Shown piece after piece: positions 1 to 64,000 of a DNA stretch of 64,000 nucleotides (within the stretch, counting starts at the first letter, position 1; every line of letters starts with the position of its first letter). The position numbers and the translations under genes are program-made. The notes beneath the pieces are model-generated. The model made no database searches. It had not been told where the DNA came from and was given only the letters and a program-made list of their open reading frames with translations. The DNA comes from Agromyces mediolanus (lineage in GTDB: Bacteria > Actinomycetota > Actinomycetes > Actinomycetales > Microbacteriaceae), in assembly GCF_014648575.1 (NCBI RefSeq), contig NZ_BMRJ01000002.1, positions 697,736 through 761,735 of the forward strand, written 5' to 3'.

Positions 1-110
1 ATCGTATATCATCATGGATGCCGGTCGTCGACGACCCCCTCGTCGCGACCGCCCTCGGTGATCGTGCGGCGCTCGCTCACCGAGCCCCTGATCAGACGAA
101 GGAGTCAGCC

Positions 111-1496
111 ATGAGCGCAGCAGAGCACCCTCCGGGGTTCACCCCGACCGGCACGATCGCCCAGGCCGCCGACCGCCGGCGCGTCGTCTTCGCCACGGTG
201 GTCGGCACCACCGTCGAGTGGTACGACTTCTTCATCTACGCCTCCGCCGCCGGCCTCGTCTTCGGCGAGCTGTTCTTCGCCCCCGCCGGTCCCGGCATCG
301 GCACGCTGCTCTCGTTCCTCACCGTCGGCATCAGCTTCCTGTTCCGGCCGTTCGGCGCGTTCCTCGCCGGCCACCTCGGCGACAAGTACGGCCGCCGCCT
401 CGTGCTGATGCTGACGCTCATCCTCATGGGCGTCGCCACGGCCCTCATCGGCCTCCTGCCGACGTACGCCGCGATCGGCGTCGCGGCGCCGATCCTGCTG
501 ATCCTGCTCCGCGTGGTGCAGGGCATCTCGGCGGGCGGCGAGTGGGGCGGCGCGGTGCTGATGGCCGTCGAGCACGCCCCCAAGACCAAGCGCGGGCTCT
601 TCGGCGCCTCGCCGCAGATCGGCGTGCCGCTCGGCCTCCTGCTCGCCTCGGGCACGATGGCGCTGATGGCGATCATCGCCCCGGGCGACGCCTTCCTCGA
701 GTGGGGCTGGCGCATCCCGTTCCTGCTCAGCGTCGTGCTCATCCTCATCGGCTACTACGTGCGCCGCAGCGTCGAGGAGAGCCCGGTCTTCGTCGAGATC
801 GCGGACCGCAAGGAGCAGACGCGGATGCCGATCATCCAGCTGTTCCGCAAGCACCTGCTGCTCGTGATCATCGCGGCGCTCGTCTTCGCCGGCAACAACG
901 CGGTCGGGTACATGACGACCGGCGGCTACATCCAGAACTACGCGACGAACCCGGATGGCCCGATCGGCCTCGAGCGCGGGCCGGTGCTCTGGGCCGTCAC
1001 GGGCTCCGCCGTGACCTGGCTGCTCTCGACGTGGTTCGCCGGCTGGCTCAGCGACCGCATCGGCCGCCGCACCACCTACCTCATCGGCTGGGTGCTGCAG
1101 CTCGGCGGGGTGTTCGCGCTGTTCCCGCTCGTCAACACGGGCGAGGTGGGCCTGCTGTTCGCGGGCCTCGCGGTGCTGACGATCGGCCTCGGCTTCACCT
1201 ACGGACCGCAGGCGGCGTTGTACTCGGAGCTGTTCCCTGCGTCCATCCGCTTCTCGGGCGTCTCGATCTCGTACGCGATCGGCGCGATCCTCGGCGGCGC
1301 CTTCGCGCCGTCGATCGCGACGGCGCTCGTCGACGCGACCGGCACGACCATGTCGGTGACCTGGTACCTCGCGGGCATGACCCTGCTCGGGCTCGTGGCG
1401 AGCCTGCTGCTGCGCGACCGCAGCGGCATCCCGCTCGGCCCGGACCACGAGGCGGAGCAGGCGAAGAGCCCGATCTACGGCCTGAGCAAGGCCTGA
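111..1496 (+). CDS. MFS transporter, metabolite:H+ symporter (MHS) family
   Basis: A 461-aa membrane carrier with about 12 hydrophobic segments. It shows the MFS loop 2-3 signature (GHLGDKYGRR) and the MHS-type motif QGISAGGEWGGA, both typical of the family that includes shikimate, proline/betaine and citrate symporters. It probably imports an organic acid or zwitterion by proton symport. The ATG was chosen because AAGGAG lies 8-12 bases upstream; an in-frame ATG at 18 has no ribosome site and adds a non-family N-terminus. It is followed by a strong palindromic terminator and then by a second MHS carrier of the same family, so substrates are probably related. The exact substrate cannot be read from the sequence. 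Confidence 0.85.
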   Translation: MSAAEHPPGFTPTGTIAQAADRRRVVFATVVGTTVEWYDFFIYASAAGLVFGELFFAPAGPGIGTLLSFLTVGISFLFRPFGAFLAGHLGDKYGRRLVLMLTLILMGVATALIGLLPTYAAIGVAAPILLILLRVVQGISAGGEWGGAVLMAVEHAPKTKRGLFGASPQIGVPLGLLLASGTMALMAIIAPGDAFLEWGWRIPFLLSVVLILIGYYVRRSVEESPVFVEIADRKEQTRMPIIQLFRKHLLLVIIAALVFAGNNAVGYMTTGGYIQNYATNPDGPIGLERGPVLWAVTGSAVTWLLSTWFAGWLSDRIGRRTTYLIGWVLQLGGVFALFPLVNTGEVGLLFAGLAVLTIGLGFTYGPQAALYSELFPASIRFSGVSISYAIGAILGGAFAPSIATALVDATGTTMSVTWYLAGMTLLGLVASLLLRDRSGIPLGPDHEAEQAKSPIYGLSKA

Positions 1497-1526
1497 GGCT
1501 CGGCCCGCAGGCCACGCGCGCACGAG

Positions 1527-1556
1527 GGGCGCGGCATCCGATCGGATGCCGCGCCC
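1527..1556 (+). terminator. Palindromic terminator after first MHS transporter
   Basis: A perfect 30-base palindrome (arm GGGCGCGGCATCCGA) followed by TTCC, without a long T-run. It lies 31 bases after the stop codon and separates the first transporter from the promoter of the sulfatase operon. Confidence 0.7.
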
Positions 1557-1582
1557 TTCCGCGTGCGGGCGGCACGACGCGG

Positions 1583-1696
1583 AGACATCCATACCTCTTT
1601 CGAATCGACGGAGAAGTCGATCTTGACGTCATCCCTGGAAGGGCTTACGCTCGGCCTGCACAAGACGTCTATACCTCTCGGTTCGAATCGAAGGAG
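1583..1696. promoter_or_regulatory. Two direct-repeat operator candidates (HutC/GntR type)
   Basis: Two imperfect copies of the same block, about 1583-1612 and 1663-1696, share ATACCTCT, a short gap and TTCGAATCGA, then GGAG. They flank the operon promoter. The second copy contains GTCTATAC, which fits the GT-N-TA-N-AC pattern bound by HutC-type GntR regulators. A regulator of that subfamily is the last gene of this cluster (4631-5389), so autogenous control is likely. The second copy overlaps the ribosome site of the next gene. Confidence 0.5.
1623..1651 (+). promoter_or_regulatory. Sigma-A-type promoter of transporter-sulfatase operon
   Basis: TTGACG (1623-1628), a 17-base spacer and TACGCT (1646-1651) form a good housekeeping promoter. 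Predicted transcription starts near 1658, just before the second operator-like repeat, so a bound repressor would block it. Confidence 0.65.
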
Positions 1697-1702
1697 ATTC
1701 CC

Positions 1703-3058
1703 GTGACCAGCCAGCTCGCCTCCCCCGGCTCGCGCACCCCGATGGCCCGGCTCACCGCCGCGACCGTCGTCGGCAACGCGATCGAGTTCTACGACTTCAA
1801 CGTCTACGGCACGCTCACCGCCGTCGTCTTCGGCCGCCTGTTCTTCTCGGCCGACGACCCCGTGCTCGGCACCTTCCTCGCCTTCACGACCTTCGCCGTC
1901 GGCTTCCTCGCCCGCCCGATCGGCGGCATCGTCTTCGGCCACTTCGGCGACCGCATCGGCCGCAAGCCCATGCTCGTCGCGAGCCTGCTCACCATGGGCA
2001 TCGCGACGATGCTGATGGGGCTTCTGCCGACCTACGCCCAGGTCGGCGCGCTCGCGCCCGTGCTGCTCGTGCTGCTGCGCTTCGTGCAGGGCCTCGGCAT
2101 CGGCGGCGAGTGGGGCGGCGCGATCACCCTCATGATGGAGTCCGCCCCCGAGCGCCGGCGCGGCATCTTCGGTTCGGCGGTGCAGACCGGCAGCGGCCTC
2201 GGCATCATGCTCTCCACGGGCGTCGTCACCCTGCTCTTCGTGCTGCTCACCCCCGAGCAGATCGACGCGTGGGGCTGGCGCATCCCGCTGCTGTTCAGTG
2301 TCGTGCTCGTCGCCGTCGGCCTCATCATCCGCTCGAAGATCGAGGAGTCGCCCGCGTTCCGCGAGCGCGAGGCGGTCGCCGCGCCGCCCAAGGTGCCCGT
2401 GCTCGAGACGCTGCGCAAGCACTGGCGCATGGTGCTCGTCGCCATCGGCATGTACATCTCGGTCGCCGCCTTCGGCTTCACCCAGGGCGTCTTCTTCGTC
2501 TCCTACCTCGTGAACCAGATGCAGATCGCCCCGGCGACGGCGACGCTCGCGAACCTCGTCGCGGCCGCCGGCTACCTGCTCGCGACGCTCCTCGGCGGCT
2601 GGCTCTCCGACCGGATCGGCCGAACCCGCGCCTACCTCGTCGGCGCCGTGCTCATCCTCATCGCCCCGTTCCTGATGTTCGGCATCGGCGCGACCGGCTC
2701 GGTGCCCCTCATCCTCGCCGTGATGCCCGTCGTCGGCGCCCTCGGCGGCGTGGCCTACGGTGCGCAGGCGGCGCTCTTCTTCGAGCTGTTCCCCGCTCGG
2801 GTGCGGTACACGGGCATCTCGCTCGGGTTCCAGATCGCCGCCGTGCTCGGCGGCGGGCTCACCCCGCTCATCGCCGCGAGCCTCACCGAGGCCACGGGCA
2901 CGACGACCTCGGTATCGATCTACCTCGGCGCGCTCACCGCCCTCATGATCGTGTGCACCCTCCTCGCGCCGCGGGTCATCCGCGCCGAGGCACGCCGCAG
3001 CCCCGCCGCCGACGGCGACGCATCCACCCGTCAGCTCTCCCAAGGATCCGCCGTATGA
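1703..3058 (+). CDS. MFS transporter, metabolite:H+ symporter (MHS) family
   Basis: A 451-aa carrier with about 12 membrane helices and the same family signatures as the gene upstream (GHFGDRIGRK after helix 2, QGLGIGGEWGGA after helix 4). GTG start with AAGGAG 8-12 bases before it; the much longer open frame upstream belongs to other reading frames. Its stop overlaps the sulfatase ATG by four bases (ATGA), so the two are translationally coupled, which suggests that it imports the sulfate ester or a related compound used by the sulfatase. The substrate itself is inferred from context only. Confidence 0.85.
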   Translation: MTSQLASPGSRTPMARLTAATVVGNAIEFYDFNVYGTLTAVVFGRLFFSADDPVLGTFLAFTTFAVGFLARPIGGIVFGHFGDRIGRKPMLVASLLTMGIATMLMGLLPTYAQVGALAPVLLVLLRFVQGLGIGGEWGGAITLMMESAPERRRGIFGSAVQTGSGLGIMLSTGVVTLLFVLLTPEQIDAWGWRIPLLFSVVLVAVGLIIRSKIEESPAFREREAVAAPPKVPVLETLRKHWRMVLVAIGMYISVAAFGFTQGVFFVSYLVNQMQIAPATATLANLVAAAGYLLATLLGGWLSDRIGRTRAYLVGAVLILIAPFLMFGIGATGSVPLILAVMPVVGALGGVAYGAQAALFFELFPARVRYTGISLGFQIAAVLGGGLTPLIAASLTEATGTTTSVSIYLGALTALMIVCTLLAPRVIRAEARRSPAADGDASTRQLSQGSAV

Positions 3059-4602
3059 CCCGCCCCACCGCCCCGCGCACGATCGTGCTGCTCATGGTCG
3101 ACCAGCTCGCCGCGAAGTGGCTCGAGCGGGCCCGCGAGGGCATCGTCGAACTGCCGAACTTCGACGCGCTGCAGGCCGAGGGGGCGACGTTCCGCAACGC
3201 GTTCAGCACGAACCCCGTGTGCAGCCCGTCCCGGGCGAGCATCGCCACCGGGCTCGCGAACGTGAGCCACGGCGTCACCGAGTGCGGCTACGACCTCGAC
3301 CCGGGCGTGCCCACCTTCATGCGCGGGCTGCAGGAGGCCGGCTGGCGCACGGGCGCCTTCGGCAAGCTGCACCACGTCACCCAGCTCGAGGAGCTCGCCC
3401 CCGACTACACGGTCTACGGCTACGACGTCGTCGCGAACACCGAGGACCTGCGGGCCGGCGAGTGGATCGACTGGGTCGAACGCGAGCACCCCGAGCACTA
3501 CGAGGCGGCGCTCTCGACGGTGTGGATGACGATGTCGGAGGACCTGCTCGACTACGGCCCCGAGCACGTCGACCTGCGCGCGCGGATCCTCGCCGCCCAG
3601 GAGCGCTTCCCCGAGTCAACCGAGGAGGCGTACGAGCTGCCGTTCCCCGCCGAGGTCTCGCAGACCGCGTGGATCACGGACCGCGCCTGCGCGTTCCTCG
3701 CCGAGGGCGGCGAGCGAGACCTCTTCGCGCACATCTCCTACGTGCAGCCGCACAACCCCTTCGCCCCGCCCGCCGAGTTCGTCGACCGGGTCGACGTCGA
3801 CGCGATCCCCGAGCCCGTGCCCGCCGAGTGGGCCGAGCGGCCGATCCCGTACTTCGCCCAGGAGCGCTACCGCGAGCCGAGCTACGCGAACGCCGACTGG
3901 CGCCGGCAGCGGCAGCTCTACTTCGCCGACCTCGCGCACCTCGACCACGAGCTCGGCCGGGTCCGCCGGGCGCTCGCCGAGGCGGGGCGGCTCGAGGGAG
4001 CCCTCTTCCTCTTCACCTCCGACCACGGCGAGCTGCTGCACGACCAGGGCCTGCTCGGCAAGTGGGAGCGGCACTACGACCCCTGCATCCGGGTGCCGCT
4101 CGTCGTCGCCGCGCCGGGCGCCGTGCCGGGCCCGCGCGCCGAGCTCGCCGAGCACACCGACATCGCCGCGACCGTGTACGACTGGGCCGGCGTCGAGCCG
4201 CCGACGCTGCCGCAGCACACCCGCGCGGGGGAGCGGCGGCTGCCGATGCTGCACGGCCGCTCGCTGCTGCCGAGCGTGCTCGGCGCGCCGGGCGGCGGAG
4301 CGGCCGAGGCATCCGCCCGCGACGCCGTGTACATCCAGTCGAACAACAGCCACGTCGAGGCCCGGCCCTCCTCGTGGGCGCGCACGGTGCGCACCGAGCG
4401 CTTCCGCTTCACCTACTTCCCGGACGGCGGCGGCGAGCAGCTGTTCGACCTGGTCGCCGATCCGGATGAGCAGCACAACCTCGCGGCCGATCCGGCCTGG
4501 CGGTCGACGCGCGATGAGCTGTTCGCCCGCTTGACGGAGCTCATCATCGCGGAGGGCTTCCCGAACACGCCGCGCGAGCTGTACCGCATCGGCGCGTGGT
4601 GA
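3055..4602 (+). CDS. Type I sulfatase (arylsulfatase/choline-sulfatase superfamily)
   Basis: A 515-aa cytoplasmic enzyme (no signal peptide) of the alkaline phosphatase superfamily that hydrolyses sulfate or phosphonate esters. The N-terminal metal Asp lies in VLLMVDQ (residues 11-17). The sulfatase signature CSPSR begins at Cys56, the residue expected to be converted to formylglycine. A second metal site is seen in FTSDHGELLHDQG. The C-terminal part (PDGGGEQLFDLVADPDEQHNLA) is typical of choline-sulfatase-like members. No formylglycine-generating enzyme is visible in the window, so it must be elsewhere. It is co-transcribed with an MHS carrier and upstream of a GntR regulator. Choline sulfate is possible but not proven. 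Confidence 0.85.
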   Translation: MTRPTAPRTIVLLMVDQLAAKWLERAREGIVELPNFDALQAEGATFRNAFSTNPVCSPSRASIATGLANVSHGVTECGYDLDPGVPTFMRGLQEAGWRTGAFGKLHHVTQLEELAPDYTVYGYDVVANTEDLRAGEWIDWVEREHPEHYEAALSTVWMTMSEDLLDYGPEHVDLRARILAAQERFPESTEEAYELPFPAEVSQTAWITDRACAFLAEGGERDLFAHISYVQPHNPFAPPAEFVDRVDVDAIPEPVPAEWAERPIPYFAQERYREPSYANADWRRQRQLYFADLAHLDHELGRVRRALAEAGRLEGALFLFTSDHGELLHDQGLLGKWERHYDPCIRVPLVVAAPGAVPGPRAELAEHTDIAATVYDWAGVEPPTLPQHTRAGERRLPMLHGRSLLPSVLGAPGGGAAEASARDAVYIQSNNSHVEARPSSWARTVRTERFRFTYFPDGGGEQLFDLVADPDEQHNLAADPAWRSTRDELFARLTELIIAEGFPNTPRELYRIGAW

Positions 4603-4630
4603 GCGGCGGGCCGCCGCGATAATGGGAGCC

Positions 4631-5389
4631 ATGCCCGCCTCGAGCAAGGTCACCGCCGCCGAAGCCGCGATCCGTGCGCTGCTCGACGGGGGCGTCGCGG
4701 GCGACCGGCTGCCGAGCGAGGCGGAGCTCGCCGAGCTCGCGGGCGTCAGCCGGGTCACGGTGCGCGAGGTGCTCGACCGACTCTGGTACGAGGGTGCGAT
4801 CGTGCGCCGCTGGGGCGCGGGCACCTTCATCGCGGCGCGGCCGCGGGATGCCTCGGCGGGCCCGTTCCGGCGGATCTACGTCGCCCTCGACGACATCGGC
4901 TCGCTGCCCGGGCAGATCGACGCGAGCGGGCGGGCGGCGAGCCTCGCGGCCTTCGCCGTGGACCACCTGGTGCCGCCCGCGTGGGTCGCCGAGGCGCTCG
5001 CGCCGGAACGACTCGGCCCCGACGGCAAGCTCTGGCGGGTGACCCGCACGCTCGCGATCAACGGGGCGCCGGCGATGGTGATGCGAGACTTCCTGCCGCT
5101 CGAGCTGCCGGGCGGGCGGCTGAACCCCACCGAGCTCGCCGACCTCGGCATGGACCTGCCGCGGTTCCTGCGCCTGAACGGCGCGCGCATCGTGAAGTAC
5201 GAGTCGACGCTCGAAGCGGTGGCGTGCGACGAGGAGACCGCCCGGCTGCTGGGTCGCGAGCCCGGCGCGCCGCAGCTGCGCACGCGGCAGCTCGCGATCT
5301 CCGACACGGGCGAGACCGTGAGCTGCGCCGAGCTCGCGTTCCGGGAGGACGAGATCAGCACGACGCTCGTGCGCGCGATCGGCGGCTGA
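4631..5389 (+). CDS. GntR family regulator, HutC subfamily
   Basis: 252-aa transcription factor: an N-terminal winged helix (LPSEAELAELAGVSRVTVRE, about residues 22-41) and a C-terminal UTRA-like ligand domain. The start at 4631 is preferred to the ATG at 4622 because GATAAT ends exactly seven bases before it, giving a leaderless transcript. The small palindrome GCGGCGGGCCGCCGC just upstream may stop read-through from the sulfatase. It most likely represses the sulfatase operon through the repeats near 1583 and 1663, which carry a HutC-type half site; its effector is probably a substrate or product of that pathway. Confidence 0.85.
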   Translation: MPASSKVTAAEAAIRALLDGGVAGDRLPSEAELAELAGVSRVTVREVLDRLWYEGAIVRRWGAGTFIAARPRDASAGPFRRIYVALDDIGSLPGQIDASGRAASLAAFAVDHLVPPAWVAEALAPERLGPDGKLWRVTRTLAINGAPAMVMRDFLPLELPGGRLNPTELADLGMDLPRFLRLNGARIVKYESTLEAVACDEETARLLGREPGAPQLRTRQLAISDTGETVSCAELAFREDEISTTLVRAIGG

Positions 5390-5410
5390 GCCAACCGCTC
5401 CACCCCACCC

Positions 5411-5446
5411 CGAGTTGCCCGACTCTCATGGAAGTCGGGCAACTCG
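5411..5446. terminator. Bidirectional hairpin between GntR and SDR; repeat family member
   Basis: Arms CGAGTTGCCCGACT and AGTCGGGCAACTCG are perfectly complementary around an 8-base loop containing TCATG. The hairpin sits between two convergent genes and can terminate both. A close relative lies at 27194-27230, so this is also a dispersed palindrome. Confidence 0.7.
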
Positions 5447-5462
5447 GGTGAGGCTGGGTGGC

Positions 5463-6263
5463 TCAGGCGGGGTCGTTCCAGGACCAGATGTCGTCGCCGC
5501 GGAGCGTCGCGTCGGCGCCGCCGTCGCAGTAGATCGTCTGGCCGGCCATGTGCGTGTTCTGCTCGCTCGTGAGCCAGACGAGCAGGTTCGCGATCGACTC
5601 GGGCGGCTGGTGCGAGTTGAGCGGCATCGGCACCGCGGCATCCACCATCGCGCGGCCCTCGGGGGTCTCGAGGAGCCCGGCCGTCATCGGCGTGATCACG
5701 GTGCCGGGGGCGACCGCGTTCAGCGGGATGCTGGCGCCGGCCCACTCGGGGGTGATCGAGGCGCGGCGCACCCAGCGCGAGAGCGCACGCTTCGACGACG
5801 GGTATACGAGGTAGCCGACCTCGGGGCCCTGTGCCGCGAGCTCGCCGGCGACGGCGAGCGCGCGGGCCTCGTCGCCCGCGAGCGCCGCCTCGACGAGCTC
5901 GGCGGAGTTCGGCTGCAGCGAGGCCATCGAGGAGACGACCGCCGCGCGCGGCGCGTCGGACTTCGCGAGCCCGGGCAGCAGCTGGGTGAGCACCTCGACG
6001 ACGCCGAAGTAGTTCACGGCGATGGTCGCGGGGACGGGGGCCGAGATGCCGGCGCAGGCGATGGCGCCGTCGACGACGCCGCCGGCGAGCTCGAGCGCGC
6101 GGGCGGCGGCCTCGGTGCGGCCCTCGGGGGTGGAGAGGTCGGCTTCGACGTCGGCGCCGCGCAGGTCGATGCCGATGACGCGGTGGCCTGTGGCCTCGAG
6201 CGCGCCCTTCGTGGCGGCGCCGATGCCGGAGGCCGAGCCCGTCACGACGTAGGTGCGAGTCAT
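5463..6263 (-). CDS. Short-chain dehydrogenase/reductase (3-alpha-HSD-like subfamily)
   Basis: A 266-aa NAD(P)-dependent oxidoreductase. It has the Rossmann motif TGSASGIG (8-15), the ACAGIS stretch (70-75), the active-site Ser near 111-112 and YPSSK (Tyr154, Lys158). The 40-residue insertion between the catalytic Ser and Tyr is typical of the 3-alpha-hydroxysteroid dehydrogenase/carbonyl reductase branch. The ATG with AAGGA upstream is chosen over an upstream ATG that lies in the promoter. It is divergent from a TetR gene, which probably controls it. Substrate unknown; a hydrophobic alcohol or ketone is likely. Confidence 0.85.
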   Translation of the reverse strand: MTRTYVVTGSASGIGAATKGALEATGHRVIGIDLRGADVEADLSTPEGRTEAAARALELAGGVVDGAIACAGISAPVPATIAVNYFGVVEVLTQLLPGLAKSDAPRAAVVSSMASLQPNSAELVEAALAGDEARALAVAGELAAQGPEVGYLVYPSSKRALSRWVRRASITPEWAGASIPLNAVAPGTVITPMTAGLLETPEGRAMVDAAVPMPLNSHQPPESIANLLVWLTSEQNTHMAGQTIYCDGGADATLRGDDIWSWNDPA

Positions 6264-6307
6264 GGGGTGTCCTTCCGATTTCACGGGACGGCTGGGGTGA
6301 TGCCGTA

Positions 6308-6329
6308 TATTTGACACGATACGCCAATA
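6308..6329. promoter_or_regulatory. Divergent promoter/operator between SDR and TetR genes
   Basis: An imperfect 22-bp inverted repeat TATTTG...CCAATA lies midway between the two start codons and includes a TTGACA hexamer (6311-6316). Its location in a TetR/target intergenic region suggests the repressor binding site. I see no clean -10 at optimal spacing, so the promoter part is tentative. Confidence 0.4.
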
Positions 6330-6352
6330 ATCGGACGGATGGGGAGGATCGG

Positions 6353-6940
6353 ATGACTCGAGGCCGCGGCCGCCCCAGCGTCGTCGACGTCGGGGCCGTC
6401 ACCGAGGCCGCGTTCCTGCTCTGGTCCGATCGCGGCTACACCGAGACGGGGTGGAAGGAGCTCGCCGAAGCCACCGGCGTGAGCGCGCGCACCCTGATGC
6501 GCCACTTCGGCACTCGCGACCGCATCGCCTGGGCCGGCGTCGAAGCCGCGAACGAGCGGCTGGAGCAGGCGATCGCCGAGTTCCGCGACGAACCCGACGC
6601 TGCCGTCGCCGTCCGCCGGGCGATCGTCGCCTCCGTCTCGCACGACGAGCACGTGCGGCGCAGCGCCGCCGCATGGTTCCGCCTCATCGCCGCGGAGCCC
6701 GAGCTCGTCGCCACCGCGGCCGCCGCGAACCGGATGTGGACGGCGCGGCTCGCCGCCCACCTCGCCGAACGCCTGCCCGCGGCCGGCCCGGCCGTCTGCG
6801 CCGCACTCGCCGCAGCCTACGAAGCGGCCACCTTCGCCGCCCTCCGGGCGTGGGCCGAGCGCGCGACGCCGGGCGACGCGCCCGACGACCCGGCCGACGC
6901 CGTCGACGCCGCGCTCGCCTGGATCCGACTGGCGTCCTGA
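6353..6940 (+). CDS. TetR family transcriptional regulator
   Basis: 195 aa. The N-terminal helix-turn-helix (WKELAEATGVSARTLMRHFGTRDRIAW, about residues 35-61) matches the TetR pattern, and the all-helical C-terminal half is a ligand-binding and dimer domain. The ATG has GGGGAGG 8-14 bases upstream; an earlier ATG at 6311 would lie inside the probable operator. Divergent from the SDR gene, so it probably represses that gene and itself. Effector unknown. Confidence 0.85.
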   Translation: MTRGRGRPSVVDVGAVTEAAFLLWSDRGYTETGWKELAEATGVSARTLMRHFGTRDRIAWAGVEAANERLEQAIAEFRDEPDAAVAVRRAIVASVSHDEHVRRSAAAWFRLIAAEPELVATAAAANRMWTARLAAHLAERLPAAGPAVCAALAAAYEAATFAALRAWAERATPGDAPDDPADAVDAALAWIRLAS

Positions 6941-7016
6941 ATCGCCGACTCCCCGGAATCGGCGGGGCCGACCGCAGCACGGCAGCGCCGCCTACCATGG
7001 GAGGGGAGGTGGCGGC

Positions 7017-7574
7017 ATGATCATGATGCGCGTGCTCGGAGTCGCGCTCGACCAGGCGGGGCAGCATCTCGTGCTGCTGAAGCCGCTCGTCGACGGCCCC
7101 GGCGAACCGCGGGTGCTGCCGATCTGGATCGGCGCGCAGGAGGCGAACTCGATCCTCGTCGCCATCAACGACGAGCGCACGCCGCGCCCGCTCACGCACG
7201 ATCTCACGACCACGCTCATCGATCTGCTCGGCGCCCGCATCGCCCGCGCCGAGATCACCAAGCTCGACGCCGGCACCTTTTACGCCGAGCTCACCCTCGT
7301 CACCGGCAACGGCCCCCGACTTGTCGACGCCCGGCCGAGCGACGCGATCGCGCTCGCGGTGCGCGCCGGCGCCGAGATCGTCGTCGACGAGTCGGTCTTC
7401 GAGGACGCGGCGATCCCCGCGGCGCTCACCGCGGGTGCGGACGACGACGAGGACGAGGCGGATGCCGCATCCGCCGCCGATCCCGACGCGCCGCCGTCCG
7501 CCGCCGACGAGGCGAAGCTCGAGGAGTTCAAGCGCTTCCTCGACGACGTCGACCCGGAGGACTTCCAAGGCTGA
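7017..7574 (+). CDS. Bifunctional nuclease family protein (BFN/DUF151)
   Basis: 185 aa. The N-terminal 130 residues match the BFN domain: MRVLGVALD, VLPIWIGAQEANSI, and RPSDAIALAVRAGAEIVVDE. Members are small soluble proteins reported to have nuclease activity in plants; in actinobacteria the role is not established. The C-terminal tail is acidic (DDDEDEADA) and ends in a helix. GGGGAGG precedes the ATG. The stop overlaps the ATG of the next gene (TGATG), so the two are coupled. In related genomes this protein often lies beside MerR/FHA genes; not here. Confidence 0.8.
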   Translation: MIMMRVLGVALDQAGQHLVLLKPLVDGPGEPRVLPIWIGAQEANSILVAINDERTPRPLTHDLTTTLIDLLGARIARAEITKLDAGTFYAELTLVTGNGPRLVDARPSDAIALAVRAGAEIVVDESVFEDAAIPAALTAGADDDEDEADAASAADPDAPPSAADEAKLEEFKRFLDDVDPEDFQG

Positions 7575-8374
7575 TGGACGCGAAGATCCCGGAGCGCACC
7601 GAGCTGCCCGCCCCGCAGTTCGTGCTCGCCCCCGACGGCACCCGCATCGCCACCTACTCCTGGGGCGACGAGGACGCGCCGACCGTGCTCTGCGTGCACG
7701 GCTTCGCCTCGAGCTGCCGCGACAACTGGGTCGAGACGGGGTGGGTGCGCCAGCTCCTCGGCGCGGGCTTCCGCGTGCTCGGCGTCGACCAGCGCGGACA
7801 CGGCGCGAGCGGCCATCCGCACGATCCCGAGGCGTACCGGATGTCGGCCTTCGTCACCGACCTCGTGACGGTGCTCGACACGTATCTGCTCGACGGCGTG
7901 CGCTACGCGGGCTACTCGCTCGGCGCCCGCGTCGGCTGGCAGCTCGCCGTGCAGGCGCCGGAGCACGTCTCCCGGGCGGTGCTCGGCGGCATCCCCGACG
8001 GCCGCCCGCTCGCCCGGCTGAAGACCGAGCAGGCCCGCGCCTACGCCGAGCACGGCACGCCCGTCGAGGACCGGGTGACCCGCAGCTACGTCTCGCTCGC
8101 CGAGCGGGTGCCGGGCAACGACCTGCTCGCGCTCATCGCGCTCGCCGAGGGGATGGCGGGCGGCGATGCGGATCCCGACCCGGCCCGGCCGCCCCGGCAG
8201 CCGGTGCTGTTCGCGACCGGCTCGGAGGACGCCATCCTGCCGCAGTCGAAGCGTCTCGCCGAGGCGACTCCGGCCGCGAGCTTCCTCGAGGTGCCCGGCC
8301 GGCACCACTTCAACGCGCCGGGCTCGCGGGTCTTCCGCGAGGGCGCGGCGGAGTTCCTCGCCGAGGCGGGCTGA
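7574..8374 (+). CDS. Alpha/beta hydrolase
   Basis: A 266-aa soluble hydrolase. The oxyanion-hole motif HGF lies at 42-44, the nucleophile elbow GYSLGA puts Ser115 at the active site, the acid is probably the Asp in ATGSEDAI, and the base is one of the His in GRHHFN near the C-terminus. The size and motifs match the general esterase/epoxide hydrolase/haloperoxidase-like branch. Translationally coupled to the BFN protein. The substrate cannot be inferred. Confidence 0.8.
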   Translation: MDAKIPERTELPAPQFVLAPDGTRIATYSWGDEDAPTVLCVHGFASSCRDNWVETGWVRQLLGAGFRVLGVDQRGHGASGHPHDPEAYRMSAFVTDLVTVLDTYLLDGVRYAGYSLGARVGWQLAVQAPEHVSRAVLGGIPDGRPLARLKTEQARAYAEHGTPVEDRVTRSYVSLAERVPGNDLLALIALAEGMAGGDADPDPARPPRQPVLFATGSEDAILPQSKRLAEATPAASFLEVPGRHHFNAPGSRVFREGAAEFLAEAG

Positions 8375-8389
8375 GTCTCGGACAACGCT

Positions 8390-8417
8390 GCGCGACGCCA
8401 CGGCGGTCGCGTCGCGC
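8390..8417. terminator. GC-rich hairpin between convergent genes
   Basis: GCGCGACG and CGTCGCGC pair around a 12-base loop, directly after the hydrolase stop and before the FtsX remnant read from the other strand. A bidirectional terminator is the likely role; no T-run is present. Confidence 0.55.
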
Positions 8418-8429
8418 GGGTGTCGCCCG

Positions 8430-8690
8430 CTAGGGAACGCGCAGTTCCGCAACCGGTTCGCGTCGAGAGGCGACGATGGCGGGGATCACGCTCGCGAGCA
8501 CGGCGACTGCGACCGAGAGGACGCCGACACTGAACAGGTACGCCGGCGGCGGAAGCGGGTCCGAACCGAGCTCGAGGACGAGGACCGAGACCGTTGTCCC
8601 GATGAGTGCGCCGGTGAGGGCGAGGATCAGGGTCTGAATCAGGAGCAGGCGAACGATCAGTCTCCGGCTCGCGCCGAGGGCTCGTCGGCG
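8430..8690 (-). pseudogene. C-terminal remnant of an FtsX/MacB-type ABC permease
   Basis: About 87 residues with RRALGASRRLIVR, two hydrophobic helices and the tail VASRREPVAELRVP. These are the usual C-terminal features of FtsX-like permeases of MacB-type exporters. Such proteins are normally 350-450 aa; everything upstream of RRALGAS is missing, and the frame runs into the AT-rich promoter of the divergent peptide gene. An ATG at 8738 opens the frame but gives no family-like N-terminus. No ATPase partner is present. I read it as debris of an ABC export system that once accompanied the peptide and lipoprotein next to it. Confidence 0.7.
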
Positions 8691-8718
8691 ACCGCGGCCA
8701 TGGCGTCGAGCATAGCCA

Positions 8719-8748
8719 TTGCAAAACAATCCAACCAAACGTTATGTT
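8719..8748 (+). promoter_or_regulatory. Promoter of peptide-lipoprotein unit
   Basis: TTGCAA, an 18-base spacer and TATGTT lie in a stretch that is markedly AT-rich for this genome. A short inverted repeat CAAAAC...GTTTTG overlaps the -10 element and could be an operator. The predicted start is about 40 bases before the ATG of the small peptide gene. Confidence 0.6.
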
Positions 8749-8794
8749 TTGTGTGTCGCGGCATCGACGCCCGGCCGAACAGAATCGGGGAATC

Positions 8795-8959
8795 ATGAGC
8801 CTGGCGAGGTCGGGGAGCACCGCGGTGAACGTGAACGACTGGCGCTCCAGTGCCACGCTCGGCACCAACGTCGCGCGCAACTGGTACTCCACCCAGCAGG
8901 CCGGCAACTGGGGTGTCAGTGCCCCGAGCGTCGCGGCGGCGTCCGCGTCGTGCGGCTGA
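8795..8959 (+). CDS. Small peptide of unknown function (54 aa), possible bacteriocin/RiPP-like precursor
   Basis: A 54-residue peptide, rich in Ser, Ala, Asn and Thr, with a single Cys near the end (the last residues are SVAAASASCG). It has no signal peptide and no family I recognise. It has its own strong promoter, GGGGAA before the ATG, and a lipoprotein gene 8 bases downstream. A remnant of an FtsX-type exporter lies on the other side. Composition and context resemble peptide-export loci, but no modification enzyme is present, so the bacteriocin idea is only inference. It could also be a small structural or regulatory peptide. Confidence 0.45.
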   Translation: MSLARSGSTAVNVNDWRSSATLGTNVARNWYSTQQAGNWGVSAPSVAAASASCG

Positions 8960-8967
8960 CGGCGGGC

Positions 8968-9573
8968 ATGGCGGATCGCGCCGCGTTCCGCTGCGTCGTC
9001 GCGGCGGTGATCGCGAGCACCGCGGTTCTCCTCGCCGCTTGCTCGGGTCAGGCATCCCCGCCCGACGAACGTTCGGATCCGAGCAGTGCCGCGGACTACG
9101 GCTATTTGAGCGAGGTCGACTCCGAAGGCCTGCTCGGCGGGCGGACCGTTTCGCAGGTCCTCAGCCAGGCGATGTACGACTGCATGGTGGACGCGGGCTG
9201 GGTGAACCTCACCGTGGCGGACGACGGCAGCATGAGCGGGGAGGTCCCCGCCGCGCAATCGGAGCAGTACGACACGGACTTCGCCGACTGCCAGGCCCAG
9301 GTGGACCTCAACTATCCGATTCCGGAGATGACCGAGAGCGCGATCCGGGAGCGGTACGCGCGCGAAGTCGAGGCGCGGGATTGCCTGATCGCGCAAGGCT
9401 ACTCCGTGAGCGAGCCGCCGTCCGAGCAGGTCTGGGTGGAGACGTTCACGAGCGACCCGGCCAGCTTGTGGCTGCCGTACTTCGAAGTCTTCACGCAAGC
9501 GCAGCTGAGTGCATCCGAGGAGAAGGAACTCAAGCGAGCGTGCCCGGACCCCGGCGACCGCTTCTACACGTAG
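8968..9573 (+). CDS. Secreted lipoprotein, unknown function
   Basis: 201 aa: basic N-terminus, hydrophobic stretch, and lipobox LLAAC, so it is probably anchored to the outer face of the membrane. The mature part has four Cys in short blocks (YDCMVDAGW, FADCQAQ, RDCLIAQGY, RACPDP), which suggests two disulfides. A GTG at 8950 is an alternative start overlapping the peptide gene. This type of acidic lipoprotein is often seen next to MacB-type ABC exporters in actinobacteria (recollection), which fits the permease remnant nearby. No enzymatic motif is visible. Confidence 0.7.
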   Translation: MADRAAFRCVVAAVIASTAVLLAACSGQASPPDERSDPSSAADYGYLSEVDSEGLLGGRTVSQVLSQAMYDCMVDAGWVNLTVADDGSMSGEVPAAQSEQYDTDFADCQAQVDLNYPIPEMTESAIRERYAREVEARDCLIAQGYSVSEPPSEQVWVETFTSDPASLWLPYFEVFTQAQLSASEEKELKRACPDPGDRFYT

Positions 9574-9692
9574 ACGTCGAGGGCGGCTCGGCGGTCGGCG
9601 GCGCTCCCGTCCGACGGGGACGGGATGCCTCTCCGAGTGTCGGCGGGAGGCCGTACCCTGGAGGGAGGGTCGAAACTGACGAGGAGCGAGCG

Positions 9693-10157
9693 ATGAGCGA
9701 GACGAACACGGGATCCATGGCCGAGGCCGAGGCGATCCACGCCGCCATCGAGTGCCCCGACTGCTTCGTCGAGCTGCAGCGCGACGGGCACTGGTGGATG
9801 GCCCGCCCGGCCGGCTCGCGACTCGTCGGCCTCGTCGTCTCGCGCGACGACATGCCCTCGATCGTCGAGCAGCGCGACGACCTCACGCACTTCGGGGTCG
9901 CCATCTCCGACTTCCGTCACCCGGCTCCCGAGAACCTGTCCGAGTCGTGGGAGCAGCGGCTCGCGCGCTTCTTCGGCACGCTCAAGAGCGGCGACGTGCT
10001 CGTGGTCGCCACCGTGCACGCGCTCGGCCGCGACGTCGACGAAGAGCTGCGCACGCTCGCCGAGCTCCGCCGCCGCGGCGTCGTCGTCAAGGTGCTCAGC
10101 CACGGCGCGCGCCACCTCGCCGACACGGGGCTCGAGGGCACCGGGCTCGAGGCCTAG
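9693..10157 (+). CDS. Protein with resolvase-like C-terminal domain
   Basis: 154 aa. The second half (SGDVLVVATVHALGRDVDEE, then LAELRRRGVVVKVL) is very like the end of the serine-recombinase catalytic domain, where LDRLGRS and a helix-strand follow. The first half (MSETNTGSMAEAEAIHAAIE, then WWMARPAGSRLVGLVVSRDD) lacks the usual YxRVS segment with the nucleophilic Ser. There is no DNA-binding domain. It is therefore not an active recombinase; it may be a domesticated fold. GAGGAG precedes the ATG. No mobile-element ends are visible around it. Confidence 0.6.
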   Translation: MSETNTGSMAEAEAIHAAIECPDCFVELQRDGHWWMARPAGSRLVGLVVSRDDMPSIVEQRDDLTHFGVAISDFRHPAPENLSESWEQRLARFFGTLKSGDVLVVATVHALGRDVDEELRTLAELRRRGVVVKVLSHGARHLADTGLEGTGLEA

Positions 10158-10185
10158 CGCGGCGCGATCCTGACGGGCGCTCGGC

Positions 10186-10389
10186 TCAGCCGAGCGCGAT
10201 CCACCAGCCGATGCACGCCACCATGGCGAGCAGCAGCGCCCCGAGCGCGACGCCCGTGCGCACGATGCGGCGACGGCTCAGCGTGCCAGGGTCGAGCGAC
10301 GAGCGCGAGAAGCGGTCGAGGTTCGGGCTGACGGCCTGGAACGGCGGCTCGCTCGACGGCGGGATGCCGCCGCCCTCGTTCCGGTCCAT
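10186..10389 (-). CDS. Small single-pass membrane protein
   Basis: 67 aa: a polar N-terminal 40 residues rich in Ser and Pro, basic residues SRRRIVR, then one hydrophobic helix (GVALGALLLAMVACIGWWIALG) to the C-terminus, giving a tail-anchored topology. TACCAT ends six bases before the ATG, which indicates a leaderless transcript. No family recognised; typical of the small membrane proteins found in Microbacteriaceae. Confidence 0.6.
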   Translation of the reverse strand: MDRNEGGGIPPSSEPPFQAVSPNLDRFSRSSLDPGTLSRRRIVRTGVALGALLLAMVACIGWWIALG

Positions 10390-10444
10390 GCGTGCATGGT
10401 AGCTCCGAACCGGGGCGCCCGGTATCCTGCCGCGCGAGGTGGGG

Positions 10445-11719
10445 TTACTGCCCCTTGACCTCGGCGAGGCTCTCGCGCACGATCTCCAGGCCGCGGCGCA
10501 GTTCCTCGTCGGTGATGGTCAGCGCGGGCAGGAACTTCAGCACCTCGTCGTGCGCGCCCGAGGTCTCGATCACGAGGCCGCGCGCGAACGCCGCCTTCGA
10601 GATGCGGCCGGCGAGCCCGCGGTCGAGCTCGCAGACGAGGCCGTACATGAGGCCGCGGCCGCGCACGCGGAGCTCGAGCTCGGGGTGCTCGGCCGCGATC
10701 GCCTCCAGCTCGCCGCGCAGCAACACCGACTTGCGGGCCACCTCGCTCGTGAAGGCGTCGTCGGCCCAGTAGCGTTCGAGCGCGACGCGCGCGGTGACGA
10801 AGGCGAGGTTGTTGCCGCGGAAGGTGCCGGTGTGCGCACCCGGCTGCCAGACGTCGACCTCGGGGCGCAGCAGCACGAGCGACATCGGCAGGCCGGAGCC
10901 CGAGATCGACTTCGAGACGGTCACGAGGTCGGGCACGATGTTCGCGGCCTCGAAGGCGAAGAAGGTGCCGGTGCGGCCGACGCCGGCCTGGATCTCGTCG
11001 AGGATCAGCAGGATGCCGCGCTCCGCCGTGATCGCCCGCAGCCGCTGCAGCCACGGCACGCTCGCGACGTTGATGCCGCCCTCGCCCTGCACCGCCTCGA
11101 CGATGACGGCGGCGGGCAGGTCGAGGCCCGAGCCCGGGTCGTCGAGCATCTTCTCGAGCAGGTCGAGGGTGTCGACGCCGTCGCCGAGGTAGCCGTCGTA
11201 GGGCAGGCGCACGACGTCGTCGAGGCCGACGCCGGCGGCGCCGCGGTAGTGGCTGTTGCCCGTCGCGGCGAGCGCGCCGAGGCTCAGCCCGTGGAAGGCG
11301 TTCGTGAACGCCACGATGGTCTGCCGGCCGGTCGCCTGCCGGGCGACCTTGAGGGCGGCCTCGACGGCGTTCGCGCCGGTCGGGCCGGTGAACTGGAGCT
11401 TGTGGTCGAAGCCGCGGGGCTCGAGCACGAGGCGTTCGAAGGCCTCGATGAAGGCGCGCTTCGAGGAGGTGGCCATGTCGAGGCCGTGCATGATGCCGCC
11501 GCGCTCGAGCTCGGCGATGAGCGCCTCGGTGAACGCCGGGTTGTTGTGCCCGTAGTTCAGCACGCCCGCGCCCGCGAAGAAGTCGAGGTACTCGCGCCCG
11601 TCGGCGTCGATGATGGTCGAGCCGCTCGCACGGTCGAACACGGTCGGGAAGGCGCGCACGTAGCCGCGCACCTCGGACTCGCGGCGGGTGAAGACGTCAA
11701 GGTTCGCGGCATCGCTCAT
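10445..11719 (-). CDS. ectB: Class III aminotransferase, diaminobutyrate-2-oxoglutarate transaminase (EctB) family
   Basis: 424 aa with the usual length and order of EctB: the N-terminal ESEVRGY and FPTVFDRASGS, FTGPTGANAVEAALK for cofactor phosphate, DEIQAG (Asp241) holding the pyridine ring, and the PLP lysine Lys270 in VSKSISG. The enzyme makes L-2,4-diaminobutyrate from aspartate semialdehyde, the first committed step to ectoine. EctA and EctC are not in the window. It stands beside an ABC importer instead, so it may serve another purpose (a diaminobutyrate-containing product, or use of an imported amine). Family call firm, pathway open. Confidence 0.75.
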   Translation of the reverse strand: MSDAANLDVFTRRESEVRGYVRAFPTVFDRASGSTIIDADGREYLDFFAGAGVLNYGHNNPAFTEALIAELERGGIMHGLDMATSSKRAFIEAFERLVLEPRGFDHKLQFTGPTGANAVEAALKVARQATGRQTIVAFTNAFHGLSLGALAATGNSHYRGAAGVGLDDVVRLPYDGYLGDGVDTLDLLEKMLDDPGSGLDLPAAVIVEAVQGEGGINVASVPWLQRLRAITAERGILLILDEIQAGVGRTGTFFAFEAANIVPDLVTVSKSISGSGLPMSLVLLRPEVDVWQPGAHTGTFRGNNLAFVTARVALERYWADDAFTSEVARKSVLLRGELEAIAAEHPELELRVRGRGLMYGLVCELDRGLAGRISKAAFARGLVIETSGAHDEVLKFLPALTITDEELRRGLEIVRESLAEVKGQ

Positions 11720-11811
11720 GGCGGACGGACTCCTCTGCGGGATCGACGGAAGGCGGTGCTCCGAGCCTAGAGCCTCCGCCTGGGAGCGGGCGCGCAGCCG
11801 GGCAGCCCGGG

Positions 11812-12891
11812 TCATCCCTCCCGCGGGCGCACCGCGACGGGCGCGGGCTCGATGCCGAGCGTCACCCGCTCGTCGAACTCCACCCGCTCGCCGACCGCGT
11901 GCTGCATGCGCAGCAGCTGCCCGCCCGCGGTGCGGAGCACGGTGCGCCGCACGCTGCCGAGGAAGGTGCTCTCGAGCACCACGGCGTCGATCGGTCCGCC
12001 GAGGCGCACGTTCTCCGGCCGCACGAACGCTTCGGCCGAGCCATCCGCCGACTCGCCGACGATGGGGAGGCGGATGCCGAGCACCTCCGCGACCCCGCCG
12101 TCGACGGTGCACGGCAGCACGCTCGACAGGCCGACGAACTCGGCGACGTGCGCCGTCGCGGGCCGCAGGTAGAGCTCCTCCGGCGTGCCGATCTGGTCGA
12201 TGCGCCCGGCGTTCATCACCGCGATCCGGTCGGAGACGGCGAGGGCCTCCTCCTGGTCGTGGGTCACGAACACGGTCGTGATGCCGAGGCGCAGTTGGAT
12301 GCGGCGGATCTCGTCGCGCAGGGTCACGCGCACCTTCGCGTCGAGCGCCGAGAGCGGCTCGTCGAGCAGCAGCACCCGGGGCTCGGTGACGAGCGCGCGG
12401 GCGAGGGCCACGCGCTGCTGCTGCCCGCCCGAGAGCTGGTGCGGGAAGCGCTCGCCGAAGCCGGTGAGCCCGACGAGGGCGAGGGCGTCCCGCACCCGCT
12501 CGGCGGCCTCGCGCTTGGCGATCTTCCGCATCCGCAGCCCGAAGGCGGTGTTCGCGGTGACGTCGAGGTGCGGGAAGAGCGAGTACGCCTGGAACACCAT
12601 GCCGAGGTCGCGGCGGTTCGTCGGCACCGCCGAGACGTCGGCGCCGCCGATGCGCACGGTGCCGCCGTTCGCGCGCTCGAGCCCGGCGAGCACCCGCAGC
12701 GCCGTCGTCTTGCCGCAGCCGGAGGGACCCAGCAGGGAGACGAACTCGCCGGGCTGGATGGCGAGGTCGAGGCCGTGCAGCACCCGGGTCCGCCCGTAGT
12801 CCTTGACGACGCCCTCGAAGGCGACGGCCGAGCCGGTGCGGGCCCCGGCGAGGATCGCGTTGTCGGCGGTCGCGATGGCGGTGTCGGTCAT
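11812..12891 (-). CDS. ABC transporter ATP-binding protein (PotA/FbpC-like)
   Basis: 359 aa. Walker A GPSGCGKT, Q-loop VFQAYSLFPH, signature LSGGQQQR, Walker B VLLLDEPLSALD and the His switch VFVTHD are all present. The C-terminal 110 residues form a TOBE regulatory region, as in polyamine, iron and 2-aminoethylphosphonate importers. It energises the two permeases encoded directly upstream, and its ATG overlaps the permease stop (ATGA). Confidence 0.85.
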   Translation of the reverse strand: MTDTAIATADNAILAGARTGSAVAFEGVVKDYGRTRVLHGLDLAIQPGEFVSLLGPSGCGKTTALRVLAGLERANGGTVRIGGADVSAVPTNRRDLGMVFQAYSLFPHLDVTANTAFGLRMRKIAKREAAERVRDALALVGLTGFGERFPHQLSGGQQQRVALARALVTEPRVLLLDEPLSALDAKVRVTLRDEIRRIQLRLGITTVFVTHDQEEALAVSDRIAVMNAGRIDQIGTPEELYLRPATAHVAEFVGLSSVLPCTVDGGVAEVLGIRLPIVGESADGSAEAFVRPENVRLGGPIDAVVLESTFLGSVRRTVLRTAGGQLLRMQHAVGERVEFDERVTLGIEPAPVAVRPREG

Positions 12892-13715
12892 GGCTGGTCC
12901 TTCGGGGGTCGGCTGGAGCGTCGGGCGCGCGGGGCCCCGCCGCCGATGCGCCCGATGGCGACGAGCAGCACGAAGGCGAAGGCGAGCGCGAGGAGAGAGA
13001 GGATGACCGAGGCGTACGGGTCCTGCTTGCCGACGACGACGAGCGCCGTCTGCAGGTTCTGCCGGTTCAGCAGCGAGGCGATCGTGAACTCGCCGAGCAC
13101 GACCGCGACGGAGATGAGCGAGGCGGCGAGCAGCCCGGGGCGGAGGTTCGGGGCGAGCACGCGCAGCAGCACCGCGGGCCAGCTCGCGCCGAGCGAACGG
13201 GCCGCCTCGGCGAGGACGCGCAGCTCGGTCGCGTCGATCGCGGCCTGGATGGCCCGGTACGCGAACGGCAGCACGGTGACGCCGTAGGCGAAGGCGAGCG
13301 GCCAGATGCCGGTGCCGATCGTGCGGCCGATGGCGAGGTAGATCGGGGCGAGGCCGACGACGAGCACGATCGCGGGGATCGAGATGGGGAGCAGCGCGAG
13401 GAACTCGAACGGGCGCTTCAGCTTGGGGAAGCGCAGCTCGACGAGCACCATCGTGGGCGCGAGCAGCAGCACGATCGCGACGGTCACGACGGCGAGCACG
13501 ACCGAGTTGCCGAGGCCGGTCCAGATGGGCCGGTACGTGCCCGCCTTCGCCGGGTCGAAGAGCTCGATCCAGTGCACGAGGGAGTGGCCGCCCGTCGTCG
13601 CGTCACGGAGCGTGTACTCCGCCATCGACACGATCGGGATCGCGAACAGCACGATGATCGCGAGCCCGATCAGCCAGCGCACGGCGGGGTGCGGGGCGAA
13701 GCCGCGGGCAGTCAT
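12888..13715 (-). CDS. ABC transporter permease (PotC-like)
   Basis: 275 aa with six membrane helices and the EAA-type loop (EAARSLGASWPAVLLRVLAPNLRPGL) that contacts the ATPase. It is the second of two permeases and overlaps its neighbours on both sides by four bases, so the four transporter genes form one coupled operon. The start is the ATG at the ATGA overlap; longer upstream frames are antisense noise. Confidence 0.85.
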   Translation of the reverse strand: MTARGFAPHPAVRWLIGLAIIVLFAIPIVSMAEYTLRDATTGGHSLVHWIELFDPAKAGTYRPIWTGLGNSVVLAVVTVAIVLLLAPTMVLVELRFPKLKRPFEFLALLPISIPAIVLVVGLAPIYLAIGRTIGTGIWPLAFAYGVTVLPFAYRAIQAAIDATELRVLAEAARSLGASWPAVLLRVLAPNLRPGLLAASLISVAVVLGEFTIASLLNRQNLQTALVVVGKQDPYASVILSLLALAFAFVLLVAIGRIGGGAPRARRSSRPPKDQP

Positions 13716-14638
13716 CGCTGCCACCTGGCGGCGCGGCGCTGCACGAGGGCGTAGAGCGACATCGTCACCGCCATCACGACGATCATGCCGAGCGCGAGGG
13801 CGCCGGCGAGGTTCTCCCGGCCGAGGAGCGTCTCGCTCGTGAGCGCGGTGCGGATCTGCAGCGGCACGATCTGCGAGCCCTGGCTCGCGAGGGCCGCGGC
13901 GGTCGCGTACGAGGAGAACGCGTTCGCGAACAGCAGCAGCAGGCTCGCGAGGAACGACGGGGCGAGGACGGGGATGCCGATGTGCCGCCAGAAGCCCGGG
14001 CGGGTGCCGCCGAGCGTGAGGTTCGCCTCGGCCCACTGCGGGCGGAGCGCGCTCATGGCGGGCATGAAGGTGATCACCATGAGCGGCACCTGGAAGAAGA
14101 GGTAGGGCAGGATGAGCCCGGGCAGGCCGTAGATCCAGGCGCCCTCGGCGAACAGGTCGATGCCGAGGCGGTCCTTCAGGGTGAGCGTGACGAGCCCCTG
14201 CAGGCCGATCGTCGCGATGAAGGCGAAGGCGAGCATGACGCCGCCGAACTGCGCGAGCACCCCGCTCGCGGCGTCGACGAGCCGGCGGGTGCGACCGGTC
14301 TCTGGCAGTCCCGCCATCGCGTAGCAGGCGAGCGCGCCGAGGAGCGCGCCGCCCACGGCGGTGAGCGCCGAGAGCCAGGCGGAGTTCGCGAAGGTCTGCA
14401 CGATCACCGGGTCGACGAGGGCGGCGACGTTCGAGAGCGTGAAGCTCCCGTCGTCGTCGACGAAGCCGCTCGCGACGGTCAGGACCGTGGGCAGAGCGAG
14501 GAAGATCAGCAGGTAGGCGGCGAAGGGCACGAGGCCGAGCACCGCCGCGGCGCCGGAGCCGAGGCGCCGCCGGGGCGGAGGGAGCTCCTCCGTCCCGGCG
14601 GCGTCGACGAGCGGTGCCGCGGGAGCGGCGACGGTCAT
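13712..14638 (-). CDS. ABC transporter permease (PotB-like)
   Basis: 308 aa with six helices and an EAA-like loop (EANLTLGGTRPGFWRHIGIPVLAPSF). With the next gene it forms the membrane channel of a type I importer. The N-terminal 45 residues are a soluble extension. The start lies two bases after the binding-protein stop codon. Confidence 0.85.
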   Translation of the reverse strand: MTVAAPAAPLVDAAGTEELPPPRRRLGSGAAAVLGLVPFAAYLLIFLALPTVLTVASGFVDDDGSFTLSNVAALVDPVIVQTFANSAWLSALTAVGGALLGALACYAMAGLPETGRTRRLVDAASGVLAQFGGVMLAFAFIATIGLQGLVTLTLKDRLGIDLFAEGAWIYGLPGLILPYLFFQVPLMVITFMPAMSALRPQWAEANLTLGGTRPGFWRHIGIPVLAPSFLASLLLLFANAFSSYATAAALASQGSQIVPLQIRTALTSETLLGRENLAGALALGMIVVMAVTMSLYALVQRRAARWQR

Positions 14639-14640
14639 GC

Positions 14641-15768
14641 TCAGCCGACCGCCGCAGCCCACTTCTCGCCGAGCAGGGTGCCGGCGTTCGTCGACTGCTC
14701 CTCGGTCGGCACGACCGTGTCCTCCGGCGCCTCGGGGAGCGCGTCGAAGAGCTTCTGGTCGATGGTGCCGGCGTCGGCCATGGCCTCGGCGCGGACGGGG
14801 CGGGCGCCGCCCTTCAGCCAGAGGTTCTGCACCTCGTCGCTGTAGAGGAACTCCTGCCAGAGCCGGGCCGCCGCCGGGTGCGGGGCGTCCGCGTTGATGG
14901 CCTGGTTGTAGTAGCCGGCGTAGCCGGTGCCCGGGAGGATCACCGTCTTCCAGCTCGGGTTGTCGGCCGTGTGCGCGGCGTTCAGGTAGTCCCAGTCGAA
15001 GACGACGGGGGTCTCGCCCGAGGTGACCGTCGCGGTCGTGACGTCGACCTTCAGCAGGTTGCCCGCCTGATTCAGCTGCTGGAAGAAGTCGATGCCGGGC
15101 TGGAAGTCGTCGAGGGTGCCGTCCGACTGCACGGTCGCGAGGCCCACGGCGGCGAACGCGGCGCCCGCCTGGGTCGGGTCGCCGTTGATCGCGACGGCGC
15201 CCTTGTAGTCGGCGCCGAGCAGCGCGTCGAGGCTCGCCGGCTCGGCGTACTTCGCCGAGTCGTAGCCGATCGACATGTACCCGCCGTAGTCGCCGACGAA
15301 GAGGCCGGAGGGCTCCTTCAGCTCGGCGGGGATGTCGTCCCAGGTGGCGACCTGGTACGGCGCGAACTGCTTCGTGTTCTGCAGCGCGACGGTGAGGCCG
15401 ACATCGAACACGTCGGGTGCGGTGTCGAGGCCCGCGTTCGTCTCGGCGGCCTGGATCTCCTCGGCGCTGGACGCGTCGGGGGAGGCCTCGTTGATCGTGA
15501 TCTCCGGGTACTTCTCGGCGAAGAGGTCGAGGATCTCGCCGTAGTTCGCCCAGTCGCGCGGCAGCGCGATGACGTTCAGCTGGCCCTCGGCCTTCGCGGC
15601 CTCCTCGAGCGCGGCGAGATCGCCGAAGTCGGCGAGGCTCGTGGCCGTCGCGGCATCCGTCCCGCCGTCGCCGCCCGCGGCGTCGGCCGAGCCGCCGGCG
15701 CAGCCGGCGAGGCCGAGCACGACCGCGGTCGACAGGGCGAGCGCACCGAGTGCGTAGTGCTTCTTCAA
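14641..15768 (-). CDS. ABC transporter substrate-binding lipoprotein
   Basis: 375 aa. Signal peptide with lipobox LGLAGC, then a type II periplasmic-binding fold (LNVIALPRDWANYGEILDLF...). The family is that of polyamine, ferric iron and 2-aminoethylphosphonate binding proteins; the ligand cannot be fixed by eye. TTG start: GGAGG lies at the right distance and there is no ATG or GTG nearer. First gene of the operon. The EctB-like gene downstream may act on what is imported. Confidence 0.8.
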   Translation of the reverse strand: MKKHYALGALALSTAVVLGLAGCAGGSADAAGGDGGTDAATATSLADFGDLAALEEAAKAEGQLNVIALPRDWANYGEILDLFAEKYPEITINEASPDASSAEEIQAAETNAGLDTAPDVFDVGLTVALQNTKQFAPYQVATWDDIPAELKEPSGLFVGDYGGYMSIGYDSAKYAEPASLDALLGADYKGAVAINGDPTQAGAAFAAVGLATVQSDGTLDDFQPGIDFFQQLNQAGNLLKVDVTTATVTSGETPVVFDWDYLNAAHTADNPSWKTVILPGTGYAGYYNQAINADAPHPAAARLWQEFLYSDEVQNLWLKGGARPVRAEAMADAGTIDQKLFDALPEAPEDTVVPTEEQSTNAGTLLGEKWAAAVG

Positions 15769-15893
15769 CGCGTGTCCTCCGTCTGGCGCCGGGCCGCCCG
15801 AGCTGTGGAGCGGGCGTCGGGACCGCAGCGCCAGAGCGAAGCTAGGAGCCGAAGGAGGACGGTCGGGAGTGCGGCGGTGAATGCGCGGTGAAC

Positions 15894-16184
15894 TCAGCGG
15901 TTCGGGTTCGTGTCCTTGCCGTCGAGCCAGAGCGTGTCGGTGGCGTCGCGGTGCACGCCGTCGGTGCCGACGTGCTTCTGGCTGATCTTCGGCCCCTTGG
16001 TGATGACGTGCACGAGCGCCATGGCGTGGCCCTGGCCGAGGCCGTAGTCGGCCTTCAGCCAGGCCACGATCGGCGCGGCCTTGGTGGTCTCGTCGAAGCC
16101 CTGCTCGTGGGCCAGCTCGAGGAACTGGCGGGGCGTCAGCCCCGTCTTCGTCTCGATGTTGTCGAGGTAGCTCTGGAACGACAT
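15894..16184 (-). CDS. DUF4287 domain protein
   Basis: 96 aa, nearly all one domain: MSFQSYLDNIETKTGLTPRQF at the start and LGQGHAMALVHV in the middle are the hallmarks of DUF4287. The C-terminus ends with a charged tail. It is a small soluble protein, role unknown; such domains are often fused to or found beside DUF5655 proteins. AGGGAG precedes the ATG. It lies just after the cupin gene on the same strand and may be co-transcribed with it. Confidence 0.8.
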   Translation of the reverse strand: MSFQSYLDNIETKTGLTPRQFLELAHEQGFDETTKAAPIVAWLKADYGLGQGHAMALVHVITKGPKISQKHVGTDGVHRDATDTLWLDGKDTNPNR

Positions 16185-16197
16185 GCGGTGCTCCCTG

Positions 16198-16219
16198 GTG
16201 GTCGGTGGTCGGTGGTCGG
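16198..16219. repeat. Short 7-bp tandem repeat (GTCGGTG)
   Basis: Three to four tandem copies of GTCGGTG between the cupin and DUF4287 genes. A simple slippage-prone tract upstream of the DUF4287 ribosome site; no function seen. Confidence 0.5.
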
Positions 16220-16226
16220 CGGGTGG

Positions 16227-16562
16227 TCAGGAGGTCTGGACGATGGTGTCGGAGGCGTGGATGCCGATGAGGCGCAGCTTGCCCGGCCCGGCGTTCACGA
16301 AGCCGTGCCAGGTGTTCGGCGGCACGGTGGCGGTGTCGCCGTCGTGCAGTTCGAGCTCCTCGTCCCCGATCGTGGCACGTGCGGTGCCCTCGATGACGAG
16401 CCACGTCTCGTGGTACGGATGCCAGTGCCGCTCGGCGCCCTCGCCGGGCTGGTTGTCGACGAAGAAGTACGAGATGGCGGCCTCGTGCTCGCGGCCCTCG
16501 AAGCGGCGCGTGCCGCGGGTGCCGATGCGGAGTTCCTCGGCGGTGACGATGTGTGCTGACAT
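16227..16562 (-). CDS. Cupin domain protein
   Basis: 111 aa forming a single cupin barrel. The first metal motif is seen in GAERHWHPYHETWLVIEG (His-x-His...Glu type) and the second in PPNTWHGFVNAG. Such proteins bind a metal and act as small dioxygenases, isomerases or sensors. Divergent from an ArsR-like regulator with about 46 bases between the starts, which makes this its likely target. Substrate unknown. Confidence 0.8.
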   Translation of the reverse strand: MSAHIVTAEELRIGTRGTRRFEGREHEAAISYFFVDNQPGEGAERHWHPYHETWLVIEGTARATIGDEELELHDGDTATVPPNTWHGFVNAGPGKLRLIGIHASDTIVQTS

Positions 16563-16608
16563 GCCATGAGCTTCCGCCCGAGGCATCCGCGCTCGGTAGT
16601 CTTTCGAT

Positions 16609-17598
16609 GTGGATCGAAACTTCGTGGATTTCCGGCTGGCCCCCGGAGACGTCTCCGCGATCCGCTTCGGCGTCTCGCCCGGCCACGAACTCGCGCACGC
16701 GGTGCGCGTGCTGCAGCGCCCGGCGGAGCATCCGCTGCAGTGGGGCTGGCTGCGGGCGGTGCGCGAACGCCTGCCGCGCGAGCCGTTCGAACTCCTCGCC
16801 GTGCTCATCGGCGTCGACGGCTACCTGCCCGACTTCCTCACCTCCGATCCCGCCTGGGACCTCGAGCCGGCCGACGAGGCCGAGGCCATCCGCCGCGCGC
16901 CCATCGAGCCCATGCTCGTCGACCTCGAGAAGATGGTGCTGCGGTCCGAAGGGGCCAGGCAGGCCGCGCTGCGGCGGATGATCGCCGCGCCCGAGCGGGC
17001 GCGCGCGATGGTCGCGGACGCCTGGGACGCGGTGTGGGATGCCGCGCTCGCCCCCGTCTGGCCGCAGCTCGAGCGGATCCTGCGCGCCGACATCGCCGTG
17101 CGCTCGCGCCGCGTCGCGACCGCGGGACTCGCCAGCATGATCGACGAGCTGCACCCCTCGGTGCGCTGGAGCGAGGGCTCGGTGCGGGTGCAGCTGCGCC
17201 TGCACCGTGAGGCGCTCGACTGCCGGGGGAGCGGGCTCGTGCTCGTGCCCTCGGTGATGAGCTCCCTCGGCTGCATGGTGCTCACCGAACCGCCCGCCCA
17301 GCCGACCGTGTTCTACCCGGCGCAGGGGGTCACCGAGCGCTGGGCGCGCGACCCCGCGTCCATCGAGGCCGCGCTCGGCGCACTGCTCGGCCCCGCCCGC
17401 GCCGGCATCCTGCTCTCGGCGCACAGCGCCCGAAGCACCTCGCAGGTCGCCGCCGACGCCGGGCTCGCCGTCTCGACCGCCTCGCACCACCTCACGGTGC
17501 TCCGCGACGCCGGGCTCGTCGCGAGCCGCCGCGACGGCACGAGCGTGCTGCACCTGCGCACGCCGCTCGGCGAGGCCATGATCGGCGCGGTGCTCTAG
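16609..17598 (+). CDS. ArsR-like winged-helix regulator with N-terminal DUF5937-type region
   Basis: 329 aa. The C-terminal 75 residues are an ArsR-type winged helix (TSQVAADAGLAVSTASHHLTVLRDAGLVASRRDG). The N-terminal 240 residues match the large helical region of actinobacterial regulators of the DUF5937 type, probably a sensor. GTG start: TAGTCT ends six bases before it, so the mRNA is probably leaderless. It is divergent from the cupin gene and probably controls it. Confidence 0.75.
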   Translation: MDRNFVDFRLAPGDVSAIRFGVSPGHELAHAVRVLQRPAEHPLQWGWLRAVRERLPREPFELLAVLIGVDGYLPDFLTSDPAWDLEPADEAEAIRRAPIEPMLVDLEKMVLRSEGARQAALRRMIAAPERARAMVADAWDAVWDAALAPVWPQLERILRADIAVRSRRVATAGLASMIDELHPSVRWSEGSVRVQLRLHREALDCRGSGLVLVPSVMSSLGCMVLTEPPAQPTVFYPAQGVTERWARDPASIEAALGALLGPARAGILLSAHSARSTSQVAADAGLAVSTASHHLTVLRDAGLVASRRDGTSVLHLRTPLGEAMIGAVL

Positions 17599-17619
17599 GT
17601 CCGCTCGGGCGCTCGGGCG

Positions 17620-18528
17620 CTAGGCGGGCTCGCGCTCGCCCGCCGCGCCCGCGCCGAGCGCCGCCGACAGGGCCTCGCGCAGCCCCGGCTCCATCGTCGC
17701 CGCGGTGACGAGCGAGACCTCGCGCGAGAGCCGGAGCCCCGCCGGCGGGGCGAGCACGAGGTCGTCGCGCCACACCGGCAGCGCGAGCTCGGGCACGAGG
17801 GCGACCCCGAGCCCGGCCGCGACGTACTCGACGACCACCCGGTAGTCGTCGCTGCGCGGGCCGATCACGGGCTCGAAGCCCGCCCGTCGCGCCGCGGCGC
17901 GGAACGCCGCGTCGACCGGGTCGTCGTCCTTCGTGCCGATGATCCACGGGGTGCCGGCGAGCGCCCGCAGCGGCACCGGCCCGCCCTCGCTCAGCGGATG
18001 CCCCGCCGGCAGCACGAGCGAGAAGCGCTCCGTGAACAGCCGGGTGCGGGTGAGGCCCGGCGTCGGGTGCGGCGCCTCGCCGGGGGTGTCGTAGACGACG
18101 GCCGCGTCGAGCGCCATCCGTCCGAGCGCGGCCTCGATGCCGTCGAGCTCGGCCTCGAAGGCCTCCACGCGCCATCCCTGTCCGTCGAGCGCCCGCACAA
18201 GCTGGGGGAGCAGCCGGGCCGCGGCCGTCGGGAACACCCCGAAGCGCACCGTGCGCCGCCCCGCCTCGAGCGCGTCCTGCACCTCGGTGAGCGCCCGGTC
18301 GGCGCGCTCCGTGATCGCGACCGCGTGCGGCAGCCAGGCTCGGCCGGCCTCGGTCAGCCGGGTGCCCGCCGAATCGCTCGCGATCACCGGCGCCCCCGTG
18401 ACCCGGCCGAGCGCGGCGAGATGGTGCGAGACGGTCGGCTGGCTCCAGTCGAGCGCCCGTGCCGCCTGGGCGAGCGAGCCGTGCTCCTCGACCGCGCGCA
18501 GGGCGCGCAGCTGACGCAGGTCGAGCAT
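17620..18528 (-). CDS. LysR family regulator
   Basis: 302 aa. The N-terminal winged helix (LRQLRALRAVEEHGSLAQAA, then WSQPTVSHHLAAL) and the periplasmic-binding-like effector domain from about residue 90 are typical. It is divergent from the PLP decarboxylase gene with an 83-base intergenic region containing LysR-type half sites, so it is probably the activator of that gene and represses itself. Effector unknown. Confidence 0.85.
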   Translation of the reverse strand: MLDLRQLRALRAVEEHGSLAQAARALDWSQPTVSHHLAALGRVTGAPVIASDSAGTRLTEAGRAWLPHAVAITERADRALTEVQDALEAGRRTVRFGVFPTAAARLLPQLVRALDGQGWRVEAFEAELDGIEAALGRMALDAAVVYDTPGEAPHPTPGLTRTRLFTERFSLVLPAGHPLSEGGPVPLRALAGTPWIIGTKDDDPVDAAFRAAARRAGFEPVIGPRSDDYRVVVEYVAAGLGVALVPELALPVWRDDLVLAPPAGLRLSREVSLVTAATMEPGLREALSAALGAGAAGEREPA

Positions 18529-18542
18529 CGTCGCTCACCTCC

Positions 18543-18586
18543 ATACTCAGTATCGAGATCTGCAGCCTACCCGCTATTCCGTATCG
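18543..18586. promoter_or_regulatory. LysR-type operator region
   Basis: ATACTCAGTAT (18543-18553) is an interrupted palindrome, and a second related block TATTCCGTAT follows about 23 bases later. TATCGA follows each copy as well. A pair of sites on one face of the helix between divergent genes is the usual arrangement for LysR activators. Confidence 0.5.
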
Positions 18587-18611
18587 AAGCCCCCGGGAGG
18601 AGGATCGAGGC

Positions 18612-20153
18612 ATGACCGCCCCCTACGCCGACGCCCTCGCCCAGTACGCCGCCCGCGACGACCGGGTGCGACTGTACGTGCCCGGGCACGGCGCCGACGC
18701 CGAGGCGGCGCCCGCGCTCGCCGAGTACTTCGGGGCCGAGCTGCTGCGCCACGACGTGACGCCGCTGCTCTCCGGGCTCGACAAGGGGCCGGGCAACGCG
18801 CTCGACGAGGCGCAGCGGCTCGCGGCCCGGGCCTGGGGCGCGAAGCGCACCTGGTTCCTCACGAACGGCGCCTCGCAGGCGAACCGCATGGCGGCCATCG
18901 CGCTCGGCTCCTTCCGGGCGGCGGAAGCTCCGGTGCTCGCCCAGCGCAGCGCGCACTCCTCGTTCATCGACGGCATCATCCTCGCCGGCCTCGTGCCCGC
19001 CTTCGTCTCGCCCACGATCGACCCCGTGCTCGGCATCAACCACGGCGTCTCGCCCGCCGCCCTCCGCGAGGCGATCGAGCACGGCGAGGCCAAGCCCAAG
19101 GCCGTCTACCTCATCACGCCGAGCTACTTCGGCGCCGTCGCCGACGTCGCGGCGCTCGCCGAGGCCGCCCACGCGGTCGGCGCGCCGCTCATCGTCGACG
19201 CCGCCTGGGGCGCCCACTTCGGCTTCCACCCGGCGCTGCCGGAGAACCCGCTCGCGCTCGGCGCCGACCTCGTCGTCTCGAGCACGCACAAGCTCGCCGG
19301 CAGCCTCACCCAGTCGGCCATGCTGCACCTCGGAGACGGGCCGTTCGCCGCGGAGCTCGAGCCGCTGCTCGAGCGCGCGTTCGCGCTCACCCAGTCGACG
19401 AGCACGAGTGCGCTGCTGCTCGCCTCGCTCGACCTCGCCCGCGACAGCATCGAGCACGGCGAAGCCCGCATCGCCCGGTCGATCGAGGCGGCGGACCGGC
19501 TGCGCGAGGCGGTCCGGGCGCACGGCCGCTTCGGCATCGTGAGCGACGGCTTCGACCGCTTCGAGGACATCGTCGCGGTCGACCCGCTGCGGGTCTCGAT
19601 CGACGTCGGCGCCGCCGGGCTGAACGGGCACGCGGTGCGCGAGCGGCTCGAGCACGAGGGCGTCTCCTTCGAGATCTCGACCGACTCGGCCGTCGTCGCC
19701 GTGCTCGGCGCGGGTGCCGTGCCCGACGTCGATCGCGTCGTCGAGGCATTGCACGCGATCCCGGCCGTCGAGCCCGCCGCCGGCGAGGCCCTCGTCGCCG
19801 GCGCCGGCGCGCTCGCGCTGCCCGCACCCGGGCCGCTCGTGATGCGCCCCCGCGACGCCTTCCTCGCGCCGGGCGAGGCCGTGCCGATCGAGCAGGCCGT
19901 CGGCCGGGTGTCGACCGACTCGCTCGCGGCGTACCCGCCCGGCATCCCGAACGTGCTGCCCGGCGAGCGCATCACCGCCGAGGTGGTCGCGTTCCTGCGC
20001 CGCATCGCGGCCATGCCCGGTGGGCACGTCCGCGGCGCGGCCGACCCGGCGCTCTCGGTGCTGCGCGTCGTGCGCGCCGATCACGGGCAGCCCGGCGCGG
20101 CGGCCGATGCCGACGCGGCGCTCGGCGCCGCTCGGGAGCTCGCGCTCAGCTGA
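18612..20153 (+). CDS. PLP-dependent Orn/Lys/Arg decarboxylase family protein
   Basis: A 513-aa fold-type I PLP enzyme. The N-terminal LYVPGHG, the TNGASQAN cofactor loop, DAAWGAH (Asp196) and STHKLAGSLTQ with the Schiff-base Lys227 match the group III amino acid decarboxylases. About 70% of the length of the E. coli inducible enzymes, because the N-terminal response-regulator-like wing is absent, as in short Gram-positive members. It probably decarboxylates a basic amino acid to a polyamine precursor. GGGAGGAGG precedes the ATG. The stop overlaps the convergent acetyltransferase gene by eight bases. Controlled by the divergent LysR. Confidence 0.8.
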   Translation: MTAPYADALAQYAARDDRVRLYVPGHGADAEAAPALAEYFGAELLRHDVTPLLSGLDKGPGNALDEAQRLAARAWGAKRTWFLTNGASQANRMAAIALGSFRAAEAPVLAQRSAHSSFIDGIILAGLVPAFVSPTIDPVLGINHGVSPAALREAIEHGEAKPKAVYLITPSYFGAVADVAALAEAAHAVGAPLIVDAAWGAHFGFHPALPENPLALGADLVVSSTHKLAGSLTQSAMLHLGDGPFAAELEPLLERAFALTQSTSTSALLLASLDLARDSIEHGEARIARSIEAADRLREAVRAHGRFGIVSDGFDRFEDIVAVDPLRVSIDVGAAGLNGHAVRERLEHEGVSFEISTDSAVVAVLGAGAVPDVDRVVEALHAIPAVEPAAGEALVAGAGALALPAPGPLVMRPRDAFLAPGEAVPIEQAVGRVSTDSLAAYPPGIPNVLPGERITAEVVAFLRRIAAMPGGHVRGAADPALSVLRVVRADHGQPGAAADADAALGAARELALS

Positions 20154-20721
20154 GGTCGAGCCGCATGATGACGCGCGGATGCCCCGACAGCACCGACTGC
20201 GTGTCGGCGGCCTTCTCGAAGCCCGCCGCCTCGAACACCGCGCGGGTGCCGACGTAGGCCATCGTCAGGTCGACCTTCTCGCCCCGGTTGTCGACCGGGT
20301 AGCCCTCGATCGCGGGCGCGCCGCGCTCGCGCGCGAACTCGACGGCCCCGGTGAGCAGGTGGTGCACGAGGCCCTGTTTGCGATGGCCGGGACGCACCCG
20401 GAAGCACCACACCGACCACACGTCGAGCTCGTCGACGTGCGGGATGCGCCGGTTCTTCGCGAAGCTCGTGTCGGCGCGCGGGTGCACGGCGGCCCAGCCG
20501 ACCGGCTCGTCGCCGTCGTAGGCGAGCACGCCGGGCGGCGGATCTTCGGCGCAGAGCTCGCGCACCCGGGCGGAGCGGGCCGGCTCCTTCAGCGACACGT
20601 TCTCTTTCGAGGACAGCAGGCGGTAGCTCAGGCAGAAGCACACGTTCGACGTCGGCTTCTTCGGCCCGATGACGGCGGCGACGTCGTCGAAGACGTCGGC
20701 CGGGCGGACTTCGATCCCCAT
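20146..20721 (-). CDS. GNAT family N-acetyltransferase
   Basis: 191 aa. The acetyl-CoA motif V/RPGHRKQGLVHHLLTGAVEFARERG and the C-terminal strand with GTRAVFEAAGF are typical of GNAT. The N-terminal FDDVAAVIGPKKPTSNVCFC and PARSARVRELCAE are common in an actinobacterial subgroup. Substrate unknown. CAGACT ends six bases before the ATG, so it may be leaderless. It overlaps the decarboxylase 3' end tail-to-tail by eight bases. Confidence 0.8.
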   Translation of the reverse strand: MGIEVRPADVFDDVAAVIGPKKPTSNVCFCLSYRLLSSKENVSLKEPARSARVRELCAEDPPPGVLAYDGDEPVGWAAVHPRADTSFAKNRRIPHVDELDVWSVWCFRVRPGHRKQGLVHHLLTGAVEFARERGAPAIEGYPVDNRGEKVDLTMAYVGTRAVFEAAGFEKAADTQSVLSGHPRVIMRLDLS

Positions 20722-20767
20722 GCGTAGAGTCTGGCACCCGCCGCCGACACCGCGACGGCGCACCGCG

Positions 20768-21334
20768 CTACGGCAGCTCGCGGGTGTCGCCGGGGCCGAG
20801 CACCATCCGCCAGAGCCATTCGGCGGCGACGTCGACGTCGGGCAGCGGGTCGAGTTCGAGCCAGGCGGTGATGACGCCCACGATCGAGCCGGCGAGGCCG
20901 GCCGCGGCGACCTCGATGGGCATCTCGTCGAAGGCGTGCGAGCGGGTGCGCGCGACGCCCTCGCGCACGAGGGCGGCGACGCGGCCGCGGAGCCGGGCCA
21001 CGACGAGCGCGGAGCCGCGCGGACCGAGCGCACGCCGGTAGAGCTCGGCGTGGTCGGCGAAGTGGCTGAGGAAGTGCGCCATGCCCTCCGGCGGCCGGCC
21101 GGTCGGCACGAGCTCGAGCTCGGGGGCGTTCGCACCGGCGGCGTCGGCTGCGGCGTCGAGGGCATCGGCGAGGAGCTCGTCGCGGTCGCCGTAGTGCTGG
21201 TAGAAGCTGCTGCGGTTGACGCCGGCGCGCTCGGCGATGAGGCTGATGCTCAGTTCGTCGTACGGCCGCTCGTGGGCGAGGTCGAGCAGCGCGCCCTGCA
21301 GCGCCCGCCTGGTCCGTTCGACTCGTGCATCCAC
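20768..21334 (-). CDS. TetR family transcriptional regulator
   Basis: 188 aa. The helix-turn-helix ISLIAERAGVNRSSFYQHYGDRDEL lies at about residues 28-52, with a C-terminal domain of the TetR_C_33 type (a common actinobacterial form). GTG start: CAGAAT ends six bases before it, and the ATG three bases further on is in another frame. It is divergent from an SDR gene, with a very regular 32-bp operator between the two starts, so it probably represses that gene. Confidence 0.85.
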   Translation of the reverse strand: MDARVERTRRALQGALLDLAHERPYDELSISLIAERAGVNRSSFYQHYGDRDELLADALDAAADAAGANAPELELVPTGRPPEGMAHFLSHFADHAELYRRALGPRGSALVVARLRGRVAALVREGVARTRSHAFDEMPIEVAAAGLAGSIVGVITAWLELDPLPDVDVAAEWLWRMVLGPGDTRELP

Positions 21335-21377
21335 CGTGCGATTCTGCCAGCTCGACGGCGCGAGAGCTGGGAGAGTT

Positions 21378-21409
21378 CCGACATTCGTCGGTTTTCCAAC
21401 AAGTGTCGG
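21378..21409. promoter_or_regulatory. TetR operator palindrome
   Basis: A 32-bp inverted repeat with outer arms CCGACA and TGTCGG and matching inner blocks (TYGTYGG and CCRACRAR) around a 4-base TTTT centre. It lies between the divergent TetR and SDR genes. The length suits binding of two TetR dimers or one with an extended site. Confidence 0.75.
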
Positions 21410-21463
21410 GTACCCTGAAGAGGACGCGAGATCACGCGCCTGGGACCGAAGAAGGAGACCCCG

Positions 21464-22477
21464 ATGTCGCACCACCCCCTCACCGCGAACAGCTCGATCG
21501 AGCAGTGGCTCGAGCACCCGGAGGGCGGCCCCCTCGTGCGCGGTCTGCTCGCCGCGAGCGGCGCCTCGGAGGAGACGCTCGCCCCGATCAAGGGGCTCCC
21601 GCTGCAGCAGCTCGTCGCCCTCAGCCAGGGCCAGCTGCCGCAGTCCGTGATCGACGACCTCGTGCTGAAGGCGAACGGCGGCGTCATGCCCGAAGACGAC
21701 GCCGAGGCATCCGGCTGGCAGGAGCGCGTGACGCCCGGCCGCTTCGACGGCCGCACCATCGTCGTGACCGGCGCGGCCTCCGGCATCGGCCGCGCCACCG
21801 CCTCGCGCATCGTGCGCGAGGGCGGCCGGGTCGTCGCCGTCGACATCTCCGCCGAGCGGCTCGAGGAGTTCGCGGCCTCCGCGCCCGAGGGGCGGGTCGT
21901 CGCGGTCGCCGCCGACGTCACGAAGCAGGACGACATCGACCGCGTCGTCGCCGCGGCGGGCGGCCGCATCGACGGCCTCGCCAACGTCGCCGGCGTGAAC
22001 GACGACTTCTCGCCGCTCGCCGAGACGAGCGACGCGATCTGGGACCGCGTCATCGGCATCAACCTCACCGGCGTCTTCAAGCTCACCCGCGCGGTGCTGC
22101 CCGGCATGGTGGAGGCCGGTCGCGGCTCGGTCGTGAACGTCGCGAGCGAGGCCGGCATCCGCGGCAACGCCTCGGGCAACGCGTACACCGTGTCGAAGCA
22201 CGGCGTCGTGGGCCTGACTCGCAGCGCCGCCTTCATGTACGGGCCGCAGGGCATCCGGGTGAACGCCGTCGCCCCGGGCGGCGTCGCGACCGGCATCCCC
22301 TTCCCGCCGCACGTCTCGGAGGCCGGGCAGGCCCGACTCACGCCGTTCCAGCAGCAGATCCCGACGATCGCGACCGCCGAGCAGCTGGCCGCGTCGATCA
22401 CCTTCCTGCTGAGCGACGACGGCGTGAACATCAACGGCGCCGTGCTGCCGAGCGACGGCGGCTGGTCGGTGCAGTAG
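21464..22477 (+). CDS. Short-chain dehydrogenase/reductase with N-terminal helical extension
   Basis: 337 aa. The catalytic part starts near residue 90 and is a classical SDR: TGAASGIG, NVAGVN, Ser in NVASEAG, YTVSK, then the GG-W C-terminus. The first 75 residues are extra (IEQWLEHPEGGPLVRGLLAA, then LPLQQLVALSQGQLP). They resemble the small C-terminal helical segment of some GH3 glucosidases, which is unusual for an SDR. GAAGGAG precedes the ATG. Controlled by the divergent TetR. Substrate unknown; a sugar or an alcohol of glucoside metabolism is possible. Confidence 0.8.
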   Translation: MSHHPLTANSSIEQWLEHPEGGPLVRGLLAASGASEETLAPIKGLPLQQLVALSQGQLPQSVIDDLVLKANGGVMPEDDAEASGWQERVTPGRFDGRTIVVTGAASGIGRATASRIVREGGRVVAVDISAERLEEFAASAPEGRVVAVAADVTKQDDIDRVVAAAGGRIDGLANVAGVNDDFSPLAETSDAIWDRVIGINLTGVFKLTRAVLPGMVEAGRGSVVNVASEAGIRGNASGNAYTVSKHGVVGLTRSAAFMYGPQGIRVNAVAPGGVATGIPFPPHVSEAGQARLTPFQQQIPTIATAEQLAASITFLLSDDGVNINGAVLPSDGGWSVQ

Positions 22478-22546
22478 CCCGGCCATCCGTCCGCTCCCGC
22501 GACGCGCCGGAGCCGCTTCCCCCGCGGCTCCGGCGCGTCACGCGTC

Positions 22547-23422
22547 TCAGGCCGGGCGGCGCAGCTTCCGGTACGGGTGCGTGTCGACCCGCGTGGTGAG
22601 CTCGGCGATCGTCCGCTCGTAGCCCGCGTTGCGCCGTGCGGCGCGGACGAGGCCGCGTGTGGTCCCGGCCGCCGCGCGCAGGTTCATCGGCCGGCCCTCG
22701 ATGCCGTAGAGCAGGCGCGCCCAGTCCGGCAGGAGGGAGAGGATGCCGTCCTGGATCACGACGCCGGTCCACACCTTCACCGGGTTGCCGCCGAGCGACG
22801 GCCGGCGCAGGCTCCGGCTGAGCTCGGCCGCCGGGAGCGTGAGCGCCAGCCGCTCGCGCTGCGCCGAGACGTAGTCGTCGAGCTCCGCGCGGGTCGCCGG
22901 GAGCGCGTGCTCGATGCCGACGAGCCGGGCGGCGACGTGCTGCTCGCGCACGAACTCGTCCTGCTCGGCGCGGCTGAGTTCCGGGCCGAACGCCTCGGCC
23001 GCGCGCAGGACGCCCCAGACGACCGTGCTGTGCGTCCACTCGATCCATTCGGGGGTGTCGGCGCGGAGCGTGCGGCCGGTCGCCGGATCGGTCCAGCTCG
23101 CGTGCGCGTGCATCCGCCGCACGGAGGCGCCGGCCGCGTCGGCGTGCGCGCGGTCGCCGAAGACGGTCGTGTCGATGTAGCGCGCGGTCCGCTCGGCGCG
23201 GCCCTGGGCGTCCCGGGACAGGTTCGTGGTGTGCTCGAACAGGCGCATCATCTCGGGGTTGAGGGCCTGGAGCAGGATGGCGGCGATGCCGCCGAGCTTC
23301 GAGGCGGGATCGGCGAACAGGCGCCAGCTGACGCTGGCCGGGCCGAAGTAGCCGTCATCGGCGCGGGTGCTCATGGCGCCCTCGTGTCGGTTCGTCGTGG
23401 TCGTGTCCGTGGCGGTGCTCAT
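22547..23422 (-). CDS. Oxygenase MpaB family protein (DUF2236)
   Basis: 291 aa. Conserved blocks YFGPASVSWRLFADPASKLGG, HxxVVWG (HSTVVWGVL) and the long helical C-terminus fit the MpaB/latex-clearing-protein related DUF2236 family, some members of which are haem oxygenases. GGGAG lies 8 bases before the chosen ATG; ATGs at 23446 and 23374 are alternatives. It is divergent from a TetR gene that probably represses it. Substrate not known. Confidence 0.8.
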   Translation of the reverse strand: MSTATDTTTTNRHEGAMSTRADDGYFGPASVSWRLFADPASKLGGIAAILLQALNPEMMRLFEHTTNLSRDAQGRAERTARYIDTTVFGDRAHADAAGASVRRMHAHASWTDPATGRTLRADTPEWIEWTHSTVVWGVLRAAEAFGPELSRAEQDEFVREQHVAARLVGIEHALPATRAELDDYVSAQRERLALTLPAAELSRSLRRPSLGGNPVKVWTGVVIQDGILSLLPDWARLLYGIEGRPMNLRAAAGTTRGLVRAARRNAGYERTIAELTTRVDTHPYRKLRRPA

Positions 23423-23437
23423 CCGTACTCCCGAAAT

Positions 23438-23471
23438 CTTGGACAAAGTGCAAGTTTGTACTCAGTCCAAG
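23438..23471. promoter_or_regulatory. TetR operator palindrome
   Basis: A 34-bp inverted repeat: outer arms CTTGGAC and GTCCAAG and matching inner AGT...ACT and CAA...TTG blocks. It lies between the MpaB-family gene and its divergent TetR, where it would cover both promoters. Confidence 0.75.
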
Positions 23472-23500
23472 ACTGGGGGCAAGTCACGCATAATGGGGAC

Positions 23501-24154
23501 ATGGACGATTCGCGCAGCTCCGGGGGCCTGCGCGAGCGCAAGCGGCGCGCGACCGAGAACGCGATCGAGGAGGCCGCCGTCGGCCTGGCGCTGCGCGACG
23601 GGATCGCGGCGGCGACGGTCGAGGCGATCTGCCGGGAGGCCGGGGTCTCGCGAAGCACCTTCTTCAACTACTTCCCGAGCAAGGAGCAGGCGATCTTCGG
23701 GCGCGCCGCCGAGTTCGCGCCCGACGCCACGAGCGAGGCGATCCTCGACGCGCACGCCGGCGAACTCGCCGTCGGGGTCTTCTACGTGGGACTCCACGCG
23801 CTCGGCAGCCAGCGGGTCAACACCGAGGTGGCGCGCGCACGAGTGGCCCTCGTCGCCGCCGACCCCGCTCTCGCGCACCACCACGCCGCGGCCGTCGCGA
23901 AGCTGGAGGCCGGACTCGTCGCCCTCCTCGCCGACTGGCTGGCCCGGCATCCCGACGCGCGGCGACTGCCGGGCGATCCGCTCGTGGAGGCGACGCTCAC
24001 CGTCGCGGCCGCCACCGGAGCGGGGCGGCTGATGATGGCCGAGTTCCTCGCCGGCGCGGGCGACATCGCGATCGACGAGGAGCGGTTCCGGGCGGCGCTC
24101 GCCGCGATGGCGCTCGTCGCCGGCGCCGGCGCGCCCGGCGCGTCGCACGGGTGA
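23501..24154 (+). CDS. TetR family transcriptional regulator
   Basis: 217 aa. The helix-turn-helix VEAICREAGVSRSTFFNYFPSKEQAIFG is textbook TetR, with the common actinobacterial N-terminus LRERKRRATENAI. CATAAT ends six bases before the ATG, so the mRNA is probably leaderless and the operator lies immediately upstream. It probably represses the divergent MpaB-type oxygenase and itself. The C-terminal domain is rich in Ala and Leu, ligand unknown. Confidence 0.85.
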   Translation: MDDSRSSGGLRERKRRATENAIEEAAVGLALRDGIAAATVEAICREAGVSRSTFFNYFPSKEQAIFGRAAEFAPDATSEAILDAHAGELAVGVFYVGLHALGSQRVNTEVARARVALVAADPALAHHHAAAVAKLEAGLVALLADWLARHPDARRLPGDPLVEATLTVAAATGAGRLMMAEFLAGAGDIAIDEERFRAALAAMALVAGAGAPGASHG

Positions 24155-24182
24155 ACGCGGCCCGCCTGCCAGCATGTGAGGC

Positions 24183-25259
24183 GTGACCAGTCGACCGCGC
24201 ACAGACCCTGCCGCCGCCGTCCTCGACCGTCGCCCGCCGCTCTCGCGCCGCGCGCGGCGCTGGACCCTCGCCGCGCTCATCGCCGCCTTCGCGATCGTCG
24301 CGGTCACCGGCATCACCTCGGCGACGCCCTGGCCCGCGGCGATGCTCATCCGCTCGGTCTTCGAGCAGGGCGGCGCGGCGACGGTGCAGGAGATGCTCGA
24401 GTACGGCCCCGAGCCCGCCGGCCCGGTCGACGCGCGGCTCGACCAGGCGACGGACGTCGCGGGCGGGCCCGGCACCGGCTTCGACGTGTTCACCCCGGCC
24501 GGGGCGACCGGCGCGCACCCCACGGTCGTCTGGATCCACGGCGGCGCGTGGATCTCGGGCTCGAAGGAGAACGTCGCCCCCTACCTGAGCCTCATCGCGA
24601 GTCACGGCTACACGGCGATCGGCGTCGACTACACCGTCGCACCCGAAGCCACCTACCCGACCGCGGTGAACCAGCTGAACGACACCCTCGGCTACCTCCT
24701 CGAGCACGCCGAGGAGTACGGCGTCGACCCCGACCACCTCGTGCTCGCGGGCGATTCGGCCGGCGCACAGCTCGCGAGCCAGCTCGCGGTGCTCACCACG
24801 AACGAGAAGTACGCGCACCTCCTCGGCATCGAGCCCGCGCTGCAGCCGCAGCAGCTCTCGGCGCTCGTGCTGAACTGCGGCGTCTACGACCTGCCCGCGA
24901 TGGCGGAGCTGAACGGCATCGGGCAGTGGGGGCTCAAGGTCGCGCTGTGGGCGTACACGGGCACGAAGAACTGGTCGAGCGACTACGCGGGCAGCACGAT
25001 GTCGACCATCGAGTTCGTCACGGAGGAGCTGCCGCCCACCTTCATCAGCGGCGGCAACGGCGACGCGCTCACCTGGATCGAGTCGATCCCGATGTCGACC
25101 GCCCTGCAGGACGCCGGCGTCGAGACGACCGAGCTGTTCTGGCCGGCCGACCACGAACCGAAGCTCCCGCACGAGTACCAGTTCCACTTCAAGCTGGACG
25201 AGGCGCAGGAGGCCTTCGTGCAGACCATCGACTTCCTCGACCGCTACGCCGACCGCTGA
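24183..25259 (+). CDS. Membrane-anchored alpha/beta hydrolase (hormone-sensitive-lipase-like esterase)
   Basis: 358 aa. An N-terminal helix (WTLAALIAAFAIVAVTGIT) anchors or exports the protein. The catalytic part has HGGAW for the oxyanion hole, GDSAGA with the nucleophilic Ser, an Asp in SGGNGD and a C-terminal His in LPHEYQFHF. This is the HSL/BD-FAE type acting on small esters. GTG start; 28 bases after the TetR stop on the same strand, so it may be co-transcribed with it. Natural substrate unknown. Confidence 0.8.
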   Translation: MTSRPRTDPAAAVLDRRPPLSRRARRWTLAALIAAFAIVAVTGITSATPWPAAMLIRSVFEQGGAATVQEMLEYGPEPAGPVDARLDQATDVAGGPGTGFDVFTPAGATGAHPTVVWIHGGAWISGSKENVAPYLSLIASHGYTAIGVDYTVAPEATYPTAVNQLNDTLGYLLEHAEEYGVDPDHLVLAGDSAGAQLASQLAVLTTNEKYAHLLGIEPALQPQQLSALVLNCGVYDLPAMAELNGIGQWGLKVALWAYTGTKNWSSDYAGSTMSTIEFVTEELPPTFISGGNGDALTWIESIPMSTALQDAGVETTELFWPADHEPKLPHEYQFHFKLDEAQEAFVQTIDFLDRYADR

Positions 25260-25290
25260 GCCGGCCGGGCCTCCCGCTCGCGCACCGGAG

Positions 25291-25363
25291 TACACTCGAC
25301 TCCGTGCTTCGATCCGTCTGCATCCAGGAGGTCTCCGGCGCCCCACGCGCCGCGATCAGGTGA
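25291..25363 (+). promoter_or_regulatory. Promoter and candidate 19-codon leader peptide before FBP gene
   Basis: TACACT (25291-25296) stands seven bases before a GTG that opens a 19-residue frame (MLRSVCIQEVSGAPRAAIR) ending at 25363, 124 bases before the FBP gene. The spacing is the same as for leaderless genes elsewhere in the window. The rest of the leader is GC-rich, with several inverted repeats. A leader peptide that senses translation would suit a downstream ribosome-associated protein; this is inference. Confidence 0.35.
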
Positions 25364-25487
25364 CCCCGCCCCCGGTTCCTCCGCGCGCGAGCAGGAGGGG
25401 CCGCGGTCCGGCGCGCCCGCGCGCCGAGGTCAACGATTCCTCCGGTCGCCCGTCTCCGGGCGCCACGCAGACAAAGGTCACTTCACC

Positions 25488-25976
25488 ATGCACTCCCTGA
25501 ACGACGCGCAGATCCGCGCCTCCTTCGTCAACGCCAGCGTGCGCGAACGCGCCGCCCTCACCCTGCCGCCCGGCTTCGCCGAGCTCGACTGGGATCGCCT
25601 CGACTTCCTCGGCTGGCGCGATCCCAAGCTCCCGCTCGTCGCGTATGCGGTCGTCCCGGGCGAGCAGGGCCCCGTGGGCATCATGCTGCGGCGGGCCGAG
25701 GGGCGCCTGCGCTCCCGGCCGCAGTGCGCGTGGTGCGAGGACGTGCACCTGCCGAACGACGTGCTCTTCTACGTCGCGAAGCGCGGCGGCCAGGCCGGCC
25801 GGCGCGGCGACACCGTCGGCACGCTCGTCTGCGCCGACTTCCAGTGCTCGAAGAACGTCAGGAAGCGGCCGCCGGTCGCCTATCTCGGCTTCGATGTGGA
25901 GGCCGCGCGCGAGCGCCGCATCGAGGCGCTGCGCGAGAACGTCGCCGGCTTCGTCCGCGCGGTCACGGCGGACTGA
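25488..25976 (+). CDS. FBP domain protein (FusB-like, treble-clef zinc protein)
   Basis: 162 aa. Four cysteines, Cys80, Cys83, Cys115 and Cys120, form the C-x2-C...C-x4-C zinc site of the C-terminal treble clef found in EF-G-binding FusB/FBP proteins. The N-terminal helices (IRASFVNASVRERAALTLP) also fit. Members bind EF-G and release it from stalled ribosomes, giving fusidic acid tolerance in staphylococci; actinobacterial members are untested. It has a 5' leader of about 180 bases with a possible upstream peptide. Confidence 0.75.
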   Translation: MHSLNDAQIRASFVNASVRERAALTLPPGFAELDWDRLDFLGWRDPKLPLVAYAVVPGEQGPVGIMLRRAEGRLRSRPQCAWCEDVHLPNDVLFYVAKRGGQAGRRGDTVGTLVCADFQCSKNVRKRPPVAYLGFDVEAARERRIEALRENVAGFVRAVTAD

Positions 25977-26023
25977 GCGCCCGCGGGGTCGGTGGATGCC
26001 TCGGTGCGTGGCATCGTGGGAGC

Positions 26024-26503
26024 GTGACGCTCACCACCATCGAGGCATCCGGAACCCGCTACGCGCTGCGCCGCGCCGAGCGCGACGACGTCGAGGCGAT
26101 CCTCGAGCTGCTCGCCGGCGACGTGCTGCGCCGGGAGGAGTCGCGCAGCGACGACGCCGCCGCGCTGCGCGCGTTCGAGGTCATCGACGCGGATGCCTCG
26201 CAGCTGCTCGTCGTCGTCGAGGGCCCCGGCGGCGCGATCGTGGGCACGATGCAGCTGAGCTTCATCCCGGGCCTGTCCCGCGGCGGGGCGACCCGGATGC
26301 AGATCGAGGCGGTTCGTGTCGACGAGGCGCTGCGCGGCGGCGGGATCGGCGCGGCGATGATCGAGTGGGCGATCGGCTGCGCCCGCGAGCGCGGCGCCCG
26401 GCTCGTGCAGCTCACGAGCGACGCGCGCCGCGAAGCGGCCCACCGCTTCTACGAGCGGCTGGGCTTCGAAGCGTCCCACGTGGGCTTCAAGCTCGCCCTC
26501 TGA
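26024..26503 (+). CDS. GNAT family N-acetyltransferase
   Basis: 159 aa. The acetyl-CoA loop VDEALRGGGIGAAMIEWAIGCARERGARLVQL, followed by AHRFYERLGFEASHVGFKL, is typical. The N-terminus YALRRAERDDVEAILELL is the usual first strand and helix. GTG start chosen from alignment to family length. Substrate unknown; this subgroup is often near small-molecule or amino acid genes without a fixed role. Confidence 0.8.
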   Translation: MTLTTIEASGTRYALRRAERDDVEAILELLAGDVLRREESRSDDAAALRAFEVIDADASQLLVVVEGPGGAIVGTMQLSFIPGLSRGGATRMQIEAVRVDEALRGGGIGAAMIEWAIGCARERGARLVQLTSDARREAAHRFYERLGFEASHVGFKLAL

Positions 26504-26528
26504 CGGCCGACGCACGGCGAAACCGCTC

Positions 26529-26582
26529 TTGCATGCCGCGGCATCGCGGACTAACCTCTGCCTAACTAATGATCGTTAGGCA
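26529..26582 (+). promoter_or_regulatory. Promoter and operator of TetR gene upstream of NCS1 operon
   Basis: TTGCAT (26529-26534), a 17-base spacer and TAACCT (26552-26557) form the promoter. A palindrome with perfect arms TGCCTAAC and GTTAGGCA (26559-26582) covers the transcription start and the first possible ATG, the position expected for autorepression. Confidence 0.7.
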
Positions 26583-27165
26583 GGCCATGACCAGAGCGCT
26601 GATCCTCTCCGAAGCCCGTGCGGTGTTCGGGCGACGAGGCTACGCCGAGGCGAGCCTGCGCGAGATCGCCGGGGCCGTCGGAATCAAGACGCCCTCCCTG
26701 TACGCGCACTTCCCCAGCAAGGAGGCGCTGTACGAGGCGGTCTACGCCGAGGTCGTCGTCGAGCACACCGCGTTCTTCGACGAGCTCGTGCAGCGAAGCG
26801 GCGCACTGCCGCCCCTGGAGCGGCTGCGCCACTTCCTCGGCGGTATCGAGTCGTACTACCGCGACCGACCCGACCTCGCCGAGTTCAGCCTGCGCGCCGC
26901 GCTCGCCGAATACGGCCCCGACGGGCAGGCGCTGCGGCAGATCTTCCTCGACACCGAGTCCGAGCTCGCCGCCGCCGTGCGGCGCGCGTACGACGACGGC
27001 GTCGCGGCGGGCAGCTTCGCCCCGGGCGACCCCGAGGGGTTCACGGCCCTCGTCTTCGTCATCATGGACGGCCTGTTCCTGCAGCTCACGCACTACGCGC
27101 CCGAGGTGTACCGCGAGCGATTCGAGCACGCCTGGCGGCAGCTCGCCGCCGTGCTGTCCGCCTGA
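26569..27165 (+). CDS. TetR family transcriptional regulator
   Basis: 198 aa (192 if the ATG at 26587 is used; both are possible, and the first lies inside the operator). The helix-turn-helix LREIAGAVGIKTPSLYAHFPSKEALYEAVY is clear, followed by a TetR_C_11-like ligand domain. It stands in front of the NCS1-DUF917-hydantoinase genes on the same strand, separated by a hairpin, and is the obvious candidate regulator of that cluster. Autoregulated through the palindrome at its start. Confidence 0.8.
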   Translation: MIVRQAMTRALILSEARAVFGRRGYAEASLREIAGAVGIKTPSLYAHFPSKEALYEAVYAEVVVEHTAFFDELVQRSGALPPLERLRHFLGGIESYYRDRPDLAEFSLRAALAEYGPDGQALRQIFLDTESELAAAVRRAYDDGVAAGSFAPGDPEGFTALVFVIMDGLFLQLTHYAPEVYRERFEHAWRQLAAVLSA

Positions 27166-27199
27166 CCGTCATCCCACTCCCTCCCCCGAACTCCCGAGT

Positions 27200-27225
27200 T
27201 GCCCGACGTTCATGAACGTCGGGCA
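27200..27225. terminator. Hairpin of the same palindrome family as 5411-5446
   Basis: Arms TGCCCGACGT and ACGTCGGGCA around the loop TCATGA. The sequence CGAGTTGCCCGAC with a central TCATG and GTCGGGCA is shared with the hairpin after the GntR gene. It ends the TetR transcript or attenuates the permease operon. Confidence 0.6.
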
Positions 27226-27255
27226 GGTCGGACTCTCGCTTCCGAAAGAACCCCC

Positions 27256-28614
27256 ATGGACTCGACCGACTACGAGCACGGCACCGTGCCCGCCGACCAG
27301 CGCAAGAGCTGGATCTCCATCGCCGCCGTCTGGATCGCCATCGGCATCGACCTCTCCGGCGCCTTCCTCGGCATCGCCCTCGCCTCGGGCATGGCGTTCT
27401 GGCCCGCCATCCTCGCGACCGTGACCGGCTCCCTGCTGCTCGGCCTGCTCGCGATGGCGTGCGCCTACGTCGGCGCCGCGACCGGGCTGTCCACCGCGAT
27501 GATCTCGCGCGCCGTGTTCGGCAAGATCGGCGGCGCCGTGCTCGCCCTGGCCCTCGCGATCAGCCTGCTCGGCTGGTTCGCGGTGCAGGCGGGCTTCTTC
27601 GGCTCGAACGCGCAGATCGCCTTCACCGAGCTCACCGGGTTCGAGATGCCCGTGCAGCTGTTCACCGCGATCGGCGGCGTGCTCATGGTGCTCACCGCCC
27701 TCTGGGGCTACCGCTCGATCTCGCGGCTCAGCACCCTCGCCGTGCCGCTGCTGCTCATCCTGCTCGTGGTCGGCGTCATCGTCGCCTTCGCGATGCACGG
27801 CGCGAGCGGCCTCGACGCCCCGGTCGAGGCGACGATCACCTTCGGCGGCGCGGTGTCGCTCGTCATGGGCATCTTCATCCTCGGCGTCGTGTCGGCGCCC
27901 GACATGGCGCGCTGGGCGAAGACGCCGAAGCAGGCGATGGCGGCCGGCTTCGTCGGCTTCTTCTTCGGCAACTCGATCATCATCGTCGTCGCGATCCTGC
28001 TCGCCCGGGTGATGAACCAGTCCGAGCTCATGACCATCTACTTCGCCCTCGGGCTCGGCGTCATCGCCGTGGTCGTGCTGATCCTCGCGCAGTGGACGAC
28101 GAACACCACGAACATCTACTCGGCGGCGCTGAGCTTCGCCTCGATCAACGGGCGCCTGAACCGGCGAACGCTGACGATCATCGGCGGGGCGATCGGCATC
28201 GTCATCGCCGTCGCGGGCGCCGCGGACTTCTTCGTGCCGTTCATCCTCGCGATCGGCGTCGTCATCGCACCGTACGGCGGCGTCTACCTCGCCGCGTACC
28301 TCACCGGCCGCCGCAGCGCGCGGTGGAGCGCGGGCGCGACGGTGCCGACGGTCGACGGCTGGGCGATCGCGGCGTGGGCGGTCGGCATCCTCGTCGCGCT
28401 CGCGACGACGAACCCGGCCGACGGCCTCGGCTTCGGTTGGTTCAGCCTCACCACCATCTCGGCGCTCGACGGGCTCATCGTCGGCTTCGTGGTCTACCTC
28501 GCGCTGCTGCCGCTGCGCCGGCGCGAACTGCCGGAGCGCGTCGAGTCCGCTGCGAGCGCCGCTACCGGGGCCGCCGCCGGCGCCGGCCGCGACCCCGAGG
28601 AGGCCCGCGCATGA
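27256..28614 (+). CDS. NCS1 family nucleobase/hydantoin-type permease (CodB-like)
   Basis: 452 aa with 12 predicted helices. The N-terminal ADQRKSWISIAAVWIAIGID and the helix with GAFLGIALASGM are typical of the cytosine permease branch of NCS1, which moves purines, pyrimidines, hydantoins or allantoin with H+ or Na+. Its stop overlaps the DUF917 ATG by four bases, tying uptake to the two following enzymes. The short leader has GAAAGAA as ribosome site. Confidence 0.85.
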   Translation: MDSTDYEHGTVPADQRKSWISIAAVWIAIGIDLSGAFLGIALASGMAFWPAILATVTGSLLLGLLAMACAYVGAATGLSTAMISRAVFGKIGGAVLALALAISLLGWFAVQAGFFGSNAQIAFTELTGFEMPVQLFTAIGGVLMVLTALWGYRSISRLSTLAVPLLLILLVVGVIVAFAMHGASGLDAPVEATITFGGAVSLVMGIFILGVVSAPDMARWAKTPKQAMAAGFVGFFFGNSIIIVVAILLARVMNQSELMTIYFALGLGVIAVVVLILAQWTTNTTNIYSAALSFASINGRLNRRTLTIIGGAIGIVIAVAGAADFFVPFILAIGVVIAPYGGVYLAAYLTGRRSARWSAGATVPTVDGWAIAAWAVGILVALATTNPADGLGFGWFSLTTISALDGLIVGFVVYLALLPLRRRELPERVESAASAATGAAAGAGRDPEEARA

Positions 28615-29738
28615 GCGAGCGGCTCATCACCGAGTCCGACATCGACGAGATCGCCCTCGGCGCGGCCGTGCTCGGCACGGGCGGCGGCGGCGACCCGCAC
28701 GTCGGCTCGCTCATCGCGAAGCGGCTCATCCGCCTGCACGGCCCCGTGCGCCTCATCGACGTCGACGACCTCGAGGACCGCGACTTCGTCGTGCCGATCG
28801 GCGGCATCGGCGCGCCCTCGGTGAGCGTCGAGCGCATCCAGGCCGAGTCCGAGCTGCTCGCCGCGCTCGAGGCGATCGAGGGCGCGGTGCGCCGCGTGCC
28901 GACCGCGATCATGCCGATCGAGGTCGGCGGCGGCAACTCGATGCTGCCGATCGCAGCGGCCGCGCTGGCCGGGCTCCCCGTGGTCGACGGCGACGCGATG
29001 GGCCGGGCCTTCCCGGAGGCGCAGATGGTGACGTTCCACCTCGCCGGCTACGGCCCGGGCGCGACGGTGCTCGTCGACCACCACGGCAACGAGGTGGTCA
29101 GCCGGCCCGTCGACGGCGCGTGGTCCGAGCGGCTCGCCCGCGCCGCGACCGTCGAGATGGGCGGTGCGGCCACGATGATCGACTACGCGTACGGCGGCGA
29201 GGTGGTGCGCGAGTGCGCCATCCCGGCGACGCTCACCCAGGCGCAGCGGATCGGCCGCATCCTGCTGGGGCGGGATGCCTCGGGCGCCGAACTGCGCGAC
29301 GACGAGAAGATCGACGCGCTCTGCGCGGAGCTCGACGCCGTGCGGCTGTTCGACGGCAAGGTCGCCGACCTGCAGCGGGAGGTCGTCGGCGGCTTCACCC
29401 GCGGCGCGGCCGAGCTCGACGGCGTCGGCGAGGACCGGGGCAGCGCCTTCCGCCTCGACTTCCAGAACGAGATGCTGCTCGCCCGCCGCGACGGCGAGCT
29501 CGCCGCGGTCACGCCCGACCTGATCGCCGTGCTCGACCTCGCGACCGGCCTGCCGATCACGACCGAGGCGCTGCGCTATGGCGCGCGGGTCACGGTGATC
29601 GCCATGCCCTGCCACGAGAAGTGGCGCACCGAGGCCGGCCTCGCGACCGCGGGTCCCGGCCACTTCGGCTACGACGTCGACTGGATCCCCGTCGAACAGC
29701 TCGCCCGGCAGCGGCGCGAGCGGAAGGAGGCGGCGTGA
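28611..29738 (+). CDS. DUF917 domain protein
   Basis: 375 aa over the full family length. Conserved blocks ITESDIDEIALGAAVLGTGGGGDP, IGGIGAPSVSVERI, VGGGNSM and DGDAMGRAFPE are all present. DUF917 members are metal-binding hydrolase-like proteins nearly always encoded beside hydantoinase/oxoprolinase genes and nucleobase permeases, as here. The exact reaction is not established; a role in opening or transferring a cyclic amide is inferred. Coupled on both sides (ATGA and TGATG). Confidence 0.85.
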   Translation: MSERLITESDIDEIALGAAVLGTGGGGDPHVGSLIAKRLIRLHGPVRLIDVDDLEDRDFVVPIGGIGAPSVSVERIQAESELLAALEAIEGAVRRVPTAIMPIEVGGGNSMLPIAAAALAGLPVVDGDAMGRAFPEAQMVTFHLAGYGPGATVLVDHHGNEVVSRPVDGAWSERLARAATVEMGGAATMIDYAYGGEVVRECAIPATLTQAQRIGRILLGRDASGAELRDDEKIDALCAELDAVRLFDGKVADLQREVVGGFTRGAAELDGVGEDRGSAFRLDFQNEMLLARRDGELAAVTPDLIAVLDLATGLPITTEALRYGARVTVIAMPCHEKWRTEAGLATAGPGHFGYDVDWIPVEQLARQRRERKEAA

Positions 29739-31294
29739 TGACCGCAGCGCAGGGCTACCGCATCGGCATCGACGTCGGCGGCACGAACACCGACGCGGTC
29801 GTGCTCGACGGCCGGCTCGACGTCGTCGCCTCGGTGAAGCGGCCGACCACCGCCGACACCGGCGACGGCGTCGCCGCCGCGATCGACGCCGTGCTGGAGG
29901 CCGCCGGCATCGACCCGGCGCTCGTTACCCACGCCATGCTCGGCACGACGCACTGCACGAACGCCATCGTCGAGCGCCGCGGCCTCGGCCGGGTCGGCAT
30001 CCTCCGCCTCGGCGCGCCGGCCACGACCGCCGTGCCGCCGCTCGAGGGCTGGCCCGAGGACCTGCGCCGGGCGATCGGCGAGCACGCCCACCTCGTCGCG
30101 GGCGGCTACGAGGTCGACGGGCGCCTGCTCGCCCCGCTCGACGAGGAGGCCGTGCGCGCCGCCTGCCGCAGCATGCGCGGGGAGGTCGACGCGGTCGCCG
30201 TCGTCGGCGTCTTCTCGCCGGTCGACGAGCGGCAGGAGGAGCGGGTCGCCGCGATCGTCGCAGAGGAGCTCGGCGTGCCGGTCTCGCGCTCGGCCCGCAT
30301 CGGCTCGCTCGGACTGCTCGAGCGCGAGAACGCGACCGTGCTGAACGCGGCGCTGATGCGCACGCTCACGCAGATGGCGGATGGCTTCGTCGGGGCGCTG
30401 CGCGCCCGCGGCATCGAGGCGACGCCGTACTTCGGGCAGAACGACGGCACGCTCATGCAGCTCGAGTACGCGCTCGAGTTCCCGGTGCTCACGATCGGCT
30501 GCGGACCGACGAACTCGATCCGCGGCGCGGCGCACCTCTCCGGGGCGAGCGACGCCCTCGTCGTCGACATCGGCGGCACCACGACCGACATCGGCGTGCT
30601 CGTCGGGGGCTTCCCGCGGCAGTCGGCGCACGCGGTCGAGATCGGCGGTATCCGCACGAACTTCCGCATGCCCGACGTGCTGTCCGTCGGGCTCGGCGGC
30701 GGCACGATCGTGCGGCCGCAGGGCGACGGCGTCACGGTCGGACCCGACAGCGTCGGCTACCGCCTGCCGCAGGAGGGCCTCGCCTTCGGCGGCGGCACGC
30801 TCACCGCGACCGATGTGGCGCTTGCGGTCGGCGGCGCGACGATCGACGGCCTCACCCCTCCCGAGCTGGATGCCGCGACCGGGGCGGCCGCCTGGGCCGG
30901 CATCCGCGAACTGCTCGAGGACTCGATCGATCGCATGAAGCCGAACGCCGCCCCCGTGCCGGTCATCCTCGTGGGCGGGGGCAGCATCATCGCGCCCGAC
31001 GAGCTCGACGGGGTCGCGGAGCTGATCCGCCCCGAGCACTTCGGCGCGGCCAACGCGGTGGGCGCCGCGCTCGGCGAGATCGCCGGGCAGGTCGAGAAGA
31101 TCTACCGGCTCGAGGGCACCGACCGTCGCACCTCGCGGGAGGATGCCTCGCGCGAGGCCGCCGAGCGCGCCCGCCTCGCCGGCGCCGACCCGGCGACGAT
31201 CGAGCTCGTCGCGGTGGAGGAGCTGCCGGTGGCGTACCTCGACGGGCAGGCCGTGCTCATCCGGGCGCGTGCGGTCGGGCGGCTCGCCGCCTGA
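29738..31294 (+). CDS. Hydantoinase/oxoprolinase family protein (HyuA-like, ATPase fold)
   Basis: 518 aa. Phosphate-binding loops of the actin/hexokinase fold are seen at IGIDVGGTNTDAV and again at VVDIGGTTTDIGVL. The region between carries the HydA N-terminal domain (TTHCTNAIVERRGLGRVGIL). Proteins of this class cleave hydantoins or 5-oxoproline with ATP; the short single-subunit form lacking HyuB usually pairs with DUF917. The stop is followed by a hairpin shared with the convergent RidA gene. Confidence 0.85.
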   Translation: MTAAQGYRIGIDVGGTNTDAVVLDGRLDVVASVKRPTTADTGDGVAAAIDAVLEAAGIDPALVTHAMLGTTHCTNAIVERRGLGRVGILRLGAPATTAVPPLEGWPEDLRRAIGEHAHLVAGGYEVDGRLLAPLDEEAVRAACRSMRGEVDAVAVVGVFSPVDERQEERVAAIVAEELGVPVSRSARIGSLGLLERENATVLNAALMRTLTQMADGFVGALRARGIEATPYFGQNDGTLMQLEYALEFPVLTIGCGPTNSIRGAAHLSGASDALVVDIGGTTTDIGVLVGGFPRQSAHAVEIGGIRTNFRMPDVLSVGLGGGTIVRPQGDGVTVGPDSVGYRLPQEGLAFGGGTLTATDVALAVGGATIDGLTPPELDAATGAAAWAGIRELLEDSIDRMKPNAAPVPVILVGGGSIIAPDELDGVAELIRPEHFGAANAVGAALGEIAGQVEKIYRLEGTDRRTSREDASREAAERARLAGADPATIELVAVEELPVAYLDGQAVLIRARAVGRLAA

Positions 31295-31312
31295 GCGGCG
31301 CCGCGCCTCAGG
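31290..31312. terminator. Hairpin shared by convergent HyuA-like and RidA genes
   Basis: CCTGAG and CTCAGG flank an inner GC palindrome (GCGGCGCCGCGC). It overlaps both stop codons, so the gene ends themselves form a bidirectional terminator. Confidence 0.55.
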
Positions 31313-31697
31313 CCGCGGGCACCGCGGCGATCGCGTCGATCTCGACGAGCGCGCCCGGCCGGGCCGGGGCGACGGTGAGCACGGTGACCGCGGTGCGGTG
31401 GTCGCCCCACACCTCGCGCGTCGCGGCGTAGGCGTCGGTCGGGTCGATGCCGGGCGCGAGGTGGATCGTGAGCTTCACCACGTGCTCGGCGTCGGTGCCG
31501 GCATCGGCGAGCACGGCGAGCACATTGCGCAGCGCCTGCTCGGTCTGGGCGCGCAGGCCCTTCAGCAGGGCGCCCTCGGCGTCGGTGCCGTTCTGGCCGC
31601 CGACGTAGAGCACGGGGCCGGCCGGGGCCAGCATGCCCTGCGCGAACGCCGGGCTGCGGAAGAGCTGGGGCGGATCGATCTGCGTGGGCTTCGTCAT
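31308..31697 (-). CDS. RidA family protein (enamine/imine deaminase)
   Basis: 129 aa. FAQGMLAPAGPVLYVGGQNG, the central TEQALRNVLAVLADAG and the C-terminal RPGALVEIDAIAAV match the YjgF/YER057c/UK114 family. RidA trimers hydrolyse reactive enamines made by PLP enzymes; subgroups also act in pyrimidine and hydantoin breakdown. The usual catalytic Arg position before the last strand reads VAPARPGALVEID. CAGAAT ends six bases before the ATG (leaderless). Convergent with the HyuA-like gene, so the link to it is by position only. Confidence 0.85.
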   Translation of the reverse strand: MTKPTQIDPPQLFRSPAFAQGMLAPAGPVLYVGGQNGTDAEGALLKGLRAQTEQALRNVLAVLADAGTDAEHVVKLTIHLAPGIDPTDAYAATREVWGDHRTAVTVLTVAPARPGALVEIDAIAAVPAA

Positions 31698-31802
31698 GGC
31701 TCGATTCTGCCGCGCCCCGCCGACATCGGCGGAGACTTCGGCGCCGAGGCATCCGGCCGTCGATGACGCGTCCCGGCTCTGGCCTCGCCGATCCGATCGG
31801 CC

Positions 31803-31815
31803 TAGCCTCGGAGCA
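31803..31815 (+). promoter_or_regulatory. Leaderless promoter of PNPOx-like gene
   Basis: TAGCCT (31803-31808) is followed after six bases by the ATG, so transcription and translation probably begin at the same base. A CCGATCGG palindrome lies just upstream and might be an operator. Confidence 0.55.
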
Positions 31816-32234
31816 TGAGCGAAGAGGTCGACGAGCGGAACCCGACCAGGCATCTGAGCGACGAGGAGTGCTGGCAGCGGTTGCGCGACGCGCCGTACGG
31901 CCGCGTCGCGCTCGCGGTCGCCGGGGAGGTCGACATCTTCCCCGTGAACCACAAGGTCGACGGCAGCTCGATCGTGTTCCGCACCGCGCCGGGCACGAAG
32001 CTGCTCGAGCTCACGATCCGCGACCACGTCGCGTTCCAGGTCGACGGATTCACCGAGCGCGAGGCGTTCAGCGTGGTCGCGAAGGGCGCGGCGCGGGAGT
32101 TCGATCGGCAGGGCGAGGTCGCCGCGGCCGAACGCCTCGGTATCGAGCCCTGGGCGCCCGAGCAGAAGGACCGCTGGGTGCGCATCGACGTCACCGAGCT
32201 GCACGGGCGCTGGTTCGAGCGCCGCGCGCAGTAG
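31815..32234 (+). CDS. Pyridoxamine 5'-phosphate oxidase-like flavin/F420 protein
   Basis: 139 aa. ECWQRLRDAPYGRVALAVAGEVDIFPVNH and VFRTAPGTKL are the hallmark of the split-barrel PNPOx-like family common in actinobacteria. These proteins bind FMN or F420 and reduce or sense small molecules; true PNPOx is longer. No ribosome site precedes the ATG; the mRNA appears leaderless. Specific role unknown. Confidence 0.8.
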   Translation: MSEEVDERNPTRHLSDEECWQRLRDAPYGRVALAVAGEVDIFPVNHKVDGSSIVFRTAPGTKLLELTIRDHVAFQVDGFTEREAFSVVAKGAAREFDRQGEVAAAERLGIEPWAPEQKDRWVRIDVTELHGRWFERRAQ

Positions 32235-32259
32235 CCGCGCCCCTTCCCCAATCCCGAGA

Positions 32260-32317
32260 GGGTCACTTTCCGACATCTGCTGCGCAAAAGCGCGGAGCGG
32301 ATGTCGGAAACTGACCC
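32260..32317. terminator. Long intergenic hairpin with one mismatch
   Basis: Eighteen-base arms (GGGTCACTTTCCGACATC against GATGTCGGAAACTGACCC) pair with a single mismatch; the loop contains an inner GCGCAAAAGCGC stem. It lies between convergent genes. The arms contain CCGAC, as in other hairpins of this window. A purine-rich GAGCG-type tract follows up to about 32385. Confidence 0.65.
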
Positions 32318-32392
32318 CCTTCGAGCGAGGGGAGCGGGGGAGCGCAGGAGCGCGGGAGTGAGGGGAGCGCGGGAGCGGGTGAGCCGGCCGGG

Positions 32393-33034
32393 CTAGACCG
32401 GCCCGAGCTCCGGCCCGTGCGTGTCCATCAGGTGGCCGCGCAGCGCCGCGGCGAAGCCGGCCGGGTCGTCGGCGCGCAGCCGCTCGATCAGCGAGCGGTG
32501 CTCGGCGACCGTCTCCTCGACCCGCTCGAACAGGGTCTCCCGGTGGGCGCTGAGCAGCAGCCGCTGCCGGTCGGTCAGTCGGTCGGCGATCTCGGCGAGC
32601 ACCGCGTTGCCCGCCGCCTCCACGAAGGAGCGGTGGAAGGCGATCGTGAGCGTCACGAAGCCGTCGAGGTCGCGCGCGAGGAGCGCCCGGCGCTGCGCGT
32701 CGAGCTGCGGTTCGAGGCGGTCGGCGAGCGCCCGGCGCACCTCGGCGGAGGCGCGCTGCACGCCCATGGCCTCGAGGATCAACCGGGCGTCGGCGAGTTC
32801 GGCGATCTCGCGGTCGCTGAGCGCCCGGACGAGGGCGCCGCGCTTCGGGTAGATCGTGATCCAGCCCTCGTCCTGCAGCCTCGTGAGTGCGGAGCGCACG
32901 GGCGTGCGGCTCATGCCGAGGGCCTGCGCGAGCTCGTTCTCGCTGAGCATCTCGCCGGGGCGGTGGGTGCCGTCGAGGATCGCCGCGCGGATGGCGGTGT
33001 GCGCGCGGAGCGCGGCGCTGTCGGGCGTGGGCAC
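32393..33034 (-). CDS. GntR family regulator, FadR subfamily
   Basis: 213 aa. Winged helix at residues 25-70 (LSENELAQALGMSRTPVRSALTRLQDEGWI) and an all-helical FCD ligand domain after residue 80, with the metal-binding type residues D, H and H in ARDLDGFVTLTIAFHRSFVE and HRSLIERL. GTG start; an ATG 11 bases earlier is in another frame. Probably controls a carboxylate- or amino-acid-related gene; the nearest candidates are the CcdA/DsbA pair upstream on the same strand, but this is not certain. Confidence 0.8.
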   Translation of the reverse strand: MPTPDSAALRAHTAIRAAILDGTHRPGEMLSENELAQALGMSRTPVRSALTRLQDEGWITIYPKRGALVRALSDREIAELADARLILEAMGVQRASAEVRRALADRLEPQLDAQRRALLARDLDGFVTLTIAFHRSFVEAAGNAVLAEIADRLTDRQRLLLSAHRETLFERVEETVAEHRSLIERLRADDPAGFAAALRGHLMDTHGPELGPV

Positions 33035-33087
33035 CCGCCCATCATCGCGCGCGTGCCGGGTCGCCGCATCCGCCCGCGCCGCGAGCG

Positions 33088-33939
33088 TCACGCGTCGATC
33101 CGCTCGTCGCCGCCGTCGGCGGCGCGCGGCGCCTCGGCTCGGCGCCGGTTGCGCCGGTGCAGCAGCCAGGCGCCGAGGAGCACCAAGATCGCGACGCCCG
33201 CGACCGCGAGGTCGGGGACGGCGGACGTGAGACGGAGCGCGGATGCCTCGAGCTCGAACTGCGCGGTCGCGCCGAGCACCCCGCCGAGGGCCGCGGTGCC
33301 GTCGGTGACGAGCAGCAGCACGCCGATGCCGATGCCGAGGAGGCCCGCGACGATCTGCGTCCAGGTGTTCGTCCACCGGCCGATGCGCACAGTGCGGGGG
33401 CGCACGAGCCGGCGCACCCACGCGGAGCGCGACCAGGCGAAGGCGAGCACGAACAGCGGCACCGTCATGCCGAAGGCGAACACCGCGAGTGCGACGCCGC
33501 CCTGCAGCGGGCTGCCGCCGAGCGCCGTGAGGGCGAGCACCGAGCCGAGCACGGGCCCCGCGCACACCCCGGCGAGCCCGTAGACGGTGCCGAGCAGGTA
33601 CACCGAGGCGATCGAGCCGACCTCGCCCGGCTGCTCGCGGGTGAAGGCGGGCAGCGGGATGCCGAGCAGCTGCACGAGGCCGAGCACGATCACGGCGACC
33701 GCGGCGATCGTCACGAGCAGCACCCGGTTGGCGCTCACGAACGCGCCGACGGTGCCGGCGAGCACCCCGATCGGCACGAGCGTCGTGATCAGCCCGAGGT
33801 AGAAGACCCCGGTGCGGGCCATCAGACGTCCCGGCGTGGTGAAGGCGTAGGCGAAGAACGCCGGCAGCAGCATCACCGAGCAGGGGCTCAGCAGCGTCAG
33901 GATGCCGCCGACGAGCGCGCCCGCGAGGCCGAGTTCCAC
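33088..33939 (-). CDS. ccdA: CcdA-family thiol:disulfide membrane transporter
   Basis: 283 aa with six to eight helices. One Cys sits in helix 1 (LLSPCSVMLLPAFFAY) and another in the fourth hydrophobic stretch (GLAGVCAGPVLGS), the redox pair of the CcdA/DsbD membrane domain. It passes electrons from cytoplasmic thioredoxin across the membrane. It follows the DsbA-like gene after four bases, so the two proteins should work as one extracytoplasmic redox unit. No cytochrome c maturation genes are nearby. Confidence 0.8.
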   Translation of the reverse strand: MELGLAGALVGGILTLLSPCSVMLLPAFFAYAFTTPGRLMARTGVFYLGLITTLVPIGVLAGTVGAFVSANRVLLVTIAAVAVIVLGLVQLLGIPLPAFTREQPGEVGSIASVYLLGTVYGLAGVCAGPVLGSVLALTALGGSPLQGGVALAVFAFGMTVPLFVLAFAWSRSAWVRRLVRPRTVRIGRWTNTWTQIVAGLLGIGIGVLLLVTDGTAALGGVLGATAQFELEASALRLTSAVPDLAVAGVAILVLLGAWLLHRRNRRRAEAPRAADGGDERIDA

Positions 33940-33943
33940 GGGC

Positions 33944-34810
33944 TCAGCCCGCCCGGCCGGCCCCGGGGGCGTCGACGCCGGCCTCGGCGAGCCGTGCGTC
34001 CAGGAACTCGCGGAACGCGTCGACGGGCTGCGCGCCGGCCATCGCCTGCGTGCCGACGACGAAGAAGGGCACGCTCGAGACGCCGAGCGCCTGCGCCTCG
34101 GCGGTGCTCTTCGTCACCGCGTCGCGCAGCTCGGGCCGGTCGAGGTCGGCCTCGAAGCGGGCGAGGTCCGGGACGCCGGCCGTCTTCGCGAAGCCGAGGA
34201 GCTTCTCGCGGGGCATGTCGGGGTGCCCGGACTCGGGCGCCGCGGCGTAGAGGGCGGCGAGGTACTCGGGGAAGCGACCCTGCTCGCCGGCGGCGCGGGC
34301 GGCGACGGCGGCGTCGACGGACTCGTCGCCGAAGAAGGCGACGTCGCGGAACTCGTAGCGCACGAGCCCGGCGTCGACGTACTCGTCGAGGATGACGGGC
34401 ATCGTGTCGTTCGTGAACACCGCGCAGAACGGGCAGCGGAAGTCGGCCCACTCGACGAGCACGATCGGCGCGTCGACCCGGCCGATGGCGAAGGGGTCGT
34501 CGGGGTCGCGCTTGGCGATGGCCGGGTTCTCGGGGTTCTCGTTCGCGGCGGGCGCCCCGGTGGCCGGCGCCTCGGTGCCCGCCGGGCCGCCGTTCGCCGT
34601 GGCGCCGCCCGTCGCACCGGGGAGCGCCTGCGCGAGCACGACGACCGCGAGGAACGCGGCGAGGGCGCCGAGCACGACGTTGAGGAGGCGGGAGCGGCGC
34701 AGCCGCCGTTCGAGCCCCGCCGCGTGGGCGGTGGCGTGGCCGGGGCCGGCGGCGGGTGCGGTCGGCTTGGCAGCGGGCTGGGCGGGCTTCTCGGGCGGCG
34801 TCTTGGACAT
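33944..34810 (-). CDS. Membrane-anchored DsbA-like thioredoxin-fold oxidoreductase
   Basis: 288 aa. A basic N-terminal tail, one membrane helix (about 41-62), a Pro/Ala/Gly-rich linker and a thioredoxin-fold domain with CPFC at 126-129 and the cis-Pro loop SSVPFF. The 4-residue CPFC and the long helical insertion are typical of the actinobacterial DsbA/Com1 type. It exchanges thiols and disulfides of secreted proteins; the CcdA homologue would keep it reduced. An upstream ATG at 34837 lies in the operator and is less likely. Confidence 0.85.
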   Translation of the reverse strand: MSKTPPEKPAQPAAKPTAPAAGPGHATAHAAGLERRLRRSRLLNVVLGALAAFLAVVVLAQALPGATGGATANGGPAGTEAPATGAPAANENPENPAIAKRDPDDPFAIGRVDAPIVLVEWADFRCPFCAVFTNDTMPVILDEYVDAGLVRYEFRDVAFFGDESVDAAVAARAAGEQGRFPEYLAALYAAAPESGHPDMPREKLLGFAKTAGVPDLARFEADLDRPELRDAVTKSTAEAQALGVSSVPFFVVGTQAMAGAQPVDAFREFLDARLAEAGVDAPGAGRAG

Positions 34811-34818
34811 CGCGCCCA

Positions 34819-34835
34819 GGATACAACTTGTATCC
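34819..34835. promoter_or_regulatory. 17-bp palindrome before dsbA-ccdA
   Basis: GGATACAACTTGTATCC is a perfect inverted repeat, eight bases before the DsbA start codon. It is AT-richer than the surroundings and looks like a repressor operator. No adjacent divergent regulator exists; the GntR protein encoded downstream is one candidate. Confidence 0.55.
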
Positions 34836-34886
34836 AAGCAGAGGATGAACGACGGCTGGGCGTGACGGCGACGGCCCGCCGCGCCC

Positions 34887-35336
34887 TCAGGCCTCGAGCT
34901 CGACCGGCGCGACCGTGCCCCAGCCGTCGATGCCCGCGATGTACCCGGGGATCGGGCTGCGGCCGCGGGCCGAGCGCGTCCAGAGCTCCTCGAGCCATCC
35001 GCTCGCCGCGTCGACGATGACGTCGCGCACCTCGAAGCCGGCCCGGCCGGGGGCGAACATTGGTACGGGCGGCGTCGGGCCCTGCGCGCCGTGCCGCACC
35101 TCGAAGAGGGTGCGGTCGGCCTCGATCGCGCGGTTCAGCACGTAGGCGTCCGGGCCCTCGAGCGTCGCGACGATCGAGAAGCCGCCCTCGCCGTCCTGAT
35201 CGGGGAAGACGAGCAGCTGCAGCTCCTCGGCGGCCTCGGGCGCGGCCGCGACGATGCGTTTGAGCTTCGCGGCGGCGGCGTCGGCGACCCGGTCGAGTTG
35301 GGTGCGGAGGGCGGCGGCGTACGCGGAGGCATCCAT
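34887..35336 (-). CDS. Hypothetical protein (149 aa)
   Basis: An acidic soluble protein with a helical N-terminal third (MDASAYAAALRTQLDRVADAAAAKL) and a beta-rich rest (LQLLVFPDQDGEGGFSIVATLEG, FEVRDVIVDAASGWLEELW). The TAGCCT box six bases before the ATG marks it as leaderless, so the start is well supported. I do not recognise the family; similar short proteins of about this length occur in actinobacteria near toxin-immunity type genes, which is not enough for a call. Confidence 0.65.
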   Translation of the reverse strand: MDASAYAAALRTQLDRVADAAAAKLKRIVAAAPEAAEELQLLVFPDQDGEGGFSIVATLEGPDAYVLNRAIEADRTLFEVRHGAQGPTPPVPMFAPGRAGFEVRDVIVDAASGWLEELWTRSARGRSPIPGYIAGIDGWGTVAPVELEA

Positions 35337-35489
35337 CGGCCCAGGCTATCCGCCGCGTCCGCGGTTCCACGGACGCTCGTTCGACCGGCTACGTGGTGTC
35401 CTCATCCTCGAGGGTGATGCGCGGCGGCGTCCGTCACCGCGAATCTCGATGTCGCGCGCGCCAGGGGGCGCGCGTGAACGGAGGCGATC

Positions 35490-36497
35490 ATGAACCACGA
35501 CTCGGCACCCGGACCGCAGCCCGCTGCCGCGGGCGCGCAGACCACGGCCGGAGACTCGAGCGGCACGGGCGGCCGTCGGCGGCTCCTGCGCTGGCTCGTC
35601 CCGGCGGCGGTGCTCGCGCTGCTCGTCGGCGTCGGCGTGCCGGTGGGGGCGTGGGCGGCGGATCGCGCGGCCGCGGCCGAGGCCGCCTCGGCGGACGCCG
35701 CGCGGCTCGACGCTGCCGTCGCCGGCGCGACGGAGGCGTCCGCGCGCTTCGAGGCGACCGCCGGCCTCGCGATCGAGTTCTCCGAGACGACGGCCGTCGG
35801 CGTCCGCGACCTCGTCGCCGGACGCACGGGGGAGTTCTCGGCGGACGCGGCGGGCGCCCTGACGGGCTCCGTCGACGCGCTCACCGCGAGCCTGGCGGCG
35901 CCGGTGGCGCAGGATGCCGCGGCGGCGTCCTCGCTCGACTGGGCGCCCGCCGCCGGTGACGACGAGGTGCGCACGCACTACGAGCAGCTCGGCGGCGAGG
36001 AGCGGGAGGCCGCGCGGCGCGAACTCTCCGGCGAGGTGCAGCGGCTCGACGGGCTCGCCGAGGAGCTCGACACGGCCGAGGCCGAGGTCCGCGCGGCGGT
36101 CGACGCCGTGGACGCCGCCATCGTCGCCGCGGCCGGCGCCGGGGCGGCGGCCGGAGCCGCCACGATCGCGGCCTCCGGGTACGCGAGCGCCGAGGCGAAG
36201 GCCGCGCTGGAGCAGTCGGTCGCCGCGCTGCAGGCGGTCGCCGGAACCTCGCTGCCGCTCGACTGGACGGGACGCGCCGAGACCCCGCCGTTCGTGGAGC
36301 TCGGTGCCGCGGCGCAGGGGTACGTCGACGCCGCCGCAGCGGTGCGCGACTCGCACACCGCGAACACGCCGGCCCCTGAGCCCGAGCCGGAGGAGTCCTG
36401 GGACGGCGGCGACGGCGGCGACGACGGCTCGGGGAGCGAGTACCGCTGGTGCTACCTGCCCGACCCCTTCGGCTTCACCTACCAGGTGCCCTGCTGA
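35490..36497 (+). CDS. Membrane-anchored extracytoplasmic protein, Ala-rich coiled coil
   Basis: 335 aa: a polar N-terminus, one helix (LRWLVPAAVLALLVGVGVPVGAWAA, about 30-55), then about 230 residues rich in Ala and Glu with heptad-like spacing, and a Gly/Asp/Ser-rich tail ending in WCYLPDPFGFTYQVPC with two Cys. Probably anchored with most of the chain outside. The high Ala content raises the question of whether the frame is real, but the helix, the linker and the tail argue that it is. GGAGG precedes the ATG. Role unknown. Confidence 0.6.
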   Translation: MNHDSAPGPQPAAAGAQTTAGDSSGTGGRRRLLRWLVPAAVLALLVGVGVPVGAWAADRAAAAEAASADAARLDAAVAGATEASARFEATAGLAIEFSETTAVGVRDLVAGRTGEFSADAAGALTGSVDALTASLAAPVAQDAAAASSLDWAPAAGDDEVRTHYEQLGGEEREAARRELSGEVQRLDGLAEELDTAEAEVRAAVDAVDAAIVAAAGAGAAAGAATIAASGYASAEAKAALEQSVAALQAVAGTSLPLDWTGRAETPPFVELGAAAQGYVDAAAAVRDSHTANTPAPEPEPEESWDGGDGGDDGSGSEYRWCYLPDPFGFTYQVPC

Positions 36498-36554
36498 GCG
36501 GTGAGTCCGCCGAGCCGCGCCGGGCGACCGACTCGGTCGCCCGGTGCGGAGCGC

Positions 36555-37022
36555 TCAGGCCTGCTCGAGCTCCGCGATCACGATCTTCTTCTGCGCCATC
36601 ATGACCTGCACCTGAGCCGGCCGCTGCATGAGCTCGGACATGTTCGCGGGGATGATCTGCCAGCTCACGCCGAAGCGGTCCTTGCACCAGCCGCACTGCT
36701 CCGACTCGGGCACGTGCGAGAGCGCCGCCCAGTAGCGGTCGATCTCGGCCTGGTCGGCGCAGGAGACGACGAAGGAGACGGACTCGTTGAAGGTGAACAG
36801 CGGGCCGCCGTCGAGGCAGACGAAGTCGACGCCGTTCAGCGTGAAGCTGCCGTTGATGACCTTGCCCGCCATGCCCGCGAAGTGCTCGTCGAGGGACTCG
36901 TCGGGGTACGCCTCGATCGAGTTGATCCGCGAGTCCGGGAACACCCCCACGTAGTACTCCATCGCCTCGCGCGCCTGGTCGTTGAACCAGAGGCAGGGCT
37001 GGATCGCTGCGAGTGCGGCCAT
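36555..37022 (-). CDS. VOC family protein, PhnB-like (3-demethylubiquinone-9 methyltransferase-like domain)
   Basis: 155 aa. IQPCLWFNDQAREAMEYYVGVFPDS and the C-terminal WCKDRFGVSWQIIP are signatures of this glyoxalase-fold group, which is widespread and of largely unknown activity. It is a single domain of the usual length. Stand-alone gene with its own GGGAG ribosome site. Confidence 0.85.
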   Translation of the reverse strand: MAALAAIQPCLWFNDQAREAMEYYVGVFPDSRINSIEAYPDESLDEHFAGMAGKVINGSFTLNGVDFVCLDGGPLFTFNESVSFVVSCADQAEIDRYWAALSHVPESEQCGWCKDRFGVSWQIIPANMSELMQRPAQVQVMMAQKKIVIAELEQA

Positions 37023-37098
37023 GACGGTCTCCCTTGATCGAGTGTGGCGTGGTCGAATCGGGCACAGGCTACGCCGTCCCGGCGCCGGCCGGTAGCGC

Positions 37099-37611
37099 TC
37101 AGCCGCCCGACTGCATCGGCGAGACGTCGATGTCGACGTTGCCGAAGGTGAAGGGGATCCAGAACTGCTCGCCGCCGTCCCAGGCGTCGAGCGGGATCGA
37201 CATGAACGACACGAGCGTGAGCGCCAGCCAGGCGGCGGTGACGGCGACGATGAGGATGACGGCGCGGTCGAGGGTGCGGAGGGCGGATGCCTCGTCGGCC
37301 GAGCGCCGGAGCACGAGCGTGATGGCGATGAGCGCGATCGCCGCGATGGCGATGTAGACGACGGGGCTCGGCCGCAGCACGAGGTCGACGCAGAGCGGCA
37401 CGGCGGTCGTCGCCCGGCCGTCGGCGTCGAGGTAGCCGCCGTCGCCCGTGGCGCCGCCGCGGCAGAGCCCCTTCGAGGCGGCGCTCAGGCCGGTGTAGAC
37501 GAGCGCGGTGCCGAGCCCCCAGAGCAGCAGGCGGCGGATGCGCCGGATGATCGTCGCGCCGGGCAGGGTGGACAGTCGTGCGTCGGGGGAGTGGTGCAGC
37601 GTGTCTCGCAT
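37099..37611 (-). CDS. Hypothetical membrane protein, three helices
   Basis: 170 aa with helices near residues 27-44, 80-100 and 118-141 and an external loop with two Cys (GLCRGGATGDGG and VPLCVDLV) likely to form a disulfide. GGGAGG lies five bases before the chosen ATG; an ATG at 37641 is an alternative. Family not recognised. DUF2975-like spacing is possible but not certain. Confidence 0.65.
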   Translation of the reverse strand: MRDTLHHSPDARLSTLPGATIIRRIRRLLLWGLGTALVYTGLSAASKGLCRGGATGDGGYLDADGRATTAVPLCVDLVLRPSPVVYIAIAAIALIAITLVLRRSADEASALRTLDRAVILIVAVTAAWLALTLVSFMSIPLDAWDGGEQFWIPFTFGNVDIDVSPMQSGG

Positions 37612-37677
37612 GGCGGCCTCCCGGCTCGTCGGTGAGGACATGCTGGCACGGCCCGGGGCTCCGGGGCTAGGGGCGGT

Positions 37678-38691
37678 TCACCCCTCCGCGCAGCCGCACG
37701 AGGCGCGCACGATGAGCTCGTGGCCGGCGAGCTCGCGCACGCGGGTGAAGTCCGCGCCGTCGGCGGGCTCGGCGGCGGCCTCGGCGACGAGCTCGATCGC
37801 GCGCGCGGCGATCGCCCGGATCGGCTGGCGCACGGTCGTGAGCGGCGGCACCGCGTACTCGGAGTGCTCCGTGCCGTCGAAGCCGATGACCGCGAGGTCC
37901 TGCGGCACGCGCAGGCCGAGCAGGTAGGCGGCGTGCAGCACGCCGTACGCCTGCTCGTCGGTGGCGCAGGTGATGGCTCGCGGGCGGTCGGGCTCGGCGA
38001 GCCAGCGCAGCGAGACGGCCGAGGCATCCGCACGGGAGGTGCCGCTGTTGCGCTCGTCGTGGCGCAGCTCGCGGCCGGCCTCGGCCATGGCGGCGAGGAA
38101 GCCGCGGCGGTGCTGGCCGGCGCCGACGGAGTGCGCCGGGCCGTTCAGGAGGCCGATCGAGTCGAAGTCGTGGGCGACGAGGTGGGCGGCGGCGGCGCGC
38201 GCGGCGAGCTCGTAGTCGATCGTGAGCGAGGCCGCGGGCGCATCGTCGGCGATGGGGTGCAGCGCGATCACCGGGATGGAGGCCTGCTCGAAGGCGGCGA
38301 AGTCGGGCTCGTCGAGCAGGGAGACCATGACGACCGAGTCGACCCGGCGTTCGACGAAGGCGGCGATGTGCCGGCGCTCCCGCTCCGGGTCGAGGCTCGA
38401 GTCGCCGATGAGCAGCAGCTCGCCCCGCTCCATGGCGGCGTCCTCGAGGGCTCGGGCCAGCTCGCCGAAGTAGGGGTTCGCGATGTCGGGCACGATGAGC
38501 CCGATCGTCGAGGTGCGGCCGAAGCTGAGCGCGCGGGCGAGCGCGTTGGGCCGGTAGTTGAGCTCGGCGGCCGCGGCGAGCACGCGTTCGCGGGTCGCGG
38601 GGGAGACGTTGCGCGGGCCGTTGTTGAAGACGTAGCTCACGACGGCCGTCGAGGTGCCGGCGAGCTGGGCGACATCGCGTCCGGTGGCCAT
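37678..38691 (-). CDS. LacI family repressor
   Basis: 337 aa. The N-terminal helix-turn-helix and hinge (DVAQLAGTSTAVVSYVFNNG, RPNALARAL) and the sugar-binding-like core IGLIVPDIANPYF are typical. It is divergent from the ABC sugar importer and nucleoside hydrolase operon; three matching operators lie between the start codons, so it represses that operon and itself. The inducer is probably the transported sugar or nucleoside. Confidence 0.9.
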   Translation of the reverse strand: MATGRDVAQLAGTSTAVVSYVFNNGPRNVSPATRERVLAAAAELNYRPNALARALSFGRTSTIGLIVPDIANPYFGELARALEDAAMERGELLLIGDSSLDPERERRHIAAFVERRVDSVVMVSLLDEPDFAAFEQASIPVIALHPIADDAPAASLTIDYELAARAAAAHLVAHDFDSIGLLNGPAHSVGAGQHRRGFLAAMAEAGRELRHDERNSGTSRADASAVSLRWLAEPDRPRAITCATDEQAYGVLHAAYLLGLRVPQDLAVIGFDGTEHSEYAVPPLTTVRQPIRAIAARAIELVAEAAAEPADGADFTRVRELAGHELIVRASCGCAEG

Positions 38692-38706
38692 CGCGGCTCC
38701 CTCCTG

Positions 38707-38718
38707 CTAAGCGGTTAG
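38707..38718. promoter_or_regulatory. LacI operator O1 (proximal to lacI-type gene)
   Basis: CTAAGCGGTTAG, a 12-bp near-palindrome eight to fifteen bases upstream of the repressor start codon. It is the inverted equivalent of the sites on the operon side, so it probably serves autorepression and DNA looping. Confidence 0.75.
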
Positions 38719-38784
38719 ACCTGCATGGATGCTAGCAGTGCGCCGCACCGCAGGGGCGCAGCCGGATGCCTCGGCGACGGCGTC

Positions 38785-38843
38785 TTGCGTCGCTGGAGGC
38801 GGTAGCCTAGAGTGCCATCTAACCGCTTCGTCTATCCGCTTAG
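38785..38843 (+). promoter_or_regulatory. Promoter with two tandem LacI operators for ABC importer operon
   Basis: TTGCGT (38785-38790), a 17-base spacer and TAGAGT (38808-38813). Two operators follow directly, CTAACCGCTTCG (38819-38830) and CTATCCGCTTAG (38832-38843), spaced 13 bases centre to centre and covering the expected transcription start. Confidence 0.75.
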
Positions 38844-38928
38844 ATCCTGCGCACAGCAGGCGGGATCCCGGCCCACTTGCCGGCGCGGCGGACGAGCGCG
38901 ACGATTCCCCCGACGGAAGGTGCACCCA

Positions 38929-40221
38929 ATGAAGCGTTCACGAGCGTTGCTGCTCGCCGGAGTCGCGGCGAGCGCCGTGCTCCTCGCCGGCTGCTCGGCC
39001 CCCGCCCACTCCGGCTCGGCCGGCGACGGATCCGGCACGGTCCGGTTCCTCGGCCCGGAGGACCCGGCGACCTTCGCCCCGGTCATCGCGGCGTTCGAGG
39101 CCGAGCACCCGGACATCACGATCGACTACACCCAGGTGCCGTTCGACCAGTACTCGAGCACGCTGCAGCAGCGGCTCGGCGCGAAGGACGACACGATCGA
39201 CGTCTACGCCGTCGACCAGCCGAACCTCTCCCAGCTCGCCGCGCAGGGCTTCCTCGAAGACCTCAGCGACCTCTCCGACGAGGCGAAGGCCGCCACGAGC
39301 TCCGCGCAGTTCGAGATCAACCAGTACGACGGCAAGATGTGGGCCCTCTCGGTCTGGAACTCGACGCAGATGCTGTTCTTCAACCGCGACGCCCTCGCCG
39401 CGGCCGGCGTCGAGGCGCCCACCGCCGACCCCGCGGCCCGCTGGACGTGGGAGCAGACCGCCGACGCCGGCCGCGCCGCCCAGGCCGCAGGCACCCAGTA
39501 CGGCCTGCTGCTCGAGCAGGTCGAGGCGTACTACCAGCTGCAGCCCCTCGCCGAGTCCCTCGGCGGCGGCTCGGGCATCACCGGTGACGACATGCTCACC
39601 GTCGACGTCACGAACGACGGGTGGCAGCAGGCCATGGCCTGGTACGGCGACACCTTCGAGAGCGGCCTCTCGCCGCGCGGCGTCGGCGGCTTCCAGACCG
39701 CGCCCGTCTTCATCGACGGCAACGTCGCCTTCTTCGTCGGCGGCCCCTGGGACGTCGGCCGCTTCGCCTCCGACGCGAAGTTCGACTGGGGCGTCGCCCC
39801 GATGCCGTACTTCGAGGGCGGCGAGGTCGCGACGCCGACCGGCTCCTGGTCGTGGGGCGTGAACACCGCGTCGAAGAACAAGGACGCCGCACGCGAGTTC
39901 ATCGAGTTCGCCGCGCTCGACCCCGCCGGGGCCCTCGCCACGACCGAGGCGACGACGATCATCCCGTCCAACACCGAGGCCGCCGCGAAGTACCTGCCCG
40001 GGCTCGAAGAGCTCGGCGGCGAGCACGCCGCGGGCGTCGCCGACCTCATCACCTACGAGATCGAGGAGACCGCCGTTCCCCGGCCCGTCTCCGTCGGCTA
40101 CGTGCAGTTCGAGTCGGCGATGAACACCGCCTTCGCGGACATCCGCAACGGCTCCGACCCGGCCGCCCGCCTCGAGCAGGCGACCACCCAGATCCAGGAC
40201 GCCTGGAAGAAGTTGCGATGA
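38929..40221 (+). CDS. ABC transporter sugar-binding lipoprotein
   Basis: 430 aa. Signal peptide with lipobox VLLAGC (Cys22), then a family 1 extracellular solute-binding fold (FLGPEDPATFAPVIAAFEAE, TQVPFDQYSSTLQQRL, NVAFFVGGPWDVGRF). This is the carbohydrate class of binding protein. GGAAGG is the ribosome site. First gene of the LacI-controlled operon; the nucleoside hydrolase at the end suggests a ribosyl compound, but a plain sugar is equally possible. Confidence 0.88.
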   Translation: MKRSRALLLAGVAASAVLLAGCSAPAHSGSAGDGSGTVRFLGPEDPATFAPVIAAFEAEHPDITIDYTQVPFDQYSSTLQQRLGAKDDTIDVYAVDQPNLSQLAAQGFLEDLSDLSDEAKAATSSAQFEINQYDGKMWALSVWNSTQMLFFNRDALAAAGVEAPTADPAARWTWEQTADAGRAAQAAGTQYGLLLEQVEAYYQLQPLAESLGGGSGITGDDMLTVDVTNDGWQQAMAWYGDTFESGLSPRGVGGFQTAPVFIDGNVAFFVGGPWDVGRFASDAKFDWGVAPMPYFEGGEVATPTGSWSWGVNTASKNKDAAREFIEFAALDPAGALATTEATTIIPSNTEAAAKYLPGLEELGGEHAAGVADLITYEIEETAVPRPVSVGYVQFESAMNTAFADIRNGSDPAARLEQATTQIQDAWKKLR

Positions 40222-41162
40222 CCACTCCCACCACCCGGGCGGGCGCGGACCCCCGCGCCCGCCGGGCGGTGCGGCCGGCGCCGCCGGCCCGCCCCACTCG
40301 GCGCGGGCGGCGGCATCCCGCCCTCATCGCCCTCGCCTTCCTCGCGCCGGCGCTCATCGCGCTGCTCGTGCTCCGGCTCGCGCCGGCCGCCGTGGCGCTC
40401 TGGGACAGCCTGTTCCGCACGAGCCTGCTCGGCGGCACCCAGTTCGTCGCCCTCGGCAACTACTTCGAGCTCTTCGGCAACCCCGACTTCCAGAACGCGC
40501 TGCTCGTCACGCTCGTGTTCACCATCCTGATCAACCCGCTGCAGGTCGCGACGGCGTTCCTGCTCGCGGTGCTCTACACCCGCAAGGCGGCCGGCTCGAA
40601 GATCTGGCGCTCCCTCGTCATCCTGCCGATCGCCGTGCCGCCCGCCGTCTCCGCGGTGATCTGGAGCGTGATCTACCGGCCCGACGGCCTCGCGAACGCG
40701 TTCCTCGACCTGCTCGGCCTGCCCGCGCAGCCGTTCCTCACCTCGCCGCAGCAGGCGCTCGCCTCGATCATGGTGCTGCTGTCGTGGATCGGCGTGGGCT
40801 ACTGGATGATGTTCCTCATCGCGGGCATCAACGACATCCCGCGCTCCTACTACGAGGCCGCCTCGCTCGACGGCGCCTCCGCGTGGCGGCAGCTGTGGAC
40901 CATCACCTTCCCGCTCGTGCGCCGGCCGCTCGCCTTCGTGCTCGTCGCCGACACCGTGTCGAACCTGCTCGTCTTCGCGCCGGTGCAGATCCTCACGAAG
41001 GGCGGCCCGGAGGGCTCCACCAACCTCCTCATGTACGACATCTTCACCAGGGCGTACACGCTCGGCGACCTGAACACCGCGCAGGCCGAGGTCGTCATCC
41101 TCGTGCTCATCACGCTCGTGATCGTCGCCCTGCAGTTCCGCCTGCTCCGGTCGGAGGACTGA
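40218..41162 (+). CDS. ABC transporter sugar permease (MalF/UgpA-like)
   Basis: 314 aa with six helices after a basic Pro/Arg-rich N-terminus. The EAA loop (YYEAASLDGASAWRQLWTITFPLVRRPL) contacts the ATPase. It overlaps the binding-protein stop by four bases. No ATPase gene is in the operon; a shared MsiK-type ATPase encoded elsewhere is normal for actinobacterial sugar importers. Confidence 0.88.
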   Translation: MTTPTTRAGADPRARRAVRPAPPARPTRRGRRHPALIALAFLAPALIALLVLRLAPAAVALWDSLFRTSLLGGTQFVALGNYFELFGNPDFQNALLVTLVFTILINPLQVATAFLLAVLYTRKAAGSKIWRSLVILPIAVPPAVSAVIWSVIYRPDGLANAFLDLLGLPAQPFLTSPQQALASIMVLLSWIGVGYWMMFLIAGINDIPRSYYEAASLDGASAWRQLWTITFPLVRRPLAFVLVADTVSNLLVFAPVQILTKGGPEGSTNLLMYDIFTRAYTLGDLNTAQAEVVILVLITLVIVALQFRLLRSED

Positions 41163-41163
41163 C

Positions 41164-42045
41164 ATGACCGCATCCCTCGCCACCTCCCAGGCGCCGGCCG
41201 GCCGCCGCCGGTCGACCCGGCGCCGCCTCGGCCCCGTCGGTACCTCCGTGCTCGGCGCCGTCATCGGGCTCGCGTTCCTCATCCCGCTGTGGTGGACGGT
41301 CGTGAACTCGCTGCGCCCCGGCGACGAGACCTTCCGCTACCTGAACCCGCTCGAGTGGCGCACCTTCTTCACGCTCACCCCGACGCTCGACAACTACTTC
41401 GCGCTGCTCGACACCGACCTCGGCCGGGCCATCCTGAACTCGCTGTTCATCAGCCTCGTGACGGTCGTCGTCGGCCTCGTGATCTGCGCGACCGCCGCGT
41501 ACGGGCTCTCGGCGTTCAAGTTCCGCGGGCAGGGGCTCGTGTTCTCGGTGATCATCCTGTCGTTCCTGATCCCGTTCGACGCGATCGCGATCCCGCTCGC
41601 CGACATGTTCCGCGACTGGAACCTGCAGAACACCTTCTTCGGGCTGATCCTGCCGGGGCTCGGCAACGGCATGGCGATCTTCCTGCTGCGCACCTTCTTC
41701 CTCGCGATCCCCGAGGAGCTCGTCGAGGCCGCCCGCCTCGACGGCCTCGGCCCGTGGGGCGTGTTCCGGCGCATCTACCTGCCGCTGTCGGTGCCGGCGC
41801 TCATCGGCGCCGGGCTCATGCTGTTCCTGTTCCAGTGGCAGGCGTACGTGTGGCCGCTGCTCATGGGCACCGACCGCGACCACGTCGTCGGACCCGTCGC
41901 GCTGTCGAACCTGCAGGGCCAGTTCGCCGTCGACTACGGGGTGCTGTTCGCGGCCTCCGTGATCCTCATCCTCATCCCGCTGGCGATCATCATCGGCTTC
42001 CAGCGCTACTTCATCCAGTCCGTGTCCACGACCGGGCTCAAGTAG
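41164..42045 (+). CDS. ABC transporter sugar permease (MalG/UgpE-like)
   Basis: 293 aa with six helices and EAA loop EAARLDGLGPWGVFRRIYLPLSVPAL. Second half of the sugar channel; begins one base after the previous stop. The conserved C-terminal QRYFIQSVSTTGLK is typical for this class. Confidence 0.88.
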   Translation: MTASLATSQAPAGRRRSTRRRLGPVGTSVLGAVIGLAFLIPLWWTVVNSLRPGDETFRYLNPLEWRTFFTLTPTLDNYFALLDTDLGRAILNSLFISLVTVVVGLVICATAAYGLSAFKFRGQGLVFSVIILSFLIPFDAIAIPLADMFRDWNLQNTFFGLILPGLGNGMAIFLLRTFFLAIPEELVEAARLDGLGPWGVFRRIYLPLSVPALIGAGLMLFLFQWQAYVWPLLMGTDRDHVVGPVALSNLQGQFAVDYGVLFAASVILILIPLAIIIGFQRYFIQSVSTTGLK

Positions 42046-42103
42046 CCGACCCGTTCTCCGCACGTCCCGCACCACTCGCACCACCCCGAAAGGAGCACCG
42101 CCG

Positions 42104-42994
42104 ATGCGCGCTGCCCACCGAGTCATCCTCGACACCGACCTCGGCTCCGACGTCGACGACGCCATGGCGCTCAGCCAGCTGCTCGGCCTGCCCGCCGTCG
42201 AGCTGGTCGGCGTCACCACCGTCTACGGCGACACGCTGCTGCGCGCCCGGATGAGCCGCCGCATCGTCGAGCTCGCCGGCCGCGACGTGCCCGTCTACGC
42301 GGGCCGCGCCGAGACCCGTTCGGGCCGGGAGATCTGGTGGGCCGGCCACGAGGGCGCGCTGCTCGACGACCTCGAGCGCGAGCGCGTCGAGGCCGGCGAC
42401 GCCGTCGACTTCCTCGTCGAGCAGGTCGTCGGCAACCCGGGCGAGATCGACGTCGTCGCGATCGGGCCGCTCACGAACATCGCCGCCGCGATCGAGGCCG
42501 ACGAGCGCTTCGCCGGCGCCGTGCGCCACCTCTGGATCATGGGCGGCTCCTTCACCGACGACGAGCCCGAGCACAACCTGCGCAGCGACTCGGCGGCCGC
42601 CGAGCTCGTCTTCGGCGCCGGCATCCCGACCACCGTCACGGGACTCGAGGTGACCCGCCGCGTCGAGATCCGCCGCGACCAGCTCGACCGCATCGGGGCG
42701 GCGGGTGCGCTCGGCGCGCTCGTCCTCGCCGAGGTCGAGCAGTGGTGGCGCTACTGGAACGTCGAGTGGAACGTGCCGCACGACCCGGTGACCGTGCTCA
42801 CGCTGACCGAGCCGGGCCTGTTCGAGGTCTCCGAGCCGGGCACGGTGACGATCGAGCGCGACGGCGAGGGCGAGGGACGCAGTGTCTTCGCCCCGGGGGG
42901 CGGCGCGACGCGGGTGGTGCGCGAGCTGGATGCCGAGGCCGTCGCCGAGCACATCGTCACCGCGATCGTGGCCGCCGGGAGCGCCGCGGCCTGA
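42104..42994 (+). CDS. Inosine-uridine-preferring nucleoside hydrolase family protein
   Basis: 296 aa. The calcium- and ribose-binding cluster DTDLGSDVDDAMAL (10-23) is diagnostic; GPLTNIAAAI and the WIMGGS strand follow. It splits N-ribosides into base and ribose. AAAGGAG precedes the ATG and the spacing of 58 bases from the permease keeps it in the operon. It suggests that the importer brings in nucleosides or that hydrolysis supplies ribose. The active-site His of the classic enzymes near the C-terminus is not obvious. Confidence 0.85.
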   Translation: MRAAHRVILDTDLGSDVDDAMALSQLLGLPAVELVGVTTVYGDTLLRARMSRRIVELAGRDVPVYAGRAETRSGREIWWAGHEGALLDDLERERVEAGDAVDFLVEQVVGNPGEIDVVAIGPLTNIAAAIEADERFAGAVRHLWIMGGSFTDDEPEHNLRSDSAAAELVFGAGIPTTVTGLEVTRRVEIRRDQLDRIGAAGALGALVLAEVEQWWRYWNVEWNVPHDPVTVLTLTEPGLFEVSEPGTVTIERDGEGEGRSVFAPGGGATRVVRELDAEAVAEHIVTAIVAAGSAAA

Positions 42995-43015
42995 GCACGG
43001 TGCCCGTGTCCGATC

Positions 43016-43093
43016 CCGGCGGGAGGAGACCGTCACCCCGGGAGGTCGTTCCGCGGCCCGGAATCCTCCCTGAGTGACGATCTCCTCCGCCGG
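43016..43093. terminator. 78-nt nested hairpin between convergent genes
   Basis: The outer arms (GGAGGAGACCGTCAC and GTGACGATCTCCTCC) differ at one position and extend into CCGGCG/CGCCGG. The inner part folds again (GGGAGG...TTCCG...CGGAA...CCTCCC). So large a structure is more than a terminator needs and may be a small MITE-like element or a structured RNA. Confidence 0.6.
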
Positions 43094-43112
43094 GGCCGAG
43101 GCGTCGGCGCCG

Positions 43113-43150
43113 CCTCAGTTGATCCAGTAGTCCTCAGTTGATCCAGTAGT
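43113..43150. repeat. 19-bp tandem duplication at the 3' end of a secreted-peptide gene
   Basis: CCTCAGTTGATCCAGTAGT occurs twice without a gap. The upstream-in-gene copy holds the last codons and stop of the secreted peptide; the other copy is an exact extra 3' end in the flank. A recent replication slip is likely. Confidence 0.85.
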
Positions 43151-43373
43151 AGGAGAACGCCCACTTCTGGTCGTACGAGCGCTTGTGGCACGCCGTCACG
43201 ATGCGCGCGCCGAGCCCCCGGTACTGGTTCGAAATGCGCTGGCAGTCGGTCTGGCTGTATCCCGTGATGTAGTACCAGGTCTGCGGTGCGGCGTTCGCGA
43301 CGGCCGAGCCGCCGAACACCATCGCGAGGCTGACTCCGAGAGCCGCCAGGGTCTTCACTCCACGTGCACGCAT
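43134..43373 (-). CDS. Small secreted two-cysteine protein, paralogue of 50384-50659
   Basis: 79 aa: basic N-terminus, hydrophobic core and cleavage site ANA-AP, leaving a mature protein of about 50 residues rich in Tyr, Trp and Arg with two Cys (TDCQ and TACH). The end reads QKWAFSYYWIN. The same layout (Cys-Gln, second Cys before a basic block, then KW-x-F) recurs in the second secreted protein 7 kb away. No enzymatic motif; an extracellular antimicrobial or signalling role is possible but unproven. The ATG at 43373 is chosen for the signal peptide. Confidence 0.7.
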   Translation of the reverse strand: MRARGVKTLAALGVSLAMVFGGSAVANAAPQTWYYITGYSQTDCQRISNQYRGLGARIVTACHKRSYDQKWAFSYYWIN

Positions 43374-43487
43374 CTGCGTTCCTTCCCCCGAACGGTGCAC
43401 CGGGGCGGTCGCCCGCGGTGGCGTGCGCCCAGGCTAGCGACGAGGCGGGCGCCGAGGGAATGGGCAGGGCTGCCCATGCCGGAGGGC

Positions 43488-44567
43488 TCAGCCGAAGCGC
43501 AGTTCGTCGCGGGCGCGACGACGCGCCGACCAGGCTCGCGCCGCGCTCAGCACGAGGGTGAGCACGGTGGCGACGGCGGCGAGGCCGTTGAGCCAGCCGG
43601 GGACGGCGTCGAGGGGCATGGTGAGCTGCTCACCTCGCTCGGCGGCGATGAAGAGACCGGACGCGCCCGCCGCCGCGAGCCCGATCGCGGCGATGATGAT
43701 CGCCGCCCTCAGGAACGGATCGATTCGGCGCTCGATCGCGCCGCCGGTGCCGGGCGGGCTCGGCCTGCGAAGCCGCAGCCGGGGTGCGGTTCTGCCTGTG
43801 AGGGCGAGCCGCGACGCCGCCTCCACATACCAGGCGAGGAGCGCGGCGCCGCCCGTACGCCGCGCCCGCTGCTCGGCGACGGCCCGGCCGAGCTGGCGCG
43901 AGCCGCGGCGCCAGCGCTCCGCGACGAGGACATCGGAGATGGTGTCCCGTGGCAGTTCACGCCGCTCGACGAGCTGTTCGAGGGCCTGCGTCGGGGCCGC
44001 ATCGGCCCAAGCGGAGGCCGGACTCGCGCCCGCCTTTCGCGCTCGCTCCAGCGTCTGCGCCGAGAGAATGCAGAAGCGCCACTCGAACGGCGCGCGAGCG
44101 CGCCATGCACGTTCGCGGAGGGCGAGCGTGACGATCATCGGCACCAGGGCGAGCACGAGGACGCCGAACGAGAGCACCAGCCAACCCGTCGAGCGCGTCC
44201 CCAGGAACGTCAGCAGGGTCCAGATCGCCTGCGCCCCGCCGAGTCCAAAGACAAGCCAAGCGAGCAGAGTCGGTGCGCTCCAGATGCCGAGCCAAGCGTC
44301 GTGCGCGGTGCGAGCGGCCCGGCCGCTCGCCGCCTCGAGCCGCGCATGGCTCGGTCCGACGGGTGCCGGCCTCGGAGCCAGCGGAGCCGTGCAGACTCGC
44401 CACCACCGCGGCAGGCGCGCCGCCCGCTGCTCCCAACGCCCGAGTCGGAACCCTGCGCCCCACGGCGCCATGCCGACCATCACCGTCCACCCCCAGACCA
44501 GGGCGAGCAGGAAGATGAGCGTCAGGGAGGCGAGCCAGTACTGGCTCCAGAGCAGGGCGGGCAGCAT
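43488..44567 (-). CDS. Hypothetical membrane protein, five to six helices
   Basis: 359 aa. Helices near the N-terminus (YWLASLTLIFLLALVWGWTVMVG), a pair in the middle (LLAWLVFGLGGAQAIWTLLTFLG, GWLVLSFGVLVLALVPMIVTLAL) and a pair near the C-terminus (AAIIIAAIGLAAAGASGLFI, WLNGLAAVATVLTLVLSAA). Long Arg-rich cytoplasmic parts separate them. Family not recognised. The frame extends much further upstream, but family-like hydrophobic sequence begins only at the chosen ATG. Confidence 0.6.
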   Translation of the reverse strand: MLPALLWSQYWLASLTLIFLLALVWGWTVMVGMAPWGAGFRLGRWEQRAARLPRWWRVCTAPLAPRPAPVGPSHARLEAASGRAARTAHDAWLGIWSAPTLLAWLVFGLGGAQAIWTLLTFLGTRSTGWLVLSFGVLVLALVPMIVTLALRERAWRARAPFEWRFCILSAQTLERARKAGASPASAWADAAPTQALEQLVERRELPRDTISDVLVAERWRRGSRQLGRAVAEQRARRTGGAALLAWYVEAASRLALTGRTAPRLRLRRPSPPGTGGAIERRIDPFLRAAIIIAAIGLAAAGASGLFIAAERGEQLTMPLDAVPGWLNGLAAVATVLTLVLSAARAWSARRRARDELRFG

Positions 44568-44679
44568 CCGTCCACTCTCGGGCACACGCCCGACACGCGC
44601 CGCGGGCCATCCACAGCTCAGCCGAGCTCGGCCGCGACCCGGAGCAGCGCGGCGCCGAGCGCAGCATCGGGCGCCGAGC

Positions 44680-45858
44680 TCATGCAGACCGCCCCGCGTC
44701 GTCCAGCACCGCGCGTGCGTGCCGTCGCACCACCTCGAAGGGGGAGCCGAGCGCCGCGCGGGCGGTCGCCGCCTCGGCAGGCTCGATGGTGCAGTAGCCA
44801 CTGCCGGGGCGGAGCTCGTCGAGCATCGCCTCGGCCAGCTCCGGGTGCTCGGTGAGGGCGGCTTCGAGCGGGGCGTAGTCGAGCGGCAGGTGCCGAACCG
44901 CGCGGTCGCGGAACGAGGTGTACGGGGCGGCGAGCCCGCGCAGCAGCACGGGGCGAGGCATCCGCTCGGCCTCGGCGAGCACGAGGTCGAGGCGACCGAG
45001 TCGCGCGAGCGCTGCGGCGGCCCAGGCGCGGTCGGGCTCCGGCAGCTTCTTCGCGCGCAGCACCGTCGCAAGGGCGTCGATTACGTCGTCACGGGGGATG
45101 CCGAGGTCGGCGAGCAGCTTCGCCCACTGCCACCGGCGCTGCGAGCGAGGCATCCGCTCGAGCGCGACGTCGACGGATGCCTCGCCGAGCTCGCGCAGCA
45201 AGCGCTCCGCCTGCTCGGTGGAGACGACGCCCGGCGTGTACGCGTCGAGCAGCTCGCCGAGGGCAGCGGCCCGCGCGGGCGCGGGAAGCGCCTCGAGGCG
45301 GGCCAGCTCCTGCGCCTCTTCGCCGAGCTCGGGGAAGTGCCGCTCGAGCTCGGCCTTCGTGAGGCTCAGGGGGACGAGCTCCCACGCCTCGTCCATGGCG
45401 AGGGCGAGGAACCCCGGGGCGACGGCGCCCTCGGTGCGCAGCCGCTTCTTCGCCGTCTTCGCGGCGGTGGCGAAGCTGCGGAGGAACCGCGCGAAGATCG
45501 CCTCCCAGTGGGCGTCGTCGCCCCGGGCGGCCGCCTCGACGCGGGCCGCCCAGGCGTCGTCGGCCTCGCTCGGATCGAGCTGGAAGGCCCAGTCGGCAGG
45601 ACTCCACCGCAGCTCCTCGGTGCTGAAGCTCGAATCCTCGGCGGCCGCCGCGAGCGACTCCTCGCTGCCGACGGCGAGCCCCGGCCACGCGATCACTCCG
45701 CCGGTCTCGCCGGAGAAGACATGGGACGCGACGCCGAACACGCGTTCACCGGGGTGCTGCGCGAAGAAGGCGTGGACCGCCTCGGCGTAGCGCTCCGCGA
45801 TGTGCGCCTCGAGGGCGCGCCAGTCGGCGGCGCTCATGGCGGTGCGCTCGCGGGTCAT
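44680..45858 (-). CDS. Hypothetical protein with DUF4303-like N-terminus and helical repeats
   Basis: 392 aa. The first 110 residues (ALEAHIAERYAEAVHAFFAQ, VFGVASHVFSGETGGVIAWPG, EELRWSPADWAFQLDP) resemble DUF4303, a family of small proteins often linked with polymorphic-toxin immunity. The remaining part is alpha-helical with repeating Leu-Ala patterns like HEAT repeats. Its ATG overlaps the stop of the VOC gene (ATGA), which fixes the start. Function unknown. Confidence 0.65.
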   Translation of the reverse strand: MTRERTAMSAADWRALEAHIAERYAEAVHAFFAQHPGERVFGVASHVFSGETGGVIAWPGLAVGSEESLAAAAEDSSFSTEELRWSPADWAFQLDPSEADDAWAARVEAAARGDDAHWEAIFARFLRSFATAAKTAKKRLRTEGAVAPGFLALAMDEAWELVPLSLTKAELERHFPELGEEAQELARLEALPAPARAAALGELLDAYTPGVVSTEQAERLLRELGEASVDVALERMPRSQRRWQWAKLLADLGIPRDDVIDALATVLRAKKLPEPDRAWAAAALARLGRLDLVLAEAERMPRPVLLRGLAAPYTSFRDRAVRHLPLDYAPLEAALTEHPELAEAMLDELRPGSGYCTIEPAEAATARAALGSPFEVVRRHARAVLDDAGRSA

Positions 45859-46241
45859 CGGTCGCTCACGGCGAGGCGGTTGCCCTCGCTGTCGGTGAAC
45901 TCGGCGACGGTCTGCCCGTCGGGCAGCGTGGTCGCGGGGTAGAGCTCGACGGCGGCTCGCGCGAGGGCGGCGGCGAGCGTCGCCGGCACGTCGTCGACCG
46001 TGACGTACACGCGGGTGCCTGCGAGGGCGGGCTCGTAGCTCTCACCGGTCATGAGCGCGATGAGCGCACCCTCGGGCAGGGCGGCAGCGTCGTCCGTCGG
46101 CTCGTCCAACACCGCGGCCGGGTGCCCGTCGATGACCGTGCGCCGCGCGCTCGCGCCGAACACCTCGGCGTAGAACGCGACCGCCCGGTCGAGGTCGATC
46201 GCCGGAATCTCGACGTACGTCGCGCGGACAGCTGGGCTCAT
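45855..46241 (-). CDS. VOC (glyoxalase/bleomycin-resistance) family protein
   Basis: 128 aa. ATYVEIPAIDLDRAVAFYAEVFG at the N-terminus and PDGQTVAEFTDSEGNRLAV at the end are typical VOC half-barrels; a metal residue Glu lies in AEFTDSEGN. Reaction unknown. Coupled to the downstream helical-repeat protein. Confidence 0.8.
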   Translation of the reverse strand: MSPAVRATYVEIPAIDLDRAVAFYAEVFGASARRTVIDGHPAAVLDEPTDDAAALPEGALIALMTGESYEPALAGTRVYVTVDDVPATLAAALARAAVELYPATTLPDGQTVAEFTDSEGNRLAVSDR

Positions 46242-46389
46242 ATGCCGATCCTCGCATGCGCCTCCGACGAGTGGAAGGCGATCGGGGTTGGGGGCGCCCC
46301 GTTCCGGTTCGGCGACGATCGCGCATCGCTTCCGCAACGGATGCCTCGGCTGCACGTCGCGCGGGATCATTCCCTGGCAGGCTCGGGGC

Positions 46390-46875
46390 ATGCGCAGCAG
46401 ACCGACCACCACGACGGCCGTCGCCGCGCTCGCCGGCGGCCTCGCGCTCGCACTGAGCGGCTGCGCCGGCCCCGGTGTCGTCGCCTGCTCGGCCGTCGGC
46501 TACCTCTACGACGGCCCGGCGGTCGTCGCCTTCGACCCGGAGCTGCCCGACGACGTCCTCGTCTCGGCCTGCTTCGGCGCCGGGTGCGCACCCGCGCCCG
46601 TCGATCGGGGAGCCGAGCCCACGGTCGGCGAGACCATGCCCGGCGGGGTCTGGCGGGTGCCGCAGGCGGCGCCGTACCTCGGCGCGGGCGTGTACGGCGA
46701 CGGGAGTGAGCGCAGCTTGCGCGTGGTCGTCGAGGCCATCGACGGGACCGGCCTGGTCGACGGCGAGTACAAGATCCCGGTCGCGGTCGAGCGCACCGGC
46801 ATGTTCGGCGAGTGCCCGGGCCCGTTCCGCTTCGAGACGCTCGTCGTCGGGGCATCCGAGCGATCCACGGAGTGA
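46390..46875 (+). CDS. Secreted lipoprotein, unknown function
   Basis: 161 aa. Signal peptide with lipobox ALSGC, mature part of about 135 residues with several Cys (VACSAVGYLYDG, SACFGAGCAPAP, GECPGPFR), so disulfide-bonded. Predicted beta-rich. An extracytoplasmic binding role is plausible; no family recognised. Confidence 0.7.
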   Translation: MRSRPTTTTAVAALAGGLALALSGCAGPGVVACSAVGYLYDGPAVVAFDPELPDDVLVSACFGAGCAPAPVDRGAEPTVGETMPGGVWRVPQAAPYLGAGVYGDGSERSLRVVVEAIDGTGLVDGEYKIPVAVERTGMFGECPGPFRFETLVVGASERSTE

Positions 46876-46993
46876 GCCGTCGGCGGCCGGGGAATCGGCA
46901 TGTCCGGGCAGCGCATCGCGTTCGGGACACCGGCTGTGCCAGGCTGTGGGTGTTCCGCTGTGATGGGCACTGATGCGCAAGGAAAACGTGAAG

Positions 46994-47698
46994 ATGGAAC
47001 TGAGCGGTGTCCTCCTTCGACGACGAAGCCGGCCGGGCCTCCCGCGACGGCGGCGTATCGCCACCGTTCATGCGGCATTCCTCGCTCTGGTCGTCGGAGC
47101 TGTCGCGCTTCTCGAGGGCCGCGACGGCGGCCTCTCCGCCGCGCTCGGGGCAGCGACCGCGGTCACCGTGATGGCGCTGGTCTCGTTCGCCTTGTGGCCG
47201 CTGTACTTCGCGTTGGGGCGGGCGAATCTCCGCTCGGCGATGCAGCCAGCCGATGACCATCGCGCCATCGCCGTCCGCACGACCGCCGACTTCTCGACCT
47301 TCCCGCCGGCGGAGCTGAGCATCGTCCTCAGCTGGCTGCGGCCCTGGATCAGCTACCAGGCGATGACCTTGGACGAGCACACGCTGACCTTGCGCAACGC
47401 CGGGCGACGGCGTTGGTTGGCCGGTGCGCGGTTGCGCCTCGACCGAGTCGATTCGATCGAAGTTGGCACCGCGAACTTCGGCACGCTCGTGGAACGCGCG
47501 ATTCTCGTGAGCGGCTCCGCGAACGGCACGAGGTACGAGCTCGGCATCGTTCCGGTGGATGGGACATCGCGCACCATCGCCCCGGTCGATGATCCTGCCT
47601 ACCGGGATCTCCTCGGGGAACTGATCGCGCTCGCGAGCACTGCGGAGTCCGCGGCGGGACGGGTGCGTTCCGAGCACCCCCAGGAAGGTCGTCGGTGA
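46994..47698 (+). CDS. Hypothetical membrane protein with C-terminal PH-like domain
   Basis: 234 aa: basic N-terminus, two close helices (VHAAFLALVVGAVALLEG, AATAVTVMALVSFALWPLYFAL) and a soluble beta-rich C-terminal half (MTLDEHTLTLRNAGRRRWLAGARLRLDRVDSIEVG) like bacterial PH domains. The start at 46994 has AAGGA upstream; 46973 is an alternative that adds seven residues. Its stop overlaps the GTG of the next gene (GTGA), so they are coupled. Confidence 0.55.
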   Translation: MELSGVLLRRRSRPGLPRRRRIATVHAAFLALVVGAVALLEGRDGGLSAALGAATAVTVMALVSFALWPLYFALGRANLRSAMQPADDHRAIAVRTTADFSTFPPAELSIVLSWLRPWISYQAMTLDEHTLTLRNAGRRRWLAGARLRLDRVDSIEVGTANFGTLVERAILVSGSANGTRYELGIVPVDGTSRTIAPVDDPAYRDLLGELIALASTAESAAGRVRSEHPQEGRR

Positions 47699-48534
47699 GC
47701 GTCCCGATTCCACCATCCGCGCGCCCGGCCACCGTGGTCTGGGCGACGCTTCTGCTGTACGTGTGCGCCGGCCTGAGTCTCATCAACGCCGTCCCGTTGT
47801 TCCTGCCGGCCGCCGCTGCAGGGCTTCCCGCGGAGGTCGTTGCCCCCACTGTCGCGCTGCTCGCCCTCGTCTCGGCCGGGATCGTCGCGGTGCCGCTCCT
47901 CGCCGCGCTGGCGGCGCGGCGGCGGAGGCGGTGGCCGCGGCTCGTCGTCTCCGTCTACGCGGTCCTGATGACCGTGTCGGCGTTGAGCGGGCCGACCTCG
48001 AACCTGCTGCTCGTCGGCGTCGCGGTCGCGGCGCTCGCCCCGGCGATCCTGCTGTGGGTGCCGGCGTCGCGGGGCTTCGCGGTGCCCGCCGCGAGCGAAC
48101 GCGCCGAGCGCGGGAAGATCCCACGGGGGACCTGGCGGCCGGTGCCGGCTGCGGCGATCCCCGCCGCGGTCGCCTGGGCGAGCGGGCTGGTGACGCTGAC
48201 CGGGGGACTCTGGACCATCCCGATCATCTTCATGCTGCTGTTCTCAGCTTCTCAACCCGGGCTGTCGGTGAGCGAATGGCACCTTGTGCTGCTCACGGGA
48301 GCGTTCGCCGCCGCGCACTTCGCGGTCGCCTTCGCCTGCTGGCATGGACGGGCGTGGGCGTGGGCCGGCCTGCCCGTGCTGCTCGTCGTCGCGGCCGTGG
48401 TCTCGATCCGGGTGAACCCGGTCGCGCTCTTCGACGTCGCGCTGCTCGTCATCGCCGGCATGCTGCTGCTGACGCGAGACGCACGCGCGTACGTCGGGGC
48501 GTCCACGACACGTCGAGCGCCTACGAGGTCGTGA
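47695..48534 (+). CDS. Hypothetical polytopic membrane protein
   Basis: 279 aa with about eight hydrophobic segments and no recognised motif. GTG start within GTGA overlap of the preceding gene. The last 14 bases overlap the convergent membrane-protein gene on the other strand. Low similarity to anything I recognise. Confidence 0.65.
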   Translation: MSVPIPPSARPATVVWATLLLYVCAGLSLINAVPLFLPAAAAGLPAEVVAPTVALLALVSAGIVAVPLLAALAARRRRRWPRLVVSVYAVLMTVSALSGPTSNLLLVGVAVAALAPAILLWVPASRGFAVPAASERAERGKIPRGTWRPVPAAAIPAAVAWASGLVTLTGGLWTIPIIFMLLFSASQPGLSVSEWHLVLLTGAFAAAHFAVAFACWHGRAWAWAGLPVLLVVAAVVSIRVNPVALFDVALLVIAGMLLLTRDARAYVGASTTRRAPTRS

Positions 48535-48868
48535 TGAGGAACAGCACGACCACGAAGGGCACCAGCAGCACCACCGCGATGGGGAGCGCGAGCGCCGCCA
48601 GCAGCTGAATGGCGGTGGGCTGAACCCGGCGGCGCAGGTTCACGATGCCGAAGATGGTCGCGGCGAGCAGGAACGCGAGCGAGAACGCGTGCAGCGCGAT
48701 GGCGACGAAGGTGAGCGCGACCGCAGGCGGGGACCCCTGCTCGAGGAGCGCGACCCCGAACCACGCGCCGAGGGCCACGAGCTCCGCCACGAGCCCGACG
48801 ATGAGGTACCGGAACGCGAGGCGCGGGTTCGGCGTCGCCGCTCGGTCGTCAGTCGGTGAATCGCTCAT
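48521..48868 (-). CDS. Small membrane protein, three helices
   Basis: 115 aa: a polar 25-residue N-terminus and three helices (YLIVGLVAELVALGAWFGVALL, ALTFVAIALHAFSLAFLLAATIFGIV, LLAALALPIAVVLLVPFVVVLFLI). The ATG at 48868 is chosen because the upstream part of the frame is not family-like. Family not recognised. Confidence 0.6.
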   Translation of the reverse strand: MSDSPTDDRAATPNPRLAFRYLIVGLVAELVALGAWFGVALLEQGSPPAVALTFVAIALHAFSLAFLLAATIFGIVNLRRRVQPTAIQLLAALALPIAVVLLVPFVVVLFLITTS

Positions 48869-48962
48869 CGTGGCCCCCGGGTTCCTGCGTCGCGCCTGGT
48901 TCGCGACGCACGTGTCCCGGCACCCTATCAACCGTCGCACGCCGGCTCGTCGAGGCATCCGC

Positions 48963-49022
48963 TAGCCTGGCCGGGTGAGTTCTCCCGAAGCGTCCAGAGT
49001 CGAGCTGCCGGCCCGCCGGTAG
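48963..49022 (+). promoter_or_regulatory. Leaderless promoter and 15-codon leader ORF before Cmx-like exporter
   Basis: TAGCCT (48963-48968) stands six bases before a GTG that opens a 15-residue frame (MSSPEASRVELPARR) with stop at 49020-49022. The MFS start lies 132 bases further. Upstream short peptides that regulate by ribosome stalling are established for chloramphenicol-resistance genes; whether this one is such a leader or a truncated gene start is open. Confidence 0.4.
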
Positions 49023-49147
49023 CTCCGACCTCGATCGCGCCCTCTGAGCGGCGCGCGCTTCGCTGCATCGACCCCTCGATGCAAGACGCCCTGGTCCGGG
49101 GCTCCGGTGTGCCGGTCCGTATCGACCGACCGTTACCCTCATCGGAG
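49023..49147 (+). promoter_or_regulatory. Structured leader with hairpin and possible RBS-sequestering pair
   Basis: TGCATCGA and TCGATGCA (49064-49083) form an eight-pair hairpin with a CCCC loop. CTCCGA directly after the leader-ORF stop (49023-49028) is complementary to TCGGAG (49142-49147), the ribosome site of the exporter gene. Closing this helix would hide the ribosome site. Confidence 0.35.
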
Positions 49148-49154
49148 TTCACTC

Positions 49155-50327
49155 ATGCCAATCCTCATCGTGCTGCTCGCCGTCGCGGTCTTCGCGCAGG
49201 GCACCTCGGAGTTCATGCTCGCCGGCCTCCTGCCGGCGATCGCCACCGAGCTCGACGTCACCGTGCCGGAAGCGGCGCTGCTCACCACCGCCTTCGCCGT
49301 CGGCATGGTCGTCGGCGCCCCGCTCATGGCGGCACTCGCCCGGCGCTGGTCGCCGCGGATCGCGCTGTCGGCGCTGCTCATCGGCTTCATCGCCATGCAC
49401 GTCGTCGGCGCCCTGACCGGCAGCTTCGGCGTGCTGCTCGCGACCCGCGTCGTCGCGGCGCTCTGCAACGCCGGCTTCCTCGCCGTCACCCTGTCGACCG
49501 TGTCGGCGCTCGTGCCGCCGCAGCGGCTCGCCCGCGCGCTCGCCGTGATCCTCGGCGGCACGACGCTCGCCCTCATCGTCGGCGTCCCAGCCGGCGCCGC
49601 GGTCGGCGCGCTGCTCGACTGGCGGGCGGCGCTCTGGGGCGTCGCGATCCTGTCGCTCCCGGCGCTCCTCGGCGTCGCGCTCGCCGTGCCGAGGCGGACG
49701 GATGCCTCGCCGGCGCCCCGCGAGCAGGCACCCGCCGCGCCGCCGCTCCGGACGGAGCTTGCCGAACTCCGCCGCCCGCCGCTGCTCCGCCCGCTCACGC
49801 TCGGGGCGCTCGTGAACGGCGCGACGTTCTGCGCGTTCACCTTCCTCGCGCCGCTCGTGACCGAGCGCGCCGGACTCGACGAGTCGGCGGTACCGCTCGT
49901 GCTGGCGCTGTTCGGGCTCGGCGCGTTCCTCGGCGTGTGGTCAGCCGGGCGCTTCGGCGACCGGCATGCGCGAGGCATGCTGCGGTTCGGGGGCGTCGCG
50001 CTGCTCGCCGGCTGGTGCGCCTTCGCGCTGCTCGCCGCGAGCCCGGCCGCGCTGCTCGTGCTCACCTTCGTGCAGGGTGCGCTGTCGTTCGCGGTCGGGA
50101 GCACGCTCATCGCCGCGTCGATGCGCGTCGCGACGGGGGCGCCGACCATGGCGGGCTCGTACGCGACCGCATCGCTCAACGTCGGTGCGGCCGTCGGACC
50201 GGTGCTCGGCGGCGCGGCCTACGCGAGCGCGCTCGGCGCGGTCGGGCCGCTGCTGGTGAGCGCGGGGCTCGTCGCGGTGGCCGGGGTGGTTGCGGTGGCG
50301 GCGGGGGTCCGGCGGTCGCAGGGATGA
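49155..50327 (+). CDS. MFS drug exporter, Cmx/CmrA chloramphenicol-efflux-like
   Basis: 390 aa with 12 helices. The N-terminus (LLAVAVFAQGTSEFMLAGLLPAIA), AFAVGMVVGAPLMAALARR in helix 2-3, and the length match the Cmx/CmrA branch of the DHA1 family, proton antiporters that expel chloramphenicol or other small molecules. The CDS start has CGGAG at the correct distance. Resistance activity is inferred from family only; many members in soil actinobacteria have other substrates such as sugars. Confidence 0.8.
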   Translation: MPILIVLLAVAVFAQGTSEFMLAGLLPAIATELDVTVPEAALLTTAFAVGMVVGAPLMAALARRWSPRIALSALLIGFIAMHVVGALTGSFGVLLATRVVAALCNAGFLAVTLSTVSALVPPQRLARALAVILGGTTLALIVGVPAGAAVGALLDWRAALWGVAILSLPALLGVALAVPRRTDASPAPREQAPAAPPLRTELAELRRPPLLRPLTLGALVNGATFCAFTFLAPLVTERAGLDESAVPLVLALFGLGAFLGVWSAGRFGDRHARGMLRFGGVALLAGWCAFALLAASPAALLVLTFVQGALSFAVGSTLIAASMRVATGAPTMAGSYATASLNVGAAVGPVLGGAAYASALGAVGPLLVSAGLVAVAGVVAVAAGVRRSQG

Positions 50328-50383
50328 GTCGAGGGGCGCCCCGATCGCGGGGCGGCCCTCGGCTCGTTCGGCTCAGTGCCGGC

Positions 50384-50659
50384 TCAGATGAACCAGACCT
50401 GGAACATCCACTTCCGCTTCGAGTCCTGGTAGTGGCACGGCGTGTACGCGGTGCGCGTGTGGCCGGTCGCCGCGATGCGCTGGAACGCGTACGTCTGCTC
50501 CGACTGGCAGCGCTGCTTCGTCGGGTAGTTGCTGTACGTCTGCATCTGTTCGTAGGCGGCATTCGCGGGGGCGGCGGTGGCGAGCGCGAGGCCGCCACCC
50601 AGGGCGAGGCTCGCCGCGGTGGCGAGCGCCGCGGTCTTCGTGCGGATGGAGGTGCGCAT
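50384..50659 (-). CDS. Small secreted two-cysteine protein, paralogue of 43134-43373
   Basis: 91 aa. Signal peptide with cleavage after ANA; mature part of about 58 residues with two Cys (QRCQSEQTY and YTPCHYQ), then KRKWMFQVWFI. Alignment by eye with the other protein matches Cys-Gln, the second Cys-His, the basic block and the KW-x-F ending. Each gene stands alone at a different locus. The ATG at 50659 is chosen for its signal peptide; longer frames lack one. Function unknown. Confidence 0.7.
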   Translation of the reverse strand: MRTSIRTKTAALATAASLALGGGLALATAAPANAAYEQMQTYSNYPTKQRCQSEQTYAFQRIAATGHTRTAYTPCHYQDSKRKWMFQVWFI

Positions 50660-50768
50660 CGTGTTCCCTTCGGTCGTGCGTGCCGCCAAGCTATCCCCGG
50701 GCTCGCGCCGGGGGAATGGGGAGCGCTGCCCATCCGGAGCGTCGCCGGCATCCGTCAGACTGGTGGGC

Positions 50769-51176
50769 ATGCCAGTTTTCGATCACCTCGGGGTCTCCGT
50801 CGCCGACCTCCGCCGCGGCATCGACCAGTTCGACGCCGTGCTCACCGCCCTCGGCTTCGAGAAGGGTGGCGAGCACGACGACTCGGCCGCCTGGTGGAAG
50901 GAGGGCGAGACGGAGTTCATCGTCTTCGCCGCGCGCGAGCCCGAGTCGGGTCCGCACGAGCACGGCCGGGTCGGCTGGCAGCACCTCGCCTTCGCGGTCG
51001 ACTCCCGCGACGAGGTCGACCGGCTGCACGCGGTCGCGACGGATGCCGGGTGGAGCGTCGTGCGCGAGCCCAAGCTGTACCCCCGCTTCAACGAGCGCTA
51101 CTACGCCTCGTTCCTGGAGGACGACAACGGCATCCGTATCGAGTTCATGCATAACCCGCCGCGCGACGCGGAGTGA
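50769..51176 (+). CDS. VOC family protein (glyoxalase fold)
   Basis: 135 aa. FDHLGVSVADLRRGIDQFDAVLTALGF, GWQHLAFAVDSRDEVDRLH and YYASFLEDDNGIRIEFMH are the expected VOC blocks, with His and Glu metal ligands. Similar to extradiol-dioxygenase-like and lyase-like VOC enzymes. CAGACT seven bases before the ATG suggests a leaderless mRNA. Its stop is immediately followed by the stop of the convergent gene. Confidence 0.8.
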   Translation: MPVFDHLGVSVADLRRGIDQFDAVLTALGFEKGGEHDDSAAWWKEGETEFIVFAAREPESGPHEHGRVGWQHLAFAVDSRDEVDRLHAVATDAGWSVVREPKLYPRFNERYYASFLEDDNGIRIEFMHNPPRDAE

Positions 51177-51446
51177 TCACGCGAGGATGTTCGTGACGGC
51201 GCCCCACGCCATGAACGGCGTCATGAGCGTCAACACGCACCCCGTGTAGCGGATGCGGCCCGTCGAGAACATCTTGGCGGCCATTCGAGGTCCTAGAAGT
51301 GGGCCTCCTCCCACTTGAAAGAACCGGCCGACTCGGCGCGGGACGACGACTGAGGCGATGCCCAACGCGAAGAAGCCGATGAAACCGATGCTCGCGAACA
51401 CGAGTTCGGCGGTGGTCTGACTCACTGGAGTGTCCGCTGGTTCCAT
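51177..51446 (-). CDS. Small membrane protein, two helices
   Basis: 89 aa with helices LVFASIGFIGFFALGIASVVVP and YTGCVLTLMTPFMAWGAVTNIL joined by a basic loop. The codon choice is a little less GC-biased than its neighbours. Lies 13 bases after the lipoprotein gene on the same strand. No family recognised. Confidence 0.6.
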   Translation of the reverse strand: MEPADTPVSQTTAELVFASIGFIGFFALGIASVVVPRRVGRFFQVGGGPLLGPRMAAKMFSTGRIRYTGCVLTLMTPFMAWGAVTNILA

Positions 51447-51459
51447 GTCGCGGCGGGAT

Positions 51460-51957
51460 TCATGGTGCGACCTTATCCGGTCTGTTCCGGGTCTCGGACG
51501 GTGGGGCCACCAGACAACGGCCGCCCACGAGCGGTGCCTCGGCGCTGAGGTACTGCCGATCGGGGTCCGTTTCGAGCGGGCGGAACTGGCCGACGAGGCA
51601 TCCATCATCGAACCGCACCGCCCAGAAGTACGCATCGGCGGGCTTGCCCTCGGTGGTGAGGTCGTCCCCGAATTCGAGTCGCTCGTCGGGCGCGCCCGCG
51701 GTGCGCAGGGCATCGACGAAGTCTGACGTCGTCGGTGGCCCATCCCGCTCGATGACCCCGTGAGCGAGAGCGTCGAAGGTCTCGAGATTGCGTGTGGGCG
51801 GAGTGCTCAGGTCGAGCGCACGTGGCGTCGCCGACGGGGACGGCGGAGGAGCAGATACCGGTGTGCTCGCCGACGGGGGAGCAACGGTCGAGGTGCACCC
51901 GACGAGCAGCGTCACGGCGATCATGGATGCCGCGACGGCACGCCCTCGTTGAGGCAT
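51460..51957 (-). CDS. Secreted lipoprotein, unknown function
   Basis: 165 aa. Signal peptide with lipobox LLVGC, a Ser/Pro/Ala-rich linker of about 30 residues, then a small acidic domain (DDGCLVGQFRP, LVGGRCLVAPP) with two Cys. Membrane-anchored on the outside. The long open frame upstream of it is antisense to the ABC-F gene and is not coding. Possibly co-transcribed with the small membrane protein. Confidence 0.7.
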   Translation of the reverse strand: MPQRGRAVAASMIAVTLLVGCTSTVAPPSASTPVSAPPPSPSATPRALDLSTPPTRNLETFDALAHGVIERDGPPTTSDFVDALRTAGAPDERLEFGDDLTTEGKPADAYFWAVRFDDGCLVGQFRPLETDPDRQYLSAEAPLVGGRCLVAPPSETRNRPDKVAP

Positions 51958-52110
51958 CCGTATCTCCTTCCGATCTGCGTTCGCGCGACCTGGAGCCTCG
52001 CACATTCCGTTGCTCGGCGTCGCCGCCCGTGCACAGGCGCGCTCGGTAGAGTCGACTGGCGGCTCGAGGCATCCGTCTCGCCGCTCCCGACCCCCGACGC
52101 GAGGACACCC

Positions 52111-54576
<2,466 letters not shown>

Positions 54577-54602
54577 GCTTCTACTTCAGCGCGCGGAATC
54601 CG

Positions 54603-54642
54603 GAAACACTAGCGATGGTTTCTGTGGATGATTCGGTAGCAT
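54603..54642 (+). promoter_or_regulatory. LysR operator and leaderless promoter
   Basis: GAAAC-N10-GTTTC (54603-54622) is a LysR-type interrupted palindrome between the divergent EamA and LysR genes. TAGCAT (54637-54642) ends six bases before the LysR ATG. Confidence 0.6.
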
Positions 54643-54648
54643 CTGTGC

Positions 54649-55608
54649 ATGATCGATCTCGAAGCGGTGGTCGCGTTGCGCGCCGTGGCGACCAACGGCA
54701 GCGTCGCGGCGGCCGCCGACGCGCTCGGCTTCACGCCCTCGGCGGTGTCGCAGCAGATCAAGCGGCTCGAGCGCGGTACGCGCGTCGCGTTGCTCGAGCG
54801 GGCGGGGCGCGGCGTGGTGCTGACGGATGCCGGTCGCCAGCTCGTGACGTCATCGGCGACGGTGCTCGCCGAGCTCGAACGGATCGAGGCCGACCTGCAC
54901 CTCGCGGGCGGTCCCGTCGCCGATCGTGGACCCGTCGTCGGCGAAGTGCGCATCGGCGTGTTCTCGACCGCGGTGCGCGGGCTGCTCGTCGACGTGCTGC
55001 CGAAGCTGCGGGCGGAACACCCCGAGCTGCGCGTGCCCCTGCGCGAGAGCGAGCCGTGGGAGACGATCGCGCTCGTCGCGTCGGGGCAGCGCGACCTCGG
55101 CATCGTGCACCGCTGGGGCGGCGTCGCGCTCGCGATGCCCGATCATCTGGTCGAGACGCCGCTGTTCACGGATGTCGCGGACGTGATCCTGCGCCGCGAC
55201 CACCCGCTGGCCGCCGCTGCTTCGTTGACTCCGACCGACCTCGCGGGCGAGGACTGGATCGCGACCTTCGACTCGACCATCTGCCGACAGTGGCTGCGGC
55301 GGCTGTTCGACGGCGTCTCGAACGCGCCCCGCATCGTGCACGAATCGATGGAGTTCGAGAACCACCTGGAGCTCGTGCGCGCCGGACTCGGGGTTGCCCT
55401 GGTGCCGCGGATGGGGCGTCCGGCGCTGCACGACGACCTCGTCGCGATCCCGACCGCGCAGCCCGCGTCGACCAGGGGAGTGTCGGCCGTGCACCGGCGG
55501 AGTCAGGCGGACTCGCCGGCGCTGCAGGTGGTGTTGGAGGGGGTGCGGGCGGTGGCGGCTGCGCGCCTCGGTAGCTCCCGAGGTTCTCACGGAGAGAATG
55601 CCCTGTGA
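54649..55608 (+). CDS. LysR family regulator
   Basis: 319 aa. The winged helix (LEAVVALRAVATNGSVAAAADALGFTPSAVSQQIKRLERG) and substrate-binding domain from about residue 95 are standard. It probably controls the divergent EamA transporter. The C-terminal 15 residues (GSSRGSHGENAL) lie at the border of the low-GC island and may have been altered by the rearrangement there. Confidence 0.85.
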   Translation: MIDLEAVVALRAVATNGSVAAAADALGFTPSAVSQQIKRLERGTRVALLERAGRGVVLTDAGRQLVTSSATVLAELERIEADLHLAGGPVADRGPVVGEVRIGVFSTAVRGLLVDVLPKLRAEHPELRVPLRESEPWETIALVASGQRDLGIVHRWGGVALAMPDHLVETPLFTDVADVILRRDHPLAAAASLTPTDLAGEDWIATFDSTICRQWLRRLFDGVSNAPRIVHESMEFENHLELVRAGLGVALVPRMGRPALHDDLVAIPTAQPASTRGVSAVHRRSQADSPALQVVLEGVRAVAAARLGSSRGSHGENAL

Positions 55609-55614
55609 CCTCTC

Positions 55615-55953
55615 CGACCCCGACGCGCACGAAATCATCGTGCGGAGGATGGCGCCGCCGCTCTTGGGCTTCAACACCTTGAAAGGGACCGGGAGCCCGA
55701 CAGCTAGAACGATGACGATCGAGTCTTTGAGTAGATCGACACTCCAGAGACCGACTCGCCAAGCAAGAAAGATCCAAGCAGCGCACCACCCGAGGTACGG
55801 CGCGAGGACGCGGAGAATCGCCCGGTTCGATGCAGCAAGGGCGACGTCGGTTACGCCAGCCAAAACTGGGCGGCGGACTTTCGGAAAGACGAGGACCAGG
55901 AGGATGCCAGCCAGAATCAGGATGACCGTCGCGATTTCGCGACTGTTCGGCAT
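55615..55953 (-). pseudogene. Truncated membrane protein gene (5' part only)
   Basis: About 110 residues from ATG 55953, with CTGGAGG upstream. Helices ATVILILAGILLVLVFP and VLAPYLGWCAAWIFLAWRVGLW are followed by LLKDSIVIVLAVGLPVPFKVL, the pattern of an actinobacterial membrane family that I remember as over 230 aa (LLKDT segment after the second helix). Here the frame runs into antisense of the LysR gene and loses all family character, so the 3' part appears deleted. GC content is clearly lower than its left neighbours. Confidence 0.55.
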
Positions 55954-56175
55954 TGTGACCTCCAGCGCAGTGTAAAACACTCTCGTGGCCCCTCGCCGCG
56001 CTTTGCGCGCCGGACTGCTGGCGCCCGAGAGCGAGCCGTGGCTCCGAACTCACCTGTTGCGGGCGGGCCACTAGCCGCGTTCTGCGCCATTGTCGCGGCT
56101 GCCCAAGAAACCCAGTCGCTCCCGGTACCGTGGCCCTGAGCGCACCGACTATGCACATCCGAAAAGGACTACGAA

Positions 56176-56319
56176 ATGGCCAAGTCCGCCTTCTATAGCT
56201 TCTACTACGACCGTGACGCGTGGCGGATCAATACGGGAACGTCTGGCATGAGCCAGCTGGTGCACGCGAGCATCAAGGTCAACCTTGTCATGTGGGTGGA
56301 CAAGGACTACCAGTGCTGA
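56176..56319 (+). pseudogene. Stump of a TIR-like (DUF1863/ThsB-type) gene, 47 codons
   Basis: The first 18 residues, MAKSAFYSFYYDRDAWRI, match the N-terminus of the TIR-like gene downstream (MVRKVFYSFHYKRDSQRV) and the DUF1863 family in general. The remaining 29 residues share no similarity with it, and the catalytic YE segment is absent. AAAAGGA precedes the ATG. Its stop overlaps the HIT gene start (TGATG), so in its present state it acts as a translated leader of that gene. An internal deletion or frameshift is likely. Confidence 0.6.
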
Positions 56320-56765
56320 TGAGTGGTATGCACACCGATTGCCCGTTCTGCGAGATCGTAATGAACGAGGATCCCGACGCCCGAGAGATCTACCGTGACA
56401 CGGGAACAGTAGCCTTCTTCCCCACCGAGCCGGCAGTCCTCGGGCACACCATGGTCATTCCTAGGCGCCATGTGCCTGATGTGTGGGAGCTCGACGCGCA
56501 CACTGCATCCCGTGTCGCCAGCACCACCCTCGTTATCGCATCGGCAATCAGGGTGGCCTTGAAGCCTGACGGGCTGAACATAATTCAGTCCAACGGCCAC
56601 GCTGCAAGCCAGACGGTGATGCATCTCCACGTCCACATAGTCCCGCGGTGGGAGAACGACAGGATCGGCCGCATCTGGCCGCCCGAGAGTGACTACAGCG
56701 AAGCGCAGAAGGACGACGCTTGGGAAGCTTTGCGCGAAGCAGTACGCGGCTTCAGAACTCGGTGA
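56319..56765 (+). CDS. HIT family hydrolase
   Basis: 148 aa. A small zinc-type Cys pair (CPFC, 8-11), PAVLGHTMVIPRRHVPD, LNIIQSNGHAASQTV and the nucleotide-binding histidine triad HLHVHIV (His102, 104, 106) are complete. HIT enzymes cleave nucleoside phosphoramidates or dinucleotides. It is coupled to the TIR-like stump and lies in the low-GC island beside an intact TIR-like gene. A link to nucleotide signalling of the TIR protein is conceivable but untested. Confidence 0.85.
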   Translation: MSGMHTDCPFCEIVMNEDPDAREIYRDTGTVAFFPTEPAVLGHTMVIPRRHVPDVWELDAHTASRVASTTLVIASAIRVALKPDGLNIIQSNGHAASQTVMHLHVHIVPRWENDRIGRIWPPESDYSEAQKDDAWEALREAVRGFRTR

Positions 56766-57231
56766 TTCCAACTCACAGGATCTGCCCGCAACGACGCTCA
56801 CGCCGCAGTACTTGCGTGTTGACCAGGACAATATCGCGTCTGCCATCCTGAGAGTCGTGCGCGCACGTACCCGCGACCCGTCGACTAGGTCCAAGTGTTT
56901 CCGGTAGCTCGGTAGACCGATCACAAGAGCTTGGGTGCGTTTCGGCCGACTTAGATGGGTGCCGCTCCGAGCGGTCCGCCACGTGCTGCAATCACGTCGT
57001 AGATCAACTTCTTCAGGACGCGGCCAAGCTCTCGCTGCGTCAGTCTGCGGGCTCCTGTCGTTGTCCGCTCGATCGTCGGACAACTGCCGAGGTGTGGCGA
57101 TGGGTGCGGAACTGGCAGGGAGAAAGGAGTAGTCCCCCCGTTTTGGGGGGCTATTTGATGAGGAAGTGTCGCGGCGTTGCCTGAGACCCTGAGTTAGTGC
57201 CGACGGTCGGCGCGATCAGTCAAAGGTGAAC
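56766..57231. other. Low-GC intergenic region, no convincing gene
   Basis: 466 bases between the HIT and TIR-like genes. Short frames exist on both strands, none with a ribosome site and family character. A reverse-strand stretch near 56950-57070 (reads ...VLKKLIYDVIAARGG) might be a gene end without its body. A GC hairpin lies at 57131-57152 and AAAGG before the TIR start codon. It looks like decayed material. Confidence 0.6.
57131..57152 (+). terminator. CCCCCC/GGGGGG hairpin before TIR-like gene
   Basis: CCCCCC and GGGGGG are separated by a GTTTT loop and flanked by AGT/CT, then ATTTGATG. A strong hairpin with a weak T-tract, about 80 bases before the TIR-like start. It insulates the TIR-like gene from upstream transcription or attenuates it. 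Confidence 0.6.
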
Positions 57232-57723
57232 ATGGTGCGCAAGGTCTTCTACAGCTTTCACTACAAGCGAGACTCCCAAAGGGTTTCTCAGGTTAAGAAC
57301 ATGGGAGTAGTTGAAGGGCAGCCAATTCTCTCGGCAAACAAGTGGGAGGAAGTCGAGGGCGGCGGAGAAGCGGCGATCAAGGAGTGGATTGCCACCGAGA
57401 TGAGCGGCAAATCGTGCTTGGTGGTTCTCATTGGGGCCCAAACGGCTGGGCGGAAGTGGGTGAACTACGAGATCATTAAGGCGTGGAACGACCGCAAGGG
57501 CGTGCTCGGCATTCACATTCATAACTTGAAGAACCTCAACGGCGACCAAGACACCAAGGGGGGAAATCCATTCGGTGGGATCTCCGTGGGAGACAAGTCA
57601 CTTAGTTCAATTGTGAAGACGTACGATCCGCCCTACAGCACGAGCACTTACGTCTATTCGCACATCAAGGACAACCTCGAGGCGTGGGTCGAGGATGCCA
57701 TTGCCATCCGGGCGCGCTACTAG
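57232..57723 (+). CDS. TIR-like domain protein (DUF1863; ThsB-type)
   Basis: 163 aa, one domain. MVRKVFYSFHYKRD is the first strand, IKEWIATEMSGKSCLVVLIGAQTAGRKWVNYEI holds the TIR core with the likely catalytic Glu80 (WxxYE), then GVLGIHIHNL. Homologues are the ThsB sensors of Thoeris, which make a signalling nucleotide from NAD+ on phage infection. AAAGG lies six bases before the ATG. The next gene starts 13 bases later. No SIR2-type ThsA is in the window, so the membrane protein downstream may be the effector. Confidence 0.8.
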   Translation: MVRKVFYSFHYKRDSQRVSQVKNMGVVEGQPILSANKWEEVEGGGEAAIKEWIATEMSGKSCLVVLIGAQTAGRKWVNYEIIKAWNDRKGVLGIHIHNLKNLNGDQDTKGGNPFGGISVGDKSLSSIVKTYDPPYSTSTYVYSHIKDNLEAWVEDAIAIRARY

Positions 57724-57736
57724 TCGAGGACTCGCG

Positions 57737-58213
57737 GTGGAGTCAGATCGCGTCAAACACCTGGAGCTTGTTCAAGCGGTAATCACTCGCCAGGCCGGCA
57801 ACTCCTTCGTGATCAAAGGCTGGTCGCTGACGGTTTCGGCGGCCTTTTTGGCGTTCGCCGCCGATCGTGGTGACCCGCTCGTCGTGACGCTTGCATTCCT
57901 CCCGATCTTTGGTTTCGCATTTCTGGACGCGTACTTTCTTCGGCAGGAGAGGTTGTTTCGCGAACTCTACAAGGACGCGATCTCGGCGTCGCCAGCGATG
58001 CGAACCTTCGATATGGATACGTCTGGCTTTCAGGACCCTGAAGCCTTCCCTCGGTCCCGTTGGAGTTCGGTGCTTATGTCGGGCCAGTTCGTTGTTTTCC
58101 ACGGCGTCATAGCACTGGTGGCGTACGGGCTACTACTTGCGACGCTTACTCCGTGCCTCGTTGAATTCATCGGGAACTTCCGCTGCGAGTTTGGCCCCCC
58201 GTTTGGAGGATGA
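57737..58213 (+). CDS. Three-helix membrane protein paired with TIR-like gene, candidate effector
   Basis: 158 aa. A short soluble N-terminal helix (VKHLELVQAVITRQAGNSFVI), a hairpin of two helices (27-41, 47-67), a conserved-looking FLRQERLFRELYKDA segment, a soluble loop and a third helix (114-137). Resembles SLATT-type two-helix effector proteins in design; I recall similar proteins next to TIR-domain genes. GTG start with GAGGA seven bases upstream. If the TIR protein makes a nucleotide signal, this would be the membrane-disrupting responder (inference). Confidence 0.7.
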   Translation: MESDRVKHLELVQAVITRQAGNSFVIKGWSLTVSAAFLAFAADRGDPLVVTLAFLPIFGFAFLDAYFLRQERLFRELYKDAISASPAMRTFDMDTSGFQDPEAFPRSRWSSVLMSGQFVVFHGVIALVAYGLLLATLTPCLVEFIGNFRCEFGPPFGG

Positions 58214-58644
58214 CGGTTTTCAGTGACCACATCCCGCTAATAGCATCGCTCGCCCGTTGACCGAGCAGTAAGCATGGGAAGACGATCTGGCCAACAGTCC
58301 ACCCGGAGGCGATCGCGGATCATTCACCGTGGGCATCACACGTGGGCATCACAAGAGTCCGGGAGAAGCTGGCAGTGTCGGCCGGCCCAGTTCGCGGGAT
58401 CTAGCGATGTGACGCTTCGAGGCGCCCAGGTATGTTCGAGGTCGTTTGGGTTGCCAGGAAGACGATCTTCTTGGTGGTGACGCGCGGGCTACCTCAGCTT
58501 CGGAGCCTACTTCGGCGACGCTACATGGCGGGTAATCACAGTTGGCTATTATCGCCTGCGTTCGCACCGCGATGGGGGGTGGATTGGTAATCGTGCGCCT
58601 CGCGCTCGATGTTAGGGGAATACTCAGCGCAGCTTCGCGTTGAA
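58214..58644. other. Intergenic region upstream of clp gene
   Basis: No gene with a credible start is visible. A short tandem copy of GTGGGCATCACA occurs at 58329-58353. A stop-free stretch near 58485-58615 has no start codon or known pattern. GC content rises towards the right, where the stress-promoter elements of the clp gene begin. Confidence 0.55.
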
Positions 58645-58665
58645 CTTGAGCGAACCACACTCAAC
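58645..58665 (+). promoter_or_regulatory. HAIR-like HspR operator of clp gene
   Basis: CTTGAGC-N7-ACTCAAC agrees with the HspR consensus CTTGAGT-N7-ACTCAAG at 12 of 14 positions. It is 17 bases before the start codon. HspR represses chaperone genes in actinobacteria and releases them on heat shock. Confidence 0.75.
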
Positions 58666-58682
58666 TTCAACCAGGAGGCCAG

Positions 58683-61325
58683 GTGCCCAACGACTTCAAC
58701 GAGGCCGGCGCGAGCTCGTTCGACGAGTTCCTCGCCCGATACCTCGCGGGTGAGCAGGCCCGTCAGGCGCGGTCGATCGACCTCAGCCGGTTCCTGACGG
58801 CCCGCACCCAGAGCATTCTTCAGCAGGCGGGACGTTTCGCCCTCGAGCGCGGCCAGACCGAGCTCGACGCGCTGCACATCCTGCGCGTCATCGTCGAGGA
58901 CGAGAGCGTGCAGGCGGCGATCCGTCGCGTCGGCGCGAGCCCGGAGCGCATCATCACCGCGACCGAGGCGCGCCTGCCGGCATCCGGCGACGTCCCCTTC
59001 GACGAGCTCGGTGAGCGGCGCGACGCTGCGACCATTACGCCCTCGGCCTCCCGCGCGCTGTTCCACAGCTACCAGGTGGCGCGCTCCTCTGGCGCGACGT
59101 ACATCGACCCCGAGCACCTCTTCTTCGCGCTCGTGCTGGGTCAGGATGCCCCGGCCGGACAGGTACTCGCTCGCGCGGGCGTCACCGCCGAGGCCCTGAC
59201 GCAGACGATGCGGGACGGGGTGGAGGATTCCCTTCGACAGGCTCAGGGGGCCGGCGATGAGGATTCCCTTCGACAGGCTCAGGGAACCAACGGGCAGGCT
59301 CAGGGAACCACGCCGACGCTCGACAAGTTCGGCATGGACCTCACCGAGCGCGCCCGCAACGGCGAGCTCGACCCCGTGATCGGCCGCGCCGACGAGATCG
59401 AGCAGACCATCGAGATCCTCTCCCGCCGCACGAAGAACAACCCCGTGCTCGTGGGCGAGGCGGGCGTCGGCAAGACCGCGATCGTCGAAGGCCTCGCGCA
59501 GGCCATCGTCGACGAGCAGGTGCCCGAAGCCCTGCTCGGCAAGCGTGTCATCGCGCTCGACCTGCCCGGCATGCTCGCCGGCACCCGCTACCGCGGTGAC
59601 TTCGAGGAGCGCCTCACCAAGACGATGGAGGAGATCGCCGCCCATCGGGGCGAGCTGATCGTCTTCATCGACGAGGTGCACACCGTCGTCGGCGCCGGAG
59701 GCGCGGGCGAGGGCGGCATGGACGCAGGCAACATCCTGAAGCCGCGCCTCGCGCGCGGCGAGCTGCACCTCATCGGTGCGACCACGCTCAAGGAGTACCG
59801 CCAGATCGAGAAGGACCCCGCCCTCGAGCGCCGCTTCCAGCCGGTGCGCGTCGGCGAGCCGTCGATCGAGGACGCCGTGCGCATCCTCCACGGCCTGAAG
59901 CCCGCCTACGAGGAGCACCACGGCGTCGAGTACACGGACGACGCGCTGCGCGCCGCCGTCGAACTCGGCAGCCGCTACCTGCCCGACCGGGTGCTGCCCG
60001 ACAAGGCGATCGACCTCATCGACCAGGCCGGCGCGCGACTGCGCCTCCGCCTCGGCGTGAAGACCGATGTGCCCGCGCTCATGGCGCGGCTCGCCGAGCT
60101 CGAGTCCGAGAAGAACGCCGCGGTCGCCGCCGAGCACTACGAGGAGGCATCCCGCATCCGCGACGAGATCGCGAAGGTGCAGGGGAAGCTGGATGAGGTG
60201 GGGGCGAGTTCCCTTCGACAGGCTCAGGGAACCAGCCAGGCTCAGGGGACCACGGTGGATGAGGCGCAGATCGCCGCGGTGATCTCGCGCGCCACCGGCA
60301 TCCCCGTGAACCGCCTCACCGAGGGGGAGCGCGAGCGCCTCGCGACCCTCGAGGACGAGCTGCACGCCCGCGTGATCGGGCAGGACGACGCGGTCACCGC
60401 CGTCGCCAAGGCGGTGCGCCGCAACCGCACCGGCATGGGCGACGCGAAGCGGCCGGTCGGCTCGTTCCTGTTCCTCGGGCCGACGGGCGTCGGCAAGACC
60501 GAGCTCGCCCGCGCGCTCGCCGCGAACCTGTTCCCTTCGACGGGCTCAGGGGGCGAGAACGTCATCCGTTTCGACATGTCGGAGTTCGGCGAGCGGCACA
60601 CCGTGTCGCGGCTCGTCGGCGCCCCTCCCGGGTACGTCGGCTACGACGAGGCGGGCCAGCTCACCGAGCGCGTGCGCCGCAACCCGTACTCGATCGTGCT
60701 GTTCGACGAGATCGAGAAGGCGCACCCCGACGTGTTCAACCTGCTGCTGCAGGTGCTCGACGACGGGCGCCTCACCGACGGGCAGGGTCGCACGGTCGAC
60801 TTCCGCAACACGGTCGTCGTGATGACCTCGAACCTCGGTTCGGAGTTCCTCGCCTCGCGTTCGGGAGCGCTCGGCTTCGTCGCATCGGCGGATGCCTCGG
60901 CCAACGGATTCTCCTCGGAGAAGGACCTCCGTGACCGCGTCATGGGCAAGCTGCGCGAGGCGATGCGTCCCGAGTTCCTGAACCGCATCGACGAGATCGT
61001 GCTGTTCAAGAAGCTCACGCAGGACGAGATCGCCCGCATCGTGTCGCTCATGCTCGGCGCCACCCGCGCCCGCCTCGGCGCGCGCGAGATCGGCCTCGAG
61101 GTGACCGACGCGGCCGTCGCGTGGATGGCCGAGCACGGGTACGAGCCCGAGTTCGGGGCCCGGCCGCTGCGCCGGCTGATCCAGCGCGAGGTCGACGACC
61201 GCATCTCCGACCTGCTCGTCTCGGGCGAGCTCGGCGACGGCGGACTCGTGCGGGTGGATGCCTCGGGCGACGAGCTCGTCGTGGCATCCGCGGTTCCCGC
61301 CACCGGGATGCCGCAGGCCGCGTAA
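58683..61325 (+). CDS. clpC: Clp/Hsp100 AAA+ chaperone (ClpC/ClpB type)
   Basis: 880 aa. An N-terminal extension, the Clp_N repeats, first AAA+ domain (Walker A GEAGVGKT near 259, IVFIDEVHT), a short UVR-like middle segment ([21 protein letters not shown]) as in ClpC rather than the long ClpB coiled coil, and second AAA+ ([11 protein letters not shown] near 599). The LGF loop before the sensor region could bind ClpP. It unfolds proteins for reuse or for ClpP. GTG start with AGGAGG. HAIR operator upstream. Three places carry in-frame dispersed repeats (SLRQAQG), unusual for this protein. Confidence 0.85.
59228..59308. repeat. Dispersed palindrome, two full and one partial copy, inside clp gene
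   Basis: CCCTTCGACAGGCTCAGGG occurs twice (59228-59248, 59264-59286) and once as CAGGCTCAGGG (59294-59308). The frame is kept and gives repeated DSLRQAQG peptides in the linker after the N-domain. The flanks TTC/GAA make it a hairpin. Confidence 0.9.
60208..60251. repeat. Dispersed palindrome, one full and one partial copy, inside clp gene
   Basis: GTTCCCTTCGACAGGCTCAG with GGAACC after it is a complete inverted repeat; a shortened CAGGCTCAGGGGACC follows 3 bases later. In frame, in the middle region before the second AAA+ domain. Confidence 0.9.
60531..60551. repeat. Dispersed palindrome copy inside second AAA+ domain
   Basis: TTCCCTTCGACGGGCTCAGG, one base different from the others, encodes FPSTGSG just after the Walker A helix, a loop where homologues are shorter. 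Confidence 0.8.
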
Positions 61326-61375
61326 CCCCATCGACCGGAACGCCCGGCCCTCCGCGGAGGGCCGGGCGTTCCGCG
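61320..61375 (+). terminator. clp terminator, first copy (left direct repeat)
   Basis: A perfect inverted repeat with 19-base arms (61336-61373, arm start CGGAACGCCCGGCCCTCC) directly after the clp stop. The 56 bases from GCGTAA to CCGCG are nearly repeated at 63375-63430, on the other side of the nuclease-like gene (4 differences). Confidence 0.85.
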
Positions 61376-61447
61376 TGGCGGCGTGAGGAGTTTAGGTCCA
61401 TCTGCGATGTCCGGAAGAATGCTCGGAACGGATGGAAAGGGAGGCCC

Positions 61448-63373
61448 ATGACCGGAACAGGGCGCCGATCGACAGCACCAAGTCTGCCGGGCGGTGCAGA
61501 CTTGCAGATTGTCCGTATCGGCGAGTATCTGGATTGGGTGGCTAACGGCACCTCATACGGCTGGCTTTCGGACGAGCAGGTGCAAGCCGATGCCCTTGTT
61601 CAGTTGCGGGGGACTGGACTGCTGGTTGCGGGTAGTCGACCTGTCCGCCTTACTACTGAAGGCGCGCAGTGGCTTGCCACGCGCGACCCGGCAGAGCTCT
61701 TCCGCGCTCTCCATGCGAACATTCTCTACTTCGGGGAAATGCTGAGTTTGCTCATCGAGAGGGAACGGCGGGTCGAAGAGCTTCTCGACGAGGCAAACAC
61801 TCGGTTTCAGCTTGGCTGGCGGAGCGCGGATCAGGTCCGTCGGCGATTGGCGCTGTTGACTCAGCTCAGCCTCGTGGAGGAGGCGGGCGAACGGCGGCAC
61901 CGGGGGACGCCTGCCGGGATCGCAGCCCTTGCCACAGTTGAACTACAGGATGCCGTCTCGGCTGCTCCTCGGGAACTCGAGTTGGAACTCCCTGCAATGC
62001 CGGACGAGATTCACGAGCACCTCGAATTGGCGCGAGCTGACCCTGGACGCCGCGTTGCCGCGATCGGCTATTTTCCCCAGGATCGGCTTGCATTCATTTC
62101 GTACGTGCTCCGGGTGGCATCCAACGGTGCGGATCTGGGAGAACTCACGAGCGATGCTGCCGAGCGTTTTTCAATCGCGGCGAGCTCAGCGCGCAGCGCG
62201 CTCAACACAGTCAAGCAGTTGGGGCTTATCGGATACACCGGGCGGACGGAGGTGACGACCACCCCCCTCGGGCATGCCTGGCTCGAAGTGCCTTCGGCGT
62301 TGAACTTCATCCGAATTGCGCATGCTCGCTATCAGTGCGTTGGCGAGGTTATACCGCTGTTGGCTTCGGTTGATTCGTCGGCGAGCGTCCATCGGCGGCT
62401 CACATTCGCAGGGGAGCGCGTTCCGCATCAGAGCCGAACCGCCACCGTGATCCGATGGTTCATCGAGGCTGGCGGGGTCGAGGAGATCGGAAGCCGTTAT
62501 CGAGCGACGGCGTTTGGTCGCCTCATCAGTGATGAACTTCCCTTGAGTCAGATGTCAGGGCAGCCGTCAGACAGCGGTGCCCAAGTGCCCGTCCTGCCTG
62601 AAGAGAACGAGTTCCACTCGCTCGCACGAGAGCTTGTCGAGGCATCGACGGATTCGGCCGAGCCTGGACGCTTCGAGGCTGCAGCAGCGCAAGCATTCCA
62701 GCTTCTCGGCTTGCATGCGAAGCGAGTTGGAGGTCCGGGGTCGACTGATGTGGTCGTTGAGGTGAGGGCGGGGTTCGAGCTTCTCGCACGAGTAGTCGTC
62801 GACACGAAGTCTGCAGCGTCCGGAGAGGTGCAAGAGTCTGCGGTGAGCTTCAACTCCATCTCTGACCACGCCAAGAAGCACTCCGCTGATTACAAGCTTG
62901 TTGTCGGGCCCAGCTTCGGAGGGCGGCTCGCGAAGTGGGCGAGCGAACAGGGTATCGCGTTGCTCACGGCAGAGGACCTCGCGGAAATGCTCCTGAAGCA
63001 CCGTGAGACGCCGTGGTCGCCCGGTGAGCTAGTCAATCTTTTTGCAGGTGGAGCTCGAGCAGAAATCGAGGCGGCGTACGAAACCTCTGAGCGGCAGCGA
63101 AGCCTCGTCGCGGCTGTTCTCGAAGAGCTCGTCCTTGAGACAGGCGAGGGAGGTGAGAGCATCACTCCGCGCGACATCTATCGTGCACTTCGGAAGCAAG
63201 CCGGTTTGTCTCCCACTGAAGGGGAGATCCGGGAGGTGCTCGAGTTCTTGGCGGCGCCAATCGTCGGCGCAGTCAGAGAGGATCGCGGCTCATTCGCATT
63301 GGTGGAGTCCCCGAGTACCACAGGGCTGAGGCTTCGTGGACTTGCTCGTGTATTCGACTCGCGAGGTAGATGA
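61448..63373 (+). CDS. Multi-wHTH protein with PD-(D/E)XK-like nuclease domain (novel)
   Basis: 641 aa. At least three winged-helix-like segments in the first 360 residues (about 22-80, 120-150, 225-280 and 325-360), then a nuclease-like core: helix with Glu410 (RFEAAAAQAFQLLG), Asp434 in GSTDVVVEV, and Asp452-Thr-Lys454 in VVVDTKSAA. These fit a Mrr/restriction-endonuclease PD-(D/E)XK fold. A final wHTH-like part ends the chain. AAAGGGAGG precedes the ATG. GC and codon use are lower than in the flanks, and the gene lies between two copies of the clp terminator. No methyltransferase is adjacent. I do not recognise the family as a whole. Confidence 0.7.
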   Translation: MTGTGRRSTAPSLPGGADLQIVRIGEYLDWVANGTSYGWLSDEQVQADALVQLRGTGLLVAGSRPVRLTTEGAQWLATRDPAELFRALHANILYFGEMLSLLIERERRVEELLDEANTRFQLGWRSADQVRRRLALLTQLSLVEEAGERRHRGTPAGIAALATVELQDAVSAAPRELELELPAMPDEIHEHLELARADPGRRVAAIGYFPQDRLAFISYVLRVASNGADLGELTSDAAERFSIAASSARSALNTVKQLGLIGYTGRTEVTTTPLGHAWLEVPSALNFIRIAHARYQCVGEVIPLLASVDSSASVHRRLTFAGERVPHQSRTATVIRWFIEAGGVEEIGSRYRATAFGRLISDELPLSQMSGQPSDSGAQVPVLPEENEFHSLARELVEASTDSAEPGRFEAAAAQAFQLLGLHAKRVGGPGSTDVVVEVRAGFELLARVVVDTKSAASGEVQESAVSFNSISDHAKKHSADYKLVVGPSFGGRLAKWASEQGIALLTAEDLAEMLLKHRETPWSPGELVNLFAGGARAEIEAAYETSERQRSLVAAVLEELVLETGEGGESITPRDIYRALRKQAGLSPTEGEIREVLEFLAAPIVGAVREDRGSFALVESPSTTGLRLRGLARVFDSRGR

Positions 63374-63374
63374 C

Positions 63375-63430
63375 GCGTAACCTCATCGACCGGAACGCCC
63401 GGCCCTCCGCGGAAGGCCGGGCGCTCCGCT
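63375..63430. repeat. clp terminator, second copy (right direct repeat)
   Basis: GCGTAACCTCATCGACCGGA and the following hairpin (63391-63428) copy the segment after clp with 4 differences in 56 bases, including the last Ala codon and stop of clp. It marks the right end of the inserted block and now serves convergent genes as a terminator. Confidence 0.85.
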
Positions 63431-63443
63431 TGCGCGGGGCGAT

Positions 63444-63665
63444 CTACGGCAGCGGCGCGTCGCGCAGCAGGGCGGGGTCGAGCGTGTGCTGCGCGCCGAT
63501 GAACTCGAAGCCGAGGATGCGTCCGTTTGTATCGACATCGGCGAGCAGCATCGTGCCCCCGGCTGGCGACTCGAACTCGACGGTGTGGCTGATCGAGCCG
63601 GGAGCGATGGTGTCTCCGAGGGTGAGGTAGGCCGCGTCGGCCTCGGGGTCGTACGTGAGCTTCAA
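63444..63665 (-). CDS. DUF2283 family protein
   Basis: 73 aa. LTYDPEADAAYLTLGDTI at the N-terminus and DVDTNGRILGFEFIGA in the second half are typical of DUF2283, small beta-rich proteins of unknown role. TTG start: GGAGG stands seven bases before it, and the typical family N-terminus KLTYD follows. An ATG at 63692 is possible but lies upstream of this ribosome site. Confidence 0.75.
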   Translation of the reverse strand: MKLTYDPEADAAYLTLGDTIAPGSISHTVEFESPAGGTMLLADVDTNGRILGFEFIGAQHTLDPALLRDAPLP

Positions 63666-63784
63666 CGTTGTGCCTCCCCGGTGCGTCCACATCGTAGGCA
63701 GAGGATACGCGGGCCGGGGCCGCGCCCGAACTGTGGACAACGCACCCCCGACCGCGCAGCCGCCGATTCGCCTAGCCTGAGGGC

Positions 63785-64000
63785 ATGAACGTCGTCGGGC
63801 TCGTGGTGCTCGGCCTCGTCTTCGCGTTCGCGGCGACGATGGGCTGGCTCGAGCTTCGCGGATCGCGAAGTGAGGTGCGGGGAGCGGCACCGCGAGTGCG
63901 GGCCGACCGGGTCGAGGCGGGCCTGCGGGCGGCGGGCTTCGCCGACGACGAGGTCGCCTACGCGCTCTCCGACCTCGACCCGGAGCTCGTGCGGGTGCGG
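63785..64000 (+). CDS. Hypothetical protein, N-terminal part (runs off the window)
   Basis: 72 codons to the window end. One N-terminal helix (VVGLVVLGLVFAFAATMGW), then a basic linker and an acidic segment (RAAGFADDEVAYALSDLDPE). TAGCCT ends six bases before the ATG, so the mRNA is leaderless. Too short to assign. Confidence 0.6.
   Translation, partial: MNVVGLVVLGLVFAFAATMGWLELRGSRSEVRGAAPRVRADRVEAGLRAAGFADDEVAYALSDLDPELVRVR

Follow-up and report, generated by a model that had tools for sequence, protein, structure and literature searches.

A predicted solo nuclease of FokI-type architecture between two copies of a clp gene end in Agromyces mediolanus, and recurrent displaced clp tails that suggest one-sided recombination

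In Agromyces mediolanus, the 3' end of a clp gene borders a hotspot of accessory genes, and a single nuclease-like gene lies there between two copies of the clp end. The features are listed below by position in the window, the whole stretch of 64,000 nucleotides that was analysed.

58683..61325, + strand: clp gene (open reading frame), encoding a ClpA/B-type ATPase of 880 aa; its 3' end is the hotspot border
61319..61377, + strand: repeat copy 1, consisting of the last clp bases, stop codon, linker and terminator hairpin with perfect 19-bp arms
61448..63373, + strand: inserted gene, 641 aa, predicted FokI-like PD-(D/E)XK nuclease with winged-helix modules
61490..61954, + strand: winged-helix unit 1, residues about 15-169 (hhalign against unit 2; PadR/MarR-type wHTH matches)
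62081..62557, + strand: winged-helix unit 2, residues about 212-370, resembling the BpuJI recognition domain
62597..63085, + strand: nuclease domain, residues about 384-546, with E410, D434 and D452-x-K454
63092..63358, + strand: C-terminal winged helix, residues about 549-637
63374..63432, + strand: repeat copy 2, the displaced clp end with an apparently decayed hairpin
63444..63671, - strand: DUF2283-type gene (open reading frame; family name from the sequence-only reading), accessory in the clp hotspot
63785..64000, + strand: start of the gene next after clp in G030, the empty-site relative; continues past the window's end

The repeat measures 59 nt, and its copies share 93% identity with four differences at a spacing of 2055 bp. 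Between them, the nuclease gene runs from its ATG at 61448 to its stop at 63373, and the base right after the stop codon is the first base of copy 2. An earlier reading of the sequence alone had described a clp terminator recurring about 2.05 kb downstream with four differences and enclosing one lower-GC gene for 641 aa; each element was recovered, with a GC content of about 0.61-0.63 inside the insert versus about 0.70 outside and a GC3 of 0.64 for the ORF containing the nuclease gene versus 0.92 for clp. In the organism's own genome (3.86 Mb), copy 2 is the sole other near-full-length match to copy 1 (E 2.5e-19), and the next match besides self-palindrome rows spans about 41 nt at 85%. The similarity of the pair is far above chance. 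Because the repeat includes the last 4 clp coding bases, the stop codon and the linker ahead of the hairpin, it is clp-specific beyond a generic hairpin. The hairpin of copy 1 is perfect (-43.8 kcal/mol) and that of copy 2 has two broken pairs (-31.3 kcal/mol). It is the near copy, identical over all 59 nt, and not the far one that equals the sequence of the sister genome G030, which may be read as decay of the far copy. A tRNA attachment site at the insert was dropped since there is no tRNA anywhere in the 64-kb window, and an Rfam search of 54000-64000 returned no match.

In G030, the clp stop and the gene whose window counterpart starts at 63785 are separated by 107 nt, and this junction represents an empty site. 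At full length the nuclease is found in 0/149 other relatives, with one weak partial match. The junction comparison in sister species that had been proposed earlier thus agrees with the arrival of a foreign gene. The DUF2283 gene, which the same reading had placed at the junction with clp, turned out to be accessory and no fixed neighbor: it is matched in 3/60 genomes of the genus, own included and one at 37% only, and G030 lacks it.

The repeated winged-helix segments and the PD-(D/E)XK-like core suspected in the inserted gene are both borne out. Units 1 and 2 align profile to profile with an hhalign probability of 99.5% (E 3.4e-23), and E410, D434, D452 and K454 are invariant in 21/21 sequences. 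The catalytic domain matches Pfam Mrr_cat at 22.3 bits, against a curated cut-off of 21 bits. A fold check, also proposed earlier, matched HindIII over 152 residues at rmsd 2.5 and gave FokI and Nt.BspD6I as the best matches, all from one structure comparison of a predicted model with a pTM of 0.42. The FokI superpositions of this model have an rmsd of 12-19 Å because several domains were fitted simultaneously. When a 21-row profile was searched against the PDB, FokI ranked first, with FokI and Nt.BspD6I at E 0.083 and 0.11, below significance; an 11-row profile did not list FokI and gave no credible relative, the window protein alone gave none either in a PDB sequence search, and no NCBIfam family matched. 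The core fold together with the D...(D/E)-x-K active site places the protein in the PD-(D/E)XK nuclease superfamily, and the model predicts a FokI-type architecture of winged-helix recognition domain and C-terminal cleavage domain.

As in FokI and Nt.BspD6I, the PD-(D/E)XK cleavage domain, with its D and D-x-K residues, would follow a winged-helix recognition domain. The window nuclease differs from both in carrying an additional winged-helix unit at the front and one more winged helix at the C-terminus; its neighborhood shows no methyltransferase, and sequence similarity to FokI alone is not significant. Winged-helix fusion endonucleases, as presented in the available part of PMC11037411, likewise combine winged helix and nuclease in one protein encoded by stand-alone genes; their DpnI-like members differ in layout and size, and a wH-Mrr-NTPase fusion mentioned in that text contrasts with the window nuclease, in which no NTPase is seen. 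Mrr-type enzymes are alike in that the catalytic domain passes the Mrr_cat cut-off, if narrowly. The same portion of PMC11037411 gives the Mrr motif as PD-QXK, whereas the window nuclease carries an aspartate in D-x-K, and its fold is nearer to FokI and HindIII than to Mrr. The earlier expectation that a single-protein nuclease would be new in this form is not supported, given the architecture shared with FokI and Nt.BspD6I and the fusion endonucleases in those pages.

A scan of about 85,000 species genomes, covering those beyond the close relatives of the window's genome, located relatives of the nuclease at 17 loci, and the family is sparse and wandering. Phages gave no match, and among viral contigs 17 stretches matched a pattern, none of which codes for a relative. 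In the window, the adjoining genes are clp and DUF2283, with no methyltransferase at the locus. A motif scan of ORFs around the 17 relatives, based on crude ORF calls and with no ORF rows for L108, found no methyltransferase; Pfam found 0 among 20 hand-picked neighbor proteins, and none is listed within 5 kb in two annotated plasmid regions with relatives (2/5 plasmid records). The absence of a companion methyltransferase noted from the sequence extends, within these scans, to the relatives, and the gene is a stand-alone endonuclease gene, a type IV feature, both in the window and among them. Ten hand-picked neighbors include Gabija A/B, a type IV enzyme, PDC-S23 and PDC-M48B. In one locus (L103 3585-9992), a relative directly adjoins a Gabija pair (GajA, GajB). 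On the Gordonia plasmid p174 (L119 149-7031) a relative stands next to TnsA-like, Mu-type and AAA ATPase transposition genes, and on a Staphylococcus plasmid one stands next to a recombinase gene.

The two winged-helix units and the C-terminal winged helix may read DNA, which the FokI-like PD-(D/E)XK domain would then cut, probably as a dimer. Since no protecting methyltransferase travels with the gene, the mark read would most likely be a modified base or another sign of foreign DNA. What is predicted and conserved is the fold with its active site; we infer the target and an anti-phage role. FokI and Nt.BspD6I, the closest folds, belong to type II systems with methyltransferases, which would suit a conventional type IIS restriction enzyme, as in FokI-type systems, with its methyltransferase encoded at another place in the genome. 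This seems unlikely given that none was seen beside relatives in several phyla and on plasmids, and the wandering of a single such gene would kill an unprotected recipient. A solo nuclease reading a mark of foreign DNA is the best-supported predicted role, owing to the missing methyltransferase, to known stand-alone winged-helix nucleases, and to winged-helix modules linked to phosphorothioate. As far as the partial text of PMC11037411 goes, those stand-alone nucleases are N6-methyladenine-dependent type IV enzymes whose genes are rarely beside a methyltransferase, and the excerpt of PMC10853773 places a triple winged-helix module like that of FokI in phosphorothioate-linked systems. With a FokI-like active site and duplicated putative sensors, the nuclease is a candidate new specificity for modified phage DNA.

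Long flanking direct repeats occur in three loci (the window, a Lachnospiraceae and a Nocardia locus) among the 16 relatives plus the window that have both flanks. At the Lachnospiraceae relative (L109 2260-10116), two uvrB 5' fragments lie upstream of the nuclease and an intact uvrB lies downstream; one fragment matches over 281 nt at 80%, the other over 282 nt at 76%. For the 231-nt Nocardia repeat, a tRNA-end and integrase scar was considered by eye and dropped, as ARAGORN found no tRNA and Pfam found no integrase in two of its ORFs.

Displaced clp tails recur across the genus. The clp 3' end is matched in 60/60 genomes, and 57/60 were cut out around clp (the others, G056, G051 and G040, have weak clp matches). 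In 10/57 genomes (G000, which is the window's own genome, G009, G011, G013, G024, G031, G043 with three copies, G048, G049 and G059), the coding tail of clp recurs on the same strand 0.9-12 kb downstream. Relative to the clp stop, these copies start from -521 to -6 and end from -328 to +99. A fixed test scored a same-strand downstream copy in 12/57, with post-stop repeats only in G006, G027 and G034; it missed G011 because that copy lies past the 11.5-kb cut. As controls, inverted copies and a clp interior segment on either strand each scored 0/57, and a downstream control stretch scored 1/57, a tandem repeat. With the clp query, nearby partial copies below E 2e-18 occur in at least 8/60 genomes among the matches listed. 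Two clp paralogues showed no such displaced copies among the matches listed, which reach down to about E 1e-11 and 2e-18, in 60 genomes each. A G024 paralogue row just past the main match was rejected as an interrupted gene, since it continues the same query without repeating it. Downstream matches in G027, G034, G006 and G042 (terminator or repeat only) and in G002 and G003 (low identity or 35 nt) were not scored as clp scars. The sequence-only reading had taken the duplicated terminator as the product of one insertion; the repeats are real, and it is the one-off event that does not stand, because displaced clp 3' ends recur in the hotspot.

These observations fit, with somewhat better than even confidence, the insertion of a solo restriction-type nuclease of FokI architecture between clp and the next gene by one-sided recombination. 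We infer that incoming DNA would pair on one side, at the clp 3' end, and join illegitimately on the other; clp would stay whole, and the old tail and terminator would be left as a displaced direct copy past the cargo. The model predicts a whole clp, then cargo, then an old clp tail starting anywhere, and the other junction is indeed variable and non-homologous in the copy starts and ends given above. Of 12 copies tested, 9 are closer to the clp of another species than to that of their own genome, which would be the expectation where the ends of both donor and recipient persist. The one-sided logic seems to hold as well for the uvrB fragments, which may mirror the clp scar within Bacillota. 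Against the model, only 4/12 copies favor another species at uncorrected p < 0.05, the other species being the best of about 56, and 3/12 are nearest to their own clp. The repeat in the window is short and copy 1, not copy 2, matches the sister. It also leaves unaccounted for the more complex order in G024, where other genes fill the clp interval and, 2.1 kb downstream, there is a 96-nt clp tail, 96/96 identical to the G000 clp tail versus 96.8-96.9% to its own. There, a 60-nt copy of the downstream gene's start stands ahead of DUF2283, and a fusion joins the clp-tail copy to DUF2283 near its start, so more than one event is needed. A common cargo in two genomes, preceding a displaced clp fragment in each, means that there were fewer events than the ten genomes:

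L078 (G059), +1087..+2672, oriented from the clp stop: MerR-like/NmrA-like pair
L083 (G043), +4896..+6481, oriented from the clp stop: MerR-like/NmrA-like pair

This unit points to shared ancestry or to transfer of the unit.

Gene ends and tRNA genes are the usual integration sites of islands, and one gene exactly flanked by direct repeats at a gene 3' end, the second right after its stop, could be a minimal non-autonomous element that a site-specific recombinase, supplied in trans, moves through attachment sites at the clp 3' end. It is hard to favor this reading, to which we give a low probability: the variable starts and ends across the genus leave no common core for an attachment site, and 10/10 scarred genomes lack any match to a tyrosine or serine recombinase (PF00589 or PF00239) up to 15 kb from clp, the nearest recombinase-type match being a sub-threshold resolvase 16 kb away in G048. 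Decayed tandem duplications of clp and its surroundings, with the nuclease arriving independently, would agree with every scored copy being direct and downstream and with the 3/12 copies nearest their own clp. That account is quite improbable, as only the 3' end is copied, with 0/57 for the clp interior segment, most copies are nearer to another species' clp, and unrelated cargo separates the tail from its copy. One-sided recombination has a published precedent. Homology-facilitated illegitimate recombination at Vibrio cholerae T6SS loci, in the portion of PMC5361080 considered, combines, as proposed for clp, a conserved anchor on one side with a non-homologous join on the other, and displaced old 3' genes (immunity genes) remain there in arrays. 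V. cholerae displaces effector-immunity modules, whereas at clp what remains past unrelated cargo, a defence-type gene included, is the tail and terminator of a housekeeping gene. Integrase-poor hotspots, in the excerpt of PMC5635113, similarly carry accessory genes flanked by core genes, show no recognisable mobility genes and are linked to recombination at those core genes.

How defence genes enter hotspots without integrases is the question that the clp-tail scar addresses, and the leftover gene ends of sister species offer a hint of how this entry proceeds in the absence of an integration enzyme. For one dedicated E. coli hotspot, the mode of mobilisation was not readily determined, according to the available section of a defence-island study (PMC10121019). 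It is tentatively proposed, as a possibility on the doubtful side, that displaced core-gene ends are a readable scar of one-sided recombination as a main route of entry and turnover for solo defence genes in integrase-less hotspots. If true, the clp tail of this genus would be one case and the uvrB head of a distant phylum another. Such a scar lends itself to counting across genome collections, which makes one entry route testable.

Upstream of clp (56220-58213), the window encodes a HIT protein (ThsC-like), a ThsB-type TIR-like protein and a PDC-M50A protein, a putative Thoeris-like defence set as named. G024 carries a 433-aa ATPase gene in place of this block, which suggests variability on this side of clp as well. 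The clp protein itself contains in-frame SLRQAQGT-type repeats that are unlike those of G024 in number and place.
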